From Candidatus Kapaibacterium sp. (lineage in GTDB: Bacteria > Bacteroidota > Ignavibacteria > Kapaibacteriales > UBA4661): DNA of 64,000 nucleotides. Position 1 is the first letter of the stretch. The number at the start of each line of letters is the position of its first letter. Below the pieces are notes generated by a model, which was given only the letters and a program-made list of their open reading frames with translations, ran no database searches and had not been told where the DNA came from. Made by a program: the position numbers and the translations under genes. Of the stretch, positions 1 to 64,000 are shown piece after piece. Location: assembly GCA_025455065.1 (NCBI GenBank), contig JALONG010000013.1, positions 1 through 64,000 of the forward strand. Direction: 5' to 3'.

Positions 1-298
1 CAATGTAAAAAACTCTCGCCCAGCGTCTTTGCCAAAACTATCAAAGAACTCTTTCAAAACCTCTGGAAAACCTAGCAAAATCCGTTAGGTACTAAAGCCA
101 AGTATGAAAACTCTACCTGCAAAAGAACGGTACAATATCTACGCTAAAGCGGATCACAAAAGTGTCTGTGCCAAGCAGAAGAAAATTTTGTCGTGTACTT
201 TGATTTTCCGTATAAAAAGCAAAAGTGCAGCCCATTGAACAACGAACTGCACCTTGTACAACAATCTATGGAGGTGAACGAAAAAATGAACGGGAGAA
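1..298. other. Non-coding edge region
   Basis: I see no convincing gene in this stretch before the stop of the minus-strand metalloprotease. Short open frames here have no start signal or recognisable protein. A weak 6-bp inverted repeat (GTGCAG at 225-230, CTGCAC at 247-252) lies downstream of the protease and could be part of its 3' end, but there is no T-tract. Confidence 0.4.
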
Positions 299-3200
299 TT
301 ACCGCGCAAGAATGATTGCGACACGCTGCGGCGACAATGCGCCTTGTACTTGTACCGATGCTATGTATAAGCCATTCGGCAGCGTTTGCCCACGTTCATC
401 GCGTCCGTTCCATACAACACGGTTTTCGCCAAGAATGGTGCTTGGTATATTGATTGTGCATACAACGATTCCGCTTGCCGACACCACAGATACTTGTGTC
501 GGAGCTGTTGTGGCTTGTTGCCATGCGATAGTGGTTGTTTCAGCAAAGGGGTTCGGATAGCTTTGAAGGCTGATATTTCCTAATGTTTGCGCACCCTGTT
601 GATTTGCATTGTGCGCACTGCCAAACATATTATCGCTAATCTCGGGAAGATTTGCCGTAACGGTCAAACGTTCTTGCAAAAACAAGGATTTGAGCCGTGT
701 TATGTGCAAAATATCCGCTTTATACTCTTGGTCAATAACCAAGCTCGTTGTACGCACAAATATTGTTGTGAAGATTTCTGATGTGCGCGGCGTGAGTCGG
801 AATCCTCGCACCCAAGGTCCGAAGCGGCTGAGGCTCACTTCTGCTCCTTCGGGCGATTGAATATCAATCGGGTTTGCCGTGCCAAAGGTTTGAATCGTGT
901 AGGAGCGCACTGACCCTGCTTCTGTGCGGGTTACAGGTCCGAAATCTATGCGCTGGCGTGAAAGTTGCAAACTTGGCGCTTGGCTTGTTCCCATTGTGCG
1001 AAGCGTTACGGTCGTGCTGTTCACGGAACTGTTCAGAATGTGAGTAATCGCGCCGCCGTAAATGCCGTTCCACGTTGGTACAAACCGCACTAACACTCGC
1101 TGATACAAGCGTCCTTGCGAGGGCGGAATAACAACGCTTTCATGCCAACGCCCGTCATCGTTCAAACTGAGCAGAAAACCTGCCGAAGCCTGAATCGTGA
1201 TTGCGTCGGTCGCTGTGGGCGATTCCACCCAATAGGTTGCCGTCGAAACGTAGGGCTGCTGCGTATTTTGGAAGCGTAAAACGCCTTCGGTCAAATCGCT
1301 CGAATGGAAGCGCAGGCGCGGTGTGGGAACATTTGCGCGAACAAGAATCGCTGAACTTGCAGCACCAACGCGGTGCGTAATGGTGTGCGCAAGTGTGCCG
1401 GTGGTTGTGGCTTCTACCAAAATGTGGATGAGGCTCGCAACTTCGCCGTTTTGCGGGTGCAAGCGCAATTCACGCTGCCAATCACCCGCCCAACCTGATG
1501 AAATCATCAATCCTGCCGGAGCGCTGATTATTACAGGTGATGCAAGGTTTGTTGCGCGGAAAAAGTACGATGCCGTTGTACTTTCGCGGAAAGGAATTGT
1601 GCCAAGCGAAAGTTCTTGCGGATTGCTCAAAAAGACGCGCTGCGTGAGGGCTGTTATAGGCAGTTCAGCGCTTGCGCTACCTGCATTATGGCGAATAACG
1701 GTGCTGAGAATGCCGTCGCGCTGCGGCGCGAAACGTACCCAAACATTGATTTTGACCGCATTTGTGTCAGTTTGAGAGCGCTGAGGCGGCTGAATGGTCA
1801 AGGTATTTTGCCACGTGCCGTTGGATGTTTGCGCAAGTTGGACATCGCCCGAAACGTTGATATGAAGCGGCTGAAACAGATTCCAAGCAGCAATTTCATA
1901 ACGCTGCGGAGCGGAAAATTCACCAAGCGCTGTGGCGGGAAGCGTGATATTACGGGGGTTCAAAGCCAGAACGGTCGTGGTGTCAATCGCACCAACGAGA
2001 TGTACTTCAACACTTTCGCTTTGACCATCGTAAAAAAGGCGCAAAATGGCGCTTCGTGAACGTGCAGCGCTTGGGCGATAGCGAATTGTGAGCGTCTGTG
2101 TGCCGTCGCTGCCGATTGCTGTTCCAACGGGGTGTGTATTGGCGGTAATGCTGAAATCTTGGGCATCCGTGCCGCTTATTTCCACCGAGCGCAGGCGCAC
2201 AGACGTTGGCGCGGTATTGCGCAAAAGCAGATTCAGCGTGGAAGTCACTCCGGCACGCACGGCAGGAAACGTCAATGTGGAGGTTTCAGCACTCATACCA
2301 TTGACGTAGGTGAAAGTTTGTTGAGACGTGACGCTGTTTGCGCCTGTGAATACCTCCACATTGCCCGTTGCACCTGAGCCGACAATCGCGGTGATTTGCG
2401 TAGGGCTGTTCACTGTAAAGGAGCGAGCATTGATGCCGCCAAATTGCACCAAATGGACATTCACAAAATTTGTTCCCGTAATCACAATCGGCGTTCCAAA
2501 GCCGCCACGTGTGGGGGCGATAGAGCTAATCGTTGCAAATGCAGCAGTGCTGCCGTTTCCACCATTTCCGTTATTTCCGCCATTACCACCATTGCCATTA
2601 TTCCCACCGTTTCCTCCATTACCACCGTTATTCCCACCATTCCCGCCATTCGTGCCGCTAAAACTGAACGCTGTGGAAGAAAGTGCAGTATTGGTCGGCG
2701 TGACAACTTCGACAGTGCCGCTTGCACCGGAGCCGAGAACAGCGAGAATTTGCGTGGGACTGATGAGGGTAAAAGTTTGAACAGCCGTGCCACCGAAGCG
2801 TACAGCGCTGACATTGACGAAATTTGTTCCCGAAATCACTACCGCCGTGCCAAGTCCGCCGCTTGTGGGCGCAAAGGAACTAATTGCCGCAAGCTGCGTA
2901 TTTCCGCCGTTTCCACCGTTGTTTCCACCATTATTACCGCCATTGCCGGAGCCGCTAAAGGTGAAGGATGTGGAAGAAGAAGCAAGGTTAGTTGCTGTAA
3001 TGACTTGAACAGCTCCCGTCGCTCCGCCTGCCGCGACAATAGCAGTGATGCGGGTTACGCTGTTTACGACAAAGGATTGTGCATTCATGCCGCCAAAGCG
3101 CACGGCTGTTACATTCGTGAAATTTGTTCCTGTAATTACCACCGAAACACCGCCTGCACCGGACGTTGGCGCAAACGACGTTACCGTCGCAGGTGGCGGG

Positions 3201-5113
3201 GGCGAAAGGAAGGTAAAAGTTTGTGCGGACAAAACCGTTCCGGCTGGCGTAGTTACTTGGATTTGACCCGTTGCACCGCCACCGACAACGGCGACAATTT
3301 GCGTGGGGCTATTCACAAAAAACGAGGCTGCCGGAGTGCCGCCAAAGCGCACGGATGTTGCTCCGGTGAAGTTTGTTCCGGTTATTGTTACAATAGCGTT
3401 TTGTGAGCCGGAAGCGGGTGAAAAACTCGTAATGGTGGGCGGTAGCGCGGGTTGAAGGAAGGTGAACGACTGCGCCGACGTTGCCGTATTTACGCCCGTA
3501 ACGACCTGCACTTGACCACTTGCTCCGGCTGCAACCCGCGCCGTTATTTGTGTTGGGCTGTTTACGGTGAAGGACTGCGCATTAACGCCGCCAAAGCGCA
3601 CTGCCGTTGCTCCGGTGAAATTTGTTCCCGTTATAATGACCGTCGCGCCTTGTGCGCCGCTTGTGGGTGCAAAACCCGTAATCATAGCAAGATTGCTGCC
3701 CGAACCTGTGCTTTGCAAACACGCCGCGGCTTCGGCACGTGTGCGCATAAGCGACGCGCAAAGCGGGTGAAATATCATGTCAATATTCGCCATACCGCCA
3801 GGCTGTGTGTGGCAGTAACTCATAATTGTTCCACGACTTGGAACAGTTGTGGTTATGCAAGGTGATTGCGTTGCGCATCGGTCAATCGGTCCGCCGGGCC
3901 ATGTGCAACTGTGCGTGTGCGGCGAACCAAAATTATGCCCAAGTTCGTGCGCGACAACCATTGTCGTCCAAGCCGGGTCAATCGGGAATCGCGCACTGAG
4001 GCTGCCCGAAACGCCATAACCGGCAGTACGATTGCAAAGGGTATTGACATAAGCAACGCCGCCGCCAAGTCTGCGCGAAGTGAGCAGATGCGCCAAGTCG
4101 CGTTGTACGCCTGTGAATTGGCTGTTCCATGTTTGTTGAAAAAGATTGAGTGCCGCACTTGCGTTTGCCGCCGAAACGTAGGGGTCTGCCATTGTCCATA
4201 CCTGCACGTGCGAGACGAGAAGCCGCGTATTGATGTCGCGCTCGTAAATTGCGGAAATAGCACCAATAAGCGCTCCGGCGTACTGCACAGCTTGTGTTTG
4301 GCTTGAACCTAAGGCTTGGTAGGTTGCGAAGTCAATATCAATCGCAATTTCTGCGGTAAGCTGCTGCGTGGATTGGAGCGAAGCGCCGTTTTTGTTGCTT
4401 GGTTGAGGGGCATGGTCGTGTGCATCGTGTGGAAGGTCGTAATCGCCTGCTTCGCAAGTAAATGTGCGCTGTTCCGCAGGAGCATCACTTTCGTAAAGGA
4501 CGTACAGAGGCTCTTCTTCAGAAGTCGCACTGTTACTGGTGTTGTCGGTTGTTGTGTTTTGCGGCACAGCCTCAATCGTGTACAAATGACCGTCGGTGCG
4601 AATGGTCATCAGGACGTTTCCACCCATCATGCTGAAATTCACATGGGAAGTTTTATCACCCTCCACAACGCCGCGATACATCATCAAATCTGCTTCGGCG
4701 GCAATGAGTTTGTCTCCTTCGGGCGTTTTTGCTACAAATCGCGCACTCCGAGAGAAAGGGTTGTAGGCTTGCAAAGTCAATCGCATCAAGCGCCCTTGCA
4801 CAAGGACTTCGATGGTTGTCTTGGCGGGTTTATCGGCAAAGGTACGCTCGAAAGCGTCGCGTTTCAAGGCAAGCGGAACATAGCGCGAAAGCGATTTCGC
4901 CGCAGGTACAAAGGCGCGTTGCAGCCTTGCGGAGGATTGCATTGCACCGGAAGGGACTTGCTCAAACAGCACCGTTGCTTGCGCAGAAGGTGTTTGCGCT
5001 GAGAGGTTTTGTGCTGAAAGCGCGACGACAACAGCTAAGGCTAAAAACACAACGCATAGAAAAAGGCAAACACAGTGCGTGAGCCATGACGAAGAGTATT
5101 TTGGGGAAGACAT
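299..5113 (-). CDS. Secreted M12B-like zinc metalloprotease with IPT/TIG repeats and T9SS sorting domain
   Basis: About 1604 residues. The start at 5113 ([10 protein letters not shown]) is preferred because a strong hydrophobic signal segment ending near ALSAQ follows; a longer frame begins at 5161. A metzincin zinc site [11 protein letters not shown] (HExxHxxGxxH) and a downstream Met-turn (GTIMSYC) identify a reprolysin/M12B-type peptidase, with prodomain-like sequence before it. Five IPT/TIG immunoglobulin-like domains follow (ITGFAPTSG-type starts with TGTNF), two of the junctions being Gly/Asn-rich linkers. Then come several beta-sandwich modules resembling choice-of-anchor/ASH domains. 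The last ~90 residues ([12 protein letters not shown] ... NGLYIASV) form a type A T9SS sorting domain. Inferred: exported, moved across the outer membrane by T9SS and held at or released from the surface. The substrate is unknown. It is a single gene, divergent from nuoD. Confidence 0.88.
2551..2650 (-). repeat. Gly/Asn-coding minisatellite in the protease linker
   Basis: Short GGN/NGG codon repeats encode the flexible linker between the fourth and fifth TIG domains. A shorter similar tract lies near 2900-2945, between the third and fourth TIG domains. The DNA is a run of near-identical 6-9 bp units, so copy number is likely to vary between strains. These are spacer sequences, not folded domains. 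Confidence 0.7.
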
Positions 5114-5382
5114 AACGCATCTCGAAAAAAAAGTTGAACAGTGAATTGTAACTCGGAACAAAGTTCGCTGTTTTTAGCGTTGAAAACATGAGCCAATACG
5201 TCACAACTTTATCGTGCGGAAAGTCACATCGGATGCGGTGAATTTAGTCACTATTTTCTATGCCAAATCGTCATTCAGTGTGGTAGAGACTTTGTTTTTG
5301 CGGCATTATTTTGTAGCTTGCGATGTTGAAAAATTTACCAAGACACTACTTTTATTCCTCCCACCTTTCACCCCAAATCACT

Positions 5383-6678
5383 ATGGATAGAGATATTATC
5401 CCCCTTACAGCCACTTCGACCTTAGAGCGGGTGCGCCACGTCCGGCAAAACAAGATGATTCAAAAAGTGCTGGATAAAGACACCAGCATTATGGTTGAAG
5501 ACCCGCTTGAAAACGAGATGATTTTGAACATGGGACCTCAGCACCCCGCCACACACGGCGTTTTGCGTGTCTTGCTGAAAGTTGATGGCGAGACCGTTAC
5601 AAAATGTGTTCCCGAGCTTGGCTATTTGCATCGCGGTTTTGAGAAACTCGCTGAAAACATGACGTATCACGAGTTTATCCCGCATACAGACCGTTTGGAC
5701 TATATTGCGCCGATGTCGAACAACGTCGCGGTAACGATGGCGTTTGAGAAATTGGCAGGTGTAGAAGTGCCGGAGCGCGGTCAGTGGGTGCGAATGATGG
5801 TGTGTGAGCTGGCGCGTGTTTCCTCGCACTTGCTTGCAATGGGCTGTACGGCAATGGACGTAGGCGCTTTGACAGTGTTCATCTGGACATTTGCCGAGCG
5901 CGAAAAATTGTACGATTTATTTGAAGAAATCTGCGGCGCACGCTTCACAACAAGCTATTCTCGCATTGGCGGCGTTGCGAACGACCCCGACGCGGAATTA
6001 CTCAAAAAAATCCGCGCTTGGCTCAACGAGTTCCCCGAAAAACTCAAGCAAAGCGAAGGTTTGGTCATGAAAAACCGCATCTTCATTGACCGCATGGCGG
6101 GTGTGGGCTATTTGCCACGTGAAAAGGCGATTGCGCTGGGCGTAACGGGGCCGTGCCTCCGGGCATCGGGCGTGGATTACGATTTGCGCCGCCGCAAGCC
6201 GTATTTGCAGTATGACAAGGTTGATTTTGATGTCATTACCGATACCGACGGTGATTCATGGGCGCGTTTCAAAGTGCGGGGCGCGGAAATGTGGGAAAGC
6301 GTGAAAATTTTGCATCAGGTTTTGGACAAATTGGAAACGCTCAAAGGTCCCGTTATTGCGAATAATCCTAAGCACGTCGCACCGCGAAAAGCCGAGATTT
6401 ATACCCGCATGGAAGAACTCATTAACGATTTTATGTTGGTGAATTACGGCACAATGCCGCCCAAAGGCGAAGCATATGCTTCTATCGAAAACTCCAAAGG
6501 CGAACTTGGATTTTACGTCGTGAGCGACGGTTCGGGGCAGCCTTGGAAATGCAAGATTAAATCACCTTCCACGACCAACATTCAGGCACTGCAATACATG
6601 GCGGAAGGTTCGATGATTTCTGACGTTGTAGCCATTATCGGTTCGATTGACCCGGTGATGGGTGAGGCGGATAAATAA
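5383..6678 (+). CDS. nuoD: NADH-quinone oxidoreductase subunit D (49 kDa subunit)
   Basis: NuoD is the quinone-site subunit of respiratory complex I in the peripheral arm. The protein carries the family hallmarks: MGPQHPATHGVLR near the N-terminus, ELGYLHRGFEKLAE, the DRLDYIAPMSNN segment, RIGGVANDPD, and the C-terminal SMISDVVAIIGSIDPVMGE motif with the conserved terminal region. About 431 residues from the ATG at 5383 is normal for the family; an in-frame ATG at 5323 would add 20 unconserved residues. No Shine-Dalgarno is visible at either. No other nuo gene is adjacent: the neighbours are a secreted protease (divergent) and a TonB receptor (convergent). Normally nuoD sits in a nuoA-N operon, so this is a dispersed copy. 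Confidence 0.95.
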   Translation: MDRDIIPLTATSTLERVRHVRQNKMIQKVLDKDTSIMVEDPLENEMILNMGPQHPATHGVLRVLLKVDGETVTKCVPELGYLHRGFEKLAENMTYHEFIPHTDRLDYIAPMSNNVAVTMAFEKLAGVEVPERGQWVRMMVCELARVSSHLLAMGCTAMDVGALTVFIWTFAEREKLYDLFEEICGARFTTSYSRIGGVANDPDAELLKKIRAWLNEFPEKLKQSEGLVMKNRIFIDRMAGVGYLPREKAIALGVTGPCLRASGVDYDLRRRKPYLQYDKVDFDVITDTDGDSWARFKVRGAEMWESVKILHQVLDKLETLKGPVIANNPKHVAPRKAEIYTRMEELINDFMLVNYGTMPPKGEAYASIENSKGELGFYVVSDGSGQPWKCKIKSPSTTNIQALQYMAEGSMISDVVAIIGSIDPVMGEADK

Positions 6679-6718
6679 TCCACCTCATACGCTCACCTAA
6701 CGCTTTTTCCGCACCCCC

Positions 6719-6748
6719 GAAGCCCTCTCCCAAAAAGGAGAGGGCTTC
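6719..6748. terminator. Hairpin between convergent nuoD and TonB receptor
   Basis: A perfect 12-bp stem (GAAGCCCTCTCC / GGAGAGGGCTTC) with a 6-nt loop lies between the convergent stops of nuoD and the TonB receptor. No long T-tract follows on either strand, so it is a probable bidirectional terminator rather than a textbook one. Confidence 0.6.
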
Positions 6749-6868
6749 AAAAATGGCTTCAATCCTTACTTCTGCTCTTTGGCAAAGGTAGCGTAACGCG
6801 AAGCACAAGTCCGAGGTGAGGAAAAAGCGTAGGCTGCGTAAAGCGTATATGCGTAAAGCTCATAAATG

Positions 6869-9481
6869 CTACATCGTATAACCAAACTGAATATAAAACT
6901 GACGACCAAAATCCGGTAATTGATTCGGGCGATTAAACGTGTTCGCGTTCCACGAGCCTTGTGCATCCATTTGTAACACGCCCCAAACGTCTGTTCCCAG
7001 CAGATTTCGTGCCTTTGCTAACACAAAAAAACCTTTCATTCCCAACGGCTCTAAATCTTGACGCAGCGTCAGATTCATCGCAAAACTGCTCGGAATCTGG
7101 TATTGCACAAAATTCCGTGCGTCAAACGTCGTTCCTGCCACGCCGCCCCGCGAAGGTACGGGCGTGAGGTCGCCGAGATTGTTATTGGTGGGCGTAAGAA
7201 TTTGAATTGCACCGTTGTAGTACAGTTCAGCCGCAACCGATGTTTGCGAGGGGAAAAGATAGGAAAAACCTGCTTTGGCAAGCAATGTCGGCGAATCAAT
7301 CGGCAAACGTTGATTGGGTAAAAATGGTGCAACGGGCGTTCCGTCTGCTGTGGTGGTATCCTTCCAATCCCGCATGAAACCAAAGGCATCAGTCGAGCGC
7401 CCCAGCGCATAGTATGTTGCATTTGCCCATATTTCCAAACCATTTTGCAACACGAGATTTGCAGCAATCGAACCGCCGATATTTGTCCAACCGCTCCCGC
7501 GATTGAAACTTTGCGTTGCCGGAGCGAAGGAATAGACCACGTTACCGTCCATGTAAAAACCATTCAGCGTTAAACTGAGGTTTTCTGTGGGTTTGATGGA
7601 AAAAATAGCATCAATGTTGTTCAGCTTTTCCGATTCCGCATTGGGAATATCGCCATTGGCATCACGCGGAAGGCGTATGATCTCTTGCGGCGGCACAGCG
7701 CGGAAGGCTTGGGCATACACAAGGCGCAAATTTGCATCTTTGCTAAAGCGGTAATTCACCGCTACACGCGGCGTAAAATCTTGCGCAATGCGGTTTTGCA
7801 CACGGAATGGCAGATAGCTTGTGTCCGCGCCGCGAATAACGCGGTCATAACGCAAATCGCGCCCTATTTGCCGCCCTACGTCGGTGACGTTTTGGAAATC
7901 ATACCGCGCACCGGCAGTAACAGTCAAAGCCTCAATCGGTGTCCAAATGGCTTGCGCCCAAACACCGAAATACCAGCCTCGGTCGTAAATACCGCCGCCC
8001 GGTGCCCAGCCGATAAAATTCCCGTTGCGATGCGCAAACCACTGAATGTTTTCATAATCAGCATTTTCGTAGTTACCGCCAAGCGAAACGTAGAGTTCTT
8101 TCGTTTTGACAGGTGCAATTTGCCCTTCCAAGCCAAAGGATTTATCTACGCCGGCGTAGTTGAATTGTGAGCCACCGCCGTTGCGCCGCGCTGCGTCGTC
8201 GGTGAGCAGCGTACGGTCAATGTAGTTCACGTATTGGATAAAGCGCCCTGAGCGGTTGTCACGGATGAAAATATTTTGAGTTTGATTCTGATTATTAAAT
8301 TGTCCCGGAATCCTTCCGGCATTCAGCGACGTAGCACCGATGCCGTTTGCGCCGCGAATGGAATCGGTCAAACTGAAATCCGCAATTTCGCGGTTTGTAT
8401 TGACGTTGTAGCTTGCGCGGAGCATAATATCAAGGTTTTCGAGCGCTCCTTTGGGTTTCCATTCGGCAAAAACGGCGTGTGTTCCCCATGAACGGATATT
8501 GTCGGGGTGATTCGGCGTGGCGTTGTCTTTGGGGGGAATCCACGAAACAAGCCGTGTGTGGAGGATTGAGCCGAAGGTAAAATCGCCAACATTCAGGCGA
8601 ACATTAAAACTTGGAAGTTGCACACCGCCCATGAAACGCTGTCCGCTAAAGCCCAGATTGGTCGAGCGTGGCAAATCAAAATAGGCATCGGTGCGCATGG
8701 TGTAATTGAATAGCCCCGCACCATTCCGCGAATCAAGGCTTGACCAAGGGCGCGTTGTTCCGGCTGTGCGAGAATCATACACGCTTTCTCCGTTAAACCA
8801 ATACAACCCTGCATTTAGCGAAACGTCACCCGAAAACTTATGCCTGACACCCAACTGATATTTCGTTACCAAGCCGCCCGCGCCGATTTCATCAGCTGTT
8901 GCGCTCATATCCCAAGCGGTTTGTTCTTTTTGGTTTTTGGCATCGCGGGTGATGATGTTCACCACGCCCAGCATTGCAACGCTGCCATAGAGCGCTGCTC
9001 CGGGACCGCGCAAAATCTCAATTTGTTCAACATCCTGCAAATCACCAATCACATCGGGATAAAAATCGCCAAAGTGAAAACGGTCATTCACACGATGCCC
9101 ATTGACGAGATACAGCGTTCTTCGGGCAACATTGTTCGCAAAAAATCCGCGAAAATCCACACCGAAATTATTTCCTTCAAAGTGCGTGTATGCTTCCGGT
9201 GAGCGTGCAAGCGCTTCGGCAAGGTTTCGGTAGCCGTAGCGCAAAATATCTTGGCGGGTAATAACGGAACTTGCGGCGGGAACATCGGTTAATTTAACGG
9301 CGGTTTTGGTGGCTGTGACAATCTCCACACTGAGTAATTCTTCCAACGACAATGATTCCAGCACATTAGCATTGGTGGAATCTTTAGTTTGCGCTGAAGT
9401 TTGGGCAAAAACCTGCATATGTACTCCAAACACACACGCAAGAACCAACACCACAACAAGATACGGACGCAAACGTTTCAT
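6869..9481 (-). CDS. TonB-dependent outer-membrane receptor
   Basis: About 870 residues. The start at 9481 is chosen because an AGGAG box sits just upstream (CTCCTT on the plus strand near 9489-9494) and it gives a clean signal peptide ending ...MQVFAQ; a longer frame reaches 9550. After a short linker comes a plug domain (SVEIVTATKTAVKLTDVP, LYLVNGHRVND, VEQIEILRGPGAALYGS, LGVVNIITRDA), then a large beta-barrel ending in FYIQFGYTM, as expected for an outer-membrane barrel. It lacks the N-terminal carboxypeptidase-regulatory-like domain of the SusC proteins in this window, so it is a classical receptor (siderophore, cobalamin or metal type). The ligand cannot be read from sequence. It lies downstream of a coiled-coil protein in the same orientation. 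Confidence 0.9.
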   Translation of the reverse strand: MKRLRPYLVVVLVLACVFGVHMQVFAQTSAQTKDSTNANVLESLSLEELLSVEIVTATKTAVKLTDVPAASSVITRQDILRYGYRNLAEALARSPEAYTHFEGNNFGVDFRGFFANNVARRTLYLVNGHRVNDRFHFGDFYPDVIGDLQDVEQIEILRGPGAALYGSVAMLGVVNIITRDAKNQKEQTAWDMSATADEIGAGGLVTKYQLGVRHKFSGDVSLNAGLYWFNGESVYDSRTAGTTRPWSSLDSRNGAGLFNYTMRTDAYFDLPRSTNLGFSGQRFMGGVQLPSFNVRLNVGDFTFGSILHTRLVSWIPPKDNATPNHPDNIRSWGTHAVFAEWKPKGALENLDIMLRASYNVNTNREIADFSLTDSIRGANGIGATSLNAGRIPGQFNNQNQTQNIFIRDNRSGRFIQYVNYIDRTLLTDDAARRNGGGSQFNYAGVDKSFGLEGQIAPVKTKELYVSLGGNYENADYENIQWFAHRNGNFIGWAPGGGIYDRGWYFGVWAQAIWTPIEALTVTAGARYDFQNVTDVGRQIGRDLRYDRVIRGADTSYLPFRVQNRIAQDFTPRVAVNYRFSKDANLRLVYAQAFRAVPPQEIIRLPRDANGDIPNAESEKLNNIDAIFSIKPTENLSLTLNGFYMDGNVVYSFAPATQSFNRGSGWTNIGGSIAANLVLQNGLEIWANATYYALGRSTDAFGFMRDWKDTTTADGTPVAPFLPNQRLPIDSPTLLAKAGFSYLFPSQTSVAAELYYNGAIQILTPTNNNLGDLTPVPSRGGVAGTTFDARNFVQYQIPSSFAMNLTLRQDLEPLGMKGFFVLAKARNLLGTDVWGVLQMDAQGSWNANTFNRPNQLPDFGRQFYIQFGYTM

Positions 9482-9656
9482 AGTTCTTCTCCTTACAAGT
9501 ACAGATAACCTGTGGAACAAAAATAGCACGAGCGCACGACGGAACATCACACGACAACATAAATACGAAACAAGTAATCACGCTCAATGCGCACGAACTG
9601 TGGAACAAGCAGACTGGTAATATACAAAAAAAACGCTAATGTCAAAGGTAATATGA

Positions 9657-10349
9657 TTATTTTTTCGTCTCACCCGCTTTCGGCTGCGAAGGCTGTAATT
9701 GTGCGGGTTTTGGGGTGTCGGCTTTGGATTCTGCTTTCAGCGAGGCAAGTTCTTTTTTCAGTGCGTCCACTTCGCGGCGCAGCGTCTGAACGGCATCTTT
9801 ACTGATGCTTGCCAGAAGGTCGCTTTGTGTGCTTATTTCCTTGCGTTTTGCTTCCACATCCACTTTCAGAGCGGTGATGTATTCGTTCTTTATTGCCAAA
9901 TCTTTTTGCGTCGCGGTGAGTTCCAAGCGTAGTGCGTTGGCTGTGTCCGTGCGTTCTTGCAGGAAATTTGTCAGTGAGCTTATTTCTGCTCTCCGCGCAG
10001 CAAGCACACTGTCGCGCTGTTGAATTTCCGTGCGGCGCTGGGCAAGGGTTGCGTTTAGCGTATTCACCGAATTGGTCAGCGAAGCAATATCCACTTTTCG
10101 CCCTGCAAGGTCGGCGGTAAGTGAGTCTATCTGTTTGTCACGGTCGCTGATGGTCTTTTTCATGCGGCTTATAGTGCGGTCTTGCTCCGCATTTTCTTTT
10201 TTGTAATTGTCAATATCTTTCGCCGATTTATTGACAAGTTCGGTCATGCGATTCAGTTGGCTTTGGCAATCTTGCGCGTGGAGCGTTATTACACAAGACA
10301 AAAGCGTCGTTGTAACGCACACAACCAAGGTTTGAAGGGAGTTTTTCAT
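9657..10349 (-). CDS. Periplasmic coiled-coil protein of unknown function
   Basis: About 230 residues from the ATG at 10349 (MKNSLQTLVV), chosen because a signal peptide follows directly and ends near TLHAQ; the frame extends to 10445 without support. The mature part is almost entirely heptad-rich helix (repeated phrases such as SLTNSVNTLNATLAQRRTEI and ISSLTNFLQERT), ending in a Pro/Lys-rich tail (SKADTPKPAQLQPSQPKAGE). I do not recognise a named family. It is probably a secreted or periplasmic structural or spacer protein. It is divergent from the amylase and 175 nt upstream of the TonB receptor on the same strand. Confidence 0.75.
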   Translation of the reverse strand: MKNSLQTLVVCVTTTLLSCVITLHAQDCQSQLNRMTELVNKSAKDIDNYKKENAEQDRTISRMKKTISDRDKQIDSLTADLAGRKVDIASLTNSVNTLNATLAQRRTEIQQRDSVLAARRAEISSLTNFLQERTDTANALRLELTATQKDLAIKNEYITALKVDVEAKRKEISTQSDLLASISKDAVQTLRREVDALKKELASLKAESKADTPKPAQLQPSQPKAGETKK

Positions 10350-10489
10350 GGATGACGTTGGTAAGATTTGAGAAAAATTGATGACATTTAAAAAAAATCG
10401 AGACAAAGTAACGTCGTTTGAGCGACTCTCACAAATAATTTGCAAAAATCGTACCTAAAGCCTAAAAAAAATCGTATTATTGAGGAATT

Positions 10490-12454
10490 GTGCGGTTTCT
10501 ACCGCTCGCTCGCTCATCATTTTTTCATCCTGTTTTATTTTCGTTTATGGTTTCTTTTGTTGTCCCGTGTAAGCGCTTCATTGTCGGTGTTGCAATACTT
10601 TTGTGGTCATACTCCGCCATGCTTGCTCAATCGCCTTCCCTTCCGCTTCAACGCATTGACCCGCCCTCGTGGTGGATTGGCATGAAAACCCCTACTGTGG
10701 AATTTCTTTTTTACGGCAAAAATATTGCCCAAGCCAGCATTACAACGAAGTATCCGGGCATTTCCATTGTCAAAAAAGAAACCACCGACAATCCCAATTA
10801 CGCCTTTGTAACCGTGAAAATAAGCCCCAATGCGCCTGTGGGCAGCGTGCCGTTTATGGTCAAAAACGGTGGCGAAACCGTTGTGCGTACCGTCGCTTTG
10901 CGGCAGCGCGACAAAGGTTTGAAAGACCGCCAAGGATTCAACAGCGCCGATGCGGTCTATATGCTTATGCCTGACCGCTTTGCAAATGGAAACGCTTCAA
11001 ACGACGTAGTAGCGGGCTTTCCGGACGGTATGCACCGCGATTCTCTGAATTTGCGGCACGGAGGCGATTTGGAGGGCATTATCAGCCGTCTGGATTATAT
11101 CCGCGATTTAGGAATGACTGCTGTTTGGTGTACGCCGCTTATCGAAAACAACATGGATAAATACTCGTATCACGGCTATGCGTTCACGGATTTTTACGCC
11201 ATTGACAAACGTTTCGGCTCGAATGATGATTATCGCCGTTACGTGGATTCTTGTCACAAGCGCGGTTTGAAGGTCATTCAAGATGTTGTATTAAATCATA
11301 TGGGCGACAAAAATTATCTCGCCCAAGACCCGCCTTCTCCCGCATGGATAAACGACCTCGCGGCGGCAAAAGCCAGCACAAATTGGAAAAAAGAATTTCG
11401 CCGCCCGAATTACCGCACTTCGACGCACTCCGACCCTTACGCATCCGATTACGACAAGCGCGGCATGACAGAGCGCTGGTTTGATTGGATGATGCCGGAT
11501 TTCAACGCCAACGACCCGCATTTGGCAACCTACCTCATTCAAAACACGATTTGGTGGATTGAGTTCGCAGGACTTGACGGCTTGCGTGTGGATACCTACC
11601 CCTATCCGGCAAAGGAATTTACGCAACGCTGGGCAAAAGCAATTTTCAACGAATACCCGCGATTGGGCATGGTTGGTGAGGTTTGGATAAGCGAAAGCGT
11701 TGGAATGTCGTCGTATTGGCAAGCAAACGCCCGCAACAAGGACGGTTTCAATTCTTACCTTCCCGCAATTACGGACTTTCCGCTTAATTCTGCTTTGGGT
11801 GCTGCACTCAACGAAAAAGAAGAGTGGAACGGCGGTTTGATAAAAATTTACAATGTGCTTGCGCAAGATTATTTGTATGCCGATGCCTCCAAACACGTGA
11901 TTTTCCTTGATAATCACGACGTTTCGCGCTATGCCTCTGTCGTGGGGGACGATGTGCGAAAAATCAAAATTGGGCTGAGTTTGCTGATGACACTGCGCGG
12001 AACACCGCAGATTTACTACGGCACGGAAATCGGCATGACGGGCTTCAAAGACCCCGACCCGCTTGTCCGCAAGGATTTTCCGGGTGGTTGGCAGGGCGAT
12101 GCCGCCAATGCTTTTTCCGAAGCGGGACGCACTACGAAGCAAAACGAGATTTTTTCTCATCTGCGCACACTCGCACAATGGCGTAAAACCAAACCTGCCG
12201 TGCAGTCGGGAAAAATGATGCAGTTTGTTCCTTTCGATGGCATCTATGCTTTTTTCCGTTACAACGCCGATGAAACCGTGATGGTCATTACAAACAACAA
12301 CGAAACCGAAAGCACCGTCAAAACCGAGCGCTTTGAAGAGCGCATGAAAGGTTTTACGAAAGCAAAAAATGTTTTGACAGGCGAGGTGATTTCTTCGCTC
12401 ACAAGCCTGACAATTCCCGCAAAAACGGCTCTGGTGCTGGAATTGCAGAAATAA
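10490..12454 (+). CDS. Secreted GH13 alpha-amylase family enzyme (cyclomaltodextrinase/neopullulanase-like)
   Basis: About 654 residues. An N-terminal hydrophobic export segment (to SAMLAQ) is followed by a small beta domain like the cyclomaltodextrinase N domain, then the (beta/alpha)8 GH13 barrel and a C-terminal beta domain. Catalytic-site motifs are all present: DVVLNHMG (region I), GLRVDTYPY with the Asp nucleophile (region II), MVGEVW with the acid/base Glu (region III) and FLDNHDVSR (region IV). It likely cleaves alpha-1,4 glucans or cyclodextrins in the periplasm or at the surface. The GTG at 10490 has a GAGGA box a few bases upstream; an ATG at 10547 is an alternative that still keeps a signal peptide. 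The downstream propeller gene begins 75 nt later. Confidence 0.92.
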   Translation: MRFLPLARSSFFHPVLFSFMVSFVVPCKRFIVGVAILLWSYSAMLAQSPSLPLQRIDPPSWWIGMKTPTVEFLFYGKNIAQASITTKYPGISIVKKETTDNPNYAFVTVKISPNAPVGSVPFMVKNGGETVVRTVALRQRDKGLKDRQGFNSADAVYMLMPDRFANGNASNDVVAGFPDGMHRDSLNLRHGGDLEGIISRLDYIRDLGMTAVWCTPLIENNMDKYSYHGYAFTDFYAIDKRFGSNDDYRRYVDSCHKRGLKVIQDVVLNHMGDKNYLAQDPPSPAWINDLAAAKASTNWKKEFRRPNYRTSTHSDPYASDYDKRGMTERWFDWMMPDFNANDPHLATYLIQNTIWWIEFAGLDGLRVDTYPYPAKEFTQRWAKAIFNEYPRLGMVGEVWISESVGMSSYWQANARNKDGFNSYLPAITDFPLNSALGAALNEKEEWNGGLIKIYNVLAQDYLYADASKHVIFLDNHDVSRYASVVGDDVRKIKIGLSLLMTLRGTPQIYYGTEIGMTGFKDPDPLVRKDFPGGWQGDAANAFSEAGRTTKQNEIFSHLRTLAQWRKTKPAVQSGKMMQFVPFDGIYAFFRYNADETVMVITNNNETESTVKTERFEERMKGFTKAKNVLTGEVISSLTSLTIPAKTALVLELQK

Positions 12455-12529
12455 TTTTACTGCACGTATTTCCCTCAATCCTGTCATAAGCCAAACATTA
12501 CTTTCTCACCAACTTATTGAAATGAGCGT

Positions 12530-15500
12530 ATGAACTTTTTGTCTTTTCGTCAAAGGACGACATTGTTAATGGTGCTGTGCTTTTGTACGGTAAATGTAGT
12601 TTTCGCACAAACGAAGGATTCCAAAGAATCCGCAGACCCCTCATCAAAACTGAGTTTTGACGGACTCAAACTCCGCTCTATCGGTCCCGCAATCACGTCG
12701 GGGCGCATTTCTTCCATCGCTATTCACCCTGCGAACAAGTCCACGTGGTACGTGGCGGCAGCTTCCGGTGGCGTGTGGAAGACTGTGAATAGCGGCATTT
12801 CGTGGCAAGCGGTCTTTGAAAATGAAGCATCGTATTCCATCGGCTGCGTGAGCATTGACCCTCAAAACCCGCATACAGTCTGGGTTGGGACAGGTGAGAA
12901 TAATTCTCAGCGCAGCGTCGGTTACGGCGACGGCGTGTACCGCTCTGATGACGGCGGCGCTTCGTGGAAAAATGTCGGCTTGAAAACGTCGGAACACATT
13001 GCCCGTATTGTGATTGACCCGCGCAATTCCAACGTTGTCTATGTCGCCGCACAAGGTCCGCTCTGGGCTGCGGGCGGTGAGCGGGGTCTCTACAAAACTA
13101 CCGACGGCGGAAAAACGTGGACGCAATCCTTGAAAATTAGCGAAAATACGGGCGTTTCCGATATTGTTATTGACCCTCGCAACCCCGATGTACTCTATGC
13201 TTCCGCCTATCAACGCCGCCGCCACGCATGGACGCTTATTGATGGCGGACCGGAATCCACCATTTACAAAAGCACCGATGCCGGAGCAACGTGGAACAAG
13301 GCGGAAAGCGGCTTACCGAGCGGTCAAATGGGACGTATCGGTTTGGCAATTTCACCTGTGAACCCGGATGTTCTTTACGCTACGGTCGAAGGCGCGAACA
13401 AAAAAGGCGGTATTTTTCGTTCCACAAATCGCGGTGCGTCGTGGGAAAAACGCAATGGTTTCGACATGACGGCAATGTACTACGGAACGCTCTACACCGA
13501 CCCTGTGAACGTTGATAGAATCTACGTGATGAACTTTCAAATCATGGTTTCCGATGACGGCGGAGCGACCTTGAAAGCACTTGGAACAAAAGCGAAACAC
13601 GTGGACAATCACGCGCTTTGGATTAACCCCGAAAACCCGCATCATTACTTAGTCGGCTGCGATGGTGGTTTGTACGAATCCTTCGACAAAGGTGTGAATT
13701 GGCGACATACAACCAACTTACCGATTATTCAGTTTTACCGCGTTTCGGTGGACAACACCACGCCGTTTTACTATGTCTATGGCGGAACGCAGGACAATTA
13801 CTCACTTGGCGGACCTTCGCGCACGGTGAGCGCAAGCGGTCCGAACAATTACGATTGGTTTGTAACGCAGGGCGGAGACGGCTTCAAATCACAGATTGAC
13901 CCCGAAAACCCGAATATCGTTTACGCGCAATACCAACACGGCGGCTTAACGCGCTACGACAAAAAAAGCGGTGAGAATCTAGGAATTAAGCCAATCGAAG
14001 GCAAAGGCGAAGAGCCTCTGCGCTGGAATTGGGATGCACCGCTTATCATCAGCCCACACAACGCATCACGCCTGTATTTTGCGGCAAATAAACTTTTCCG
14101 CTCCGATGACAGAGGCAGTTCGTGGAAGGTTGTCAGCCCAGATTTATCGCGCCGTTTAGACCGCGACAAACTTCCGGTGATGGGCAAAATTCAACCTGCG
14201 GACGCTGTTGCGAAGCACGCTTCTACGGCGCTATATGGGAACATCTCCGCGCTGGCAGAATCGCCGAAAAAGGAAGGTTTTATCGTGGTTGGAACCGATG
14301 ACGGCTTGGTGCAAATCACCGATGACGGTGGTAAAAATTGGCGTAAAATCGAACCTGTCGGCGGCACTCCCGACAAAGCGTATGTGAGCGCCGTTTTCTG
14401 CTCACAGCACGATGCAAATGTTGTTTACATTGCCTACGACAACCACAAAAACGGTGATTTTAAGCCGTATCTTTTCAAAAGTGCCGATGCAGGCAAGACG
14501 TGGAGCGCTCTCAAAGGCAATCTACCCGAAAATGGCATGGTATTGAGCATTGCCGAAGACCACATTGCACCGAATCTTCTGTTTGTGGGTACGGAATTTG
14601 GCGTATTTGCTAGTGTAAATGGCGGTGCGGCATGGAAGCAACTGAAAGGCAATTTCCCGACGATTCCCGTGCGCGACCTTGCTATTCAGAAACGCGAAAA
14701 CGACCTTGCACTGGCTTCTTTCGGGCGCGGGTTCTACATTTTGGATGACTACACGCCGCTTCGCCAAATAGCACAAGGAAAATTCGATGCAAGCAAAGAA
14801 GCAAGTATTTTTCCCGTGAAAGATGCTCTTTGCTACGTGGAATCTACGCCCTTCGGTGACAGGGGCAAAGGCTTTTTGGGCGAAACGTTCTACATTGCCG
14901 AAAACGCGCCATTTGGTGCGGTCTTCACGGTATATCTGAAGGATGCTCTCAAAACGAAAAAGCAAATGCGCCAAGATGCCGAAAAAGCTGCTGAGAAGGC
15001 GGGTACAAGCAAGTATCCAAGCGTTGAGGAACTTCGCGCTGAGGAAGAAGAAGATGCTCCGGCATATTTTGCAACCGTTACCGATGCTTCGGGAAATGTG
15101 GTTCGTCGCCTGAGTGTTAGTAATAGTGCGGGTTTGCAGCGCGTCGTATGGAATTTGCGCTATGCCGACCAAACGCCGATAGCACAGCATCAAACCGATG
15201 AAGCCGACTACGGTGGTGCGCGTGTAGTGCCGGGCGAATACAAAGTATTTCTTTCAAAGCGTGTAAATGGCGTAACGACCAGTGTTACAGAGCCTGTCAG
15301 TTTCAACGTTGTACCGCTTAACAATACCACACTTCCCGCGGCAGACCGCAAGACGCTTGTGGCATTTCAGCAGAAAGTGGCAAATTTGCAACGCGCTCTT
15401 GCTGGTGCATTGGATGTGGCAAACAGCACCAAATCTCGTGTGCAGAGCATCAAGAAGTCACTCGCCGAAACAATGTCCCAAGATGCCCCCAAACTCCGCG

Positions 15501-15823
15501 ATGAAGCAGCACAGCTTGAAAGCCGCTTAAATGCTCTGCTCCGTACCCTTCGCGGCGACCAATTTCTTGCTTCGCGCAACGAAGGCACACCGCCAAGCGT
15601 TCAAGAGCGCATCGGCACTATTGTTGGAGAGCAGTATTCCTCCACCTCAGCGCCGCCACAGACACATTTGGACAGTTACACCATCGCCGCGCAAGAATTT
15701 GAGCAAGAACTTGCCAAACTGAAGACCCTCATAGAAACTGACCTTGCGCGTATCGAAAAATCAATGGAGGCTGCCGGAGCACCCTACACACCGGGACGTT
15801 TGCCGGAGTGGAAAGAGAAATAA
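12530..15823 (+). CDS. Secreted BNR/sortilin-like beta-propeller protein
   Basis: 1097 residues with a clear signal peptide (ends NVVFAQ). Many blades follow with the BNR/Asp-box signature (SxDxGxxW), for example RSDDGGASWKNVG, KTTDGGKTWTQS, KSTDAGATWNKAE and RSDDRGSSWKVV, as in the sortilin/VPS10 and xyloglucanase-like WD40/YVTN/BNR superfamily. After the propellers there is a beta-rich module (ATVTDASGNVVRRLSV ... VPGEYKVFL) and a C-terminal helical segment. Proteins like this are often annotated as glycosyl hydrolase, but no catalytic residues can be assigned here, so an enzymatic role is unproven. It sits 75 nt after the amylase on the same strand and is followed by a strong terminator, so the two may be co-transcribed. 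Confidence 0.85.
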   Translation: MNFLSFRQRTTLLMVLCFCTVNVVFAQTKDSKESADPSSKLSFDGLKLRSIGPAITSGRISSIAIHPANKSTWYVAAASGGVWKTVNSGISWQAVFENEASYSIGCVSIDPQNPHTVWVGTGENNSQRSVGYGDGVYRSDDGGASWKNVGLKTSEHIARIVIDPRNSNVVYVAAQGPLWAAGGERGLYKTTDGGKTWTQSLKISENTGVSDIVIDPRNPDVLYASAYQRRRHAWTLIDGGPESTIYKSTDAGATWNKAESGLPSGQMGRIGLAISPVNPDVLYATVEGANKKGGIFRSTNRGASWEKRNGFDMTAMYYGTLYTDPVNVDRIYVMNFQIMVSDDGGATLKALGTKAKHVDNHALWINPENPHHYLVGCDGGLYESFDKGVNWRHTTNLPIIQFYRVSVDNTTPFYYVYGGTQDNYSLGGPSRTVSASGPNNYDWFVTQGGDGFKSQIDPENPNIVYAQYQHGGLTRYDKKSGENLGIKPIEGKGEEPLRWNWDAPLIISPHNASRLYFAANKLFRSDDRGSSWKVVSPDLSRRLDRDKLPVMGKIQPADAVAKHASTALYGNISALAESPKKEGFIVVGTDDGLVQITDDGGKNWRKIEPVGGTPDKAYVSAVFCSQHDANVVYIAYDNHKNGDFKPYLFKSADAGKTWSALKGNLPENGMVLSIAEDHIAPNLLFVGTEFGVFASVNGGAAWKQLKGNFPTIPVRDLAIQKRENDLALASFGRGFYILDDYTPLRQIAQGKFDASKEASIFPVKDALCYVESTPFGDRGKGFLGETFYIAENAPFGAVFTVYLKDALKTKKQMRQDAEKAAEKAGTSKYPSVEELRAEEEEDAPAYFATVTDASGNVVRRLSVSNSAGLQRVVWNLRYADQTPIAQHQTDEADYGGARVVPGEYKVFLSKRVNGVTTSVTEPVSFNVVPLNNTTLPAADRKTLVAFQQKVANLQRALAGALDVANSTKSRVQSIKKSLAETMSQDAPKLRDEAAQLESRLNALLRTLRGDQFLASRNEGTPPSVQERIGTIVGEQYSSTSAPPQTHLDSYTIAAQEFEQELAKLKTLIETDLARIEKSMEAAGAPYTPGRLPEWKEK

Positions 15824-15900
15824 TTTGGGGCGCTCTCCGCGTTGGAAATTGTAAGTAACAACGCGATGCCACTAAAAAATCCTTCATCGGGTATAAATAC

Positions 15901-15935
15901 GAGAGCCTTGTTCGGTAGCAAGGCTCTCATTTTTG
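15901..15935 (+). terminator. Intrinsic terminator after the propeller gene
   Basis: A perfect 10-bp stem (GAGAGCCTTG / CAAGGCTCTC), an 8-nt loop and a following ATTTTTG tract form a standard rho-independent terminator. It ends the amylase-propeller unit and insulates the SusC module that starts just downstream. Confidence 0.88.
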
Positions 15936-15966
15936 TTTCTTTCCAATGTTCACCACAAAATGAAGT

Positions 15967-15997
15967 CTTGCATTGGAAAAGAATTTTTGTATATTCG
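15967..15997 (+). promoter_or_regulatory. Bacteroidota-type promoter of first SusC/SusD unit
   Basis: TTG at 15968-15970 and TATATTCG at 15990-15997 are separated by 19 nt, close to the Bacteroidota consensus (TTG-N19-TAnnTTTG). The 15 bases before it (CACCACAAAATGAAG) are identical to those at the second unit (from 20931), where the same two boxes occur at the same spacing. This shared block argues strongly that both are real promoters. Confidence 0.72.
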
Positions 15998-16461
15998 CTT
16001 CTTCAATCTTATTCTGTTTGAATTCAAACTGCATTTTCTTCGTCAGTAAAGAGTTTTACATCAGAAGGGGAATAATTCAAAGGGGCTGTATAAGCTTTTT
16101 TAGGGGACACAAGTTCTGTTATCTCAAAGATAGGGCTATCGCATGAGCATCCACAAGCCGCATAAAACCTTGCGATTGCAACAAGGGGTTGCAACCCAAT
16201 GCTACACGGAATGAGTATTCAAGCCATTCAAAAAAATTCATGCGATTACCCTAATATCCAAAGAACACGTTTATCGTGTATTGTTGTTTACAAAAGGTTA
16301 CCACGAGATTATTATTTCCGCTTTCCCCCTCTGTAATTACCTGAAAAGGTTGAAAAAATCAGATTCCAGATAATTTTACCCAAATAACTGTATGATGTTG
16401 GCGTAATGGTCTTGCTCCGACAGCATACAACTCTTCACCCATTTCATTGTTGAGGTTCATA
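15998..16461 (+). other. Long 5' leader of the first SusC gene
   Basis: About 460 nt without a gene lie between the predicted promoter and the SusC start. I do not recognise a known riboswitch. A short palindrome GGGTTGCAACCC sits near 16186-16197 with another TTGCAA a few bases before it. The second SusC unit has a leader of only about 200 nt, so the extra length is specific to this copy. Confidence 0.4.
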
Positions 16462-19458
16462 ATGAATAAATGGCGACTCTCTGTTGCCCTTTCCACGATA
16501 TTCGTGTGCATGATCGGCGCATTTGCGTCTGCATTTGCACAAGAAGTTGTTGTATCGGGTACTGTGTTAGACGACCGCGGCAAAACTGTTGCGGGCGTTA
16601 GCATTAAAGCAAAAGGTGTTACTGCCGGAGGTTTTTCGGACAGTAAAGGTGTATGGCGTGTGCGTATTCCGAATGCGAATGGCGCAACATTGGTGTTCAA
16701 TTACATCGGTTTTAAGCCGTTTGAACTCAAAGCGACCGAAAGCAAAGCGGATATTGTTGTGCGTTTGCAAGAAGACGTACTGAAAACATCGGATGTCGTT
16801 GTAACGGGCATTACATCAGGCATTAAGAAAACAAATTCACCGACGGCAGTTGGTGTTATTTCTGCAAAAGATCTTGTCCCTGCCCCTGCACAGACGGTGG
16901 ATCAGGCATTTGCAGGGAAATTTGCCGGAATTAGCATTACACAAAATACAGGCGCTCCGGGTGGTGGTATTAATGTAAACCTGCGCGGGGTTACAACGCT
17001 CACCGGTTCTTCACAGCCTCTTTATGTTATTGACGGTATGATTATCAACAATAACGCTTTTGGTAATAATTCCAACTCAATTACCGCAGCAGGAGCAAAT
17101 CAAGACCAAAATGCAAACCGCGTCGCAGATATTAACCCTAATGACATTGAGGATATTCAAGTTCTCAAAGGTCCGAGCGCGGCGGCAATTTATGGCGCGA
17201 AAGCGGCGGCCGGGGTAATTGTCATCACAACGAAAAAAGGTAGTGCGGGTAAATTTACGCTTGATGTTTCGCAACAATTTGGCGTAAACTCGCTTCTCAA
17301 AAAAGTTGGTCAGCGCCGCTTTACTACTGAAGATGAAGTACGCGAAGTGTTTGGTGCTGGATATGTGCCTACATGGCAAAAGGCTGTCAGAGATAATCTC
17401 ACCTTCATTGACCATGAGCAGGAAATGTACGGACAAAACGGCTTTATTAGCGAAACATCACTCGGTCTTCGTGGTGGTAGTGAACAAACCCAATACTATG
17501 TGGGTGGTACGTTCCGCAATGAAGACGGTATTGTGCGCCGTACAGGTTATCAACGCACATCTATCCGTACAAACATTACGCACAATTTCAGTGAGAATCT
17601 CACTGTTGATGCGGGTTTGACGTACAACCGCACGAATTCCAGTCGTGGCTTTACTGGTAACGCAAACGTAAATCTTATCAGTTTGCCCTACGCATGGTCT
17701 CTCATGCCGTCATTTGACAGTGTTCAACGCCGTCCAGATGGCACATATCCTATTTTGAAAGCCAATCCTTCTAATCCATATGAAGTTATTGACAAAATGA
17801 ACAATACTGAGTTGGTCAATCGGTTTATGGCATCGGGTAAGTTGAATTGGAAAATTTTCAAAACCGATGAGCAAAAGTTGGAATTTATCGCCTTGGGCGG
17901 TGCAGATTTCTTCCACCAAGAAAACAATCAAAACTCACCTATAAACACTCAACACGAGGCTCCTCGACCGACACCGGGTATTGTAAATATTACCAATGTC
18001 AGCAATCTCAACGCAAACTTGTTCCTGAACCTTGTTCATGAGTTCCAACTTGCAGGCACAACCACAATTCGTACAACAGTTGGCGCACAGTTCGAGAACC
18101 AAGAAGCAAACTCGGTCAATTCGTTGTCACAAGGTTTCGTCACCTCACTGACGAGTTTGAATCAGGCACAAACAAACGTTCATGCGCAAAATCGCCTTCA
18201 ACGCTACGACCAAGGTTTCTTAGGACAAGTTGAAGCGGACATCAATGACCAAATCTATGTGTCGGCTGGTGTTCGTGCAGACCGAAGCAGTGCGAACGGA
18301 AACGTCAATCAATACTATCTTTTCCCGAAAGCAAATGCTTCGATTCGTCTATCAAAATTTGACTTCTGGGGCGATGTCGCAAATGCAATTCCGGAATTTA
18401 AAATCCGCGCTGCATACGGCGAAGCGGGTAATCCGGCTCCGGTTAATGCAAAATTCACGACGCTTATTTCCAGTAACATTGGAGGTCTTGGAGCAGGTCT
18501 TGGTTTGCCGGGAACCGTCGGAAATCCCGATATTATTCCTGAACGTGCTGCCGAACTTGAGGCGGGTATTGATGCGACCTTTGCCGGTGGAGTTATCGGC
18601 TTGGAAGCAACCTACTTTATCAAAACGGTCTATAACCTGATTGCAAATGAATCTTTGCCCCGCTCATCTGGTGTTGCTTTCCGCACTGCAAATATCGGTA
18701 CCATGCAAAACAACGGTATTGAAGTGGCTTTGAACTTGAATCCCGTACGCAATGAAGTGATTGACTGGAGACCACGTATTAACTTCTTTGCTTCTCGCGC
18801 CGTAATGACGGAATTGCGTGTGCAGCCCTTTAACTCCGGCGGTTTTGGTGCATTTTATGGCACAAACCGCGTAGAGCGTGGATTTTCACCAACGATGTTT
18901 GCAGGTCGCCAAAGTTTTGGTCCGCGCTTCATGGGCGATACGGCTTTCACAGCAAGTCAATTTAACGGAACCGTTGCAGGCGACGCATTGCCGGACTTCC
19001 AAATTGGTTTTGCGAATGATTTGCGCATCGGCAATTTTAATTTCTACTTCCTTATTGATTGGCGACAAGGTCAAGAAGTTGTGAATTTAACACAAGCAAC
19101 GTTAGATGAAATTGCGAATGCGGCTGATGTTGCTGCTGCTGCTGAACGTCAGCGTATTCAGAACTTACCGCTCGGTCAAGCTCGCAGTATGAACATTGAA
19201 GATGGCTCGTTTGTGAAAGTTCGTGAAGTTGCAATCAATTACACCTTTGACAAATCTGCAATCGGCGGTCTTTTTGGTGACGCTGTTCAATACTTGCGCG
19301 TCGGTTTTAGCGGTCGCAATTTGCTGATGTTCACGAATTATCTCGGCTACGACCCTGAAGTAAGCAACTTCGGCAACGTGGTACTTGGTCGTGGACAAGA
19401 TGTTGCCCCGTTCCCGTCTTCACGCAGCGTTTATTTCAACATTGCCCTTGGCTTCTAA
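16462..19458 (+). CDS. SusC-family TonB-linked outer-membrane transporter (copy 1)
   Basis: About 999 residues. The ATG at 16462 is used because it directly begins a signal peptide (MNKWRLSVAL ... ASAFAQ) behind a GAGG box. Order: carboxypeptidase-regulatory-like domain (VVVSGTVLDDRGKTVAGVSI), plug (TVDQAFAGKFAGISITQNTG, then IEDIQVLKGPSAAAIYGAKA and VIVITTKKG, the SusC signature), then a ~750-residue barrel ending in the aromatic SVYFNIALGF. SusC proteins work with a SusD lipoprotein as a lidded channel importing large ligands, usually glycans or peptides, powered by TonB. Its SusD partner begins 20 nt downstream. The ligand is not predictable from sequence; starch would fit the nearby amylase, but that is only context. 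Confidence 0.95.
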   Translation: MNKWRLSVALSTIFVCMIGAFASAFAQEVVVSGTVLDDRGKTVAGVSIKAKGVTAGGFSDSKGVWRVRIPNANGATLVFNYIGFKPFELKATESKADIVVRLQEDVLKTSDVVVTGITSGIKKTNSPTAVGVISAKDLVPAPAQTVDQAFAGKFAGISITQNTGAPGGGINVNLRGVTTLTGSSQPLYVIDGMIINNNAFGNNSNSITAAGANQDQNANRVADINPNDIEDIQVLKGPSAAAIYGAKAAAGVIVITTKKGSAGKFTLDVSQQFGVNSLLKKVGQRRFTTEDEVREVFGAGYVPTWQKAVRDNLTFIDHEQEMYGQNGFISETSLGLRGGSEQTQYYVGGTFRNEDGIVRRTGYQRTSIRTNITHNFSENLTVDAGLTYNRTNSSRGFTGNANVNLISLPYAWSLMPSFDSVQRRPDGTYPILKANPSNPYEVIDKMNNTELVNRFMASGKLNWKIFKTDEQKLEFIALGGADFFHQENNQNSPINTQHEAPRPTPGIVNITNVSNLNANLFLNLVHEFQLAGTTTIRTTVGAQFENQEANSVNSLSQGFVTSLTSLNQAQTNVHAQNRLQRYDQGFLGQVEADINDQIYVSAGVRADRSSANGNVNQYYLFPKANASIRLSKFDFWGDVANAIPEFKIRAAYGEAGNPAPVNAKFTTLISSNIGGLGAGLGLPGTVGNPDIIPERAAELEAGIDATFAGGVIGLEATYFIKTVYNLIANESLPRSSGVAFRTANIGTMQNNGIEVALNLNPVRNEVIDWRPRINFFASRAVMTELRVQPFNSGGFGAFYGTNRVERGFSPTMFAGRQSFGPRFMGDTAFTASQFNGTVAGDALPDFQIGFANDLRIGNFNFYFLIDWRQGQEVVNLTQATLDEIANAADVAAAAERQRIQNLPLGQARSMNIEDGSFVKVREVAINYTFDKSAIGGLFGDAVQYLRVGFSGRNLLMFTNYLGYDPEVSNFGNVVLGRGQDVAPFPSSRSVYFNIALGF

Positions 19459-19478
19459 TCTGAAAGGAGAATACAACC

Positions 19479-20807
19479 ATGAAATTTCAACGTTTATTAC
19501 TCATTACAACATCTGTAATGACAATAGTCGGCATGACTTCCTGTCAGCCCGATTACAATTTTCCCGACCCTAATGCGGCAACACCGCAAACAGCGACAAT
19601 TCAAGCACTTGTTACAGGCACATTAGCTTCATTTCGCGCCCGTCAAACCGGTATGGATCAAGAAGTAGCCATGATTGGCAGAGAAATTTTCGTTAATGCG
19701 GGGGACGACCCGCGTTGGATTAACGAGCATATCGGTGGACGCTTGGATGCCGCCGGTCCGTTTGTGAATAATCCTTGGACGGCAATGTATCGTTGTATCG
19801 GTAATTGCCAGGTACTTCTTGACCGTGCCAAAGACCTTCCTGCTGCACAAAGAGCAGGGTTGGAGGGTTTTGCCAATACCCTCATGGCACATCATCTTCT
19901 TATGGCTTCCAATTCATGGAATGAAATCGGTATCAAATTGGAATACCGCTTCACACCCGATGCTCCGGTTGTACGCCGCACCGAGGCACTTGCCGCTATC
20001 GCACGCCGTTTGGATGAAGCAAATACACAACTCCGTTCTGCGGGTGCAACCTTCGGTTTCCGTTTGCATTCAGGCTACACTGGCTTTGACACTCCGGCAA
20101 ATTTCGCACGGTTTAATCGTGCTTTGAGAGCAAGAGTAGCTGCCTACCAAAGCGATTATGCAACGTGTACTGCTGCATTACGTGAATCATTCTTGAGCGA
20201 GAGCAATACCGAAGCGGATATGCGATTAGGTATCTATAATGTGTTTTCACTCGAATCCGGCGATGCGACAAACTATTTATTCCAAAATATTGCCGCACCA
20301 ACAATACGCTTTTGGGCGCATCCCGATTACGTGGCTCAAAACCGTGATACTGCTGTTGATAAGCGAGTGTTGAATAAAGTTGTTGTTCCCGCTAATATCC
20401 GCGTCCCTTTCACAATGGCTGGTGGAGAAGGTGCTTACCGTTCAAGCCATATTTTGGCTATCTATCGTGTAAATACCGCTCCTATGCCCGTGATGCGTAA
20501 TGAAGAGTTGCTCCTTTTGCGTGCAGAAGCTAGTGCGCTTGGTGCTGCACCAAACTTGACGGCAGCGACTGAGGACATTAACCGTGTTCGCGCAGCAGCA
20601 GGCGCTCCGCCTATTGCAGCGCTCACCGATAGAGAATCCGCTATCACACAAATTCTCTATGAGCGCCGTTATTCGCTCTTCACCGAAGGTCATCGGTGGG
20701 TGGATGTTCGCCGATTTGGGCGATTGAATACACTGCCCCGCACTCGTGCGACTGACGTACAAGTCGTCAGTTATCCTTTGCCAACGTTTGAAGTTCCCGT
20801 ACCGTAA
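19479..20807 (+). CDS. SusD/RagB-family surface lipoprotein (copy 1)
   Basis: 442 residues. A GAAAGGAG ribosome site lies just before the ATG. The signal peptide ends with a lipobox-like VGMTSC, so Cys23 or thereabouts is probably lipidated. The body is helical/TPR-like, with the SusD-typical N-terminal DYNFPDPN segment and C-terminal RNEELLLLRAEA ... INRVRAAAGAPP ... LYERRYSLFTEGHRWVDVRRFG signature. SusD proteins form the ligand-binding lid of the SusC channel. The gene is in an operon with the upstream SusC and is followed by a strong terminator. Confidence 0.94.
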   Translation: MKFQRLLLITTSVMTIVGMTSCQPDYNFPDPNAATPQTATIQALVTGTLASFRARQTGMDQEVAMIGREIFVNAGDDPRWINEHIGGRLDAAGPFVNNPWTAMYRCIGNCQVLLDRAKDLPAAQRAGLEGFANTLMAHHLLMASNSWNEIGIKLEYRFTPDAPVVRRTEALAAIARRLDEANTQLRSAGATFGFRLHSGYTGFDTPANFARFNRALRARVAAYQSDYATCTAALRESFLSESNTEADMRLGIYNVFSLESGDATNYLFQNIAAPTIRFWAHPDYVAQNRDTAVDKRVLNKVVVPANIRVPFTMAGGEGAYRSSHILAIYRVNTAPMPVMRNEELLLLRAEASALGAAPNLTAATEDINRVRAAAGAPPIAALTDRESAITQILYERRYSLFTEGHRWVDVRRFGRLNTLPRTRATDVQVVSYPLPTFEVPVP

Positions 20808-20857
20808 AGGCAGGAATAATTATTTACAATCAACAATTGTTTGTAATCAACATCAAA

Positions 20858-20890
20858 AGCCGCTCCATAAATCACGTGGAGCGGCTTTTT
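20858..20890 (+). terminator. Intrinsic terminator of SusCD unit 1
   Basis: A 10-bp stem AGCCGCTCCA / TGGAGCGGCT with a 9-nt loop is followed by TTTT. The stem sequence is identical to the terminator after the second SusD (25604-25632), one of several signs that the whole module was duplicated. Confidence 0.88.
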
Positions 20891-20946
20891 GTCTTCTTAT
20901 CAAGTACCATCGTTGTTGTTATCACTCTTTCACCACAAAATGAAGA

Positions 20947-20979
20947 ATTGACAACGTGAAAAAAATGCGTATATTTTCG
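20947..20979 (+). promoter_or_regulatory. Bacteroidota-type promoter of second SusC/SusD unit
   Basis: TTG at 20948-20950 and TATATTTTCG from 20970 have a 19-nt spacer. The upstream CACCACAAAATGAAG block and the spacing match the promoter of unit 1. The leader to the SusC start is about 200 nt. Confidence 0.72.
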
Positions 20980-21179
20980 TTGCTGTGTGTAACTATGGAG
21001 AATCATTGGGCTAATAAGAAACCGCAGTGTCGCGTCCAACTCGGTATTTTGTGCGTTGTTTAGTCCTTATGGCTACATGGTTCTATCCTACATTTGATAC
21101 GTTAAAGAAAACCCAAATCTTACCACACATCACCCGATGTGCGGTGAATTTCACCATCTTTTTCAATGTGAGGTTTGTA

Positions 21180-24100
21180 ATGACTCAATGGAGACTCTCT
21201 GTTGCCGTAATCGCATTGCTCCTGTGCTTTGTTGGTGCTACTGCTCCGGCATTTGCGCAAGAAGTCATCGTTTCCGGTACTGTTCTCGACGACCGCGGCA
21301 AAACTGTTGCGGGTGTGGCTATTAAAGCCAAAGGTGTCCAAGCAGGTGGTTTTTCCGATAGTAAAGGCGCTTGGCGTGTGCGTATTCCCAATCCGAATGG
21401 CGCAACGCTGGTGTTTAGCTACATCGGCTTTAAGCCGTTTGAACTCAAAGCGACCGAAAGCAAGTCCGATATTGTCGTGCGTTTGCAAGAAGACGTGCTG
21501 AAAACTTCGGAAATCGTTGTGACGGGTATTGCAACCGGCGTAAAACGGGCAAGTTTGCCAAATGCGGTTGGTACGATTTCCGCAAAAGAACTTATTCCCG
21601 CTCCGGCACAAACAGTGGACCAAGCATTTGCCGGAAAGTTTGCCGGTGTTACCATTCGCCAGAATACAGGCGCTCCGGGCGGTGGTATGAGCGTGAATTT
21701 GCGCGGACTCACCACACTCGTTGGTTCAGGACAGCCGCTCTACATCATTGACGGTGTGGTAATGAGCAATGACGCGCTTCAGGGCGGTTTGGATGTTATT
21801 ACGAATGCCACAGGTTTTGGTTCGGCTCGCCCGCAAGGTCAGCCTTCTAACCGTATTGCCGATCTCAATCCGAATGATATTGAGGACATCCAAGTTCTCA
21901 AAGGCGGCTCTGCTGCTGCGATTTATGGCTCAAAAGCGACTGCGGGTGTTATCATCATCACCACCAAAAAAGGCAGTGCCGGCAAAACGCGCGTGGATGT
22001 GTCGCAGCAAATCGGTTTCAATTCTCTGCTCCGTAAACTCGGCTCAACGCGCTTTTCGCCCGGCACAGACAGTGCCAACAACGGCGTACAAGCTGCCTTC
22101 CCGAATGGTCTCACCTACGACCGCCGCACGTTCCGTGGTGCGCAGTTGGATTCGATGGTTAATGCCAACGGTTTTATTGACTATGAAGATATTTTCTACG
22201 GGCAGCGCGGACTGATTAACGAAACATCCGTCAGCGCAAGCGGTGGAGCAGACAGAACACAGTTTTTCCTCTCGGTAACCGCTCGCAACGAACAAGGCAT
22301 CATGCCGAACACGGGCTTTAACCGCTACAATACACGCTTTAACATCGGGCATGAGTTTTCTGAATCACTCAAACTGGATTTGAGCTTGGGTTACACCAAC
22401 TCCAACTCGCAGCGTGGTTTCACCGGAAACTCCAACGTTACCAATACCTCCGTACCGTACGCCGCAGCTTTCTTGCCGAGTTTCTTGGACGTGCGTCGCC
22501 GTGCAGACGGGACGTATCCGGTCTATGCGCAAGCAGGTTCAAATCCGGTGGAAATCATTGATGTTCTTCGCAATAATGAGTTGGTGAACCGCTTTATCGG
22601 CTCGGCAAAATTAGAGTGGACGCTCTTCCGCACTGATGAGCAGAGCCTTCGCTTTGTCGGTTCGGGTGGCGCAGACTTTTTTGCCCAGCAAAATAATCTC
22701 ACCTCGCCCTTTAATACCCAGCATGAAAGTGTCCGTGCATTGCCCGGACGAGTTGTGGATACTCGTGCAAACAGCTTGTTCTCGAATATGTTCTTAAATT
22801 TGGTTCATAATTATACTACTGAATCAAAAATTTCGTTCACGACGACGCTCGGCGCACAATTTGAAAACCGTGAGGTAAATTCACTGAGTCTGCTCGCTGA
22901 AGGATTGGTATCTATTCAAGACTACGTTACCAATGCTGCACGTCTGGAGCAATCTCAGGTCATCACTCGCCAATACGACAGAGGGTTTCTCCTCCAAGAA
23001 GAAGTGGATATTGACGGTAAAATTTTCGTCAATGCCAGCATTCGCGGTGACCAAAGCTCAAACTTTGGTAACACGTCGGAATTCTATCTCTTTCCGAAAG
23101 CGGCTGCATCGGCTCGCTTGTCGCAGTTTAGCTTCTGGGAAGGCTTAAAATCCACGATTGATGAGTTCAAAATTCGCGCAGCATGGGGGCAATCCGGTAA
23201 TCAGCCTTTCCCCTTGGCGAAATTTGGTGGTTTGGTACAAGGCAATATCACCGGAACAGGTGTAGGGCTTATTACACCTACTCGTCGCGGCAACCCGACT
23301 ATTCGTCCGGAACGCACGACCGAAACGGAGTTTGGCATTGATGCAAGTTTCTTGAACGGCATCATTGGTTTGGAAGCATCAGCGTTCTTCCGCGATATTA
23401 CCGATCTTGTCGTCGAGTCAGAATTGCCGCGAGCATCAGGCTTTTCTACACAGTTTGCCAATGCAGGACGTATGACGGCAAATGGGCTAGAAGGCTCGCT
23501 CATTTTTAATCCTGTCAAAAGCGAAAGCGTTGATTGGAAATTCCGCTTTAACTACTTGCAGGTTCGTCAGCAAATCGTAAGTTTAGGCGGTGTGGCAGCA
23601 TACAACACGGGTGGCTTTGGTCAAGCACTTGGTACATTCCGTATCGAAGAAGGTGTTTCTCCGACAACGGTTCTCGGTGTGCAAAGCCGCATTGCGAATA
23701 ATGTTCTCGACAGAACAACGATTGCCGGCGACGCGCAGCCGAATTTTAATCTTGCATTCTCGAACGACTTGCGCGTGGGTGATTTCACGTTCTATTTCCT
23801 CATTGACCACCAAAACGGAGGTTTGGCAATCAATCTGACACGGTTCTTGACGGATAACGGTCGCATCACCCCCGACGGTATTCGCGCTCAACGCGCCCGA
23901 CTGACTGCCAATGCTCGACAAACACAGTGGATTGAGGATGCAACACACACACGGTTGCGCGAAGCCAGCATTATGTACAATATCAGCCGTGAAGCCCTTT
24001 CTTCGCTCTTTGGTGATGGCGTTTCCTACGCACGGATTGGTCTGACGGGACGGAATTTGTTTTTGCTGACCAATTATAGTGGTTATGACCCCGAGGTCAG

Positions 24101-24194
24101 CAACTTCGGTAACGTCGCCGTTGGTGGTAACGTGGAAGTAACGCCATTCCCGTCCTCACGGGCAGTGTTCTTTACCATCCAGTTCGGACTTTAA
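21180..24194 (+). CDS. SusC-family TonB-linked outer-membrane transporter (copy 2)
   Basis: About 1004 residues from the ATG at 21180 (MTQWRLSVAV), aligned with the start of copy 1; the open frame extends to 21027 without support. The signal peptide, regulatory-like domain (VIVSGTVLDDRGKTVAGVAI) and plug are close to identical with copy 1, while the barrel has diverged (for example VLKGGSAAAIYGSKATAG against VLKGPSAAAIYGAKAAAG). It ends SSRAVFFTIQFGL. Role as for copy 1, with a probably different ligand because the divergence concentrates in the barrel and loops. It is followed 30 nt later by its SusD. Confidence 0.95.
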   Translation: MTQWRLSVAVIALLLCFVGATAPAFAQEVIVSGTVLDDRGKTVAGVAIKAKGVQAGGFSDSKGAWRVRIPNPNGATLVFSYIGFKPFELKATESKSDIVVRLQEDVLKTSEIVVTGIATGVKRASLPNAVGTISAKELIPAPAQTVDQAFAGKFAGVTIRQNTGAPGGGMSVNLRGLTTLVGSGQPLYIIDGVVMSNDALQGGLDVITNATGFGSARPQGQPSNRIADLNPNDIEDIQVLKGGSAAAIYGSKATAGVIIITTKKGSAGKTRVDVSQQIGFNSLLRKLGSTRFSPGTDSANNGVQAAFPNGLTYDRRTFRGAQLDSMVNANGFIDYEDIFYGQRGLINETSVSASGGADRTQFFLSVTARNEQGIMPNTGFNRYNTRFNIGHEFSESLKLDLSLGYTNSNSQRGFTGNSNVTNTSVPYAAAFLPSFLDVRRRADGTYPVYAQAGSNPVEIIDVLRNNELVNRFIGSAKLEWTLFRTDEQSLRFVGSGGADFFAQQNNLTSPFNTQHESVRALPGRVVDTRANSLFSNMFLNLVHNYTTESKISFTTTLGAQFENREVNSLSLLAEGLVSIQDYVTNAARLEQSQVITRQYDRGFLLQEEVDIDGKIFVNASIRGDQSSNFGNTSEFYLFPKAAASARLSQFSFWEGLKSTIDEFKIRAAWGQSGNQPFPLAKFGGLVQGNITGTGVGLITPTRRGNPTIRPERTTETEFGIDASFLNGIIGLEASAFFRDITDLVVESELPRASGFSTQFANAGRMTANGLEGSLIFNPVKSESVDWKFRFNYLQVRQQIVSLGGVAAYNTGGFGQALGTFRIEEGVSPTTVLGVQSRIANNVLDRTTIAGDAQPNFNLAFSNDLRVGDFTFYFLIDHQNGGLAINLTRFLTDNGRITPDGIRAQRARLTANARQTQWIEDATHTRLREASIMYNISREALSSLFGDGVSYARIGLTGRNLFLLTNYSGYDPEVSNFGNVAVGGNVEVTPFPSSRAVFFTIQFGL

Positions 24195-24224
24195 TCACCA
24201 AACTTATCAGAAAGGAATACAATC

Positions 24225-25577
24225 ATGAATTTTCAATCATTCAAACACCGCTTTGTCGGCTTGGGAAGCGCAGCAATACTCGGTTTTGCCGCCATTATCT
24301 TGCCTTCATGCCAAAGCCTTGACTTCCCCGACCCGAACGCACCAACGTTTGAATCTGCTTCGGTGCAATCACTTGTAACTGGCGTAGAAGGTGGTATGCG
24401 CGGCGGTATTGCTAACTACGTCTATGGAACCTCAGCCGCAGGACGTGAAGCATACAATCTGGACGGTCTTAGTGACCCGCGCTGGATTGTGGAATATATT
24501 GCAGGACGCTTAGACCCCAATGGACCCTTCGTCACACCGCTTTGGACTCCCCGTTATAGGGCTATTGTTGCAGCGCAAAAACTCATTGACCGTGCAAAAA
24601 CCTTGCCTGCGAACAGCGCTGAGCGCAATCGTATTGAAGGCTTCGCAAATACTGTTATTGGTCACCAACTTATGGCAGTTTCATCGGTATTTCAGCGCGT
24701 AACTATCCAAATTCCTGCACCGGATAACCCGCGCGAAGTAACGCTCGTAGCGCCCACCGAGGGTTATGCTGAAGCCGCCCGACGCTTGGACGCAGGATTC
24801 ACAGCACTACAGAATGCTGGAGCAACATTCACCGGCGGAGCAACAGGGTTTGCACTCTCCCGTGGCTATACAGGATTTAATACTCCTGCGACATTTGCTC
24901 GCTTTAACCGCGCTCTCCGCGCACGCTTGGCAGTATGGCAGGGCGACTATGCAGCAGCACAGACAGCGCTTCAGCAATCATTTATCGTTGCCGACAGCGC
25001 TCAAATGCGTTTAGGGTGCTATTTAGTTTTTGGAACAGGTCCCGGTGACGTAACCAACACAGTTTTTGAGCCACCAACTGCACCGACCATTCGCTTTTGG
25101 ATACATCCCACCTTTGAGCGTGATTGTGAAAACCCGACGCAAGACACCCGTTTCCTCAATAATGTCGCTGCTACACGCCCGACCTTCAGCATTGACGGCT
25201 TGACGGCAACACGCCCCTTTGCAGTCTTCAAAAGCAACGTAGATCCAATTCCGCTTATTCGGAACGAAGAACTGCTCTTGCTCCGCGCTGAGGCAAACAT
25301 TCGCGGTGCTTCGCCGAATATTGATGCTGCACGCAATGATTTGAACATCATCCGTCGTGCTGCCGGTGTACCGCAATACACCACGACCACCTTCACTGCC
25401 GCAAATGCGCTTGACCGCTTGCTTTATGAGCGTCGTTATTCGCTGTTCGGCGAAGGTCAGCGCTGGATTGATATGCGCCGCTTTAATCGTCTGGGACAGT
25501 TGCCGATTGACCGCATGGGCGATGTCATCCCGCAGTTCTATCCCGTACCGCTTACCGACGGTGGCGGAACAAATTAA
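24225..25577 (+). CDS. SusD/RagB-family surface lipoprotein (copy 2)
   Basis: 450 residues, with an AGAAAGGAAT ribosome site before the ATG. The signal peptide ends IILPSC, giving a lipidated Cys. The N-terminal LDFPDPN and the C-terminal RNEELLLLRAEA / LLYERRYSLFGEGQRWIDMRRFN motifs match copy 1, with the middle more diverged. It forms the lid of the second SusC channel. Together with copy 1 it shows a duplicated operon in which each SusC keeps its own SusD. Confidence 0.94.
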   Translation: MNFQSFKHRFVGLGSAAILGFAAIILPSCQSLDFPDPNAPTFESASVQSLVTGVEGGMRGGIANYVYGTSAAGREAYNLDGLSDPRWIVEYIAGRLDPNGPFVTPLWTPRYRAIVAAQKLIDRAKTLPANSAERNRIEGFANTVIGHQLMAVSSVFQRVTIQIPAPDNPREVTLVAPTEGYAEAARRLDAGFTALQNAGATFTGGATGFALSRGYTGFNTPATFARFNRALRARLAVWQGDYAAAQTALQQSFIVADSAQMRLGCYLVFGTGPGDVTNTVFEPPTAPTIRFWIHPTFERDCENPTQDTRFLNNVAATRPTFSIDGLTATRPFAVFKSNVDPIPLIRNEELLLLRAEANIRGASPNIDAARNDLNIIRRAAGVPQYTTTTFTAANALDRLLYERRYSLFGEGQRWIDMRRFNRLGQLPIDRMGDVIPQFYPVPLTDGGGTN

Positions 25578-25601
25578 GGTTAATGTTTAAAAAAAATCCC
25601 C

Positions 25602-25636
25602 AAAGCCGCTCCAGACCCTGATTGGAGCGGCTTTTG
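25602..25636 (+). terminator. Intrinsic terminator of SusCD unit 2
   Basis: Stem AGCCGCTCCA (25604-25613) / TGGAGCGGCT (25623-25632), then TTT. Same stem as the unit 1 terminator, with a different loop. Confidence 0.85.
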
Positions 25637-25976
25637 TGTACAGAGGCAGTCGTTAATTAACGTTATGCCGGATAAATTCAAGTCACAACACCAATTCTTG
25701 ATTTGCGTAAAGCATTGATATTTTGCCATTTCGCCAAGGTACTTGTTCGAGAACATCAATTTTTGGTCTGGCTTGTGGAAGTAAACGACTTGTATAGTTT
25801 TGCTCAGATTTCAAAAAATAGAATTAATTTGAGGAACATCTCACTGAAAGGTAGTTTTACTATGGTCAAGTTCGTGACAAACCCTGTTGCATCTGTGTTT
25901 ATCGCCGACTTGCCAAAGTAAAACTCCAAATCATTGGTAATCACAATATCATCGCCACACATCGTTCAAAACACGC
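25637..25976. other. Non-coding gap before rnhA
   Basis: About 340 nt between the SusCD terminator and RNase HI. A 72-codon open frame starting with TTG at 25703 has no ribosome site or recognisable content, and I do not call it. No repeat or RNA gene is seen. Confidence 0.4.
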
Positions 25977-26450
25977 ATGAAATCTACCGTTATCATTTAC
26001 TCCGATGGTGCTTGCAGTGGCAACCCGGGTCCGGGCGGCTTCGGAACAATTTTGCTTGCCGGACAGCATCGCAAAGAGCTTTCTGCCGGATACCGCAAAA
26101 CAACGAATAACCGCATGGAACTTCTGGGGGCAATTTCCGGACTGGAAGCGCTCACGCGCCCTTGCGCAGTGCGGCTGCACACCGATTCCGCCTACATTGT
26201 AAACGCTATCAACAAAGGCTGGGCGCGGCGCTGGCGGGAACAAGGCTGGATGCGCAATAAAAAAGATGCGGCGGAAAATCCTGATTTGTGGGAGCGCCTG
26301 CTTGCGCTCTTGGAAACGCACGAGGTAGAATTTATCTGGGTTCGCGGTCATGCTGGCAATGTAGAGAATGAACGTGCCGATACAATCGCCGTTGCTGCTT
26401 CGCAAGCACCGAATTTATTGGTGGATGAGGAGTATGAACGGCGTAGTTGA
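25977..26450 (+). CDS. rnhA: Ribonuclease HI
   Basis: 157 residues. RNase HI degrades the RNA strand of RNA:DNA hybrids (R-loops, primers). The four catalytic acidic residues appear in their usual contexts: YSDGACSGNPGPGG, NNRMELLGA, LHTDSAYIVNAI and RGHAGNVENERAD, and the basic handle region WRKKD-type sequence is represented by WARRWREQGWMRNKKD. Length is typical. It stands alone, convergent with a GIN-domain protein on the minus strand. Confidence 0.96.
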   Translation: MKSTVIIYSDGACSGNPGPGGFGTILLAGQHRKELSAGYRKTTNNRMELLGAISGLEALTRPCAVRLHTDSAYIVNAINKGWARRWREQGWMRNKKDAAENPDLWERLLALLETHEVEFIWVRGHAGNVENERADTIAVAASQAPNLLVDEEYERRS

Positions 26451-26546
26451 ACTGTTTATAGCAAGTTGAACACCACCAAATTACGTTGATAATTGTCCGA
26501 AAAAAGTGTTTTTTGGTTCACGCACAATGCTCAACTCAAATGAGCA

Positions 26547-27371
26547 TTACTGGCACTTGTTCGATTGTTGCACTTGTATCGGCTTTATCACTACTCCAAA
26601 TTCTTGTACTGTTCTACTTATAGCGGGAAGTTGTCCGTTTTTCGCCACGCAATCAATAACTGTTCCGGAAAGAAGTGTTTCCGGTATTTCAAGAGACTGG
26701 GTATTCAGGCGTACTGTGGCAGCAACATCTTTTGTACGAAGAGTTGTTGTCATTGCCTCAACATTACTTGCGTCTAATCTTGATGATGAGCGCCCCAGCC
26801 GAATAGTATGATGTCGTATTGTACCGCCACAAAATTGGATTTGTGAAGGCTCTTCAAGTACAGTAGTCAGTTTTGCTGCCACAAACGGATCTTCGACGAT
26901 AGCATCAGTAGAAAAACCAAGCGCAATACTATCAATCATCGGCGATGAAACAACGACTGCAAGCGTATCAAATGTATAATTTTGCGGTGTTAAGGCAATG
27001 CTCATCACACCATCATCACTAACGACAATACGAATAAAATCCGGCAAATTATCATCACAAATTACCCGCACCTGATGTTCGCTGCTTTGGCGGATGATAA
27101 TACGAAACGGGTCTTCCACACAAATAGCGTGAAAAGGCTTGACAGTGCGCTCATTGACAAGAACAACACCCGAACCTTTTATTGTCGGTTGCAGAAAACT
27201 CAATAGCGACTTTTGGTACACATACTGGGAATTGGGCTTGTCGTGCTGGCGACCATGATAATTTTGGGCATAGAGGGTTGAGACATCACCATATATGCAA
27301 AGCAGTATCAATACTAGCTTGAAGCACTGTTGCTTCAGTGAAATTTGGCAGAAAACCATAAACTTACTCAT
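26547..27371 (-). CDS. Putative exported GIN-domain (DUF2807-like) protein
   Basis: About 274 residues from the ATG at 27371 (an ATG at 27359 is possible; one at 27407 lies inside the E2 terminator stem and is unlikely). A hydrophobic signal segment ends near STLYAQ. The region from TIKGSGVVLVNERTVKPFHAI onward resembles the head-GIN/DUF2807 beta-solenoid fold seen in many Bacteroidota envelope proteins: an opening strand with a conserved 'G-x-G' phrase, then repeated short beta strands. The match is weaker than in the second GIN protein at 47.6 kb. Function is unknown; such proteins are surface or periplasmic. No clear ribosome site. Confidence 0.6.
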   Translation of the reverse strand: MSKFMVFCQISLKQQCFKLVLILLCIYGDVSTLYAQNYHGRQHDKPNSQYVYQKSLLSFLQPTIKGSGVVLVNERTVKPFHAICVEDPFRIIIRQSSEHQVRVICDDNLPDFIRIVVSDDGVMSIALTPQNYTFDTLAVVVSSPMIDSIALGFSTDAIVEDPFVAAKLTTVLEEPSQIQFCGGTIRHHTIRLGRSSSRLDASNVEAMTTTLRTKDVAATVRLNTQSLEIPETLLSGTVIDCVAKNGQLPAISRTVQEFGVVIKPIQVQQSNKCQ

Positions 27372-27374
27372 TGA

Positions 27375-27422
27375 TAAAAATCGCAAAAGCCTGACCAAAA
27401 CAAGCATGGGCAGGCTTTTGCG
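27375..27422 (-). terminator. Intrinsic terminator of the E2 gene
   Basis: A perfect 12-bp stem (CGCAAAAGCCTG 27382-27393 / CAGGCTTTTGCG 27411-27422) with a 17-nt loop is followed, reading the minus strand, by ATTTTTATC. It lies 37 nt downstream of the E2 stop and just upstream of the GIN gene start, separating the two transcripts. Confidence 0.85.
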
Positions 27423-27458
27423 GGTATTCTGTTATTGATTTGAACGCGAAAAATCGGC

Positions 27459-29276
27459 TTAGATTCTCACATTACTTTCGTTCATTCCTTGAATCGTATC
27501 CACAATCGCTTTCAAGAACTGACCGCCCAGCATTCCGTCAATAACGCGGTGGTCCACTGTAACGGAAATATAGCTCATACTCCGCACCGTTACTACGTCC
27601 TGACCGTCGAGTTCGCGCACAACGGGGCGCTTTTCGATTGCCCCCAAGCCCACAATAGCGCATTGCGGCTGGTTGATAATCGGTGTCCCGGTCAGAATGT
27701 TGAATGTGCCAAAATTGGTGAGCGTAATTGTGCCACCAGCGATGTCGTCCGGCACGAGTTTTTTCGCACGGGCGCGGGTTGCAAGGTCATTGACGCTGCG
27801 AGCAATGCCAGTAAAACTTTGCATATCGGCGTTTTTGATGACGGGAACAATCAAATTACCGTCCGGCAGCGCCGTAGCCATGCCGAAATGTACGTTGCGG
27901 TGGCGGATAACTTTCGTGCCTTCCACACTGACGTTCACCATGGGACATTTTTTCACCGCTTCAACGATACCGTGAATAAAGAATGGCGTAAAGGTGAGTT
28001 TCTGCCCTTCGCGCTTCTCGAACTCTGCTTTGTAGCGGTCGCGTAGGCGGACGATGTTCGTTACGTCGGCTTCGGCAATAAGCGTTACGTGCGGCGAGGT
28101 GTGGACGGACTGCACCATATGAACGGCAATGCGCTCACGAACACGGTCCATTGGGATAATTTCGATGTTTTGACCGTATTTTTTGTAAATCTGCTCATCG
28201 CCGGGCGTAACAGCCACCGGCGGCGCAGCAGCCACAGGAGCGGCTTGCGCAGGTGCTGAAACAGGTGATGCGGGAGCGGCAGGTGCTGAAGGCGCATAAA
28301 CAGGCGCGGGAGCAGCAGGCGCTTTGCCGCGGCTTTGCAGATAGCCCATAATATCGTTTTTCGTAACGCGACCTTCTAAGCCTGTTCCGGCAATCGCGTC
28401 AAGTTCGCCCTGCGAAACACCTTCCGTCTTTGCAATCGAGCGCACAAGTGGCGAATAAAAACGACCACCCGAAGAGCGCGAAATATCTCCTGCCGGAACT
28501 CCTGAGGGAACAGCCGCCGGAGCAGGTGCATACACAGGCGCTGGCGCAGGTGCTTGAGCAATGTTCGCCGGAGCGGGCATCGAAGCAGGGACAGGTGCTG
28601 GTGTGGGAGCAGGTGTCGGCACTGGCGCAGCAGCAGCCGGAGCCGCAGCACCGCTTGAAATCTGCGCAATAACTTTGCCGACTTCAACAGTGTCACCGAC
28701 TTGATATAGAATTTTCACCAAAACGCCACCTGCCGGAGAGGGAACTTCGGTATCTACTTTGTCGGTGGAAATTTCGAGAATTGTTTCATCGCGCTCAACT
28801 TTGTCACCTTCTTTTTTGAGCCAATTCAAAATTTTTCCTTCTTGAATGGATTCGCCCATTTTCGGCATAACCACATCCAAGAGCGCTCCGCCGGAAGCGG
28901 CTGTCGGAGCAGGGGCGGCTACGGGAGCAGGAGTCGGAACGGCTGCAACAGGCGCTGGAGCGGGGGCTGGCGGTGGTGCAGGAGCAGGTGCTGCGGGGGC
29001 AGGCGCAGGTGCGCTTGCAGCAACAGGAGCATTGACATCGGTTTCGATGTACGCGATGACAGCGCCGACTTCGACGGTATCACCGACGTTGAAAAGAATT
29101 TGTGCAACAACGCCAGCATTAGGCGAAGGCACTTCTGTATCTACTTTGTCGGTAGAAATTTCGAGGAGAGTTTCGTCGCGGTCAATTTTTTCACCGACTT
29201 TTTTTAGCCAGTTCAAAATTTTTCCTTCTTGAATGGACTCGCCCATTTTTGGCATGACCACATCAATTTTTGCCAT
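27459..29276 (-). CDS. 2-oxo acid dehydrogenase E2 component (dihydrolipoyl acyltransferase), two lipoyl domains
   Basis: 605 residues. Two almost identical lipoyl domains (MPKMGESIQEGKILNWLKK, each with the lipoylation motif EISTDKVDTEVPS) are joined by Ala/Pro-rich linkers; then a peripheral E3/E1-binding domain (YSPLVRSIAKTEGVS ... GLEGRVTKNDIMGYL) and the catalytic acyltransferase domain with the DHRVIDG active-site motif near the C-terminus. E2 transfers the acyl group from lipoamide to CoA and is the core of the pyruvate, 2-oxoglutarate or branched-chain complex. Domain order alone does not decide which; a SucB/branched-chain type is more likely than AceF given the MGESIQEG start. No E1 or E3 gene is adjacent. 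lipB, which supplies the octanoyl group, is in the same window but 17 kb away. Confidence 0.93.
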   Translation of the reverse strand: MAKIDVVMPKMGESIQEGKILNWLKKVGEKIDRDETLLEISTDKVDTEVPSPNAGVVAQILFNVGDTVEVGAVIAYIETDVNAPVAASAPAPAPAAPAPAPPPAPAPAPVAAVPTPAPVAAPAPTAASGGALLDVVMPKMGESIQEGKILNWLKKEGDKVERDETILEISTDKVDTEVPSPAGGVLVKILYQVGDTVEVGKVIAQISSGAAAPAAAAPVPTPAPTPAPVPASMPAPANIAQAPAPAPVYAPAPAAVPSGVPAGDISRSSGGRFYSPLVRSIAKTEGVSQGELDAIAGTGLEGRVTKNDIMGYLQSRGKAPAAPAPVYAPSAPAAPASPVSAPAQAAPVAAAPPVAVTPGDEQIYKKYGQNIEIIPMDRVRERIAVHMVQSVHTSPHVTLIAEADVTNIVRLRDRYKAEFEKREGQKLTFTPFFIHGIVEAVKKCPMVNVSVEGTKVIRHRNVHFGMATALPDGNLIVPVIKNADMQSFTGIARSVNDLATRARAKKLVPDDIAGGTITLTNFGTFNILTGTPIINQPQCAIVGLGAIEKRPVVRELDGQDVVTVRSMSYISVTVDHRVIDGMLGGQFLKAIVDTIQGMNESNVRI

Positions 29277-29456
29277 AGCTCTTAGACTCCGGGATTGAAA
29301 GTATTGAATGAGTTGAAATTCACGATTAAAAATTTAGGCAGTGGTGATTGTTGAGTGATACCAAATTAAGGTAACAATGCGAAGCGATTGAAACGAAGCA
29401 ACGATAGTCTTTACACTGAACACTCATCACAACAAACGCACACTACCCCAAAACTA

Positions 29457-29807
29457 CTACGCCACGTGCTCAGGGACTTCTACACTAATCACAATCAAGT
29501 CTTCTTCCACATCCAACCACCATTCGTCGTCGAATTGGTCTTGGAGTTTGTGTGCTTTTTGTGGGGGGAGATTTGTTTTGATAAGAACGGAGAGGTATTC
29601 GAGGTCATTTGCCTCATTTTCCTCGTCGGGTTCAGTTTCATGGCGCAGTTCCGCGCTGAGAAGCGCACTGCCGAAAATTTTGACAATATGCTCGTAGGCA
29701 TCCGTCAAAATCGGGAACAAATGCGGGTAATCTTCAATAAACGCTTCGACAATTTGCTCATTGAAAACGGTGTACATTTCTTCGAGTTTTTCAATTTCGT
29801 GCTGCAT
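29457..29807 (-). CDS. Small acidic protein of unknown function
   Basis: 116 residues, strongly acidic (EPDEENEANDLEYLS, DDEWWLDVEEDL), with a GGGGAG ribosome site 5-6 nt before the ATG, which supports real expression. The predicted fold is an N-terminal helix pair and C-terminal strands. I recognise no family and see no signal peptide, so it is probably cytoplasmic. It lies 180 nt upstream of the E2 gene on the same strand and could be its operon partner, but there is no direct evidence for a link to lipoate metabolism. Confidence 0.7.
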   Translation of the reverse strand: MQHEIEKLEEMYTVFNEQIVEAFIEDYPHLFPILTDAYEHIVKIFGSALLSAELRHETEPDEENEANDLEYLSVLIKTNLPPQKAHKLQDQFDDEWWLDVEEDLIVISVEVPEHVA

Positions 29808-30175
29808 AGCGCTCCCCTTTCGATGGTGATGAATGGTGGAAAAAGTGCATAAATACTGGTTCTATGAGTTAAAAAGACATTGGGAAACTTACGTGCGCCG
29901 GACACCGAGAAGAGCGGCGCGTCAAAAAGACATCGGGGACAAATCTAAGAATTTTTTTTTGTTGTACACACTTTTTGTTGATTCTTTTTACGGATTCTTT
30001 TTGTGGATTTCGTTTGAAGCAAAACAATAATTTTTCCTATATTTCACTGTTGTGATGAACACACAACACGCTTTTTTTCTCGGTTATCAAAGCTATGTCG
30101 CCCATTGCTGCTGTCTTATCAGCCTTTTTCTCATTTTTTCAAACGCTATTCCTTACGTGCAAGGAGACTTAATTC
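29808..30175. other. Divergent intergenic region upstream of the receptor gene
   Basis: About 370 nt without a gene. A possible promoter for the receptor is TTG at 30014-30016 and TATATTTC at 30038-30045 (spacer 21 nt, slightly long). A short direct repeat AAAAAGACAT(T/C)GGG occurs at about 29872 and 29925. The receptor start is preceded by AAGGAGAC (about 30161-30168), a good ribosome site. Confidence 0.4.
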
Positions 30176-32368
30176 ATGAACAGTATCATTGACTTTTTTC
30201 TGCCTGTTTCGGCACAATCAGCATCCCAAGAAACTTCGGTCGCAATAAGGTTTCTGGTCATTTTAGCATTAACATTGACGGCTATTTTTATGCCGTTTGC
30301 GCTTATGTTTTTTCTGGTATTTTCAGCGCCACTGATTGCTATTCTGGTTGTGCTGGTTGGTGTGTTTTTACTTTGCGTTTTGCTGGCACTGCGTGGAGGG
30401 CTTCCTTTTCGTCTTTGTCAGCATCTTATCGTTGCAAGCACAAGTTTGCTTGTTTGCGCTGCCATCGTCGTAACAGGCGGATTGTACTCGCCAAGTTTGT
30501 TGGTGATTTCGTCGGTAACGGCGTTGGCATTTGTCGTGCTGGACAGAAAAATCGGCTGGCTCTGGACGGGAATTTTTGCTGTCTTTGCCTTCGCGTTGAT
30601 TATGGTGAATTTCAATGACATAGCTCTTCCGCTTTGGTTCGACAACAGCACAAAACCCTTGTTACAAGCGCTCTACGCCTTGCAAGCGCACGTTATCACC
30701 GCCATTGCTGTAACGATTATGCTCAGTCGCTCACAGGCACTGCGCCAAGCCGCAGAAGCCGAAAAAGAGAGCGCTCGTCAGGCAAAAGAACACGCTGAAG
30801 CAGCCGCTAATGAACTCGCACGAGAAAAAGCAATGATTGAGCAGCGCATCCACGATGCAACGCTGGAAAGCGAGGAACAGCGCCAAACATTGGAGGCAAA
30901 TGCAGAAGAAATTTTGCTGGTTTTGCGGCAACTTGCCGCAGGTGATTTCAGGGCTTCGGTGCAGGCGCAAACAGCATTTCACCCGCGCATGAGCGATATT
31001 GCGACCACGCTTAATGAGACCATCAGCAATATCAGCAATCTTTTGAAGCAGATGAAAGAAGCGGTTGGCGAGACGAACGAAATCGCAGCACAAGTCAGCG
31101 CGGCATCAAATCAAATGTCTGCCACTGCCGAAGAGCAAGCCGCACAAACAAGCCAAGTCAGCACCTCCGTTGAGGCAATGGCACACGCTTTGGCAGAAAG
31201 CGCACAGCAAACGGCCATTGTTGCCGCGCTCTCGAAAAGCAACGGCAAAGCGGCTTCGCAGGGAACGGGTGTGATGCAGGAGGTGATTCGGAAATTTAAT
31301 GACATTGCCGGTGTTGTGGAGGAATCCGTCGTAGTTGTGCAGCGTTTGGGTGATTCAAGTGCCGAAATCGGCGAAATTGTGCAGGTGATTGAAGAAATTG
31401 CCGACCAGACCAATCTTTTGGCACTGAACGCCGCTATCGAAGCCGCCCGCGCAGGCGACCAAGGGCGCGGTTTTGCCGTCGTTGCCGACGAAGTGCGGAA
31501 ACTCGCCGAGCGCACGGCACAAGCGACAAAACAAATCGGTTCAACAATTCGCCAAATCCAGCGCGAAACGACGCAGGCTGTTGTGGGGATTCGCAAAGGG
31601 AATACCGAACTTGCAAGCGGTTTATCGCTTGCAAAAGAAGCCTGAACATCGCTCAACACTATCGTTACCGGCGCACAAGAAGTGGATGATTCCTTGCGGG
31701 ATGTCGCGCTCAAAGGACGGGAGCAATCCGCCACAGGCAGTACCGTTGCCCAAAATGTGGAGCAGATTGCTTCTGCGGTCGAAGAAACGGCTGTGGGAAT
31801 AACCCATATTGCGGCTTCGGCAGAACGTTTGAGCAATGTAACCTCGCATTTGCAGCGACTAATCGGGCGTTTTCATATTGGCGAATCCACACAGGAAAGA
31901 ACTCCGCAACGGCTCATCAATACTGCTTCTTCAAAACAGATTGCACAGTATTCCGACGACAGCGAAGTCATTTCTACACACCGTTTCGGTGAGGTACGGT
32001 GGCGCAAAAACCTCAAAATGCTCCATTTTACATGGTTTTCGGCAACAGAAACAATGCTCAACCGCGAATTTCAAGAGCGTGTTGGGCATTTGGCAAGCCT
32101 GTGTGAGAAATATCGCCCGACCTGTATTTACGTGGATGCCTTGGAAAATCGCCACGTCGTTACACCGGAACTGTTGGAATGGCACGACACCGCGATTGTT
32201 CCGCGCTACGTTGCATCAGGAGTACGCAAAATAGCATTTTTAACACCCGCACAAGCGCTCACTGCCGCCAGCACCGAAGAAATTTTCCAAGAAGATGCTG
32301 CTGCTACACAATTACAAGTGAAGTTTTTCGATAACGAAGAAACACTCTTGAAGTGGCTTCAACGCTAA
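30176..32368 (+). pseudogene. Methyl-accepting chemotaxis-type receptor interrupted by an in-frame TGA, with an extra C-terminal domain
   Basis: The frame opens at 30176 behind a good ribosome site and runs to TGA at 31643-31645; the same frame then continues open to 32368. The N-terminal ~185 residues hold five or six membrane helices with no large periplasmic sensor. A helical linker (residues ~190-290) leads to an MCP signalling domain ([50 protein letters not shown] hairpin, seen in part). The TGA falls in the returning helix, between AKEA and TSLNTIVTGAQEV; MCPs usually have Gly there, so a GGA-to-TGA change is the simplest explanation. After the MCP domain a ~130-residue alpha/beta domain (KNLKMLHFTWFSATE ... 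VRKIAFLTPAQAL) resembles STAS/SpoIIAA-like folds. Other genes here end in TGA, so it is not reassigned. No che genes are nearby. Sequencing error, recent mutation and readthrough all remain possible. Confidence 0.8.
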
Positions 32369-32697
32369 CGAAAGGAGGGGCAAACTACCTTCATTGTCAT
32401 CAAAGAGCGAGGCATAACGCAAATTCTTTACTGCTTTGCACCTTAATTCTTTGCACTTTTTCCTTGCACTTTGTTAAAAAAAACAGCAAATTCTTGTGGA
32501 GTAAAAAGTAGTAATGAGTAATGTCCTGCAAAGCGGCTCGTGCCGTTGAATACACTCTTTGATACATCACCAACGCTGTCCGCCACCAATGCCGAATGTG
32601 GTTACAAACCTGACGACAATAACGATAAACACTGTGTTTGTAGGGTACACGAAAGGGAAAACAGGACGGCGCAACAGTCTCAACAACGAGGAATAAT
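32369..32697. other. Non-coding gap before ptsI
   Basis: About 330 nt. Three copies of a TTTGCAC/CTTGCAC-type heptamer occur between 32434 and 32470, followed by an A-rich run. No terminator hairpin or RNA gene is evident. The end of the gap carries the ribosome site of the small ORF at 32698. Confidence 0.4.
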
Positions 32698-32736
32698 ATG
32701 TCTTTTCGGGCAGTACAGCAATTAACGACACTATGA
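32698..32736 (+). CDS. Possible 12-residue upstream ORF coupled to ptsI
   Basis: ATG at 32698, preceded by GAGGAATAAT (a good ribosome site), encodes MSFRAVQQLTTL and stops with TGA at 32734-32736. Its stop overlaps the ptsI ATG (32733) as ATGA, the usual arrangement for translational coupling. The ptsI start itself has no ribosome site, so ribosomes finishing the peptide may reinitiate on ptsI. Whether the peptide matters or only delivers ribosomes is unknown. Confidence 0.5.
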   Translation: MSFRAVQQLTTL

Positions 32737-34667
32737 ATACCCATTCCGGTTTACATACTCACACAAGTTCGCACGCCGTGGAGTCGCAAACATTGGCAGA
32801 ACGCGCTGCCTTTGCCCATCACTCTGAAGCGCATAATTCCGGAGCGCATCATGCCGAGCATCGTGGGGAAACGGAATTTGTGGAGCCTCCGCCCGGTTCT
32901 CACTATTCAGGGAGCGAATCTTCTCCAACCGCGACCAAATCTCGCCGCAAAGCCCCTCACAAAGAAAAACGCTTCAAAGGTATTCCCGCTTCACCCGGCA
33001 TTATGATAGGTGAAGCGGTCACCTTCGTTGTTGAGCCAATAACGATTCGTCAAACGCTTATTGACGCAGACCGTATAGATGCTGAGTTGGAGCGCTTTCA
33101 CCATGCTGTGGAAGAATGTACCGCAGAATTGCATCGCACAATAACTATGGCAAACGACGAAGCCCCCGTAGCCGCACCAATTCTGGAAGCGCAGCTCTTT
33201 ATGCTGAATGACCCCAGTGTTTCTTCGATGGTAACGGACTTCATCCGCAAACGGTATTCCGCCGACCACGCCGTACAGGACGTTTTCGATGCGCAACAAG
33301 CCATCATGCTTCATGCGAGCGATGCATACTTACGGGAACGCGCGGCGGATTTGGAACACGTCAAACAGCGTTTGCTCAATTTCCTCGCACATCGCAATAT
33401 CGCGGCCCCTGCTATTTCTCCCGACAGCATCGTGATTAGCGAAGCACTTACGCCCTCGGATGTGATGCTTTTTCGCAAGACAGGCATGGCTGCTTTTGCA
33501 ACCGAATCCAGCGGCATTACCTCGCACGCGGCTATTTTAGCGCGTTCTATGGGGCTGCCTGCCGTAGTGGGTTTGGCGAATGTGTGTAAGCGGATTCATA
33601 CAGGAACGATGCTGATAATTGACGGTTTTGCTGGTATTGTTATCACGCACCCGCATCACGACACGATTGAGCGCTACAAACGCCGCCAGCAAGACCTCGA
33701 ACATAAAGCCCGCAACATGGGCAAATATGCCACGCTCCCCGCACAAACACTAGACGGGCGCAAAGTGCATCTGTATGCAAATGCCGACACACCCGAAGAA
33801 ATTGAACTTGCACGGGCATCCGGCGCTGAAGGAATCGGGCTTATTCGCACGGAATTACAAATGCTGGAGCGCCAACTTGTTCCCAGCGAAGAAGAGCAAA
33901 CCGAATTTTACAAAGACCTCGCGGAACGTGCTTACCCGCTTCAAATCACGCTTCGAGCGTTTGACATCGGCAGCGATAAATCCTTCGGTCTTATCGGACA
34001 TGAGCCAAACCCCGCATTGGGACTACGTGGATTACGGTTTTTACTGAAAAATCGCGCAATTTTTACAGCACAAATCCGCGCTATTCTTCGTGCTTCCTGC
34101 CATCGGAACGTGCGCCTTATGCTGCCGATGATTACGACTGTACAGGAATTTCAAAAAGCACTCAGCATGATTGAAGGCTGCAAAGCGACACTCCGCGAAA
34201 ATGGCGAAGATTTTGACGAAAATATTCCTGTCGGGGCGATGATTGAAACTCCCGCAGCAGCGCTGATTGCACGAGAACTCAGCGCACTGGCGGACTTTTT
34301 TAGCATCGGTACCAACGACCTCACACAATACACACTTGCCGCTGACCGTATGAATGCGAACATCACACCAATCTATGACACCTTCCACCCCGCTATTTTG
34401 CGCTTGATCAATATGACGATAGAAGCCGCACACAACAGCAATATCCCTGTAGCGGTCTGCGGGGAATTTGCCGGACACGCGGCGGCAACGGAATTACTTG
34501 TTGGCATGGGAATTGGCGAGTTAAGCGTTGCCCACACAAGTTTGCTGGATGTCAAAAAGCGCATTCGTAATGTTGATTATTCCACCACGCGGACATTTGC
34601 AACCGAATCGCTAACGCTGGCAACCAGCTCTGAAGTAAGGAAATACCTTATATCTGCGACAAAATAG
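32733..34667 (+). CDS. ptsI: PTS enzyme I (phosphoenolpyruvate-protein phosphotransferase) with His-rich N-terminal extension
   Basis: 644 residues against about 570-580 for the usual enzyme I. It moves phosphate from PEP to HPr through the active-site His in SGITSHAAILARSMGLPAVVG. Other hallmarks: FKGIPASPGIMIGEA at the true domain start (about residue 80), EGIGLIRTE, LRAFDIGSDK, GAMIETPAA, FFSIGTNDLTQYTLAADR, and the catalytic Cys in VAVCGEFAG. The first ~75 residues are not part of the family: they are rich in His and Ser and low-complexity, suggesting metal binding or disorder. No ptsH or sugar EII gene is nearby, so it may act in a regulatory PTS. It is followed 74 nt later by lspA. Confidence 0.94.
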   Translation: MNTHSGLHTHTSSHAVESQTLAERAAFAHHSEAHNSGAHHAEHRGETEFVEPPPGSHYSGSESSPTATKSRRKAPHKEKRFKGIPASPGIMIGEAVTFVVEPITIRQTLIDADRIDAELERFHHAVEECTAELHRTITMANDEAPVAAPILEAQLFMLNDPSVSSMVTDFIRKRYSADHAVQDVFDAQQAIMLHASDAYLRERAADLEHVKQRLLNFLAHRNIAAPAISPDSIVISEALTPSDVMLFRKTGMAAFATESSGITSHAAILARSMGLPAVVGLANVCKRIHTGTMLIIDGFAGIVITHPHHDTIERYKRRQQDLEHKARNMGKYATLPAQTLDGRKVHLYANADTPEEIELARASGAEGIGLIRTELQMLERQLVPSEEEQTEFYKDLAERAYPLQITLRAFDIGSDKSFGLIGHEPNPALGLRGLRFLLKNRAIFTAQIRAILRASCHRNVRLMLPMITTVQEFQKALSMIEGCKATLRENGEDFDENIPVGAMIETPAAALIARELSALADFFSIGTNDLTQYTLAADRMNANITPIYDTFHPAILRLINMTIEAAHNSNIPVAVCGEFAGHAAATELLVGMGIGELSVAHTSLLDVKKRIRNVDYSTTRTFATESLTLATSSEVRKYLISATK

Positions 34668-34741
34668 CACAGGAGAATTTCACTAGAAAAACGCTTCTCT
34701 CTGTACCAACACTGATTTTACCTCACATTTGAACACCATAC

Positions 34742-35425
34742 ATGACGACACCTACCATGACAACACGTATTCATAACAAAGGTTTGCTGCTCTTTGCGAG
34801 CATGATGATTGTACTCGACCAACTCACCAAAATTTGGGTAAAAGGATTTGACCTTTTAGGCTGGAAGCATAATGGAATGACGCTCTACGAGAGTATTTCT
34901 GTCTGGGGTGATGCCATTCGGATTACCTACGTGGAAAATGCGGGTATGGCATTTGGTATTAGTTTTGGTGCGGGAAAAATCTTTCTGAGCCTTTTTTCGG
35001 TTGCAGCGAGTATTACATTAGCGTGGTATTTGGCGCGATTGGATATCAAACATTTTGGCGCACGATTGGCTCTGGCACTGATTTTTGCGGGTGCAACGGG
35101 AAATTTGATTGACCGCGTGTTTTATGGTGTTTTTTACAACGAAAGCCCGCTTTTTTACGGTAAAGTGGTAGATTTTCTTGATGTAGATATGCCGGACTTT
35201 ATGCTCTTCGGGCGAGAATACACGCGCTTTTGGGTATTTAATGTGGCGGATTCGTGTGTAAGCGTCGGTATGGTACTCATGCTGCTGTTCAATAAATACC
35301 TTCCCATTTTCCACGAAAAAATTGAAACACATTCAGAGGAAGTACATACAGGAGAGTCTCACCCCAACGAATCAAGCAACAATGGCGCACAACAGACGCT
35401 TGCGGGCAGTAGCCGGACGGAATAG
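34742..35425 (+). CDS. lspA: Lipoprotein signal peptidase (signal peptidase II)
   Basis: 227 residues. LspA cleaves the signal peptide of prolipoproteins after lipidation, in the inner membrane. Four transmembrane helices are visible, and the family motifs are present: DQLTKIWV near the N-terminus, YVENAGMAFG, GNLIDRVFYG with the first catalytic Asp, and FWVFNVADSCVSVG with the second. A ~40-residue hydrophilic C-terminal tail is longer than in most homologues. It would process the lipoproteins seen in this window (the SusD proteins). Start at 34742; ATG at 34757 is an alternative. Confidence 0.95.
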   Translation: MTTPTMTTRIHNKGLLLFASMMIVLDQLTKIWVKGFDLLGWKHNGMTLYESISVWGDAIRITYVENAGMAFGISFGAGKIFLSLFSVAASITLAWYLARLDIKHFGARLALALIFAGATGNLIDRVFYGVFYNESPLFYGKVVDFLDVDMPDFMLFGREYTRFWVFNVADSCVSVGMVLMLLFNKYLPIFHEKIETHSEEVHTGESHPNESSNNGAQQTLAGSSRTE

Positions 35426-35458
35426 GGGGTTTGTACAAGTTTTGGGGAAAACAAAATT

Positions 35459-36472
35459 TCACTGAAATAACGGTTGTAATTCTTTCCGTGGTAGCGTTGC
35501 CACAACCGAACATAAGGTTCGATTTCCTTGTTTGTCATCTTCCCAAAAAACAACCGTTGTTGAATCCTCTGTTGCTGTATCCCAGAGCCATTCGCCTTTG
35601 CGCAGCAGATTCCACACGTCTTCCTGAAACGAAGTGTGACGAATAGAGGTCTCGTCAAGGTCAATTTCCCACATATACAGCAGTGTGTCACCTCTCTTAA
35701 AAACAAGGTGTGCTGACTTTTTGCCATTCTCTTCCGACACAACACCACCAAGCAATTCTGCGTTAATTTTCGGGTGTACTATGTTGTAATGAATGCCGTG
35801 TGTGTGAAAAAATTTATCCAATTCTTCGTAGGAATTTGTTTTGTATTGCAGCGTGATTTTTCCTTCGCAAACGGCATGATAGTTACGCAGTGACTCTTTG
35901 ATAAACACCGCCTTGTAACTCGTTTCCTGTTGAGGTGCTTGTGCAGAATCTTGGCGGTTATTCTGTTCGGCGTGAGGCAAAAGCAAGCGCATACCGAACC
36001 AGCCGGCAACCATTAGGACTAATGCAGCCGCCAAAAGGACAGGAAGTTTCGGCAAGAAACTGAGTAGGTTCATAGTGTTACCCAGCGCAGATGCTCGTTT
36101 TGTGGGATGTTGCACAAGTGCAAGCGGGCTTGTTCCCTGCGAACTATGAGCGGCGGTAGAATGTTTCCCAAACGCAGTATCGTCTATTTTTCCTGCTTCT
36201 TGGCGCTTACTTTCTTGTTCAATACGGTCAAGTGTTTTGGAACGGTGCCATTCTTGCTCAATGTTCAGCAACACCAGATGACGTGCGTCCGCCGGAGCAG
36301 TGCCGCGTAAAGCCAAAGCTCGTTTTCCTAAGAGCGTTTTCACTGCCTTCACGGCATGGTATTCTGCCGCAAGCGCAGCATCATCACGCAAACGGCTTTC
36401 TACCGCCACGTGTTCCTCGTGCGGAAGTTGCTCATCTAAAAATGCGCTCAGATGTTCGTTGTGGATCTGCAT
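35459..36472 (-). CDS. Anti-sigma factor (RseA/MucA-like membrane protein)
   Basis: 337 residues. The N-terminal ~60 residues (HNEHLSAFLDEQLPHEEHVAVESRL) fit an anti-sigma domain; one transmembrane helix (VLLAAALVLMVAGWFGMRLLL, about residues 150-172) follows, and a periplasmic C-terminal domain of about 160 residues is beta-rich and of unknown type. It lies about 150 nt downstream of the ECF sigma gene on the same strand, the standard sigma/anti-sigma arrangement. Inferred role: hold the sigma factor at the membrane until an envelope signal triggers release by proteolysis. No zinc-binding HxxxCxxC motif is seen. Confidence 0.8.
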   Translation of the reverse strand: MQIHNEHLSAFLDEQLPHEEHVAVESRLRDDAALAAEYHAVKAVKTLLGKRALALRGTAPADARHLVLLNIEQEWHRSKTLDRIEQESKRQEAGKIDDTAFGKHSTAAHSSQGTSPLALVQHPTKRASALGNTMNLLSFLPKLPVLLAAALVLMVAGWFGMRLLLPHAEQNNRQDSAQAPQQETSYKAVFIKESLRNYHAVCEGKITLQYKTNSYEELDKFFHTHGIHYNIVHPKINAELLGGVVSEENGKKSAHLVFKRGDTLLYMWEIDLDETSIRHTSFQEDVWNLLRKGEWLWDTATEDSTTVVFWEDDKQGNRTLCSVVATLPRKELQPLFQ

Positions 36473-36621
36473 TGCTGCTTAAAAAAGAAGTGTTAAGTTT
36501 TGAGTGCTAAAGTTGTAAGGGCGTACGGCTTTTGTGCGCAGGCTGTCGTTTGAAGTGGTATGTGGTAAGTGTGTACGAGAGAAGAACTGAAAAATCAACA
36601 CTGTATCACTCAACACTACCT

Positions 36622-37266
36622 TTACGCTTCTGGCGGCTGCGAACCATCGTGAAAGCCTTTTTCTTTGGCGTAATTGTAAAGCCTGTCATGGAGAATTTTT
36701 CGTGCGCGGTGCAATCTGGAGCGAACAGTGCCGATAGGTACATTCAGCACTTCCGCGATTTCCTCATATGTCATGCTTTCAATATCACTCAGAATCAACA
36801 CCGTCCGAAAACCTTCGGGAAGTGCTTGTAAGGCTTGTGTGATATCGTCGTCAAGAAGCGTGTTAAAGAGAGTGTCTTCAAGGTTGTTGGTGTCTATATT
36901 TGCTGGGCGGAGTGTCTCGTAATAGTCCTCAATTTCTTCGTATCGCACTTTATCCGGCTCACGAGACTGCTTTCGGTAACGGTTGATAAAGGAGTTCTTT
37001 GCAATCTGAAACAACCACGCTTTGCAATTAGTTCCCCGCTCGAAACTGTCAAAAAAGCGAAATGCTTTCAAAAACGTTTCTTGCAGAAGGTCGCGGGCAT
37101 CATCGCCGTTTCCGGTGAGATTATAGGAAAAATGATACACCGCGTCCATAAATGGCAGCGCTTCTTGCTCGAAGGCACGCTTGCGCTCATCCAAACGGTG
37201 CTGTTCGGCGAGAAGCTGTTCTTCGGACAGGATGTCGGAACGTGACGAATCTAAAGGGACATTCAT
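36622..37266 (-). CDS. ECF RNA polymerase sigma factor (RpoE-like)
   Basis: 214 residues from the ATG at 37266; a TTG at 37275 is less likely. Region 2 (FSYNLTGNGDDARDLLQETFLKAFRFF ... FQIAKNSFINRYRK) and region 4 (LQALPEGFRTVLILSDIESMTYEEIAEVLNVPIGTVRSRLHRARK) are clear and together define a group 4 sigma factor. It directs RNA polymerase to stress or envelope promoters. The downstream anti-sigma gene and the outer-membrane protein encoded just upstream on the same strand make an envelope-stress role likely. Confidence 0.93.
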   Translation of the reverse strand: MNVPLDSSRSDILSEEQLLAEQHRLDERKRAFEQEALPFMDAVYHFSYNLTGNGDDARDLLQETFLKAFRFFDSFERGTNCKAWLFQIAKNSFINRYRKQSREPDKVRYEEIEDYYETLRPANIDTNNLEDTLFNTLLDDDITQALQALPEGFRTVLILSDIESMTYEEIAEVLNVPIGTVRSRLHRARKILHDRLYNYAKEKGFHDGSQPPEA

Positions 37267-37375
37267 GGAAAGCAAGTGTTAGGGCAAATTTGGGTAATTG
37301 AAACCCGACGACTATGGTGTATGACGAATGGACTACACGAATTGTTGTGAAGAAACGAACATTTTTTTATTGCTG

Positions 37376-38020
37376 TTAAAATGTACCGCCAAAACTAATA
37401 CCCGCCCAAGGTAACGGTGCAACCGCAATCGGTGTAAACAGTCCAATGGGCGTAAAGGCGGCACGAAAGAAAAAGCCTGCATCTACAGGCTGCAAGCGGT
37501 ATGCAGCAATCAACGTTGCTCCGGCAAATGCGCCTTCCAAACTGTTGTACCCCTGATTACTCACATCGCTAAACGCACTACCGAAAAGCAGTGTTGCGCC
37601 GCCGCCGATTTCGATATGATGAGGGCTTTGAGGGAAATTGATAAGCACCGATGATGTCAAAGGCACAAGCAGAACATTTGCTCGCAACGTCGTTGCTACG
37701 CCGTCTTGAAGCGTGTTTGTACCGAAACCTAGGTAACTTACGCCAATGCGTACAAGCCAATTTGGTGTTATTAATCGGTCATAATTCAACGAATAAATAG
37801 CCGCACTGCCGCCGATTTCCACATATACACTGTTTTTCGCAACCGATGAAAAATTTGTAACGAAATCCGGCATGAAACCTTGCGCCGGAAGGCTTTGCGA
37901 CGACATTTCTTGAGAGCGGAGCATAAACGGGGTGAAAATGGTCATAAGCCAGACCACAAGAACCACAACGCACCCGTACCCACAATACCGAACAATGTGC
38001 TTTTGCATCTGCGTTTGCAT
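37376..38020 (-). CDS. Putative small outer-membrane beta-barrel protein
   Basis: 214 residues. A GAGG box precedes the ATG at 38020. There is an N-terminal hydrophobic segment (GYGCVVVLVVWLMTIF), then alternating beta-strand sequence (YVEIGGSAAIYSLNYDRLI, WLVRIGVSYLGFGT, HHIEIGGGATLLFG) ending in GISFGGTF, as expected for an outer-membrane barrel. No named family recognised. It is 110 nt upstream of the sigma factor and co-directional, so it may share the operon or be a target of it. Confidence 0.65.
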   Translation of the reverse strand: MQTQMQKHIVRYCGYGCVVVLVVWLMTIFTPFMLRSQEMSSQSLPAQGFMPDFVTNFSSVAKNSVYVEIGGSAAIYSLNYDRLITPNWLVRIGVSYLGFGTNTLQDGVATTLRANVLLVPLTSSVLINFPQSPHHIEIGGGATLLFGSAFSDVSNQGYNSLEGAFAGATLIAAYRLQPVDAGFFFRAAFTPIGLFTPIAVAPLPWAGISFGGTF

Positions 38021-38242
38021 AACAGAACCTCATCAAAAATTAGGTATGAACACGTGCTGTTTTAGAAACACCAAGATAGCAAAAATTTAGGACGTGATTG
38101 GTGTGAATATCGGAAATCGTGCGAAAACTCTTGTACAACAAGTGGTAAGCGGAAAATTTATGACCAATAACTACGTGTGAACCCTATTTGGCACAGAATT
38201 TGAATAATTCAAAAAAGCGACAGAACAAGTATCGTTGTTTCG

Positions 38243-38262
38243 TGCAAGAAAAATTTTCTGCA
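38243..38262 (+). promoter_or_regulatory. Near-palindrome upstream of the toxin-antitoxin promoter
   Basis: TGCAAGAAAAATTTTCTGCA reads almost the same on both strands (one base out of register). It ends 14 nt before the -33 TTG of the candidate promoter. Toxin-antitoxin operons are usually autoregulated through such operators, so this is a candidate binding site for the antitoxin, unproven. Confidence 0.35.
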
Positions 38263-38276
38263 ACGTAGCGAAAGAC

Positions 38277-38308
38277 TTGTATTTTTCCTAACGAATCTCT
38301 ATCTTTTG
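38277..38308 (+). promoter_or_regulatory. Candidate Bacteroidota-type promoter of the toxin-antitoxin operon
   Basis: TTG at 38277-38279 and TATCTTTTG from 38300, with a 20-nt spacer, near the TTG-N19-TAnnTTTG consensus. It would give a leader of about 65 nt before the antitoxin start. Confidence 0.5.
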
Positions 38309-38378
38309 CGCCCATAAATTATTGTGGCAACAAATCGCCAGTAATTATTTCGGAGCGCAAAATCAAGGAGGAAATGCC

Positions 38379-38645
38379 ATGGCAAAATTTCAGAACCCCA
38401 ACGTCAATGCGAAGTTGGATGTGCTTATCAACGAAAGCGCCGGATTTATTCGCCGCTACATTGACGAATTACAGGGACACCGCGAACGTCAGGCAGTGCT
38501 TGACCAAATAGCGCATGGCATCGAAGGCTTCAAGACCCCGGGCGAAGTCTATCGCCCTTTTTCGCAATTTTCCCCCGTTGTGCCAATCGCGCAAGCAAGC
38601 GGCGGTGAATCTTCTACGCAACTTCTCATTAAAGGACGACAATGA
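38379..38645 (+). CDS. Putative antitoxin partner of a PIN-domain toxin
   Basis: 88 residues from the ATG at 38379, chosen because a perfect AAGGAGG box lies 7-8 nt upstream; the frame reads back to 38322 without support. The N-terminal half is helical (NAKLDVLINESAGFIRRYIDELQGHRERQAVLDQIAHGI), and the C-terminal half is loop-like and may wrap the toxin. It does not show the AbrB, Phd/YefM or RHH patterns I would expect, so the antitoxin family is not recognised. Its stop overlaps the toxin start by 4 bases (ATGA), giving translational coupling. Confidence 0.65.
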   Translation: MAKFQNPNVNAKLDVLINESAGFIRRYIDELQGHRERQAVLDQIAHGIEGFKTPGEVYRPFSQFSPVVPIAQASGGESSTQLLIKGRQ

Positions 38646-39094
38646 CACTCTACTACCTCGATTCCACCGCGTGGCTTCAATACTACGTCCGTGAAGCCGG
38701 TTCGGATAAGGTTGCTGCGCTTTTTACGCCCTCGACTGTGTTGGCGTGTTCATCGTTTGGGTTTGTTGAAGTCGTCGTTACGCTCAGTCGTTTAGCGTAT
38801 TCCGGCAAAATTTCCAAAGAAGATTTGTCGCATAAAATTCACGACCTTGAAAACGATTGGACGCAGTTTTTGCAGGTTCACTCGTCACACCGCGTTATCA
38901 AACTTACCGAAGCTGTCGCGCTCAAACACAATCTTTCCCCTGAACGCGCTCTGCATCTTGCGGCAGCGATTGCTGTGCATGAACACAGCCAAAATAGCGG
39001 TGCAGACACTATCACCAATTTTGCTTCGACCGATACGGAACTTCTTACTTTAGCAACACAGTATGAACTTATTGCAATCAATATCTCGACGTAA
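38642..39094 (+). CDS. PIN-domain protein, probable VapC-type toxin
   Basis: 150 residues. PIN-domain features: an N-terminal strand with the first acidic residue (YYLDSTAWLQYY), a conserved Glu in SSFGFVEVVVTLSRL, an RALHLAAAIAV helix where the family usually has DALHLA, and the C-terminal FASTDTELLTLA with another Asp. VapC toxins are Mg-dependent RNases cutting tRNA or rRNA. The Arg in place of the usual Asp before ALHLA removes one expected acidic residue, so catalytic competence is not certain. It is translated from a 4-base overlap with the antitoxin and followed by a strong terminator. Confidence 0.82.
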   Translation: MTLYYLDSTAWLQYYVREAGSDKVAALFTPSTVLACSSFGFVEVVVTLSRLAYSGKISKEDLSHKIHDLENDWTQFLQVHSSHRVIKLTEAVALKHNLSPERALHLAAAIAVHEHSQNSGADTITNFASTDTELLTLATQYELIAINIST

Positions 39095-39151
39095 TGCTTG
39101 AGTGGACAGCCTTGATAAAATCTTGAATTCAAGCCATATAAGTCTCGAAAA

Positions 39152-39180
39152 ATGCGCCTTGCAGGGCGCATTTTTTTTTT
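39152..39180 (+). terminator. Intrinsic terminator of the toxin-antitoxin operon
   Basis: A 7-bp stem ATGCGCC (39152-39158) / GGCGCAT (39165-39171) with a 6-nt loop is followed by ten T residues. Confidence 0.88.
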
Positions 39181-39256
39181 GGCACAATTGTACGAAATTT
39201 TTCGATATTTGTGCTTGAAATGCTTATGAATACTTGTTTTGACTCAATCTCGGATT

Positions 39257-40555
39257 ATGAACCTACGCAAAATCCTAAGTTACCTTTGTTATCTTTGTGC
39301 CTCACAACTACTTGCTTGTGGGGTGTTGTTCTTCGGTGCGGCTGCTTTTGCCCAGCAAAACTCGACAAACCGAACCATTGTCAGCGAGCGCTTCGATACA
39401 CTGTCTGTGCGCACAACGCCCTCGTTGTGGCGCTTTGGGCTGGAAGGCAGTGCCGGTGCGGGATGGAGCATGGGTGGTGTAGAAATGGCTGCAAATGTGA
39501 ATAATGCAACCATTCGCGCTGTGTTCGCAGAACCAGAGTTCGCCGCCGTTCAATCATGGAACGCAGGAGCAACGGCATCCTTCGGACTTCTTCCCGATGT
39601 AGTCAGTATTGGCGTTGCTTTGGGCATACAGCAACAAACGTCGTATGTGCGCCATGTTCCCGTAAGTGCAGATGAATACAAACTTATACACAATGTCATC
39701 CGCTGGAACGCCCTCAAAACAAGTGTTGATGCGGAATTACACAATATTCTTTCTACACCGATTTACGCTAAAACGCGCATCCACGCGCTTTGGACGACTG
39801 AGGCTGCGGCGCAAATGAGCTATGTTCGCAATAACAGCTCACCTCCTACGAACAGCATCAATACAAGCACTCCGGCAATTCCCTTGATGCTTCCGCCAGT
39901 AATCTGCAGCATTGCCGCAGAAATTGCGTATCCGCTTCGCCCGACGATACAAGGTTTTGGCGGCATAACAGCGCAGGGGCGCTTCACGCCTACTTTTGGT
40001 ATCGAATGGCTACCAAATATCTTTTCTTCACAAAATGCCTCGTGGGGTGCATTAACACTGCGTTTGGGCTGTGCGTGGACGTTGGAAACGCTTCGTGTGG
40101 ATACATTGTCGGTGCAGCCCTTTATACGTGCCATTCCCATTGCCCTGCTGCCCGAAACACCGCTTGCAGACATCATCCGTGAGGAAGAAGGTGCGGCTGG
40201 GCGTGTTGTTTCACCGCGAGAACTCACAGTGGCAGTGCTGGAAGACCGCATAATTATTTATCGCCCTGATGATACCACATTGCGTCATGGCATCCCCGCC
40301 GAAGCGCTTGAAATATTCCGTGATGCCGTGCAGTATATCCGTTCCGGCGCTCAATGCCGCATCACGCTCACTGTCCCAACCCGCATTACAACAAGCCTTG
40401 TACCGAAAGCAGAAGCATCGTTGCGCCAAATGGGAGATTATTTGTTAAACAAAGGTATTGATAACGCAAGCATTGAAGCGGGTTTAGCGGAAAACGTGTA
40501 TAGTTCGGGTGAGGCGTGGCAACTGCACATCCGTATTGCGCGGGCTGTGCGTTGA
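39257..40555 (+). CDS. Putative exported outer-membrane protein
   Basis: About 432 residues from the ATG at 39257 (MNLRKILSYLCYL), which begins a signal peptide ending GAAAFAQ. The first ~290 residues have alternating small and aromatic residues consistent with a beta-barrel (FGLEGSAGAGWSMGG, SIGVALGIQQQTSYV, LTLRLGCAWTLETLRV). The C-terminal ~150 residues (SPRELTVAVLEDRIIIY ... LRQMGDYLLNKGIDNASIEAGLAENV) have the strand-helix-strand layout of an OmpA-like domain, but the peptidoglycan-binding Asp/Arg residues of a true OmpA motif are not visible, so this is only a resemblance. No named family. The stop is 114 nt before the hisD start. Confidence 0.55.
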   Translation: MNLRKILSYLCYLCASQLLACGVLFFGAAAFAQQNSTNRTIVSERFDTLSVRTTPSLWRFGLEGSAGAGWSMGGVEMAANVNNATIRAVFAEPEFAAVQSWNAGATASFGLLPDVVSIGVALGIQQQTSYVRHVPVSADEYKLIHNVIRWNALKTSVDAELHNILSTPIYAKTRIHALWTTEAAAQMSYVRNNSSPPTNSINTSTPAIPLMLPPVICSIAAEIAYPLRPTIQGFGGITAQGRFTPTFGIEWLPNIFSSQNASWGALTLRLGCAWTLETLRVDTLSVQPFIRAIPIALLPETPLADIIREEEGAAGRVVSPRELTVAVLEDRIIIYRPDDTTLRHGIPAEALEIFRDAVQYIRSGAQCRITLTVPTRITTSLVPKAEASLRQMGDYLLNKGIDNASIEAGLAENVYSSGEAWQLHIRIARAVR

Positions 40556-40668
40556 AGCGGTTTGTGTGTACTCCCATTGCCAAGCCCTTGCAGAATCCTT
40601 GTCTCCGTCGTATTTTAGCACTTTGTTTCACCACGTTCCTACCATTTTTCTTACGGTTGTTTGCTCGT

Positions 40669-41967
40669 ATGCAAATTATTCGCCACCCCAAGCGCTCAGA
40701 CTGGGCGCACCTTGCAGCCCGTCCAACGCTCAGTTTTGATGAAATTGAACGCCGCGTCGAACCAATAATGAGCGCCGTCAAAGAGCGCGGTGATGCTGCA
40801 TTACGCGATTTTACCCGCGAATTTGACTGCGTTGCCGAACCACATTTCCTGACGAGCGACGAAGAGTTTTCCGAAGCGGAACGCCGTCTGCCGGATGACC
40901 TCAAAGCCGCAATACGACTTGCTGCAAGTAACATTGAACGTTTTCACCAAGCGCAGTTGGAAGCGCCGGAGCGCATAGAAACGCAACCGGGTGTCGTTTG
41001 TTGGCGGAAATCCGTTCCGATTCAGCGTGTCGGGTTGTATATTCCCGGCGGCACGGCACCTCTTTTTTCCACGATTTTGATGCTTGGTGTGCCGTCAAAC
41101 ATTGCAAAAGTGCCGCATCGCATTCTTTGTACCCCGCCGCAGCCTGATAATTCCGTCCATCCGGCAATTTTGTTTGCAGCAAATTTGGTTGGTATTCGTC
41201 AGGTATTGAAAATTGGCGGTGCGCAGGCGATAGCTGCTTTGACCTTTGGTACGGAAACCATTCAAAAGGTTGATAAAATCTTCGGTCCCGGCAATCAATA
41301 CGTTACAGCAGCCAAACAACTCGCGCAACGAAGCGGCATTGCGATTGATATGCCCGCCGGACCGTCGGAAGTGGCAGTGTTAGCGGATGCAAGTTGCCGT
41401 GCGGCTTTTGTTGCTGCGGATTTACTGTCGCAAGCCGAGCATGGAGCGGACAGCCAAGTTGTTTTCATAACGACTTCGGAAGCAAGCATCCAAGAGGTTT
41501 TAGCAGAACTGGAGCGTCAGACCGCCGTTTTGCCGCGCAGTGACATTGCTCAAAAAGCGCTTGCAAACAGCCGCACTGTGCTGTTTGCGTCAATGGATGA
41601 AGCCGTAGATTTTGCCAATGAATATGCCGCCGAACACCTGATTATTGCCAGCGATGAAGCCGATGTATTGGCGGAGCGCATCGTTAATGCCGGTTCGATT
41701 TTTTTGGGGCATTATTCCCCCGAAGCAGTTGGTGATTATGCTTCCGGCACGAATCACACACTGCCCACCAACGGCTATGCACGGTCGTATAGCGGAGTTT
41801 CAGTGGACAGTTTTGTGAAGAAAATTACCTTTCAACGCCTAACTCCCGAAGGTATTGCTTCACTCGGTACGGCAGTTGAAATCTTGGCAGAAGCAGAAGG
41901 TTTGCAAGCACATCGCAACGCAGTAACAGTGCGGAAGTTGGAAATTGCGCACGGAAGCCGGCGCTGA
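40669..41967 (+). CDS. hisD: Histidinol dehydrogenase
   Basis: 432 residues from the ATG at 40669 (MQIIRHPKRSDW), matching the usual ~430; the open frame runs back to 40516 into the previous gene. HisD catalyses the last two oxidation steps of histidine biosynthesis (L-histidinol to L-histidine, with NAD). Motifs seen: RVGLYIPGGTAPLFST, GGAQAIAALTFGTE, KIFGPGNQYVTAAK, DMPAGPSEVAVLAD, LLSQAEHGADSQV (zinc ligands and active-site region), EHLII, and GDYASGTNHTLPT near the C-terminus. No other his genes are in the window, so it is separated from the normal his operon. A MITE-like element lies just downstream. Confidence 0.96.
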   Translation: MQIIRHPKRSDWAHLAARPTLSFDEIERRVEPIMSAVKERGDAALRDFTREFDCVAEPHFLTSDEEFSEAERRLPDDLKAAIRLAASNIERFHQAQLEAPERIETQPGVVCWRKSVPIQRVGLYIPGGTAPLFSTILMLGVPSNIAKVPHRILCTPPQPDNSVHPAILFAANLVGIRQVLKIGGAQAIAALTFGTETIQKVDKIFGPGNQYVTAAKQLAQRSGIAIDMPAGPSEVAVLADASCRAAFVAADLLSQAEHGADSQVVFITTSEASIQEVLAELERQTAVLPRSDIAQKALANSRTVLFASMDEAVDFANEYAAEHLIIASDEADVLAERIVNAGSIFLGHYSPEAVGDYASGTNHTLPTNGYARSYSGVSVDSFVKKITFQRLTPEGIASLGTAVEILAEAEGLQAHRNAVTVRKLEIAHGSRR

Positions 41968-41997
41968 AGCCAAGAATTAAGTATGAAGTATAAATGC

Positions 41998-42135
41998 TCA
42001 ATAGTCTGGACATTTTTTCTACGGCTCTCTAAAAATTTTGCCGAAAGCTGCATAAAACCTAGATTTTAAGTAAAAAATAGTATAACTTGAAACCCGTATA
42101 GAACCTAGGTTCTTCAAAAATGTCCAGACTATTGA
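41998..42135. mobile_element. MITE-like element, 138 bp with 20-bp perfect terminal inverted repeats
   Basis: The left end (TCAATAGTCTGGACATTTTT, 41998-42017) and right end (AAAAATGTCCAGACTATTGA, 42116-42135) are exact reverse complements. ATGC sits directly on both sides (41994-41997 and 42136-42139), which looks like a 4-bp target duplication. The ~98-bp interior is AT-rich, has no ORF and contains a small palindrome GAACCTAGGTTC. The size, perfect termini and flanking repeat suggest a non-autonomous element moved by a transposase elsewhere. An RNA hairpin acting as the hisD 3' end is an alternative. Confidence 0.65.
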
Positions 42136-42256
42136 ATGCTGAAGTATGAAACGAAGAAACGTCGTATTGGAGACGTTTTTCCGCGCTCTATTGAGTACAT
42201 CTACGAGAGCATATCCACAATTTGCGTATTCACTTTTTCCCTTTTTCCCTTTTTTT

Positions 42257-42733
42257 ATGCTGACTCCCGCAGAACGCGCCGACAGTATTGAGCGCATCAT
42301 ATCGCTTCCAAAGCGCTTAAAATCTCATGTGGAGGGCTTATCCGACGAACACCTTGACACGCCTTACCGCGACGGCGGTTGGACGGTGCGACAAGTTGTT
42401 CACCACTTAGCAGATTCGCATTTGAACGCCTACACGCGCACACGCTTGGCACTTACAGAAGACCATCCGACTATCAAACCTTACGACCAAGATGCGTGGG
42501 CTGTACAAGCCGATTATGCGCTCCCGTTGGATGCCTCGTTGAAGATATTGGAAGGTGTACACTTTCGCTGGGGAGTTCTTTGGCAAAGCGTCAGCGATGA
42601 GCAATTCGCACGGACGCTGCACCACCCTGATAACGGCACAATGAGCATTGACGACCTTTTGCGCTCGTACGCGCAGCATGGGGACAACCATCTGCAACAA
42701 ATCCGCGATTTGCGTACGCGCAAAGGGTGGTAG
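42257..42733 (+). CDS. DinB/YfiT-family putative metal-dependent transferase
   Basis: 158 residues from the ATG at 42257 (MLTPAERADSIERI); the frame runs back to 42146 without support. It is a four-helix-bundle DinB_2/YfiT-type protein, with the expected His ligand motifs HHLADSHLNAYTR and AQHGDNHLQQI and the typical GGWTVRQVVHHL segment. Relatives are bacillithiol or other thiol S-transferases and putative metal hydrolases; the substrate here is unknown. It is convergent with the histidine kinase, with only 8 nt between stops. Confidence 0.85.
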   Translation: MLTPAERADSIERIISLPKRLKSHVEGLSDEHLDTPYRDGGWTVRQVVHHLADSHLNAYTRTRLALTEDHPTIKPYDQDAWAVQADYALPLDASLKILEGVHFRWGVLWQSVSDEQFARTLHHPDNGTMSIDDLLRSYAQHGDNHLQQIRDLRTRKGW

Positions 42734-42741
42734 TTGTCGTG

Positions 42742-44871
42742 CTATTCTTCGACATCAGCAGCTTGGGGTAATTCGACCACAAAGACTGCTCCTGCCCCAA
42801 AATTACTTTCGCACCAGACTTCCCCGTTCATTGCCAAGACCATTTTTTTGACGATAGAAAGCCCCAAGCCTGTTGATTGTTCGCCACTTGTGGGTTTTGC
42901 CGAAAGTCGTTGAAACTTCCCAAAGAGTTTTTTCATATCGTCATCCGACAAGCCCGGACCTTCGTCCTGGACCTCAATTCTCATGCAGGTTTTCGTGGGA
43001 TGGTGTTGGACTGTTATGCCGTTTGTACTCGCGCTGCTTTTACCATTTCGCGCAGCTGTCCAGGCACGTTCTCCGTAAATCCGAAACCAGACATTCTTGT
43101 TGCCGGGCGAGTATTTAAGAGCATTAGAGACGAGATTGTCCATAACCTGAAGCACCGCCGTTTGGTCGCCCAAACAGTCGCCGTCAGTAAAACTCTCAAA
43201 ATGGAGTTGGACGTTCTTCGCTTCAGCACGAGCGTTATATTCCTCGAAAACCGAATAGGCAGCAACGGAGAGGTTAAACGGCGTAATATCCAGCGTGATA
43301 CCGCCGCGTTCAATAGCGTTCACATTCAGCAGGTTACTGATAATGCGTGAAAGTTGGTCGGACGAGGAAATAATCGTGCTGGTAAAGCGCTGATGCTCTT
43401 CTTGGGAAATTTTCTGCTCGTGCAGAAGTTGAGCAAGTAGTTTAATGGACAAAATCGGGCTTTTCAAATCATGCGCAACAATGCCGAGAAACTCGTTCTT
43501 TTCGTTATTAAGTTCTTCCAAATGCTGATTTTTAGTGGCGATTTCCAGATTGGCGGATTCCAATTCCGTGTTTTTGTGTTGAAGCTGCAATTCCGAGCGC
43601 CGTTTTATGCGGTATCCGTTGGCAAGCAAGCCAACAATCGCCACACCCAGCACAAAACCTACGGCGAGGAAGAGTAATTGTTGATTTTGCAGTTGAAGTT
43701 GCTGGGTTTGTAATTGTAATTGCTGGTCGCGTATTTGCTTGTCTTGCGTGAGGGTGCGGATAGAATCTTCCTTGCGTTTGAGTTCATACCCCCGCACGGC
43801 AGATGCCAAGAGTTTATCGCTTTCTTCGCTGAAAATAGAGTCTTTCAGCACGTTATCGCGTTGAGCGTATTCGAGTGCAAGTTGATAATTGCCCAAACTT
43901 TTGTAAATATCGGACAAGATTGCGTACGAATTTTGCCGAAGTGGTCGCAAGCCTGATTCTTGGGCTATTTGCAGTGCTTTTTCGACATTTGCTAAGGCTT
44001 GCGCATACTGCTGTTTACCTGAATATGCAATAGCAACATTGTTGTACAAATCTCCAAGCGTGGTTCTATCAACATTGGCGGAGAACTGCATGAAAATACG
44101 CTCTGTGCCGTGAAAATATTCGAGTGCTTTGTCATCATAGCCAAGATTGATATAAGCAATTCCGATGCCGTTAAGTGCAAACGCAACGCCCATAGAATCA
44201 CCAAACTCGCGGTGCAGCATAAGAGCTTTTTCGTGAAACGTTACGGCAACTCTGTCGTTACCATTGTCCGAATATAAACTTGCAAGATTGCCGAGCGTCT
44301 TTGCCAATCCTCGTTTGTCGCCAATGTTTGTGTAAATTTGCCGCGCTTTTTCGTACATTTCCAACGATTGCCCGTTGTTCCCGCGTTTGCTGTACGCAAT
44401 GGCCAGCGCATTGAGCGTTGTTCCGACACGCTCCATACGTTGCAGTTCTTCGTAGGCTTTCAGCGCTTCGAGGTAATCCTGAATAGCGCGGTCGTAATTG
44501 CCTTGTTGGGTGTGGATATTGCCCATATTGCTTGCAGCTTCGGCGATTCCCGCTTTGTAACGCAGTTCTCGGGCATATTTACGTGCTTGTTCGCAGTAAT
44601 CAAGCGCTTTGAAGGGGTTCGATGTTCGGTATTCCGCAGCAACATTATTCAGCAAATTCACAAATGCCGTATCCACGATATTTCCCCATTCTCGGCGGAT
44701 GGCGTTAATCACTGTTTCAAGGCTGTCGCTTCGTTTTTGCTGGGCGTGTGCGCTTGTTATTGTACAAACTATGCTCAACAACACAATGCTGATAACAAAA
44801 AGCAGCGAGAAAATACGTTCCCGTTGCAAAAGCAAAAAAGAATAAATATGTCGAAAACAGTGTGTCATCAA
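42742..44871 (-). CDS. TPR-containing sensor histidine kinase
   Basis: 709 residues: N-terminal signal or anchor helix, then about six TPR repeats (for example AASNMGNIHTQQGNYDRAIQDYLEALKAYE), one transmembrane helix (LLFLAVGFVLGVAIVGLLANGY, around residues 405-427), a coiled coil, a HisKA domain with the phospho-acceptor His in GIVAHDLKSP (about residue 467), and an HATPase_c domain (N box NLVSNALKYSPGN, G1 DEGPGLSDDD, G2 GLGLSIVKKM). The TPR region is likely periplasmic and the sensor. Divergently oriented from a LuxR-type response regulator 278 nt away, which is probably its partner. Confidence 0.92.
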   Translation of the reverse strand: MMTHCFRHIYSFLLLQRERIFSLLFVISIVLLSIVCTITSAHAQQKRSDSLETVINAIRREWGNIVDTAFVNLLNNVAAEYRTSNPFKALDYCEQARKYARELRYKAGIAEAASNMGNIHTQQGNYDRAIQDYLEALKAYEELQRMERVGTTLNALAIAYSKRGNNGQSLEMYEKARQIYTNIGDKRGLAKTLGNLASLYSDNGNDRVAVTFHEKALMLHREFGDSMGVAFALNGIGIAYINLGYDDKALEYFHGTERIFMQFSANVDRTTLGDLYNNVAIAYSGKQQYAQALANVEKALQIAQESGLRPLRQNSYAILSDIYKSLGNYQLALEYAQRDNVLKDSIFSEESDKLLASAVRGYELKRKEDSIRTLTQDKQIRDQQLQLQTQQLQLQNQQLLFLAVGFVLGVAIVGLLANGYRIKRRSELQLQHKNTELESANLEIATKNQHLEELNNEKNEFLGIVAHDLKSPILSIKLLAQLLHEQKISQEEHQRFTSTIISSSDQLSRIISNLLNVNAIERGGITLDITPFNLSVAAYSVFEEYNARAEAKNVQLHFESFTDGDCLGDQTAVLQVMDNLVSNALKYSPGNKNVWFRIYGERAWTAARNGKSSASTNGITVQHHPTKTCMRIEVQDEGPGLSDDDMKKLFGKFQRLSAKPTSGEQSTGLGLSIVKKMVLAMNGEVWCESNFGAGAVFVVELPQAADVEE

Positions 44872-45149
44872 AGGAACAATGTGAGGAATTGTTAGCTTTT
44901 CAGAGGAAAAGTGCGTTTTGCTTTTGTGTCCAAAAACGTGAGAAAGAAATATCGTTGTAACGTATAAATCTAGGAAAATGTACGAACTTTCACTAAATTC
45001 GGCAATATATTTTGCAATTTGTCACAGCATAATGCCTGTGTCTGAGATTGCCGCGCTGTTTGTGCTGTTATGTTCATCTTCGCTTTTATGCGGCTTTTAA
45101 GCAAAGTATATCCTCTTCTCATTTGTTCATTTCCGAACCTTAGCAGAAT

Positions 45150-45818
45150 ATGTATCAAGGCGACACTATCAATGTCTTTGTTACCGATGACCATGAGGCA
45201 GTGCGATTTGCGCTGGAATCTTGGATAAAAACGAAAGCCGGCGACGAAAAACCCTTTATCAACCTCGTCGGAACGGCTTCATCAGGCGCAGAAACGCTCA
45301 CCGCGTTCAAAACGCTCAAGCCCGATGTGTTACTTGTGGATATGCAACTTGCCGACACGACCGGCTTGGAAGTGATTAAATCCCTCCGTCAAAAAGGCAT
45401 GACGAGCGATAAACTCAGTATTCTCGCCATGACCGGCAATGAGAACGTTTCGGTACATGACATTTTGGCGAGTGGTGCCAACGGTTATCTTTCCAAAGCT
45501 GAATCCGGCGACACGTTTATTAATGCCATTCGCTGGATTGCCGACCATCCCAGCGAACTGTGGCTGAGTTCCAGTGTTGCCCAGCAACTTGTGGTTATTG
45601 ATCACGCCTTAAATTCTGCGGGAATTACGCCCGTTGAGCGGAATGTCCTGCGTCTTATTCGGCTTCCAAACAAGGAAATTGCGGAACTTCTGAACATAAG
45701 TGAAGGTACGGTCAAAAATTATATCTCCAGTATTTACCAAAAACTCAACGTTGGTTCACGACTGGAAGCCACAAAATTCGCATCTAAAATCGGGCTCATC
45801 CCTTCCGCGCAGCGATAA
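45150..45818 (+). CDS. NarL/FixJ (LuxR)-family response regulator
   Basis: 222 residues. The N-terminal receiver domain has the acidic pair (VTDDHEAVR), the phospho-acceptor Asp in VLLVDMQLAD, the Thr in AMTGNEN and the Lys in GYLSKAE. The C-terminal HTH_LuxR domain (LIRLPNKEIAELLNISEGTVKNYISSIYQKLNVGSRLEA) binds DNA. It is divergent from the TPR histidine kinase, so the two likely form a two-component system; the 278-nt shared region may contain their operators. Targets unknown. Confidence 0.92.
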   Translation: MYQGDTINVFVTDDHEAVRFALESWIKTKAGDEKPFINLVGTASSGAETLTAFKTLKPDVLLVDMQLADTTGLEVIKSLRQKGMTSDKLSILAMTGNENVSVHDILASGANGYLSKAESGDTFINAIRWIADHPSELWLSSSVAQQLVVIDHALNSAGITPVERNVLRLIRLPNKEIAELLNISEGTVKNYISSIYQKLNVGSRLEATKFASKIGLIPSAQR

Positions 45819-45892
45819 CAAACACAAGGCAAGTATTAAAAAGCATCAATGCCTGCCAAAGTGCATTCATATTCACTTTTTTCAGCTATTTC

Positions 45893-46534
45893 ATGCTCAC
45901 TATCGAAGATTGGGGCTTAATTAATTATCACGATGCGTGGGAGCGCCAGCGTCATTTGCAAGGTCGAATTCAAGCGGGTGCCAAAGACAGTACCCTTGTT
46001 TTTTGCCAACATCCAAGCGTTATTACTATCGGCAAAGCTGGCAGCCGCGACAACATCGTACTTCCGCAAACGCAATGGAATGAACGCGGCGTGGAAGTTG
46101 TGAATGTGAATCGTGGTGGCGACGTAACACTGCATAATCCCGGGCAGCTTGTCGGGTACACGCTTTTTCGCCTGAGTGATTTTCAGGAAGATTTACATTG
46201 GTTCTTGCGGGAAATCGAAGAATGTATCATCGAAACGATTGCGGAATTTGGCTTGACAGGTGTGCGCGTGGAAGGTTTGACGGGAGTTTGGCTGGAACAT
46301 TACCGAAAAGTCTGCGCTATCGGGATTCACTGCGCCCGTTGGGTTACCTCACACGGGTTTGCGCTAAATGTCGAGAATGATTTGAGCGAATTTTCGTACA
46401 TTATTCCATGCGGTATTCACGATAAAGATGTAACATCTATTCAGCGAGAACGCGAAAAAAAATCGCAAACACCCGTGTCGTTGGAAGATGTTCAAAACAT
46501 TTGCACAAGGCGGTTTATTGCGCATTTTATGTGA
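45893..46534 (+). CDS. lipB: Octanoyl-[acyl-carrier-protein]:protein N-octanoyltransferase
   Basis: 213 residues, typical for LipB. It transfers octanoate from ACP to lipoyl domains (such as those of the E2 protein at 27.5-29.3 kb), the first step of endogenous lipoate synthesis. Family motifs: CQHPSVITIGKAG, NRGGDVTLHNPGQLVGY, RKVCAIGIHCARWVTSHGFALNV with the catalytic Lys, and FSYIIPCGI with the catalytic Cys. No lipA gene is adjacent. It is followed by tRNA-Gly. Confidence 0.95.
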   Translation: MLTIEDWGLINYHDAWERQRHLQGRIQAGAKDSTLVFCQHPSVITIGKAGSRDNIVLPQTQWNERGVEVVNVNRGGDVTLHNPGQLVGYTLFRLSDFQEDLHWFLREIEECIIETIAEFGLTGVRVEGLTGVWLEHYRKVCAIGIHCARWVTSHGFALNVENDLSEFSYIIPCGIHDKDVTSIQREREKKSQTPVSLEDVQNICTRRFIAHFM

Positions 46535-46655
46535 TTTTTTTTTACAAAAACTGAAAAATTATTTGCATACTACATTTCAATGTCGTAATTTTGGACTCAC
46601 TTAAAAAAACAACGGTAAAACCTCGCTGCATTTTTAAGTGTCTTTGACAGTACAA

Positions 46656-46727
46656 GCGGGAATAGCTCAGTGGTAGAGCGTCACCTTGCCAAGGTGAATG
46701 TCGCGAGTTCGAGCCTCGTTTCCCGCT
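46656..46727 (+). tRNA. tRNA-Gly, anticodon GCC
   Basis: A complete cloverleaf can be folded: acceptor GCGGGAA / TTCCCGC, D arm GCTC-AGTGGTA-GAGC, anticodon stem TCACC / GGTGA with loop TTGCCAA (anticodon GCC at 46688-46690), TpsiC arm GCGAG-TTCGAGC-CTCGT, and discriminator T. CCA is not encoded, so it is added after transcription. Reads GGC and GGU codons. Confidence 0.97.
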
Positions 46728-46762
46728 CTTCGGTCGCACGACCGAAATCCTCTTTATGCTGC

Positions 46763-46810
46763 ATGCCTTGTCATCAAATCCCCCCGGTGGCGAGGCATTT
46801 TTGTTTTTTG
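46763..46810 (+). terminator. Terminator downstream of tRNA-Gly
   Basis: ATGCCTTG (46763-46770) pairs with CGAGGCAT (46791-46798) with one G-T pair, over a 20-nt loop; a T-rich run follows (TTTTGTTTTTTG). Confidence 0.65.
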
Positions 46811-46927
46811 TCTGTTCGTTGTGCATCATTCGGCTGCAAAAGCAGATTGTATGCGCCTTGGTGAGAACCAATGCTTTGAGAATCAAATGCTCTGAGAATC
46901 AATACTGAAGTATTTCTTTTTCTGTCC

Positions 46928-47506
46928 ATGAATCCAAAATCGCAACTTATCCCCCATTCACTGGCGATTCAAGTCGCAGAACCGCATGAACACTCATCAC
47001 GTGTGCCGCTTATCGGGATTATTATGGGCAGCGATTCAGATTTACCAACAATGCAAGAAGCCGCGCACGTCTGCATCGAATTTGGCGTATCATTTGAAAT
47101 TCGTGTCATTTCTGCACATCGCACTCCTGCCGATATGGCGGAATACGCCTCAAACGCCCACACACGAGGCTTGCGGGTAATTGTCGCCGGAGCGGGCGGC
47201 GCAGCGCATTTACCGGGTATGGTGGCTGCATACTCGCCGTTGCCGGTGATTGGTGTGCCGATTCTCTCCAAAGCGCTTTCCGGCGTGGATTCGCTGCTTT
47301 CGATTGTGCAGATGCCCGCAGGAGTACCTGTGGCAACCGTTGCTATTGGTGCGGGAAAAAATGCGGGTTTGCTGGCAGTACAGATGCTTGCGGCGTTTGA
47401 TGAAGATTTACAAACCAAAGTTATTGCTTACAAAGAGCGCATGGCAGAAGAATCCCGTCAGAAAAATCATGGTCTCTCCGCAGCAGGGCTTACGCCGCTT
47501 GAATAG
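46928..47506 (+). CDS. purE: N5-carboxyaminoimidazole ribonucleotide mutase
   Basis: 192 residues. PurE converts N5-CAIR to CAIR in purine biosynthesis. Motifs: [72 protein letters not shown] and [11 protein letters not shown] ~25-residue N-terminal stretch precedes the core. No purK is next to it; a GIN-domain protein follows 70 nt later on the same strand. Confidence 0.95.
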
Positions 47507-47576
47507 TGCAAATTCAAGCAATAATTCTGCAACTTTTCGCCCATTAGCGCGTAGATTTACGAAACACAATCTGTGA

Positions 47577-48407
47577 ATGTTTTTTGAACGCTTTCTACTT
47601 TCAGCCATGCACCGCTCCATCATTTCCTTCGTACTGACCGTTGCTATTGTTTTTGTTGCAAAAACTTCTGCGCTCAGTTTTCAAGCCCCCCAAACACCTC
47701 CAGCGCCCCAGTCAGCGACGTTTGCTCACCGCGCTCCTAAAGCATTTGCACCCAACGCGCCTACCGTAAACGCACCGGAGCATCTTGCCGCACATTCCGC
47801 CGCAACACACAAAAACAATAACGAAGACGGCACGGAAGAAGTCGTAGAGCGCCGCTCACTCTCGAAGCCCTTTACCGCCATTAGCATTGCCGGCGGCGGT
47901 ATCACCGTCGAACTTACTTGCCAACAAGAGCCAAAATTAGAGATTGTCGGCGAACCCGAAGCTGTCAAAACGCTTGACACAGACATCAGCGACGGACGTT
48001 TGGAAATTTCCGGTGCTGCATGGAAGTATGGTAAAAAAGCGATTGTGGTGCGCGTTTCAACGCCGTCAGTAAATGATATTGAAATGTCGGGTGCAAATAT
48101 TTTGAAAGCAACTCGCATCAGCACTGATGTTTTAACGGTAGAACTGAGCGGTGCGTGTGTTATGGAAGCATCGGGCAAAGTGAAAAAATTGCGCATGGAA
48201 GTTGCCGGAGCGTCGGTCGTGAATGTGAAAGATTTGATTGCCGAAAAAGTTATCGTGGAAGCAGACGGCGCTTGCAAGGCGATAGTGTATGCGGAAAAAT
48301 ATCTCTCCGCAACCGTCTCCGGCGTATCAAAAGTGCTGTATGTCGGTGAACCTAAAGAAATTAGTAAAGATGTCTGCGGCTTGGCAAAAGTTAGTCCGAT
48401 GAAATAA
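47577..48407 (+). CDS. Exported GIN-domain (DUF2807) protein
   Basis: 276 residues from 47577 (ATG at 47607 gives a cleaner signal peptide, MHRSIISFVLTVAIVF). After a Pro/Ala-rich segment the DUF2807/GIN domain begins (RSLSKPFTAISIAGGGITVELTCQQEPKLEIVGE) and continues as short repeated strands (VNDIEMSGANILKAT, LTVELSGACVMEASG, LRMEVAGASVVNVK), the beta-solenoid pattern typical of putative auto-transporter adhesin head GIN proteins in Bacteroidota. Function unknown, envelope location likely. It is a clearer GIN protein than the one at 26.5 kb. A 17-bp hairpin 90 nt beyond its stop may end its transcript. Confidence 0.82.
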   Translation: MFFERFLLSAMHRSIISFVLTVAIVFVAKTSALSFQAPQTPPAPQSATFAHRAPKAFAPNAPTVNAPEHLAAHSAATHKNNNEDGTEEVVERRSLSKPFTAISIAGGGITVELTCQQEPKLEIVGEPEAVKTLDTDISDGRLEISGAAWKYGKKAIVVRVSTPSVNDIEMSGANILKATRISTDVLTVELSGACVMEASGKVKKLRMEVAGASVVNVKDLIAEKVIVEADGACKAIVYAEKYLSATVSGVSKVLYVGEPKEISKDVCGLAKVSPMK

Positions 48408-48470
48408 TTGATATTCGAGATTCTCGCCGCAACAGCACTTGCCTCACAAGCCCCTCACTTGCTCGGCAGT

Positions 48471-51400
48471 ATGACACAACGTAGCATATACTTATCGAAA
48501 CGCCGAAAGCAGTACAAGGTACAATGCCGACTACTGCTTTCGGCGTTTGTATGTGCGGGTGTATTCCTCCTCATACTGATTGGCGGAACAATCCCAAGTG
48601 CCGCACAAAATCTGCTTTTTGAGCATTTTTCCTACGAACAGGGACTTTCCGAATCCAACGTTACGGCGATTCTTCAAGACCGCTACGGCTTTTTGTGGGT
48701 TGGTACAAGCAACGGCTTGAACCGCTACGATGGCTACAAAATGACGACGTTTCGGAATGACCCTAACGATTCTTCCAGCCTGAGCAGTAACGTCATTACG
48801 GCGCTGTACGAAGACGAAAGCGGCGCTCTTTGGGTGGGAACGCAAGACGGTTTGAACCGCCTCGACCACACAACAGGGCGCTTTTCCGCTTACAAAAACA
48901 CCCCCGACAATACAAACTCTCTCAGCAATAATTTCATTCGTGCTTTGGCAGAAGTTCCGCGTGGTGTGCTGTGGGTAGCAACGAAGCGGGGTTTGAACCG
49001 TTTTGACATGGAGCGCAATGAATGGAAGTTCTACAAAGCCGATAAAAAGGGGCGTGGCAAGGGACCGAGCGACAACGACATCACGGCAATGCTTGTCGAA
49101 CCAAGTAACCGTGCGCATCTCTGGCTTGCAGCACGAGGTGGCGGATTAAATTTGCTGCATATTTCCAAAGGTATTTTCAAGGTTTTTAAGCCCGAAGAAT
49201 TTGAAGAATATGATGAAATGAACATTGGTGTGAGTGCCATGACCTTCGATGCCGCAAATACACTCTGGCTCGCAACCCGCGACAATTCGCTGTGGCGTTT
49301 TTTTCCCGAAGAAAAACGCTTTTCACGTGTTCCCGATATTCTGCCGTCGGAGCAAGCATTTTCCCAGTATTTGACGACCATTACCCCGCAACGTGCGATT
49401 CCCACTATTACGGTTCAATCACTTGCCATTGACAAACAAGGCACACTCTGGGCTGGAGCGCGTGAGGGCTTGTTTTCGCGCCCGACGACAAACGATGACG
49501 TTGCGTGGGAAGCCCATAAAAACAACCCCAATGACGCACAGAGCCTCAGCGACAACAATGTCACGGTCATGCTGCAAGACCACGCAGGCGTGATGTGGTT
49601 TGGGACGCAGGAAGGCGGCTTGAACAAATTCGTTCCGCAAACTGCTGCTTTTCGCAACGTAAAATACAGCCCCGACACGAAAGCATTACCGAATCCGCTT
49701 GTGAATGCCATTGCCCGCAAAGCAAGCGGTGAAGAGTGGTTCGGAACACAAAATGGCGCAGTGATATACCAAAACGGCTTGCCCAAGCGCGTCGTTGCCA
49801 ATGGTTACGTCGTGACGGCAATTCTGCACGACAAACAAGGGAATACATGGCTCGGAACGGAAAGCGGTGTGTTGGAATTTGATGCCGGCGGCTTGCCAAA
49901 GCGCTTGCAGGGCGGTCTTCAGGAGATGAACGGACTAAGCGACAATATCATCACGGCACTTGCGGAGGACAAAGCGGGGAATATCTGGATTGGCACACAG
50001 GGTGACGGCGTAAGCCTCTTCAATCCTCGCTCCGGCATACTTCGCCGTTTTTTTTCGGATGCAGACGACACCACGAGTTTGAGCGAAAATTTTGTGTTTT
50101 CGATAACGGTGAGCAGAACCGGCACAGTCTGGATTGGCACAAATAGTGGTTTGAACAGGTTTGATGCGGCTAAGGAGCAGTTCCGTCGCATCACGCGCAC
50201 GACCAAAAGCGGTTTCCCCGATGTGCCGATTTTGGCGCTGTACGAAGACGCTGAGGGCGCACTGTGGCTTGGGACGCTGGGCGGTGGGCTTTTTCGCTAT
50301 AATCCTGCAAGTGAAGCCGTTCAGCGATTTAGTAAAAAAGATAAACTTCCCAGCGAGACAATTTTCGGAATTTTGAGTGACAATGCCGGTAAAATTTGGC
50401 TGAGTACAAGTCGTGGACTTGCTGCATTGCGCTTGAACAAGAACGCCGGAGGAGGAACAATTCAGGCGGTACGCAGCTACGGCGCTTCCGACGGTTTGCA
50501 AAGCAGCACCTTCCGCAAAGGCGCATATTTCCGAGCCGCAGACGGCATGATGATGTTTGGTTTGGGAACAGGTTTTGTGCGCTTTCACCCCGATTCTTTG
50601 CACGACAATCGCCTCGCACCGCCGATTGCCGTTACGCGATTCCAGCTATTTAATGATGATGGAATTAACGATAATTTGCTGTTGCAGCAGCAAACACAGT
50701 TTGAAATCAACTATAATGACAATTTCGAGTTGGAATATGCCGCCTTGGATTTCACCAATCCTGAGCGTAACCAATACGCACACCGCATGGAGGGCTTTAC
50801 CAAAGATTGGCTCTACACCGACCAAGGGCGAAAAATTACGGGAACAAATTTAGACCCGGGAACATACACGCTCTACATCAAAGCCGCAAACAGCGATGGA
50901 ATCTGGTCGGAAACGCCGTTGGAGCTGACAATCGTTGTGCGTCCGCCGTGGTGGGGAACGTGGTGGTTTCGCCTGATTTTTGTTGCCGTTGGAATAGGCT
51001 GTATCGTGCTTGCATACCGCTTGCGTGTGCGAAGTATGGTTATGATGAACTCACGCCTCCAAACGCTGGTGGAAGCCCGCACGAAAGAAATCTCGGAACA
51101 GGCATCATTGCTGGAAGAGCAGGCATCGGAAATTCAAATGGCAAACGGAGCGCTGCAAGAGAAAAATGTCGAATTGGAGCGGGTTTTGCACGTGAGCGAA
51201 ATGGCGCGGCAGGAATTGGAACACGCCTACAAACTTCTCGACAGCGAAAACACCCGCAAAACGCAGGAATTAAGCGAGGCGCGGGCATTTCAACTTTCGA
51301 TGCTTCCCCGCAATGTACCGCAAATACAGGGCTTGGACGTGGCATTTGCACTTCGCACGGCAACGGAAGTCGGGGGCGATTATTACGATTACGTCCAAAC

Positions 51401-52016
51401 CGCAGAAGGCGCATTAACGCTTGCCATTGGCGATGCGACGGGGCATGGTGTTCGGGCGGGAATGTTGGTATCGCTCGTCAAAAGCAGCTTCCATGCGCTT
51501 GTCCACGATTATCCGCTTTCGGAAACAGTTGCGATGATTTCGCAGACGATAAAGCAAATGCGCTTGCAGCGAATGTTTATGTGCTTTTCGGTGCTGCATT
51601 TTCGGCGTTTGGCAGAAGAGCAATCTTCCAAAAGCGCATGGGCGCTGGATGTTGCAGGAGCCGGTATGCCGCCGATGATGATTTACCGCGCTGCCACAGG
51701 CACGATGGAGTTTTTCCGCACACAAGGAATAGTGTTGGGCGCAATGGAGAATGCTTCCTATCCCGCATCAACGCTGCATTTAGCGCATGGCGACCGTTTG
51801 TTAATCATGTCCGACGGCATCATTGAGCTTTTTAACTCTGCGGGAGAAGAACTCGGCACAGAGCGCGTAAAATCGTGCTTTCAGCGCCATTGTACCGGCA
51901 CCGAATCGCTTTCCGCCGATGAATTGCTTGGTGAACTGCATCGGCTTATTGATGCGTGGCTGGACGGCGAAGCGCCGAATGATGATATTGCGCTGGTGGT
52001 AGTGCGGGTGGTCTAA
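48471..52016 (+). CDS. Two-component-type propeller protein with SpoIIE (PP2C) phosphatase output
   Basis: About 1181 residues from the ATG at 48471; a TTG at 48408 is less likely. A basic stretch and a hydrophobic segment (LLLSAFVCAGVFLLILIGG) act as signal/anchor. About 13 Reg_prop blades follow (for example ITALYEDESGALWVGTQDGLNRLD), enough for two seven-bladed propellers, then a Y_Y_Y domain (LEYAALDFTNPERNQYAHRMEGFTKDW), a transmembrane helix (WWFRLIFVAVGIGCIVLAYRL), a coiled coil and a SpoIIE serine phosphatase domain with metal-binding Asp residues in GGDYYDY, GDATGHG, MSDGI and NDDIAL. Unlike HTCS regulators it has no kinase or DNA-binding domain. It probably turns a periplasmic signal into dephosphorylation of an anti-sigma antagonist. 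Confidence 0.92.
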   Translation: MTQRSIYLSKRRKQYKVQCRLLLSAFVCAGVFLLILIGGTIPSAAQNLLFEHFSYEQGLSESNVTAILQDRYGFLWVGTSNGLNRYDGYKMTTFRNDPNDSSSLSSNVITALYEDESGALWVGTQDGLNRLDHTTGRFSAYKNTPDNTNSLSNNFIRALAEVPRGVLWVATKRGLNRFDMERNEWKFYKADKKGRGKGPSDNDITAMLVEPSNRAHLWLAARGGGLNLLHISKGIFKVFKPEEFEEYDEMNIGVSAMTFDAANTLWLATRDNSLWRFFPEEKRFSRVPDILPSEQAFSQYLTTITPQRAIPTITVQSLAIDKQGTLWAGAREGLFSRPTTNDDVAWEAHKNNPNDAQSLSDNNVTVMLQDHAGVMWFGTQEGGLNKFVPQTAAFRNVKYSPDTKALPNPLVNAIARKASGEEWFGTQNGAVIYQNGLPKRVVANGYVVTAILHDKQGNTWLGTESGVLEFDAGGLPKRLQGGLQEMNGLSDNIITALAEDKAGNIWIGTQGDGVSLFNPRSGILRRFFSDADDTTSLSENFVFSITVSRTGTVWIGTNSGLNRFDAAKEQFRRITRTTKSGFPDVPILALYEDAEGALWLGTLGGGLFRYNPASEAVQRFSKKDKLPSETIFGILSDNAGKIWLSTSRGLAALRLNKNAGGGTIQAVRSYGASDGLQSSTFRKGAYFRAADGMMMFGLGTGFVRFHPDSLHDNRLAPPIAVTRFQLFNDDGINDNLLLQQQTQFEINYNDNFELEYAALDFTNPERNQYAHRMEGFTKDWLYTDQGRKITGTNLDPGTYTLYIKAANSDGIWSETPLELTIVVRPPWWGTWWFRLIFVAVGIGCIVLAYRLRVRSMVMMNSRLQTLVEARTKEISEQASLLEEQASEIQMANGALQEKNVELERVLHVSEMARQELEHAYKLLDSENTRKTQELSEARAFQLSMLPRNVPQIQGLDVAFALRTATEVGGDYYDYVQTAEGALTLAIGDATGHGVRAGMLVSLVKSSFHALVHDYPLSETVAMISQTIKQMRLQRMFMCFSVLHFRRLAEEQSSKSAWALDVAGAGMPPMMIYRAATGTMEFFRTQGIVLGAMENASYPASTLHLAHGDRLLIMSDGIIELFNSAGEELGTERVKSCFQRHCTGTESLSADELLGELHRLIDAWLDGEAPNDDIALVVVRVV
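48498..48548 (+). promoter_or_regulatory. Perfect 17-bp hairpin inside the signal-peptide codons of the SpoIIE-propeller gene
   Basis: AAACGCCGAAAGCAGTA (48498-48514) is exactly complementary to TACTGCTTTCGGCGTTT (48532-48548), with a 17-nt loop. It starts 27 nt after the ATG at 48471. It could be the terminator or attenuator of the upstream GIN gene, overlapping the coding start, or control translation of the phosphatase. No downstream in-frame ATG would rescue a normal signal peptide. Confidence 0.6.
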
Positions 52017-52060
52017 TACCAATTTGAGTTGACAACTGTGCAAAAAATTTGGCTTTAGTG

Positions 52061-52082
52061 GCACAGACATTCTTATCTGTGC
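52061..52082. terminator. Small hairpin between convergent genes
   Basis: GCACAGA (52061-52067) and TCTGTGC (52076-52082) form a 7-bp stem with an 8-nt loop, between the convergent stops of the SpoIIE-propeller and the Gcr-family gene. No T-tract. It may be a bidirectional terminator or a dispersed REP-type hairpin. Confidence 0.45.
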
Positions 52083-52157
52083 GAGTATTTATGCTGCTTC
52101 CAGAAAGAAGCATTGAAAAAATAATGCACAATCTTCAACGTAAACCAGCATAAAAAG

Positions 52158-54260
52158 TCAGTGTTTATGAGGCTTTGCGTCAATCTCTTCGCCCAAAGTT
52201 TGACGCGGTGCGACGAAAAATTCCCGGGTGTTGCTGCGGAAATATCGTGCCAAAAGAGCAAGTAATTCTGCGCCCTGCCGAAGATTGATGTTGCGAGAGC
52301 GCATCGCAACAAAAAGTGCGAGGGAAAAACTTACCAGAAAATTCATTGCACCGATGCCGACAATGCCGACAAGCGTCCAACAAATCACGCCTACGCTCAA
52401 GATTTCCCCGTGCGCAATGAGGCTCACTCCGGCAAGAGCAAAACTTCCCGCAGCAAAGGTAATATGCCGTATGTCGAGCGGCAAACCAAAAATAAACCCC
52501 ACATTCGAGATAGTGCCGAGCATACATCCCAGAAAAAAATTTCCTGCAAGCGCACCAAGATTCCGTTCGATATATGCCGCAAAGCACTCCAACTGTGGCG
52601 GCGTGAGTATTCGCCTTAAAACAGGATGCTGCCGAATACGCTCAGGAATGGCATTAAAAACGACGCTGTTGTCGTAATATCCCGAAATCAAGCCCGAAAG
52701 AAACAAAAATATACCGGCTATCCCCGCATGAATAAGCGACAAACTCAAGAGCGGATGCAGTTCCGCAATCATTTTGTGTGCCTTGGGCGCGACTGCCATT
52801 GGTGAGCCGACAAGCAGAAAATATAACCCCGCCAAGGCGCATCCAACGGGCAGAGCCAGCAGCACATTTCCTGCAAAGGAAGCAAGCTGACTACGCGAAA
52901 TACGGGCAATCGTGCGGACGAGATTCTGCAAGGATATTTCGCCCGTGAGCGCAGATTTCCGCCGCACATCCAACGATTCCGCAATCGTCGAAGCCGTCAT
53001 TGCAGGCTGCTTCGTGGCAAGTTTGAAGCCCAAAAGATGAATCGCAATAAAGCCCAATCCATAGTTCAAACTAAAGAGCAGTGCTTCACCAAAAGGCGGC
53101 AAGTGTGCTTGCGAAATCCACAATTTGAACATCACCAAAAAGGCGACAATAAAGCCACCGCCCATAGATGACGTAAAAAATGCACGGAGTTCTTTGCGTG
53201 TTGTCGTGATGTAGTGTTCACCTGTCTTTGCGGCGTTTTCGGCGATTTGGAATGCCACAAGTGCGGTGTTTTGTGCAAAGTGTTTGCCTAAGGAATGATG
53301 CGTATTTTCTGCTTCGACAACCTCCCGCCAAAAGCGCACGATTGCTTGCGGTAACGAGGTTGTGTCCTGCTCGTGGGGCTGCAAGGAGAGGTGAATTAGG
53401 GTGCGCAGCCTCTGAATATGCTGCACTATACGCTCCATTTGATACGTCAAACTCAAACTTGTTCCCAATGTCGAGCGCTGGCGGCGAATGGAAGCAATAG
53501 CATCCTCGCACTGCGACAGCATTACCAAAGCGTGTTCGGCATCGTGGCTGGTGCGGCGTTCCGGGAAAGTATTGGTCGCACTAATGCGCTCCACAAAGCG
53601 CACCAATTCTTGATTCTGCTCTAAAAATGGCAATCCGTTAGTGACAATGCTTCCATGCCGATTGCCCCGAAGTTCCGGCAGACGGACGATAACATCAGAT
53701 TCCATGCCCATTGCAGCGAGTTTATGGGAAAGCACGAGGATTGCATTGAGCATTTTGCCGTATGTCCCAAACTCAAGATCTGGTGAGCCTTCTAAACGTT
53801 GTAGCCCCAAATGTTGCACTAATTCGACCAAGTGCGCTTCAGGAATTGCGTTTAGCCATTCATAATCGCTATTGTCGTGAAATACCATATTGACCAAACC
53901 CCTGAGCGTATCGGCATTTCTCACGGGCGGCAAGAAAAGATACGTGAGTTTTTGCGAAGCCTCGCTAAAAAGCCCGTGCTGCGATTGTACACCGGATTCA
54001 GCATAGAGCGAAAGGTGATACGCATGATGCAACAGGCTCTCAAGATAGGTGCGAAGCGCCTTTGCGAGGTCAGGTTCGGTAGAAAGCACATCCAGCAATT
54101 TGCGTACGCGCTGCTCGGCAACGGCGCTTTTATGGGCGGTCAGGCGAGGTGGTCTAATAAGTGTAACGATGTCAATGAGATACTGCGGGCTAGGTGCTGC
54201 ATCGGCACTCACCGATTCTTGCTGTATTGTGGCAATCGTCTGTAAAATGTGATGAAACAT
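52158..54260 (-). CDS. Gcr-type 'site-specific recombinase' family integral membrane protein
   Basis: 700 residues. The C-terminal ~330 residues are strongly hydrophobic, with about seven transmembrane helices, and match phrases I associate with the SpecificRecomb/Gcr family: LLFSLNYGLGFIAIHLLGFKLATKQPAMTA, SQLASFAGNVLLALPVG, and AYIERNLGALAGNFFLGCMLG followed by GLPLDIRHITFAAG (quoted in part). The N-terminal half is soluble and helical. The family name is historical; no recombinase catalytic motif is visible, and a membrane role is more plausible. Convergent with the SpoIIE-propeller gene and divergent from nth. Confidence 0.85.
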   Translation of the reverse strand: MFHHILQTIATIQQESVSADAAPSPQYLIDIVTLIRPPRLTAHKSAVAEQRVRKLLDVLSTEPDLAKALRTYLESLLHHAYHLSLYAESGVQSQHGLFSEASQKLTYLFLPPVRNADTLRGLVNMVFHDNSDYEWLNAIPEAHLVELVQHLGLQRLEGSPDLEFGTYGKMLNAILVLSHKLAAMGMESDVIVRLPELRGNRHGSIVTNGLPFLEQNQELVRFVERISATNTFPERRTSHDAEHALVMLSQCEDAIASIRRQRSTLGTSLSLTYQMERIVQHIQRLRTLIHLSLQPHEQDTTSLPQAIVRFWREVVEAENTHHSLGKHFAQNTALVAFQIAENAAKTGEHYITTTRKELRAFFTSSMGGGFIVAFLVMFKLWISQAHLPPFGEALLFSLNYGLGFIAIHLLGFKLATKQPAMTASTIAESLDVRRKSALTGEISLQNLVRTIARISRSQLASFAGNVLLALPVGCALAGLYFLLVGSPMAVAPKAHKMIAELHPLLSLSLIHAGIAGIFLFLSGLISGYYDNSVVFNAIPERIRQHPVLRRILTPPQLECFAAYIERNLGALAGNFFLGCMLGTISNVGFIFGLPLDIRHITFAAGSFALAGVSLIAHGEILSVGVICWTLVGIVGIGAMNFLVSFSLALFVAMRSRNINLRQGAELLALLARYFRSNTREFFVAPRQTLGEEIDAKPHKH

Positions 54261-54439
54261 AGCGGTTTACAAGGGTTAGAAACAGATGACTGGGCTAAAC
54301 AGAGTGTTCAACTTTGCCCAAGATACAACTTTTGTGCTTGAAATTGACAGGATGCAATGTCAAAATAGATTTGACAAAAGCCATTATTCCTCGCATATTG
54401 GAGAAAAAAACGCCACATTCGCCCATTGTTGTTCCAATT

Positions 54440-55093
54440 ATGCCAACAAAAAAAGAATCCACCCCAAAAAAGAAAGAGCGTCTAAGCCGTATCATTACTG
54501 AACTTCGGCAGCATTATCCTGAGCCGCGCATCGCGCTTGATTATTCCTCGCCTTTTGAACTCCTCATTGCCACAATGCTTTCGGCGCAATGCACCGATGA
54601 ACGTGTAAATCAGGTAACAAAGGCGCTGTTCAAAAAATATCGCTCGCCCAACGATTATATCGCCGTTCCGCAGGAAGAATTGGAACAAGATATTTTTTCA
54701 ACGGGTTTTTACAAAGCAAAAGCGAAAAATATCCAGTCTTGCTGCACGAGACTTTTAGCGGATTTTGATGGAGAAGTGCCGCAAACACTTGAGGAACTGA
54801 CCTCGCTTGCAGGTGTGGGACGGAAGACCGCAAACGTTGTGCTGTCGCACTGCTTCGACATTCCGGGCGTGGTTGTGGATACACACGTTACGCGGCTTGT
54901 GAACCGTATGGGAATTGCTGAAGGCGAAGATGCGGTGAAGTTGGAATTTGCCCTTATGAAACTTATGCCAAGCGAGGTTTGGCGAGACTTCACACACCTT
55001 ATGATTATGCACGGACGTGCTGTGTGTTCGGCTCGTTCCAAGCCGAAATGTGCGGAATGCCCTGTTGCGGCTGACTGTCCGAAACTTTTGTAA
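54440..55093 (+). CDS. nth: Endonuclease III
   Basis: 217 residues from the ATG at 54440 (MPTKKESTPKK); the frame reads back to 54314 without support. A DNA glycosylase/AP lyase of base excision repair removing oxidised pyrimidines. The helix-hairpin-helix motif LAGVGRKTANVVL holds the catalytic Lys, and VVDTHVTRL the catalytic Asp. A C-terminal iron-sulfur cluster loop is present as C-x7-C-x2-C-x5-C (CSARSKPKCAECPVAADC); the usual first spacing is x6, so one residue is inserted. Its stop abuts that of the convergent cruF-like gene. Confidence 0.95.
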   Translation: MPTKKESTPKKKERLSRIITELRQHYPEPRIALDYSSPFELLIATMLSAQCTDERVNQVTKALFKKYRSPNDYIAVPQEELEQDIFSTGFYKAKAKNIQSCCTRLLADFDGEVPQTLEELTSLAGVGRKTANVVLSHCFDIPGVVVDTHVTRLVNRMGIAEGEDAVKLEFALMKLMPSEVWRDFTHLMIMHGRAVCSARSKPKCAECPVAADCPKLL

Positions 55094-55849
55094 TCACGAC
55101 TTTCCCAAAGCAACCATCGCAAAATACAGCAACTGCGCCCAATAGCCGTGCAGTGCCACACGAGGCATCTTCTCTGCAAACAGCCCTTGACGCATGGCAC
55201 CAAAAGCCAGCACATAACTAATCACAAACCACGCGAAATAGTTTTGGAGCGGTGCAACAAAGAACGAATGTCCGGTCTTATCGAGCCATTGCCAATAGTT
55301 CAGTTTCACCGCAACAGGCTCCATAAACACATCAAAAATTGTCATCAGCACGGCGACCGCCAACGCCCGCATCCACACGGGGCGCGTTTGTAACAAAGCG
55401 AGACGCTGCATCAAGCCGAATGATGTGAGCAACATCCCCAACCACGCAAAACTAATCGCAAACGGAACTCCGCGAAACGCGGGAATCCAAACATCGGTGT
55501 AGTAATAATGCCCAAAAATCAAGCCCGTCTTAACGCCAATAAATTCAAGGGAATAACACGAAATAGCAACAATCACATTCCACCAGTGGAACCTTGCCGT
55601 AATGGTCGGTGTTACGGTCTCTGTGCGGTGTTGCCGCAAGGTTTGGTCATAGCGAAAGGCAATCCACAGCGTCAGCAAAAACACCATCGGCGCAGCCAGA
55701 AGGCGCATTGCCGTTTGCAGGACATCTAAAATGTGCCAAAGCCCGCCGGCAAACATAAGAAAATAGAGAAGCGTAATTTCAAGGTTTTCTGCGGTGAGAA
55801 GTGTGGTTTGGGGTTTGGAAGCAGCAGAAATTCGCTGTGTCGTGTCCAT
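55094..55849 (-). CDS. CruF-like carotenoid hydratase (DUF422 family)
   Basis: 251 residues from the ATG at 55849 (MDTTQRISAA); the frame extends to 55918. An integral membrane protein with about seven helices. It resembles the CruF/DUF422 family of 1',2'-hydratases acting on acyclic carotenoid ends: the conserved phrases GVPFAISFAWLGM, FDVFMEPVAVKLNYWQW and PLQNYFAWF are visible. Inferred role: adding water to a psi end group to make a 1'-hydroxy carotenoid. No other carotenoid gene is nearby. Its stop is immediately next to the nth stop. Confidence 0.78.
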   Translation of the reverse strand: MDTTQRISAASKPQTTLLTAENLEITLLYFLMFAGGLWHILDVLQTAMRLLAAPMVFLLTLWIAFRYDQTLRQHRTETVTPTITARFHWWNVIVAISCYSLEFIGVKTGLIFGHYYYTDVWIPAFRGVPFAISFAWLGMLLTSFGLMQRLALLQTRPVWMRALAVAVLMTIFDVFMEPVAVKLNYWQWLDKTGHSFFVAPLQNYFAWFVISYVLAFGAMRQGLFAEKMPRVALHGYWAQLLYFAMVALGKS

Positions 55850-56114
55850 AAAAAGGCGCAGTAAATGGTGCTTTATGCAAGATAGTGATAGATTTCTTCC
55901 CAATATACGAGTAAGCACGGATTTTCGTGTGTACTTTCGTGTGCTTTTTCGCCAAAGAACTGCCTAGCTGCAAACCTTTTTTCGACCCAATCCGTAGTTC
56001 TACGGAGTGAATAAATCGCAATACTACTGATATGTAGCGCCGTGTAATTCTCTATTTTTGAAACTCATGAGGTTGCACTCCATTTTTTACCCCAATTTTT
56101 CAAAGGCATAATCT

Positions 56115-57881
56115 ATGCGTTCAATATGTACTTTTTTCGTTGTGCTGCTGCTCTTCACGGTGGCACCTGCCTTGCTTTCGGCATTTCCGGGTGGTTTTGT
56201 CGGTGTAACCGTCGTGGGTTGTAATTGTCATGGTCCGGCAAATTCCGCGACGACGATTTCCATCCCGGGACGCACAAGCCCGATTACCGCTCGCACCGGA
56301 GAGACACTTTCGCTTTCGCTCATGGTTGCCCACGCAAGCCAGAGTGCCGCCGGAATGAATATCGCGGTGGTTAATAGCGCCGGAACAAATGCCGGAACGC
56401 TGATTGCAGGCGAAGGCTCGCAACTTCTTGGTGCAGAACTCACACACAGCACTCCACGCGGCATGAGTGGCGGCAGTGCAACATTCCCGTTTCAATGGAC
56501 AGCGCCTACCACTCCCGGCACATACACGCTTCGCGCTGTTGGTAATGCGGTAAACCGCGACGGCGGCTCAGGCGGCGATGCGTGGAACGCGCTTCCCGCC
56601 TTCACTATTACCGTCGAAGCACCTGTGGCAACGTTCACCGTTTCGGGAAGAATCTTGAATGCAAGCGGTGTTGCGGTTTCGGATGTGATTGTTACCGATG
56701 GCACACGCAGTGCAACAACCGACGCGCAGGGCAATTACACCTTGAGCGGCGTACCAAACGGAACGTACACACTCGTCGCAGCCCGCACCAATTGGACGTT
56801 TGCGCCGACAACGCTTGCGGTAACAGTCAATGGAGCGAATGTTACGGGGCAGAATTTTACGGGAACACGGCTTTGGGCAGTGCGTGGAACAATCCTGAAC
56901 CCAAGCGGTGTTGCGGTCTCGGATGTGATTGTTGCGGCAGGCTCTTCCACCGCCACGACCGACGCACAAGGCAATTACACGCTCTGGCTGGCAAACGGCT
57001 CCTACACTATTCGCGTAGCCCGCACCAACTGGACATTTTCACCCGAAACACGAGCCGTAACGGTAAACGGTGCTGACCTCGCAGCGCAAAACTTTACGGG
57101 AACGCGCCTGTGGGCAGTGCGAGGAACAATCCTGAATCCAAGCGGTGTTGCGGTTTCGGATGCGATTGTCGCAGCAGGCACTTCCACCGCCACAACCGAC
57201 GCACAGGGCAACTACACGCTCTGGCTGGCAAACGGCTCCTACACTATTCGCGTAGCTCGGACAAATTGGACGTTTTCACCCGAAACGCGAGTCGTAACGG
57301 TAAACGGTGCTGACCTCGCAGCGCAAAACTTTACGGGAACACGGCTTTGGGCGGTGCGTGGAACAATCCTGAACCCAAGTGGTGTTGCGGTTTCCGGGGT
57401 GTCGGTCAGTGCTGCTTCCGGCACAACGATTTCTTCCAGTGCCACGACCGACGCACAGGGCAACTACACGCTCTGGCTGGCAAACGGCACGTACATTCTC
57501 ACGCCAAGCCGCATGAGTTGGACGTTTACACCAGCGTCGCTTTCTGTAACGGTTGCGGGAGCAGATTTCCAAGCGGCACAAATCACAGGCAATTTGATGA
57601 GTTCCGTAGCGCTTACGTCCATGCTTCAAGCGCCGACGGTTTCACCGAACCCAAGTACAGGCATAACTACAATTTCATACACTACCTCCTCACACGGGCG
57701 CATCCGATATGAAGTGTATTCTTCATTAGGGGAGTTGGTGCGTTCTTTTTCTGAAGAGCGCCCGGCTGGGATGCAGCGCTACGCCTTGTTGCTAGAGGGA
57801 TTACCACAAGGCGCGTATTATTGCCGCATTGCTTCCGAACAAGGCATCATCGGCACAGCAGCGATACTCTTGCAGCCGTAA
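56115..57881 (+). CDS. T9SS-exported protein with CxCH motif and tandem 79-residue repeats
   Basis: 588 residues. Signal peptide ends near SAFPGG. Early in the mature protein lies VVGCNCHGPANS, a C-x-C-H motif like that at the start of choice-of-anchor-V-type proteins; it is not the CxxCH heme motif. A beta-sandwich follows to about residue 170 (SGGSATFPFQWTAPTTPGTYTLR). Then come four carboxypeptidase-regulatory-like/SpaA-type repeats of about 79 residues (WAVRGTILNPSGVAVSD ... DAQGNYTLWLANGSYTI), the middle ones nearly identical. The last ~80 residues (VSPNPSTGITTISYT ... LPQGAYYCRIASEQG) are a type A T9SS sorting domain. Probably a surface adhesin or stalk; function unknown. Followed by a strong terminator. 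Confidence 0.88.
   Translation: MRSICTFFVVLLLFTVAPALLSAFPGGFVGVTVVGCNCHGPANSATTISIPGRTSPITARTGETLSLSLMVAHASQSAAGMNIAVVNSAGTNAGTLIAGEGSQLLGAELTHSTPRGMSGGSATFPFQWTAPTTPGTYTLRAVGNAVNRDGGSGGDAWNALPAFTITVEAPVATFTVSGRILNASGVAVSDVIVTDGTRSATTDAQGNYTLSGVPNGTYTLVAARTNWTFAPTTLAVTVNGANVTGQNFTGTRLWAVRGTILNPSGVAVSDVIVAAGSSTATTDAQGNYTLWLANGSYTIRVARTNWTFSPETRAVTVNGADLAAQNFTGTRLWAVRGTILNPSGVAVSDAIVAAGTSTATTDAQGNYTLWLANGSYTIRVARTNWTFSPETRVVTVNGADLAAQNFTGTRLWAVRGTILNPSGVAVSGVSVSAASGTTISSSATTDAQGNYTLWLANGTYILTPSRMSWTFTPASLSVTVAGADFQAAQITGNLMSSVALTSMLQAPTVSPNPSTGITTISYTTSSHGRIRYEVYSSLGELVRSFSEERPAGMQRYALLLEGLPQGAYYCRIASEQGIIGTAAILLQP
56628..57590 (+). repeat. Four tandem repeats, period 237 bp, in the T9SS protein
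   Basis: Equivalent points fall at 56865, 57102 and 57339 (spacing exactly 237 bp, 79 codons), with a more diverged first copy from about 56628 and a slightly longer last one. The middle copies are close to identical in DNA, so they arose recently and copy number may vary. Confidence 0.85.
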
Positions 57882-57928
57882 TTGCGAGGGAAATGACGAT
57901 ATGCACAATCGAAGGTAGTTGTCTCTGC

Positions 57929-57981
57929 AACCGTAGTACGGCTGAAAAGCGCATGAGTGCTGCCGTACTGCGGTTTTTTTT
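57929..57981 (+). terminator. Intrinsic terminator of the T9SS repeat protein
   Basis: AACCGTAGTACGGC (57929-57942) pairs with GCCGTACTGCGGTT (57962-57975) at 13 of 14 positions, followed by TTTTTT. It lies just before the convergent stop at 57999. Confidence 0.88.
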
Positions 57982-57998
57982 GTGTTGTTACAACGTTG

Positions 57999-58436
57999 TT
58001 ACAACACCGCTTTGTCCGGCGGAACATAGCCGTAGCGTGCATCAGGCGAGAACAGCACTTCTTTCGAGTAAAATCGTAACGGAAATTCTTTTGCCGCATA
58101 CTCGCTTTCGCAGAGGATATTCGCTAACTCGTGCAAGGGCTTGGATACGCCATTTTCGGCACAAAAACGATAAATCGCATCCAGATAAAACACCGTCAAT
58201 GTCTCGTGATAGCCGCGTTCACGGGGGATGTCGTTCACCGTAGGCGCTCCGCAATGAGGATTGTAGCGGTTGATACCCGTGCGCATGGCACGGAGTGCCT
58301 CAGAAGGCGTGTTGTTGAGCGCATACCACAGCCCTACGGTGAAATGCGCAGCGTGTGTCCATTCCGCACAAGGCAAAATGCAGGTTTCAAAAGCATTGAT
58401 AAGCCGCAGTACGTCTGTGTCGGTGGTGTAAAGCAT
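57999..58436 (-). CDS. Conserved-looking protein of unknown function
   Basis: 145 residues from the ATG at 58436 (MLYTTDTDVLRL); a TTG frame extends to 58469. Mostly helical, with distinctive phrases that look like conserved family positions: ILPCAEWTHAAHFTVGLWY, INRYNPHCGAPTVN, RGYHETLTVFYLDAIYRF. Several His and an acidic residue (EWTHAAH, GYHET) could bind metal, which is only a guess. No signal peptide. It lies 104 nt downstream of the VWA-repeat-OmpA gene on the same strand. Confidence 0.65.
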   Translation of the reverse strand: MLYTTDTDVLRLINAFETCILPCAEWTHAAHFTVGLWYALNNTPSEALRAMRTGINRYNPHCGAPTVNDIPRERGYHETLTVFYLDAIYRFCAENGVSKPLHELANILCESEYAAKEFPLRFYSKEVLFSPDARYGYVPPDKAVL

Positions 58437-58540
58437 GAGATTGGTATGAGTAAAAAGTGGGTATTGCAATCAGCTTGTTTAGCGGCTGAAGACGTGCGAG
58501 AATGCGGCTCGGCTAAGGATTGGAAATCAGTTTTCCAAAA

Positions 58541-61531
58541 TCACCGCGCAATAATCGCAAATTCCGTCCGGCGATTTTTCTGGCGGTCATCCTCCGTCTC
58601 ATTCGTTGCCACAGGCTGCGACATTCCGTAGCCCTTTGACCGCAAGCGCTCCGACTTCACGCCCCGCTCCACAAGCGCCTGTACGACGGCGGCGGCACGC
58701 AGTTCCGACAAGCGTTGATTAAATTCCTCGCCGCCGATATTGTCGGTGTGTCCGCGAATTTCGATTTTTGTGCGCGGCGCGTTCAGCATTGCTCCGGCGA
58801 TAGCATCCAGCATTGGTGCGGATTCGGGGCGAATTTCCGCTTTTTTGTAGTCGAAATAAATTTTGGTGGTGGAAAAGACCGTGTTCAGCGTGTCGAACAT
58901 ATTAAACGGCGATTTGTCTATCTCGAAAAATGCCGCTAACTCCTTGCCCGTCCTGCGTCGCCCGTTGCGGTCAAGCCCGTTTTTATCGAAACCAAAACGG
59001 TCGAAACCGTTTTTATTAAATCCGTTGCGGTTAAATCCATTGCGGTCGTAACCGTTACGGTCATAGCCATTGCCGTCAAAGCGGCTTCCCGACTTGTGTT
59101 TGCCGTTGCGGTCGAAGCCAAAACGGTTGAAGCCGTTTCGGTCAAAGCCGTCTTTATCAAAACCGTCTTCCGCAAACGAACCGCCTGAACGGTGCTTCCC
59201 GTCTCGGTTAAACCCGTTTCGGTCAAAACCGCTATTATCAAAACCGAGAATATTAAACCCTTTGTCGTCAAACGCGCCACCGCGCTTGTGCAAACCGTTG
59301 CGGTCAAAGCCGCTTCGATTATAGCCGTCCTTGTTGAAGCCGTTTTTGTCAAAACCATTGCGGTCGTAGCCGTTTTTGTCAAAGCCGTTTTTATCAAAGC
59401 CGTCCGTGCCGAACCGTGAGCCATTTTTCCCGTTGCCGTTTTTGTCTAAACCGTTTCTATCAAAGCCGTTTTTATCAAAACCCTGAGTATTGAAGCCGTT
59501 TCTATCGAAGCCGTTTTTGTCAAAACCGTTCATGTCGTAACCGTTACGGTCGAAGCGTGTTCCGTTTTGATTGTTGCCGTTTTTATCAAATCCGTAACGA
59601 TTCAAACCATTGCTATTAAAGCCGTTGCGGTCGAAGCCGTTGCCGTCAAACCCGTTTTTATCGTAACCGTTTTTGTCGAAGCCGTTGCCGTCAAAGCCTG
59701 TTCCGTTCTTGTGTTTGCCGTTTTTGTCGAACCCGTTTTTATCAAAGCCGCTTCCGTCGTAGCCGTTAGAAGCAAAGCCCGTACCGCCTGAGCCGTCAAA
59801 TCCCGAACCGTTGCGGTGGATCCCGCCGCGATTAAATCCGTTGGCATTGTAACCGTCAGCGCCGTACCCGCGCTTGTCGAAGCCGTTATTATCAAAGCGC
59901 GTTCCGTTTTTGTTAAAGCCGCTCAGGTCGAAGCCGTTGCCGTCAAACCCGTTTTTGTCGTACCCGTTGCGGTCGAAGCCGTTGCGGTCAAAACCATTGC
60001 TATTGAAGCCGTTTGCATCAAAGCCGTTGCGGTCGAAACCGTCGCGCCCGAAGCCGTTTTTGTCAAAGCCGTTGCGGTCGAAGCCATCGCGCCCGAAGCC
60101 ATTTTTATCGAAGCCGTTATTATTAAAACCGTTTCGGTCAAAACCATTTTTATCGAAACCGTTTTTATCGTAGCCGTCTTTATCAAAAGCGCTTGCTTTT
60201 GCGCCATTGCGGTCTTTGCCGTCACGCCCGAAGCCGCGTTTATTAAAGCCGTCTTTGCCGAAACCGTCCTTGTCGAAGCCGTTTTTATCAAACCCATTGC
60301 CGTCGAAGGCGCTTCCGTTCTTATGTTTGCCGTTTTTGTCAAAACCGTTTTTGTCAAAGCCGTCTTTACCGAAACCATTTGGGTCGAAACCGTCTTTGTC
60401 GAAGCCGTTGCGGTCAAAGCCGTTTATATCGAAGCCGTTGCTGTTAAAACCGTCAGCATCAAAGCCAAATTCACCGTCGCCACGCCCGTTTAAGGCAATT
60501 TTTACACGGCTTCGCCCAACGTAGGGCGTGGCGCTGTAACTGATTTTGTAGAAATTCCTCAAACTTTCGTAAATGTCCTTGAACACCGATTGAAACTCGC
60601 TTTTCGACCGCACTTTGTAAAACTTTCCTCCCGTCAAACTCGCCAACTCCTTCAACGTCGAATCATTCGTGTACCCAAAACCAACAGGAAATATCCGCAC
60701 GTTCTGCGCTTTTGCCAAACGGAATAACTCCGCATCCGTTGTCTTCGACGCATTGTCTTCGCCGTCGGTAAAGACCACCATTGCTCGGGGCGTACTCACA
60801 TTTGCCGTTGTCAGCTGCTCTATGGATGCCTTCATCCCATCATAGAGCGCCGTGTAAAGCCCATAACCGCTCAAATCCGTGTTCATCAGCGCAGAATCTA
60901 ATTGCCGCAAATCTGCTGTTAAACGCCGTTCTACGGTTACTTTTTTGTCGAACTTTTCAATCGTGATGCGGTCATTCGGGTATTTCATCTTCACAAACAT
61001 CCGCGCCGCTTCCAGCAAATACTGCACCGCTCCTGCCATAGAGCCGCCATGGTCAAGCGTGAGTGCCAGCGCGTAGGTGATAGAATCTTGGTCGCCGTAT
61101 TCGCGCACGGTGTAATCGGTTACTTTCACCGTATCGCCGCCGAGATACTGTGTGATGCCCGTCCAATAGCGCTTGTAAGTGCCTTCGCCTTTGTAGTAAG
61201 GGTCAGCCATGCCGGAGATGAAATTCCCCGAAGAGTCCAGCACACGAGCAAAAACACGGACTTCTTTGGGATAGTCTTCGGATTCGACTTTCCAAACATC
61301 AAGAATGAGACCGTCGGGGTCGGCTTGGGTGATAGGTTTTTTGCCTGTGATATAGAGCGGACGTTTTTCGTTGGAATCCGGCGCAGATTCGGTATTCAGC
61401 GCAAATTCTCGCGTGCGCGTACTACCGCAATCGGTGAGCAGGAGCGCGGAAGCAAGGAAAAAAGTCGTTGTACAAAGAAGCGAAAAGGAGCGCACAAACA
61501 CAGCAGCAATGCGCAAAAACGGGGTTTTCAT
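58541..61531 (-). CDS. VWA - GFDKN pentad-repeat - OmpA surface protein
   Basis: 996 residues. The N-terminus is an export signal ending in LLLTDCG, a possible but imperfect lipobox. Residues ~150-330 form a von Willebrand A domain with a MIDAS-like DHGGSM (Asp about residue 160; the usual third position Ser is Gly) and VVFTDGEDNAS. From about residue 355 to 858 lies an array of about 85 five-residue units with consensus G-F-D-K/R-N, broken at intervals by seven-residue units of the GSxFDGN type. The last ~110 residues are a good OmpA-like peptidoglycan-binding domain (IYFDYKKAEIRPESAPMLD, IRGHTDNIGGEEFNQRLSELRA, GYGMSQPVATNETEDDRQKNRRTEF). Inferred: anchored to peptidoglycan, with the repeat as a long stalk and the VWA as a binding head. 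I know of no described family with this middle. Confidence 0.88.
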   Translation of the reverse strand: MKTPFLRIAAVFVRSFSLLCTTTFFLASALLLTDCGSTRTREFALNTESAPDSNEKRPLYITGKKPITQADPDGLILDVWKVESEDYPKEVRVFARVLDSSGNFISGMADPYYKGEGTYKRYWTGITQYLGGDTVKVTDYTVREYGDQDSITYALALTLDHGGSMAGAVQYLLEAARMFVKMKYPNDRITIEKFDKKVTVERRLTADLRQLDSALMNTDLSGYGLYTALYDGMKASIEQLTTANVSTPRAMVVFTDGEDNASKTTDAELFRLAKAQNVRIFPVGFGYTNDSTLKELASLTGGKFYKVRSKSEFQSVFKDIYESLRNFYKISYSATPYVGRSRVKIALNGRGDGEFGFDADGFNSNGFDINGFDRNGFDKDGFDPNGFGKDGFDKNGFDKNGKHKNGSAFDGNGFDKNGFDKDGFGKDGFNKRGFGRDGKDRNGAKASAFDKDGYDKNGFDKNGFDRNGFNNNGFDKNGFGRDGFDRNGFDKNGFGRDGFDRNGFDANGFNSNGFDRNGFDRNGYDKNGFDGNGFDLSGFNKNGTRFDNNGFDKRGYGADGYNANGFNRGGIHRNGSGFDGSGGTGFASNGYDGSGFDKNGFDKNGKHKNGTGFDGNGFDKNGYDKNGFDGNGFDRNGFNSNGLNRYGFDKNGNNQNGTRFDRNGYDMNGFDKNGFDRNGFNTQGFDKNGFDRNGLDKNGNGKNGSRFGTDGFDKNGFDKNGYDRNGFDKNGFNKDGYNRSGFDRNGLHKRGGAFDDKGFNILGFDNSGFDRNGFNRDGKHRSGGSFAEDGFDKDGFDRNGFNRFGFDRNGKHKSGSRFDGNGYDRNGYDRNGFNRNGFNKNGFDRFGFDKNGLDRNGRRRTGKELAAFFEIDKSPFNMFDTLNTVFSTTKIYFDYKKAEIRPESAPMLDAIAGAMLNAPRTKIEIRGHTDNIGGEEFNQRLSELRAAAVVQALVERGVKSERLRSKGYGMSQPVATNETEDDRQKNRRTEFAIIAR
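58958..60470 (-). repeat. 15-bp-period minisatellite encoding the GFDKN array
   Basis: About 1.5 kb of 15-bp units, with 21-bp units at intervals. The protein blocks hold, in N-to-C order, about 10, 6, 18, 5, 4, 8, 8, 8, 5, 5 and 8 pentads, separated by heptad-like units; the last pentad before most breaks is basic (GKHKN, GLHKR, GKHKS). Because 15 is a multiple of three, other frames also stay open across it, giving long artefactual ORFs. Individual units differ in codon use, so the array is older than a fresh slippage expansion, but length changes remain likely. Confidence 0.9.
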
Positions 61532-61811
61532 GCGTTCAAAAAATCGTTCAACAAAAAACCGACGAAATACGGCGCAGTCTGGTTCGATAGGGTTAGAAAC
61601 AAGAATTGACGGGGTACATGAAGGAAATGGAATAGAGTATGCAAATTCGCAAAGTATGGGCTAAAAACCAACAAGAAAAATCATATGTGGCGTATCGGTA
61701 CATGGGAATACAGCAGGGACAAAAAAAATTCTTACGAGCAGCAAAGTCTCAGTATATTTGCGCTTTGCAGAGTACATCATCAATTCCGCAACACAAGCGC
61801 GTTCATTCATT

Positions 61812-61966
61812 GTAACTGGTCAGTCTTTCCGGGAATAATTGTCCACGAATTGCACGAATCCTCACGAATAATGATAAATCGTAACGTCTTTTTGATTCAA
61901 ACAGGATGAGATTCGTGTCAATTCGTGCGATTCGTGGATAAATTTTTGTGGAACTTGACCAGTTAC
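61812..61966. repeat. 155-bp inverted-repeat element upstream of the decarboxylase
   Basis: The outer arms GTAACTGGTCA (61812-61822) and TGACCAGTTAC (61956-61966) are exact reverse complements. Inside them, two arms of about 27 bp each contain ATTCGTG three times: CACGAAT-type on the left (61843-61869) and ATTCGTG on the right (61911-61937). The whole can fold as a long hairpin or cruciform. It ends 15 nt before the decarboxylase ATG. It may be a dispersed REP/MITE-type element or a regulatory structure. Confidence 0.7.
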
Positions 61967-61981
61967 CATTCAACAACAACA

Positions 61982-63472
61982 ATGCCTCACAACCCAGATT
62001 CTATCAACCATTTCGGCGATATGCCGCCGGAAGAATTTCACCAACACGCCGAAAGCGTCATTGCGTGGATTCGGGACTATCTCGCCCGTGTTTCATCCCC
62101 GAATCTTGAGCAAGTGCCGCGTGTGCTGCCCGCAACAGAGCCGGGCGACGTGCGCAAGCACATTCCACAAAGCCCGCCAATGCTGGGAGAAAGCGTTGCT
62201 GATATTTTACGCGATTTCGAGAACGTCATTGTGCCGAACACGACGCTGTGGAATAACCCGAATTTTTTTGCGTATTTCTCTATCACCGCAAGCAGTATCG
62301 GCATTTTGGCGGAATTTCTCATCGCCGCGCTGAATAATAATTCAATGGTCTGGAAAAGCGGACAAGCCGCAACAGAACTTGAACGCACCGTGCTTGGCTG
62401 GTTGGCGGAGGCAATGGGGCTGCCGCGAGACCTTTGGGGCATGATTTTCGATACCGCCTCCCTCAGCACGATGCAAGCAATCGCCTGTGCGCGGGAAGAA
62501 GCCGGAATCGAAGCACGGGAGCGGGGTTTGGCGGGGCGCGGAGCAGAAGTGCCGCGAATGCGCGTCTATGCGTCGGAACTCGTTCATTCTTCGATTGACA
62601 AAGCCTGTATTACTCTCGGTTTGGGGGCGGAAAATGTTGTCAAAATTCCCGTGAATGAACGTTTGCAAATGCAACCGAAAGCATTGGAAGCAGCAATCAC
62701 ACGGGACAGAGCGGCAGGATATATGCCAATTTGCGTTGTGGGCGTTGTCGGAACGACCTCCGCAGGCAGCAGTGACGATATTACCGCACTGGCAAGCATT
62801 TGTGAGCGAGAAAAAATCTGGCTTCACGTGGATGCGGCGTGGGCTGGTCCGGCGGCAATGCTGGAAGAATGGCGCGACCGCTTTCAAGGCTGGGAACGTG
62901 CAGATTCTATCGTCGTGAACCCGCATAAATGGTTGTTTGTGCCGATTGACCTGAGTGTTTTATACTGCCGAAAGCCTAACGTACTGAAACAAGCATTTAG
63001 CCTCACGCCGGAATATCTGAAAACGACGGAAGATGATGTTGTCGAAAATATGATGGATTACGGCATTCAACTTGGGCGGCGTTTTCGCTCGTTGAAACTC
63101 TGGTTTGTGATGCGGTACTTCGGCGTAGAAGGCATCAAATCTCGTCTTCGTGAGCATATTGCCCTAGCACAACTCTTTGCGGAATTGGTCAAACAGCATC
63201 CTGATTTTGAACTGACTACACCCGTCGAATTTGCGCTCGTCTGCTTCCGCTACAAGCCTGAGAGCCATGCCGGAGCGAGTGAAACAACACTGGAACGCCT
63301 GAACGCAGAACTTGAAGAGCGCATCAATGCTGAGGGCGCAATCTTTCTTGTTCATACGAAATTGCACGATGTTTACACGCTACGCTTTGCCATTGGGAAT
63401 TTGCATACCTCGGAAGCGCACGTGCGGCGGGCGTTTGAGCGCATTACAGGCGTAGCAACGCACGTTCAATAA
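61982..63472 (+). CDS. Group II PLP-dependent decarboxylase (aromatic-L-amino-acid decarboxylase-like)
   Basis: 496 residues from the ATG at 61982 (MPHNPDSINHFGDM); a GTG frame reaches 61925 inside the repeat element. Fold-type I PLP enzyme. Motifs: VRKHIPQSPPMLGES, NPNFFAYFSITASSIGILAEF, GQAATELERTVLGWLAEAMGLP, CVVGVVGTTSAGSSDDI, WLHVDAAWAGPA (cofactor Asp), and VVNPHKWLFVPIDLSVLYCR with the Schiff-base Lys. This is the pattern of tyrosine/DOPA/phenylalanine/tryptophan decarboxylases; the exact amino acid cannot be read. Single gene, ended by a strong terminator. Confidence 0.92.
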   Translation: MPHNPDSINHFGDMPPEEFHQHAESVIAWIRDYLARVSSPNLEQVPRVLPATEPGDVRKHIPQSPPMLGESVADILRDFENVIVPNTTLWNNPNFFAYFSITASSIGILAEFLIAALNNNSMVWKSGQAATELERTVLGWLAEAMGLPRDLWGMIFDTASLSTMQAIACAREEAGIEARERGLAGRGAEVPRMRVYASELVHSSIDKACITLGLGAENVVKIPVNERLQMQPKALEAAITRDRAAGYMPICVVGVVGTTSAGSSDDITALASICEREKIWLHVDAAWAGPAAMLEEWRDRFQGWERADSIVVNPHKWLFVPIDLSVLYCRKPNVLKQAFSLTPEYLKTTEDDVVENMMDYGIQLGRRFRSLKLWFVMRYFGVEGIKSRLREHIALAQLFAELVKQHPDFELTTPVEFALVCFRYKPESHAGASETTLERLNAELEERINAEGAIFLVHTKLHDVYTLRFAIGNLHTSEAHVRRAFERITGVATHVQ

Positions 63473-63502
63473 TAACAACACAAACGAGAATTATCCCCAA
63501 AG

Positions 63503-63537
63503 CCGATACGTTTCAATGTGTATCGGTTTTTTTTTTT
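63503..63537 (+). terminator. Intrinsic terminator of the decarboxylase gene
   Basis: A 7-bp stem CCGATAC (63503-63509) / GTATCGG (63520-63526) with a 10-nt loop is followed by an uninterrupted T run. Confidence 0.88.
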
Positions 63538-63643
63538 GAGAAATTATTGAACGTTGTTTAATTTTTATTGCACGTTTAGAAAATTTCCTGTATGTTGCAC
63601 TTTCAAATCACAACATAGCACATATTCACTTCGTGAGATTGTC

Positions 63644-64000
63644 ATGGAAACATTTATCTCTACACTCTTCCAACGCAGCAGCAGCTTGACGATTCTTGGC
63701 ATTGTCCACTTTGCGGCATTACTTGTGTTTGCGGGATTATCGCTTATTGACCACCGTATGTTGATGGGTGTAAATGTTTGGCTCAAACCCATGAAATTTG
63801 CTGTTTCGATTGGTATTTATTCGTGGACAATGGCGTGGTTTCTGGGCTATCTGCCGGAGAGCAATACAAAAAATACGGTTACGTGGATAATCATTCTCAC
63901 GATGGCGATTGAAACGGCTTGCATTGCCCTTCAAGCGGGGCGCGGTATTCTGTCGCATTTCAATATTTCAACACCACTAAACGGCGCAATTTTTACCACA
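63644..64000 (+). CDS. Integral membrane protein, 5' part only
   Basis: The window ends inside this gene; 119 codons are visible from the ATG at 63644 (METFISTLFQRSSSL). Three hydrophobic helices are clear (ILGIVHFAALLVFAGLSLI, FAVSIGIYSWTMAWFLGYL, WIIILTMAIETACIALQAG), with a WLKPMKFAVS phrase between the first two. I do not recognise a named family. A possible promoter lies at TTG 63568-63570 and TATGTTGC 63591-63598 (20-nt spacer). Confidence 0.75.
   Translation, partial: METFISTLFQRSSSLTILGIVHFAALLVFAGLSLIDHRMLMGVNVWLKPMKFAVSIGIYSWTMAWFLGYLPESNTKNTVTWIIILTMAIETACIALQAGRGILSHFNISTPLNGAIFTT

Follow-up and report, generated by a model that had tools for sequence, protein, structure and literature searches.

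A pentad-repeat spacer between the VWA and OmpA domains of a predicted envelope-tether lipoprotein of Candidatus Kapaibacterium

The 30-bp intragenic repeats of Legionella dotG, present in 18 and 7 copies (PMC2639597), encode a part of the type IVB secretion protein DotG/IcmE that is not covered by the 2021 models of the core complex, which include DotG residues 791-824 and the dome (PMC8486379). In the pentapeptide repeat proteins, the chain forms a quadrilateral helix in which the partners are 20 residues apart (PMC8145042), and in the PorE-type outer-membrane lipoproteins, the OmpA domain binds peptidoglycan (PMC7192894). Here we describe a protein of Candidatus Kapaibacterium sp. that resembles each of these systems in part.

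The window (64,000 nucleotides of contig JALONG010000013.1, assembly GCA_025455065.1) contains a single open reading frame at positions 58541-61531 of the minus strand, which encodes a protein of 996 amino acids consisting of a lipoprotein-type N-terminus, a VWA domain, a pentad array and an OmpA domain, in this order (Table 1). Both end domains score above the curated Pfam cut-offs (45.5 bits vs 23.8 for VWA, PF00092; 80.9 bits vs 27.2 for OmpA, PF00691); the solved relatives of the OmpA domain include YiaD (2k1s, E 1.8e-18), and the VWA fold of the AlphaFold2 (AF2) model aligns best with 4wfq (Z 24.4, rmsd 1.9, 177 aligned residues). The order of the parts, which an earlier note on this DNA had read from the letters, is thus confirmed by the translation and by Pfam, and the peptidoglycan-binding end claimed there agrees with the PF00691 match; by analogy with this family, the C-terminus would bind peptidoglycan. 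Elsewhere in the window, a protein encoded at 56115-57881 has four CarboxypepD_reg-type repeats (237-bp repeats in the DNA) and a Por secretion tail, which suggests that the organism has a type IX secretion system. At 48408-52016, a two-component-regulator propeller, a Y_Y_Y domain and a SpoIIE phosphatase are fused in one protein.

Table 1. Features of the VWA-OmpA protein (positions in the window; residues of the protein)
Feature	Positions	Strand	Basis
Predicted lipid anchor: signal peptide and lipobox to Cys35 (LLTDC|GSTRTR)	61427..61531	-	sequence
VWA domain, residues 159-318	60578..61057	-	PF00092, E 1.2e-11; AF2 fold
Array of ~100 [FY]-[DN]-x-[ND]-G pentads with 7-residue break units, residues 356-875	58907..60466	-	
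Three 47-residue break intervals, residues 612-752	59276..59698	-	breaks at 611, 658, 705, 752
OmpA-like peptidoglycan-binding domain, residues 892-987	58571..58858	-	PF00691, E 9.3e-23; solved relatives

Altogether 98 pentads with the consensus [FY]-[DN]-[KR]-[ND]-G were recognized between residues 357 and 875, approximately, a stretch of about 520 residues; the glycine is present in 97 of the 98, F/Y at the first position in 79, D/N at the second in 75, K/R at the third in 68 and N/D at the fourth in 79. The array is interrupted by nine breaks (residues 407-816), each a pentad extended by two residues ([K/L/N]-[H/N]-[K/R]-[N/S]-G-[S/T]-x) and followed by F-D, at intervals of 137, 32, 35, 47, 47, 47, 32 and 32 residues. 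The pentad array of about 500 residues with heptad breaks, as described in the earlier note, is therefore real, and so are the 47-residue intervals, but these account for three of the eight and are local, and they do not amount to a general superhelical period. Neither Pfam nor NCBIfam includes a model that covers the repeat, in agreement with the note, and the literature search retrieved no paper on it. The copies of the tandem repeat in the array match at only 62-84% in the DNA, which argues against recent slippage expansion and against an assembly artefact.

The array occurs once in the genome of the window and was found in three other genomes of the genus: in G004, as a full-length protein with 75% identity to that of the window (L010); in G003, split over two contigs (L011 and a second contig); and in G002, as the C-terminal two thirds (L012), the contig starting inside the gene so that the N-terminal half is missing. 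Homologues with the same VWA and OmpA flanks thus exist beyond the window, and in these orthologues the length, the order and the layout of the breaks are retained. The arrays align end to end with few indels, one of which is a single pentad; L010 and L012 have break intervals of 142 or 137, 32, 32, 47, 47, 47, 32 and 32, and this layout persists even though array identity between species is 69%. We also considered the possibility that the intervals are multiples of three pentads, which is mostly true in the genus (6, 9 or 27 pentads) but fails outside it. Because the synonymous distances of the array to the window are saturated, G004 and G002 are the only informative pair, for which dS is 0.35, dN 0.018 and dN/dS 0.052, close to the value of 0.09 for the OmpA domain; judged by these rates, the array is under purifying selection and is not neutral filler.

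The protein as such was matched in all 61 genomes of the genus, family and order that were searched, and the copies examined from other families (for example, L015, L016 and L019) each consist of VWA and OmpA domains in one open reading frame of ~480-600 residues, with no pentads. These pentad-free lipoproteins of the same order share the N-terminal cysteine, the DxGxS motif of the VWA domain and the OmpA domain with the protein of the window, but a short variable linker, or none, connects their domains; the VWA-OmpA scaffold is ordinary for the order, and the pentad spacer is what is unusual. Within the family, the junction holds pentads in four species, other Gly/Asn-rich sequence in four and a short linker in one: G005 and G006 have GSGNDGSGNKQ repeats, G009 has both GDGRNT and GNGNGS repeats and G008 has NGNGN, the contig ending within the junction in all four; the linker of G007 is ~50 residues long. 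A profile search of the 61 relatives found the array in the four members of the genus only, apart from a match in G024 (E 1.3e-14) that was set aside because no open reading frame there has five or more pentads; when 395 genomes sampled from the phylum were searched, array matches were likewise limited to the genus. Both end domains stay the same, and the position of the spacer is conserved while its content has been exchanged between species.

The earlier note knew of no named repeat family with this unit, yet the repeat is not unique to the genus. The search for pentads across 84,980 species genomes yielded 42 loci, four from the genus of the window and ~38 outside it, the latter in Bacillota, Nitrosopumilus, Actinomycetota, Saccharibacteria and Proteobacteria and in mutually unrelated proteins. 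In the archaeon Nitrosopumilus, these are short proteins consisting of the array only; further carriers include a giant protein of Nocardia, Saccharibacteria and many copies in Candidatus Ichthyocystis. Several large proteins with arrays are encoded in Syntrophomonas genomes, with at least two architectures among them (L044, L049, L052, L054-L056, L058 and L061), namely secreted proteins of ~2000 residues and zinc-ribbon membrane proteins. In Candidatus Ichthyocystis hellenicum (L075, L078), clusters of eight largely pentad open reading frames occupy two regions of one chromosome. In rumen Clostridia, HelD-like helicases carry a long N-terminal pentad array (L068:7971-10664 and L069:7680-11831), which probably implies a cytosolic use of the repeat. 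A 70-kb contig classed as viral in IMG/VR (IMGVR_UViG_3300037010_003043, L100:1-8372) encodes at least five tandem paralogues and a fragment, proteins of ~370-450 residues that share their N-terminal domain and end in GYDKD arrays whose length varies. A repeat query against phage and plasmid records returned no match, which is uninformative because BLAST masks low-complexity queries, and the weak matches of distant arrays to PF25296 (Decapeptide) and PF05287 (PMG) fell below the cut-off and were taken as matches of composition.

What connects these arrays is the break. Histidine occupies the second position of the break pentad in 19 of 27 cases in the genus and in 31 of 40 outside it, compared with 0 of 235 and 26 of 2155 regular pentads, respectively (Fisher p 6e-23 in the genus and 8e-46 outside, both overstated because the pentads are not independent); typical forms are GKHKNGSGFD or GKHKNGTGFD in the window and its orthologues, GLHRTGSKYN in Ichthyocystis and GIHRDTGTKYD in Clostridium. 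Because the His-containing break is common to arrays within and outside the genus, comparison of these motifs makes common descent of the repeat a better explanation than convergence.

The repeat is also related to that of DotG/IcmE. Searched against PDB sequences, a profile built from the arrays of the genus alone matches residues 590-719 of Legionella IcmE/DotG with an E-value of 2.1e-11, compared with 0.056 for the reversed-sequence control, so that the score is only partly due to periodicity and composition; a profile built from every array except that of the DotG homologue matches residues 552-728 (E 6.9e-26). Two gammaproteobacterial DotG homologues (L041 and L050; NF033900, E 1.8e-101 and 4e-96) have GYDKD pentads at the place of the Legionella repeats. 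The DotG/IcmE repeats (PDB 7muc, 9ngw) share the five-residue register and the G-[FY] anchors with the array, and the DotG/IcmE pentads also sit between a membrane segment at the N-terminus and a VirB10-like end; the Legionella unit, however, is the 10-residue AGFSAxELKx, unlike the five-residue unit here. The protein of the window is not a member of the DotG/IcmE family: it ends in an OmpA domain and has no VirB10 domain, the neighboring genes scanned include no secretion-system gene, and no secretion system is implied.

The sequence [DN]-x-[DN]-G is classical for a type I turn with a G1 bulge. For a 194-residue fragment modeled with 34 aligned array pieces, AF2 gave a pLDDT of 91.5 and a pTM of 0.49, with almost no DSSP elements; in the full protein modeled with 10 orthologues, the array has a pLDDT of ~80 (pTM 0.34) and short EE pairs at a spacing of five residues. 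DSSP assigns different numbers of bridges in the two models, and both are to be read with their low pTM and the possible overconfidence of AF2 on repeats in mind. In the DSSP string of the model, a candidate partner at i,i+6 exists for each of the array's 114 bridge residues; most of these pairs join F to D/N one pentad further on, and at the breaks F pairs with His. Our working model is that the array would be a chain of turns, each pairing with the next pentad. Foldseek found no solved match in the PDB for the array fragment, which is no proof of a new fold, and only three weak matches among viral models; the list for the full-length model is filled by the VWA domain and is uninformative on the array.

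The putative lipid anchor bears on the orientation of the protein. Cys35 is retained in every orthologue that has an N-terminus, and the lipoboxes of the orthologues are regular (LSAC, HGGC, LLSC, LNSC), that of the window reading LTDC, with an atypical Asp at -1. Because the N-terminus is predicted to be lipidated and the C-terminus to bind peptidoglycan, the VWA domain would lie at the membrane end with both ends of the protein held; from the established biology of lipoproteins and OmpA domains, this looks like a bridge from membrane to wall. The VWA domain itself has D160-H-G-G-S164 (LDHGGSM, that is, DxGxS), T227 and D256 at the MIDAS but, with Gly in place of the first Ser, does not have the complete DxSxS...T...D set, which is required for metal binding and not for the VWA fold. 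The DxGxS form is nearly invariant across the aligned orthologues (alignment A3), whereas a paralogue in the same genome (L108, contig C65) has the canonical DxSxS (LDHSPSM); judging by these motifs, metal binding by the VWA domain is doubtful, and the site is probably weak or absent. The same paralogue combines its VWA and OmpA domains with a long Lys/Ser-rich region upstream in the protein.

These observations count against the earlier note's own reading, a calcium-stiffened, peptidoglycan-anchored stalk that projects a ligand-binding VWA head. The OmpA and VWA domains are indeed present and the repeat is rich in Asp and Asn, but the conserved cysteine of the predicted lipobox would put the VWA domain at a lipid-anchored end, the metal site is not a standard one, and the array is charge-neutral (+0.01 per residue), unlike acidic calcium rolls, and matches no Pfam or NCBIfam profile of Ca-binding beta-roll, thrombospondin type 3 or EF-hand repeats. 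We consider this reading very improbable. A classical right-handed quadrilateral beta-helix with four pentads per coil, which would make the array a stiff rod of ~12 nm (26 coils of 20 residues, ~0.48 nm each), would account for the strict period of five residues, in which each pentad has one aromatic, and for the EE---EE--- pattern of the full-length model with its period of 5; like the array, the PF00805 proteins (Qnr, MfpA, HetL) repeat every five residues and have one bulky residue in each unit, and the DotG-type AGFSA/AELKD resemble their A(D/N)LXX consensus. The array nevertheless differs from this consensus, with Gly at -1 and Asn/Asp at -2 from the core residue, and does not match PF00805 at E-values up to 10; its predicted pairing is i,i+6 instead of between 20-residue coils (i,i+20 partners are available for 72 of the 114 bridge residues), and Foldseek found no solved chain for the array model. 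Such a helix is unlikely, although less so than the calcium stalk.

Somewhat better placed, but still improbable in our estimate, is a flexible, disordered low-complexity linker, its regularity resulting from replication slippage and composition, for which any Gly/Asn-rich sequence would do. The contents of the junction in sister species, including the 50-residue linker, and the one-pentad indels between species speak for it; the spacers of these species include Gly/Ser/Asn arrays that look disordered, which would fit a plain flexible linker as well. The low dN/dS of the array, the conservation of the break intervals despite the divergence of the array, the His-containing break common to archaeal and Clostridium arrays and the high local pLDDT speak against a linker of this kind.

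The explanation that we prefer, with a probability of about 0.5, is an outer-membrane lipoprotein tether in which the pentads are an ordered, turn-rich spacer that sets the distance between membrane and wall or its compliance. The lipidated N-terminal cysteine would be held in the outer membrane, with the VWA domain adjoining the membrane as a protein-interaction module and the OmpA domain gripping peptidoglycan at the C-terminus; the array, inserted at the junction of the two domains, would be ordered rather than random coil, each unit contributing a type I turn with a G1 bulge, one aromatic and local pairing, and would determine membrane-to-wall distance or compliance. The spacer is exchangeable but selected, and its pentads are one instance of a kind of repeat that many other, unrelated proteins also carry. 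An outer-membrane lipoprotein whose OmpA domain binds peptidoglycan, as proposed here, has its counterparts in T9SS PorE and other OmpA-domain periplasmic lipoproteins, although the match of the window protein to NF052230 covers the OmpA domain only and is far below the cut-off; we know of no pentad array in these lipoproteins. More tentatively, the pentad with its His-containing break of 7 or 8 residues might define a distinct, unnamed repeat family of Bacteria, Archaea and viruses, a turn-by-turn solenoid with no solved representative; envelope tethers, secreted giant proteins, DotG secretion channels and cytosolic helicases would all use it as a modular spacer.

In the organism of the window, an uncatalogued repeat from many phyla is joined to a familiar envelope-tether scaffold. 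Near relatives that keep both end domains and swap the spacer provide a natural experiment, and comparing them makes it possible to test which features govern outer-membrane-to-wall distance or elasticity. The repeat also offers a lead on the repeat region of DotG, for which the literature searched contained no description of function or fold, and the repeat family behind the spacer deserves a name and a structure.
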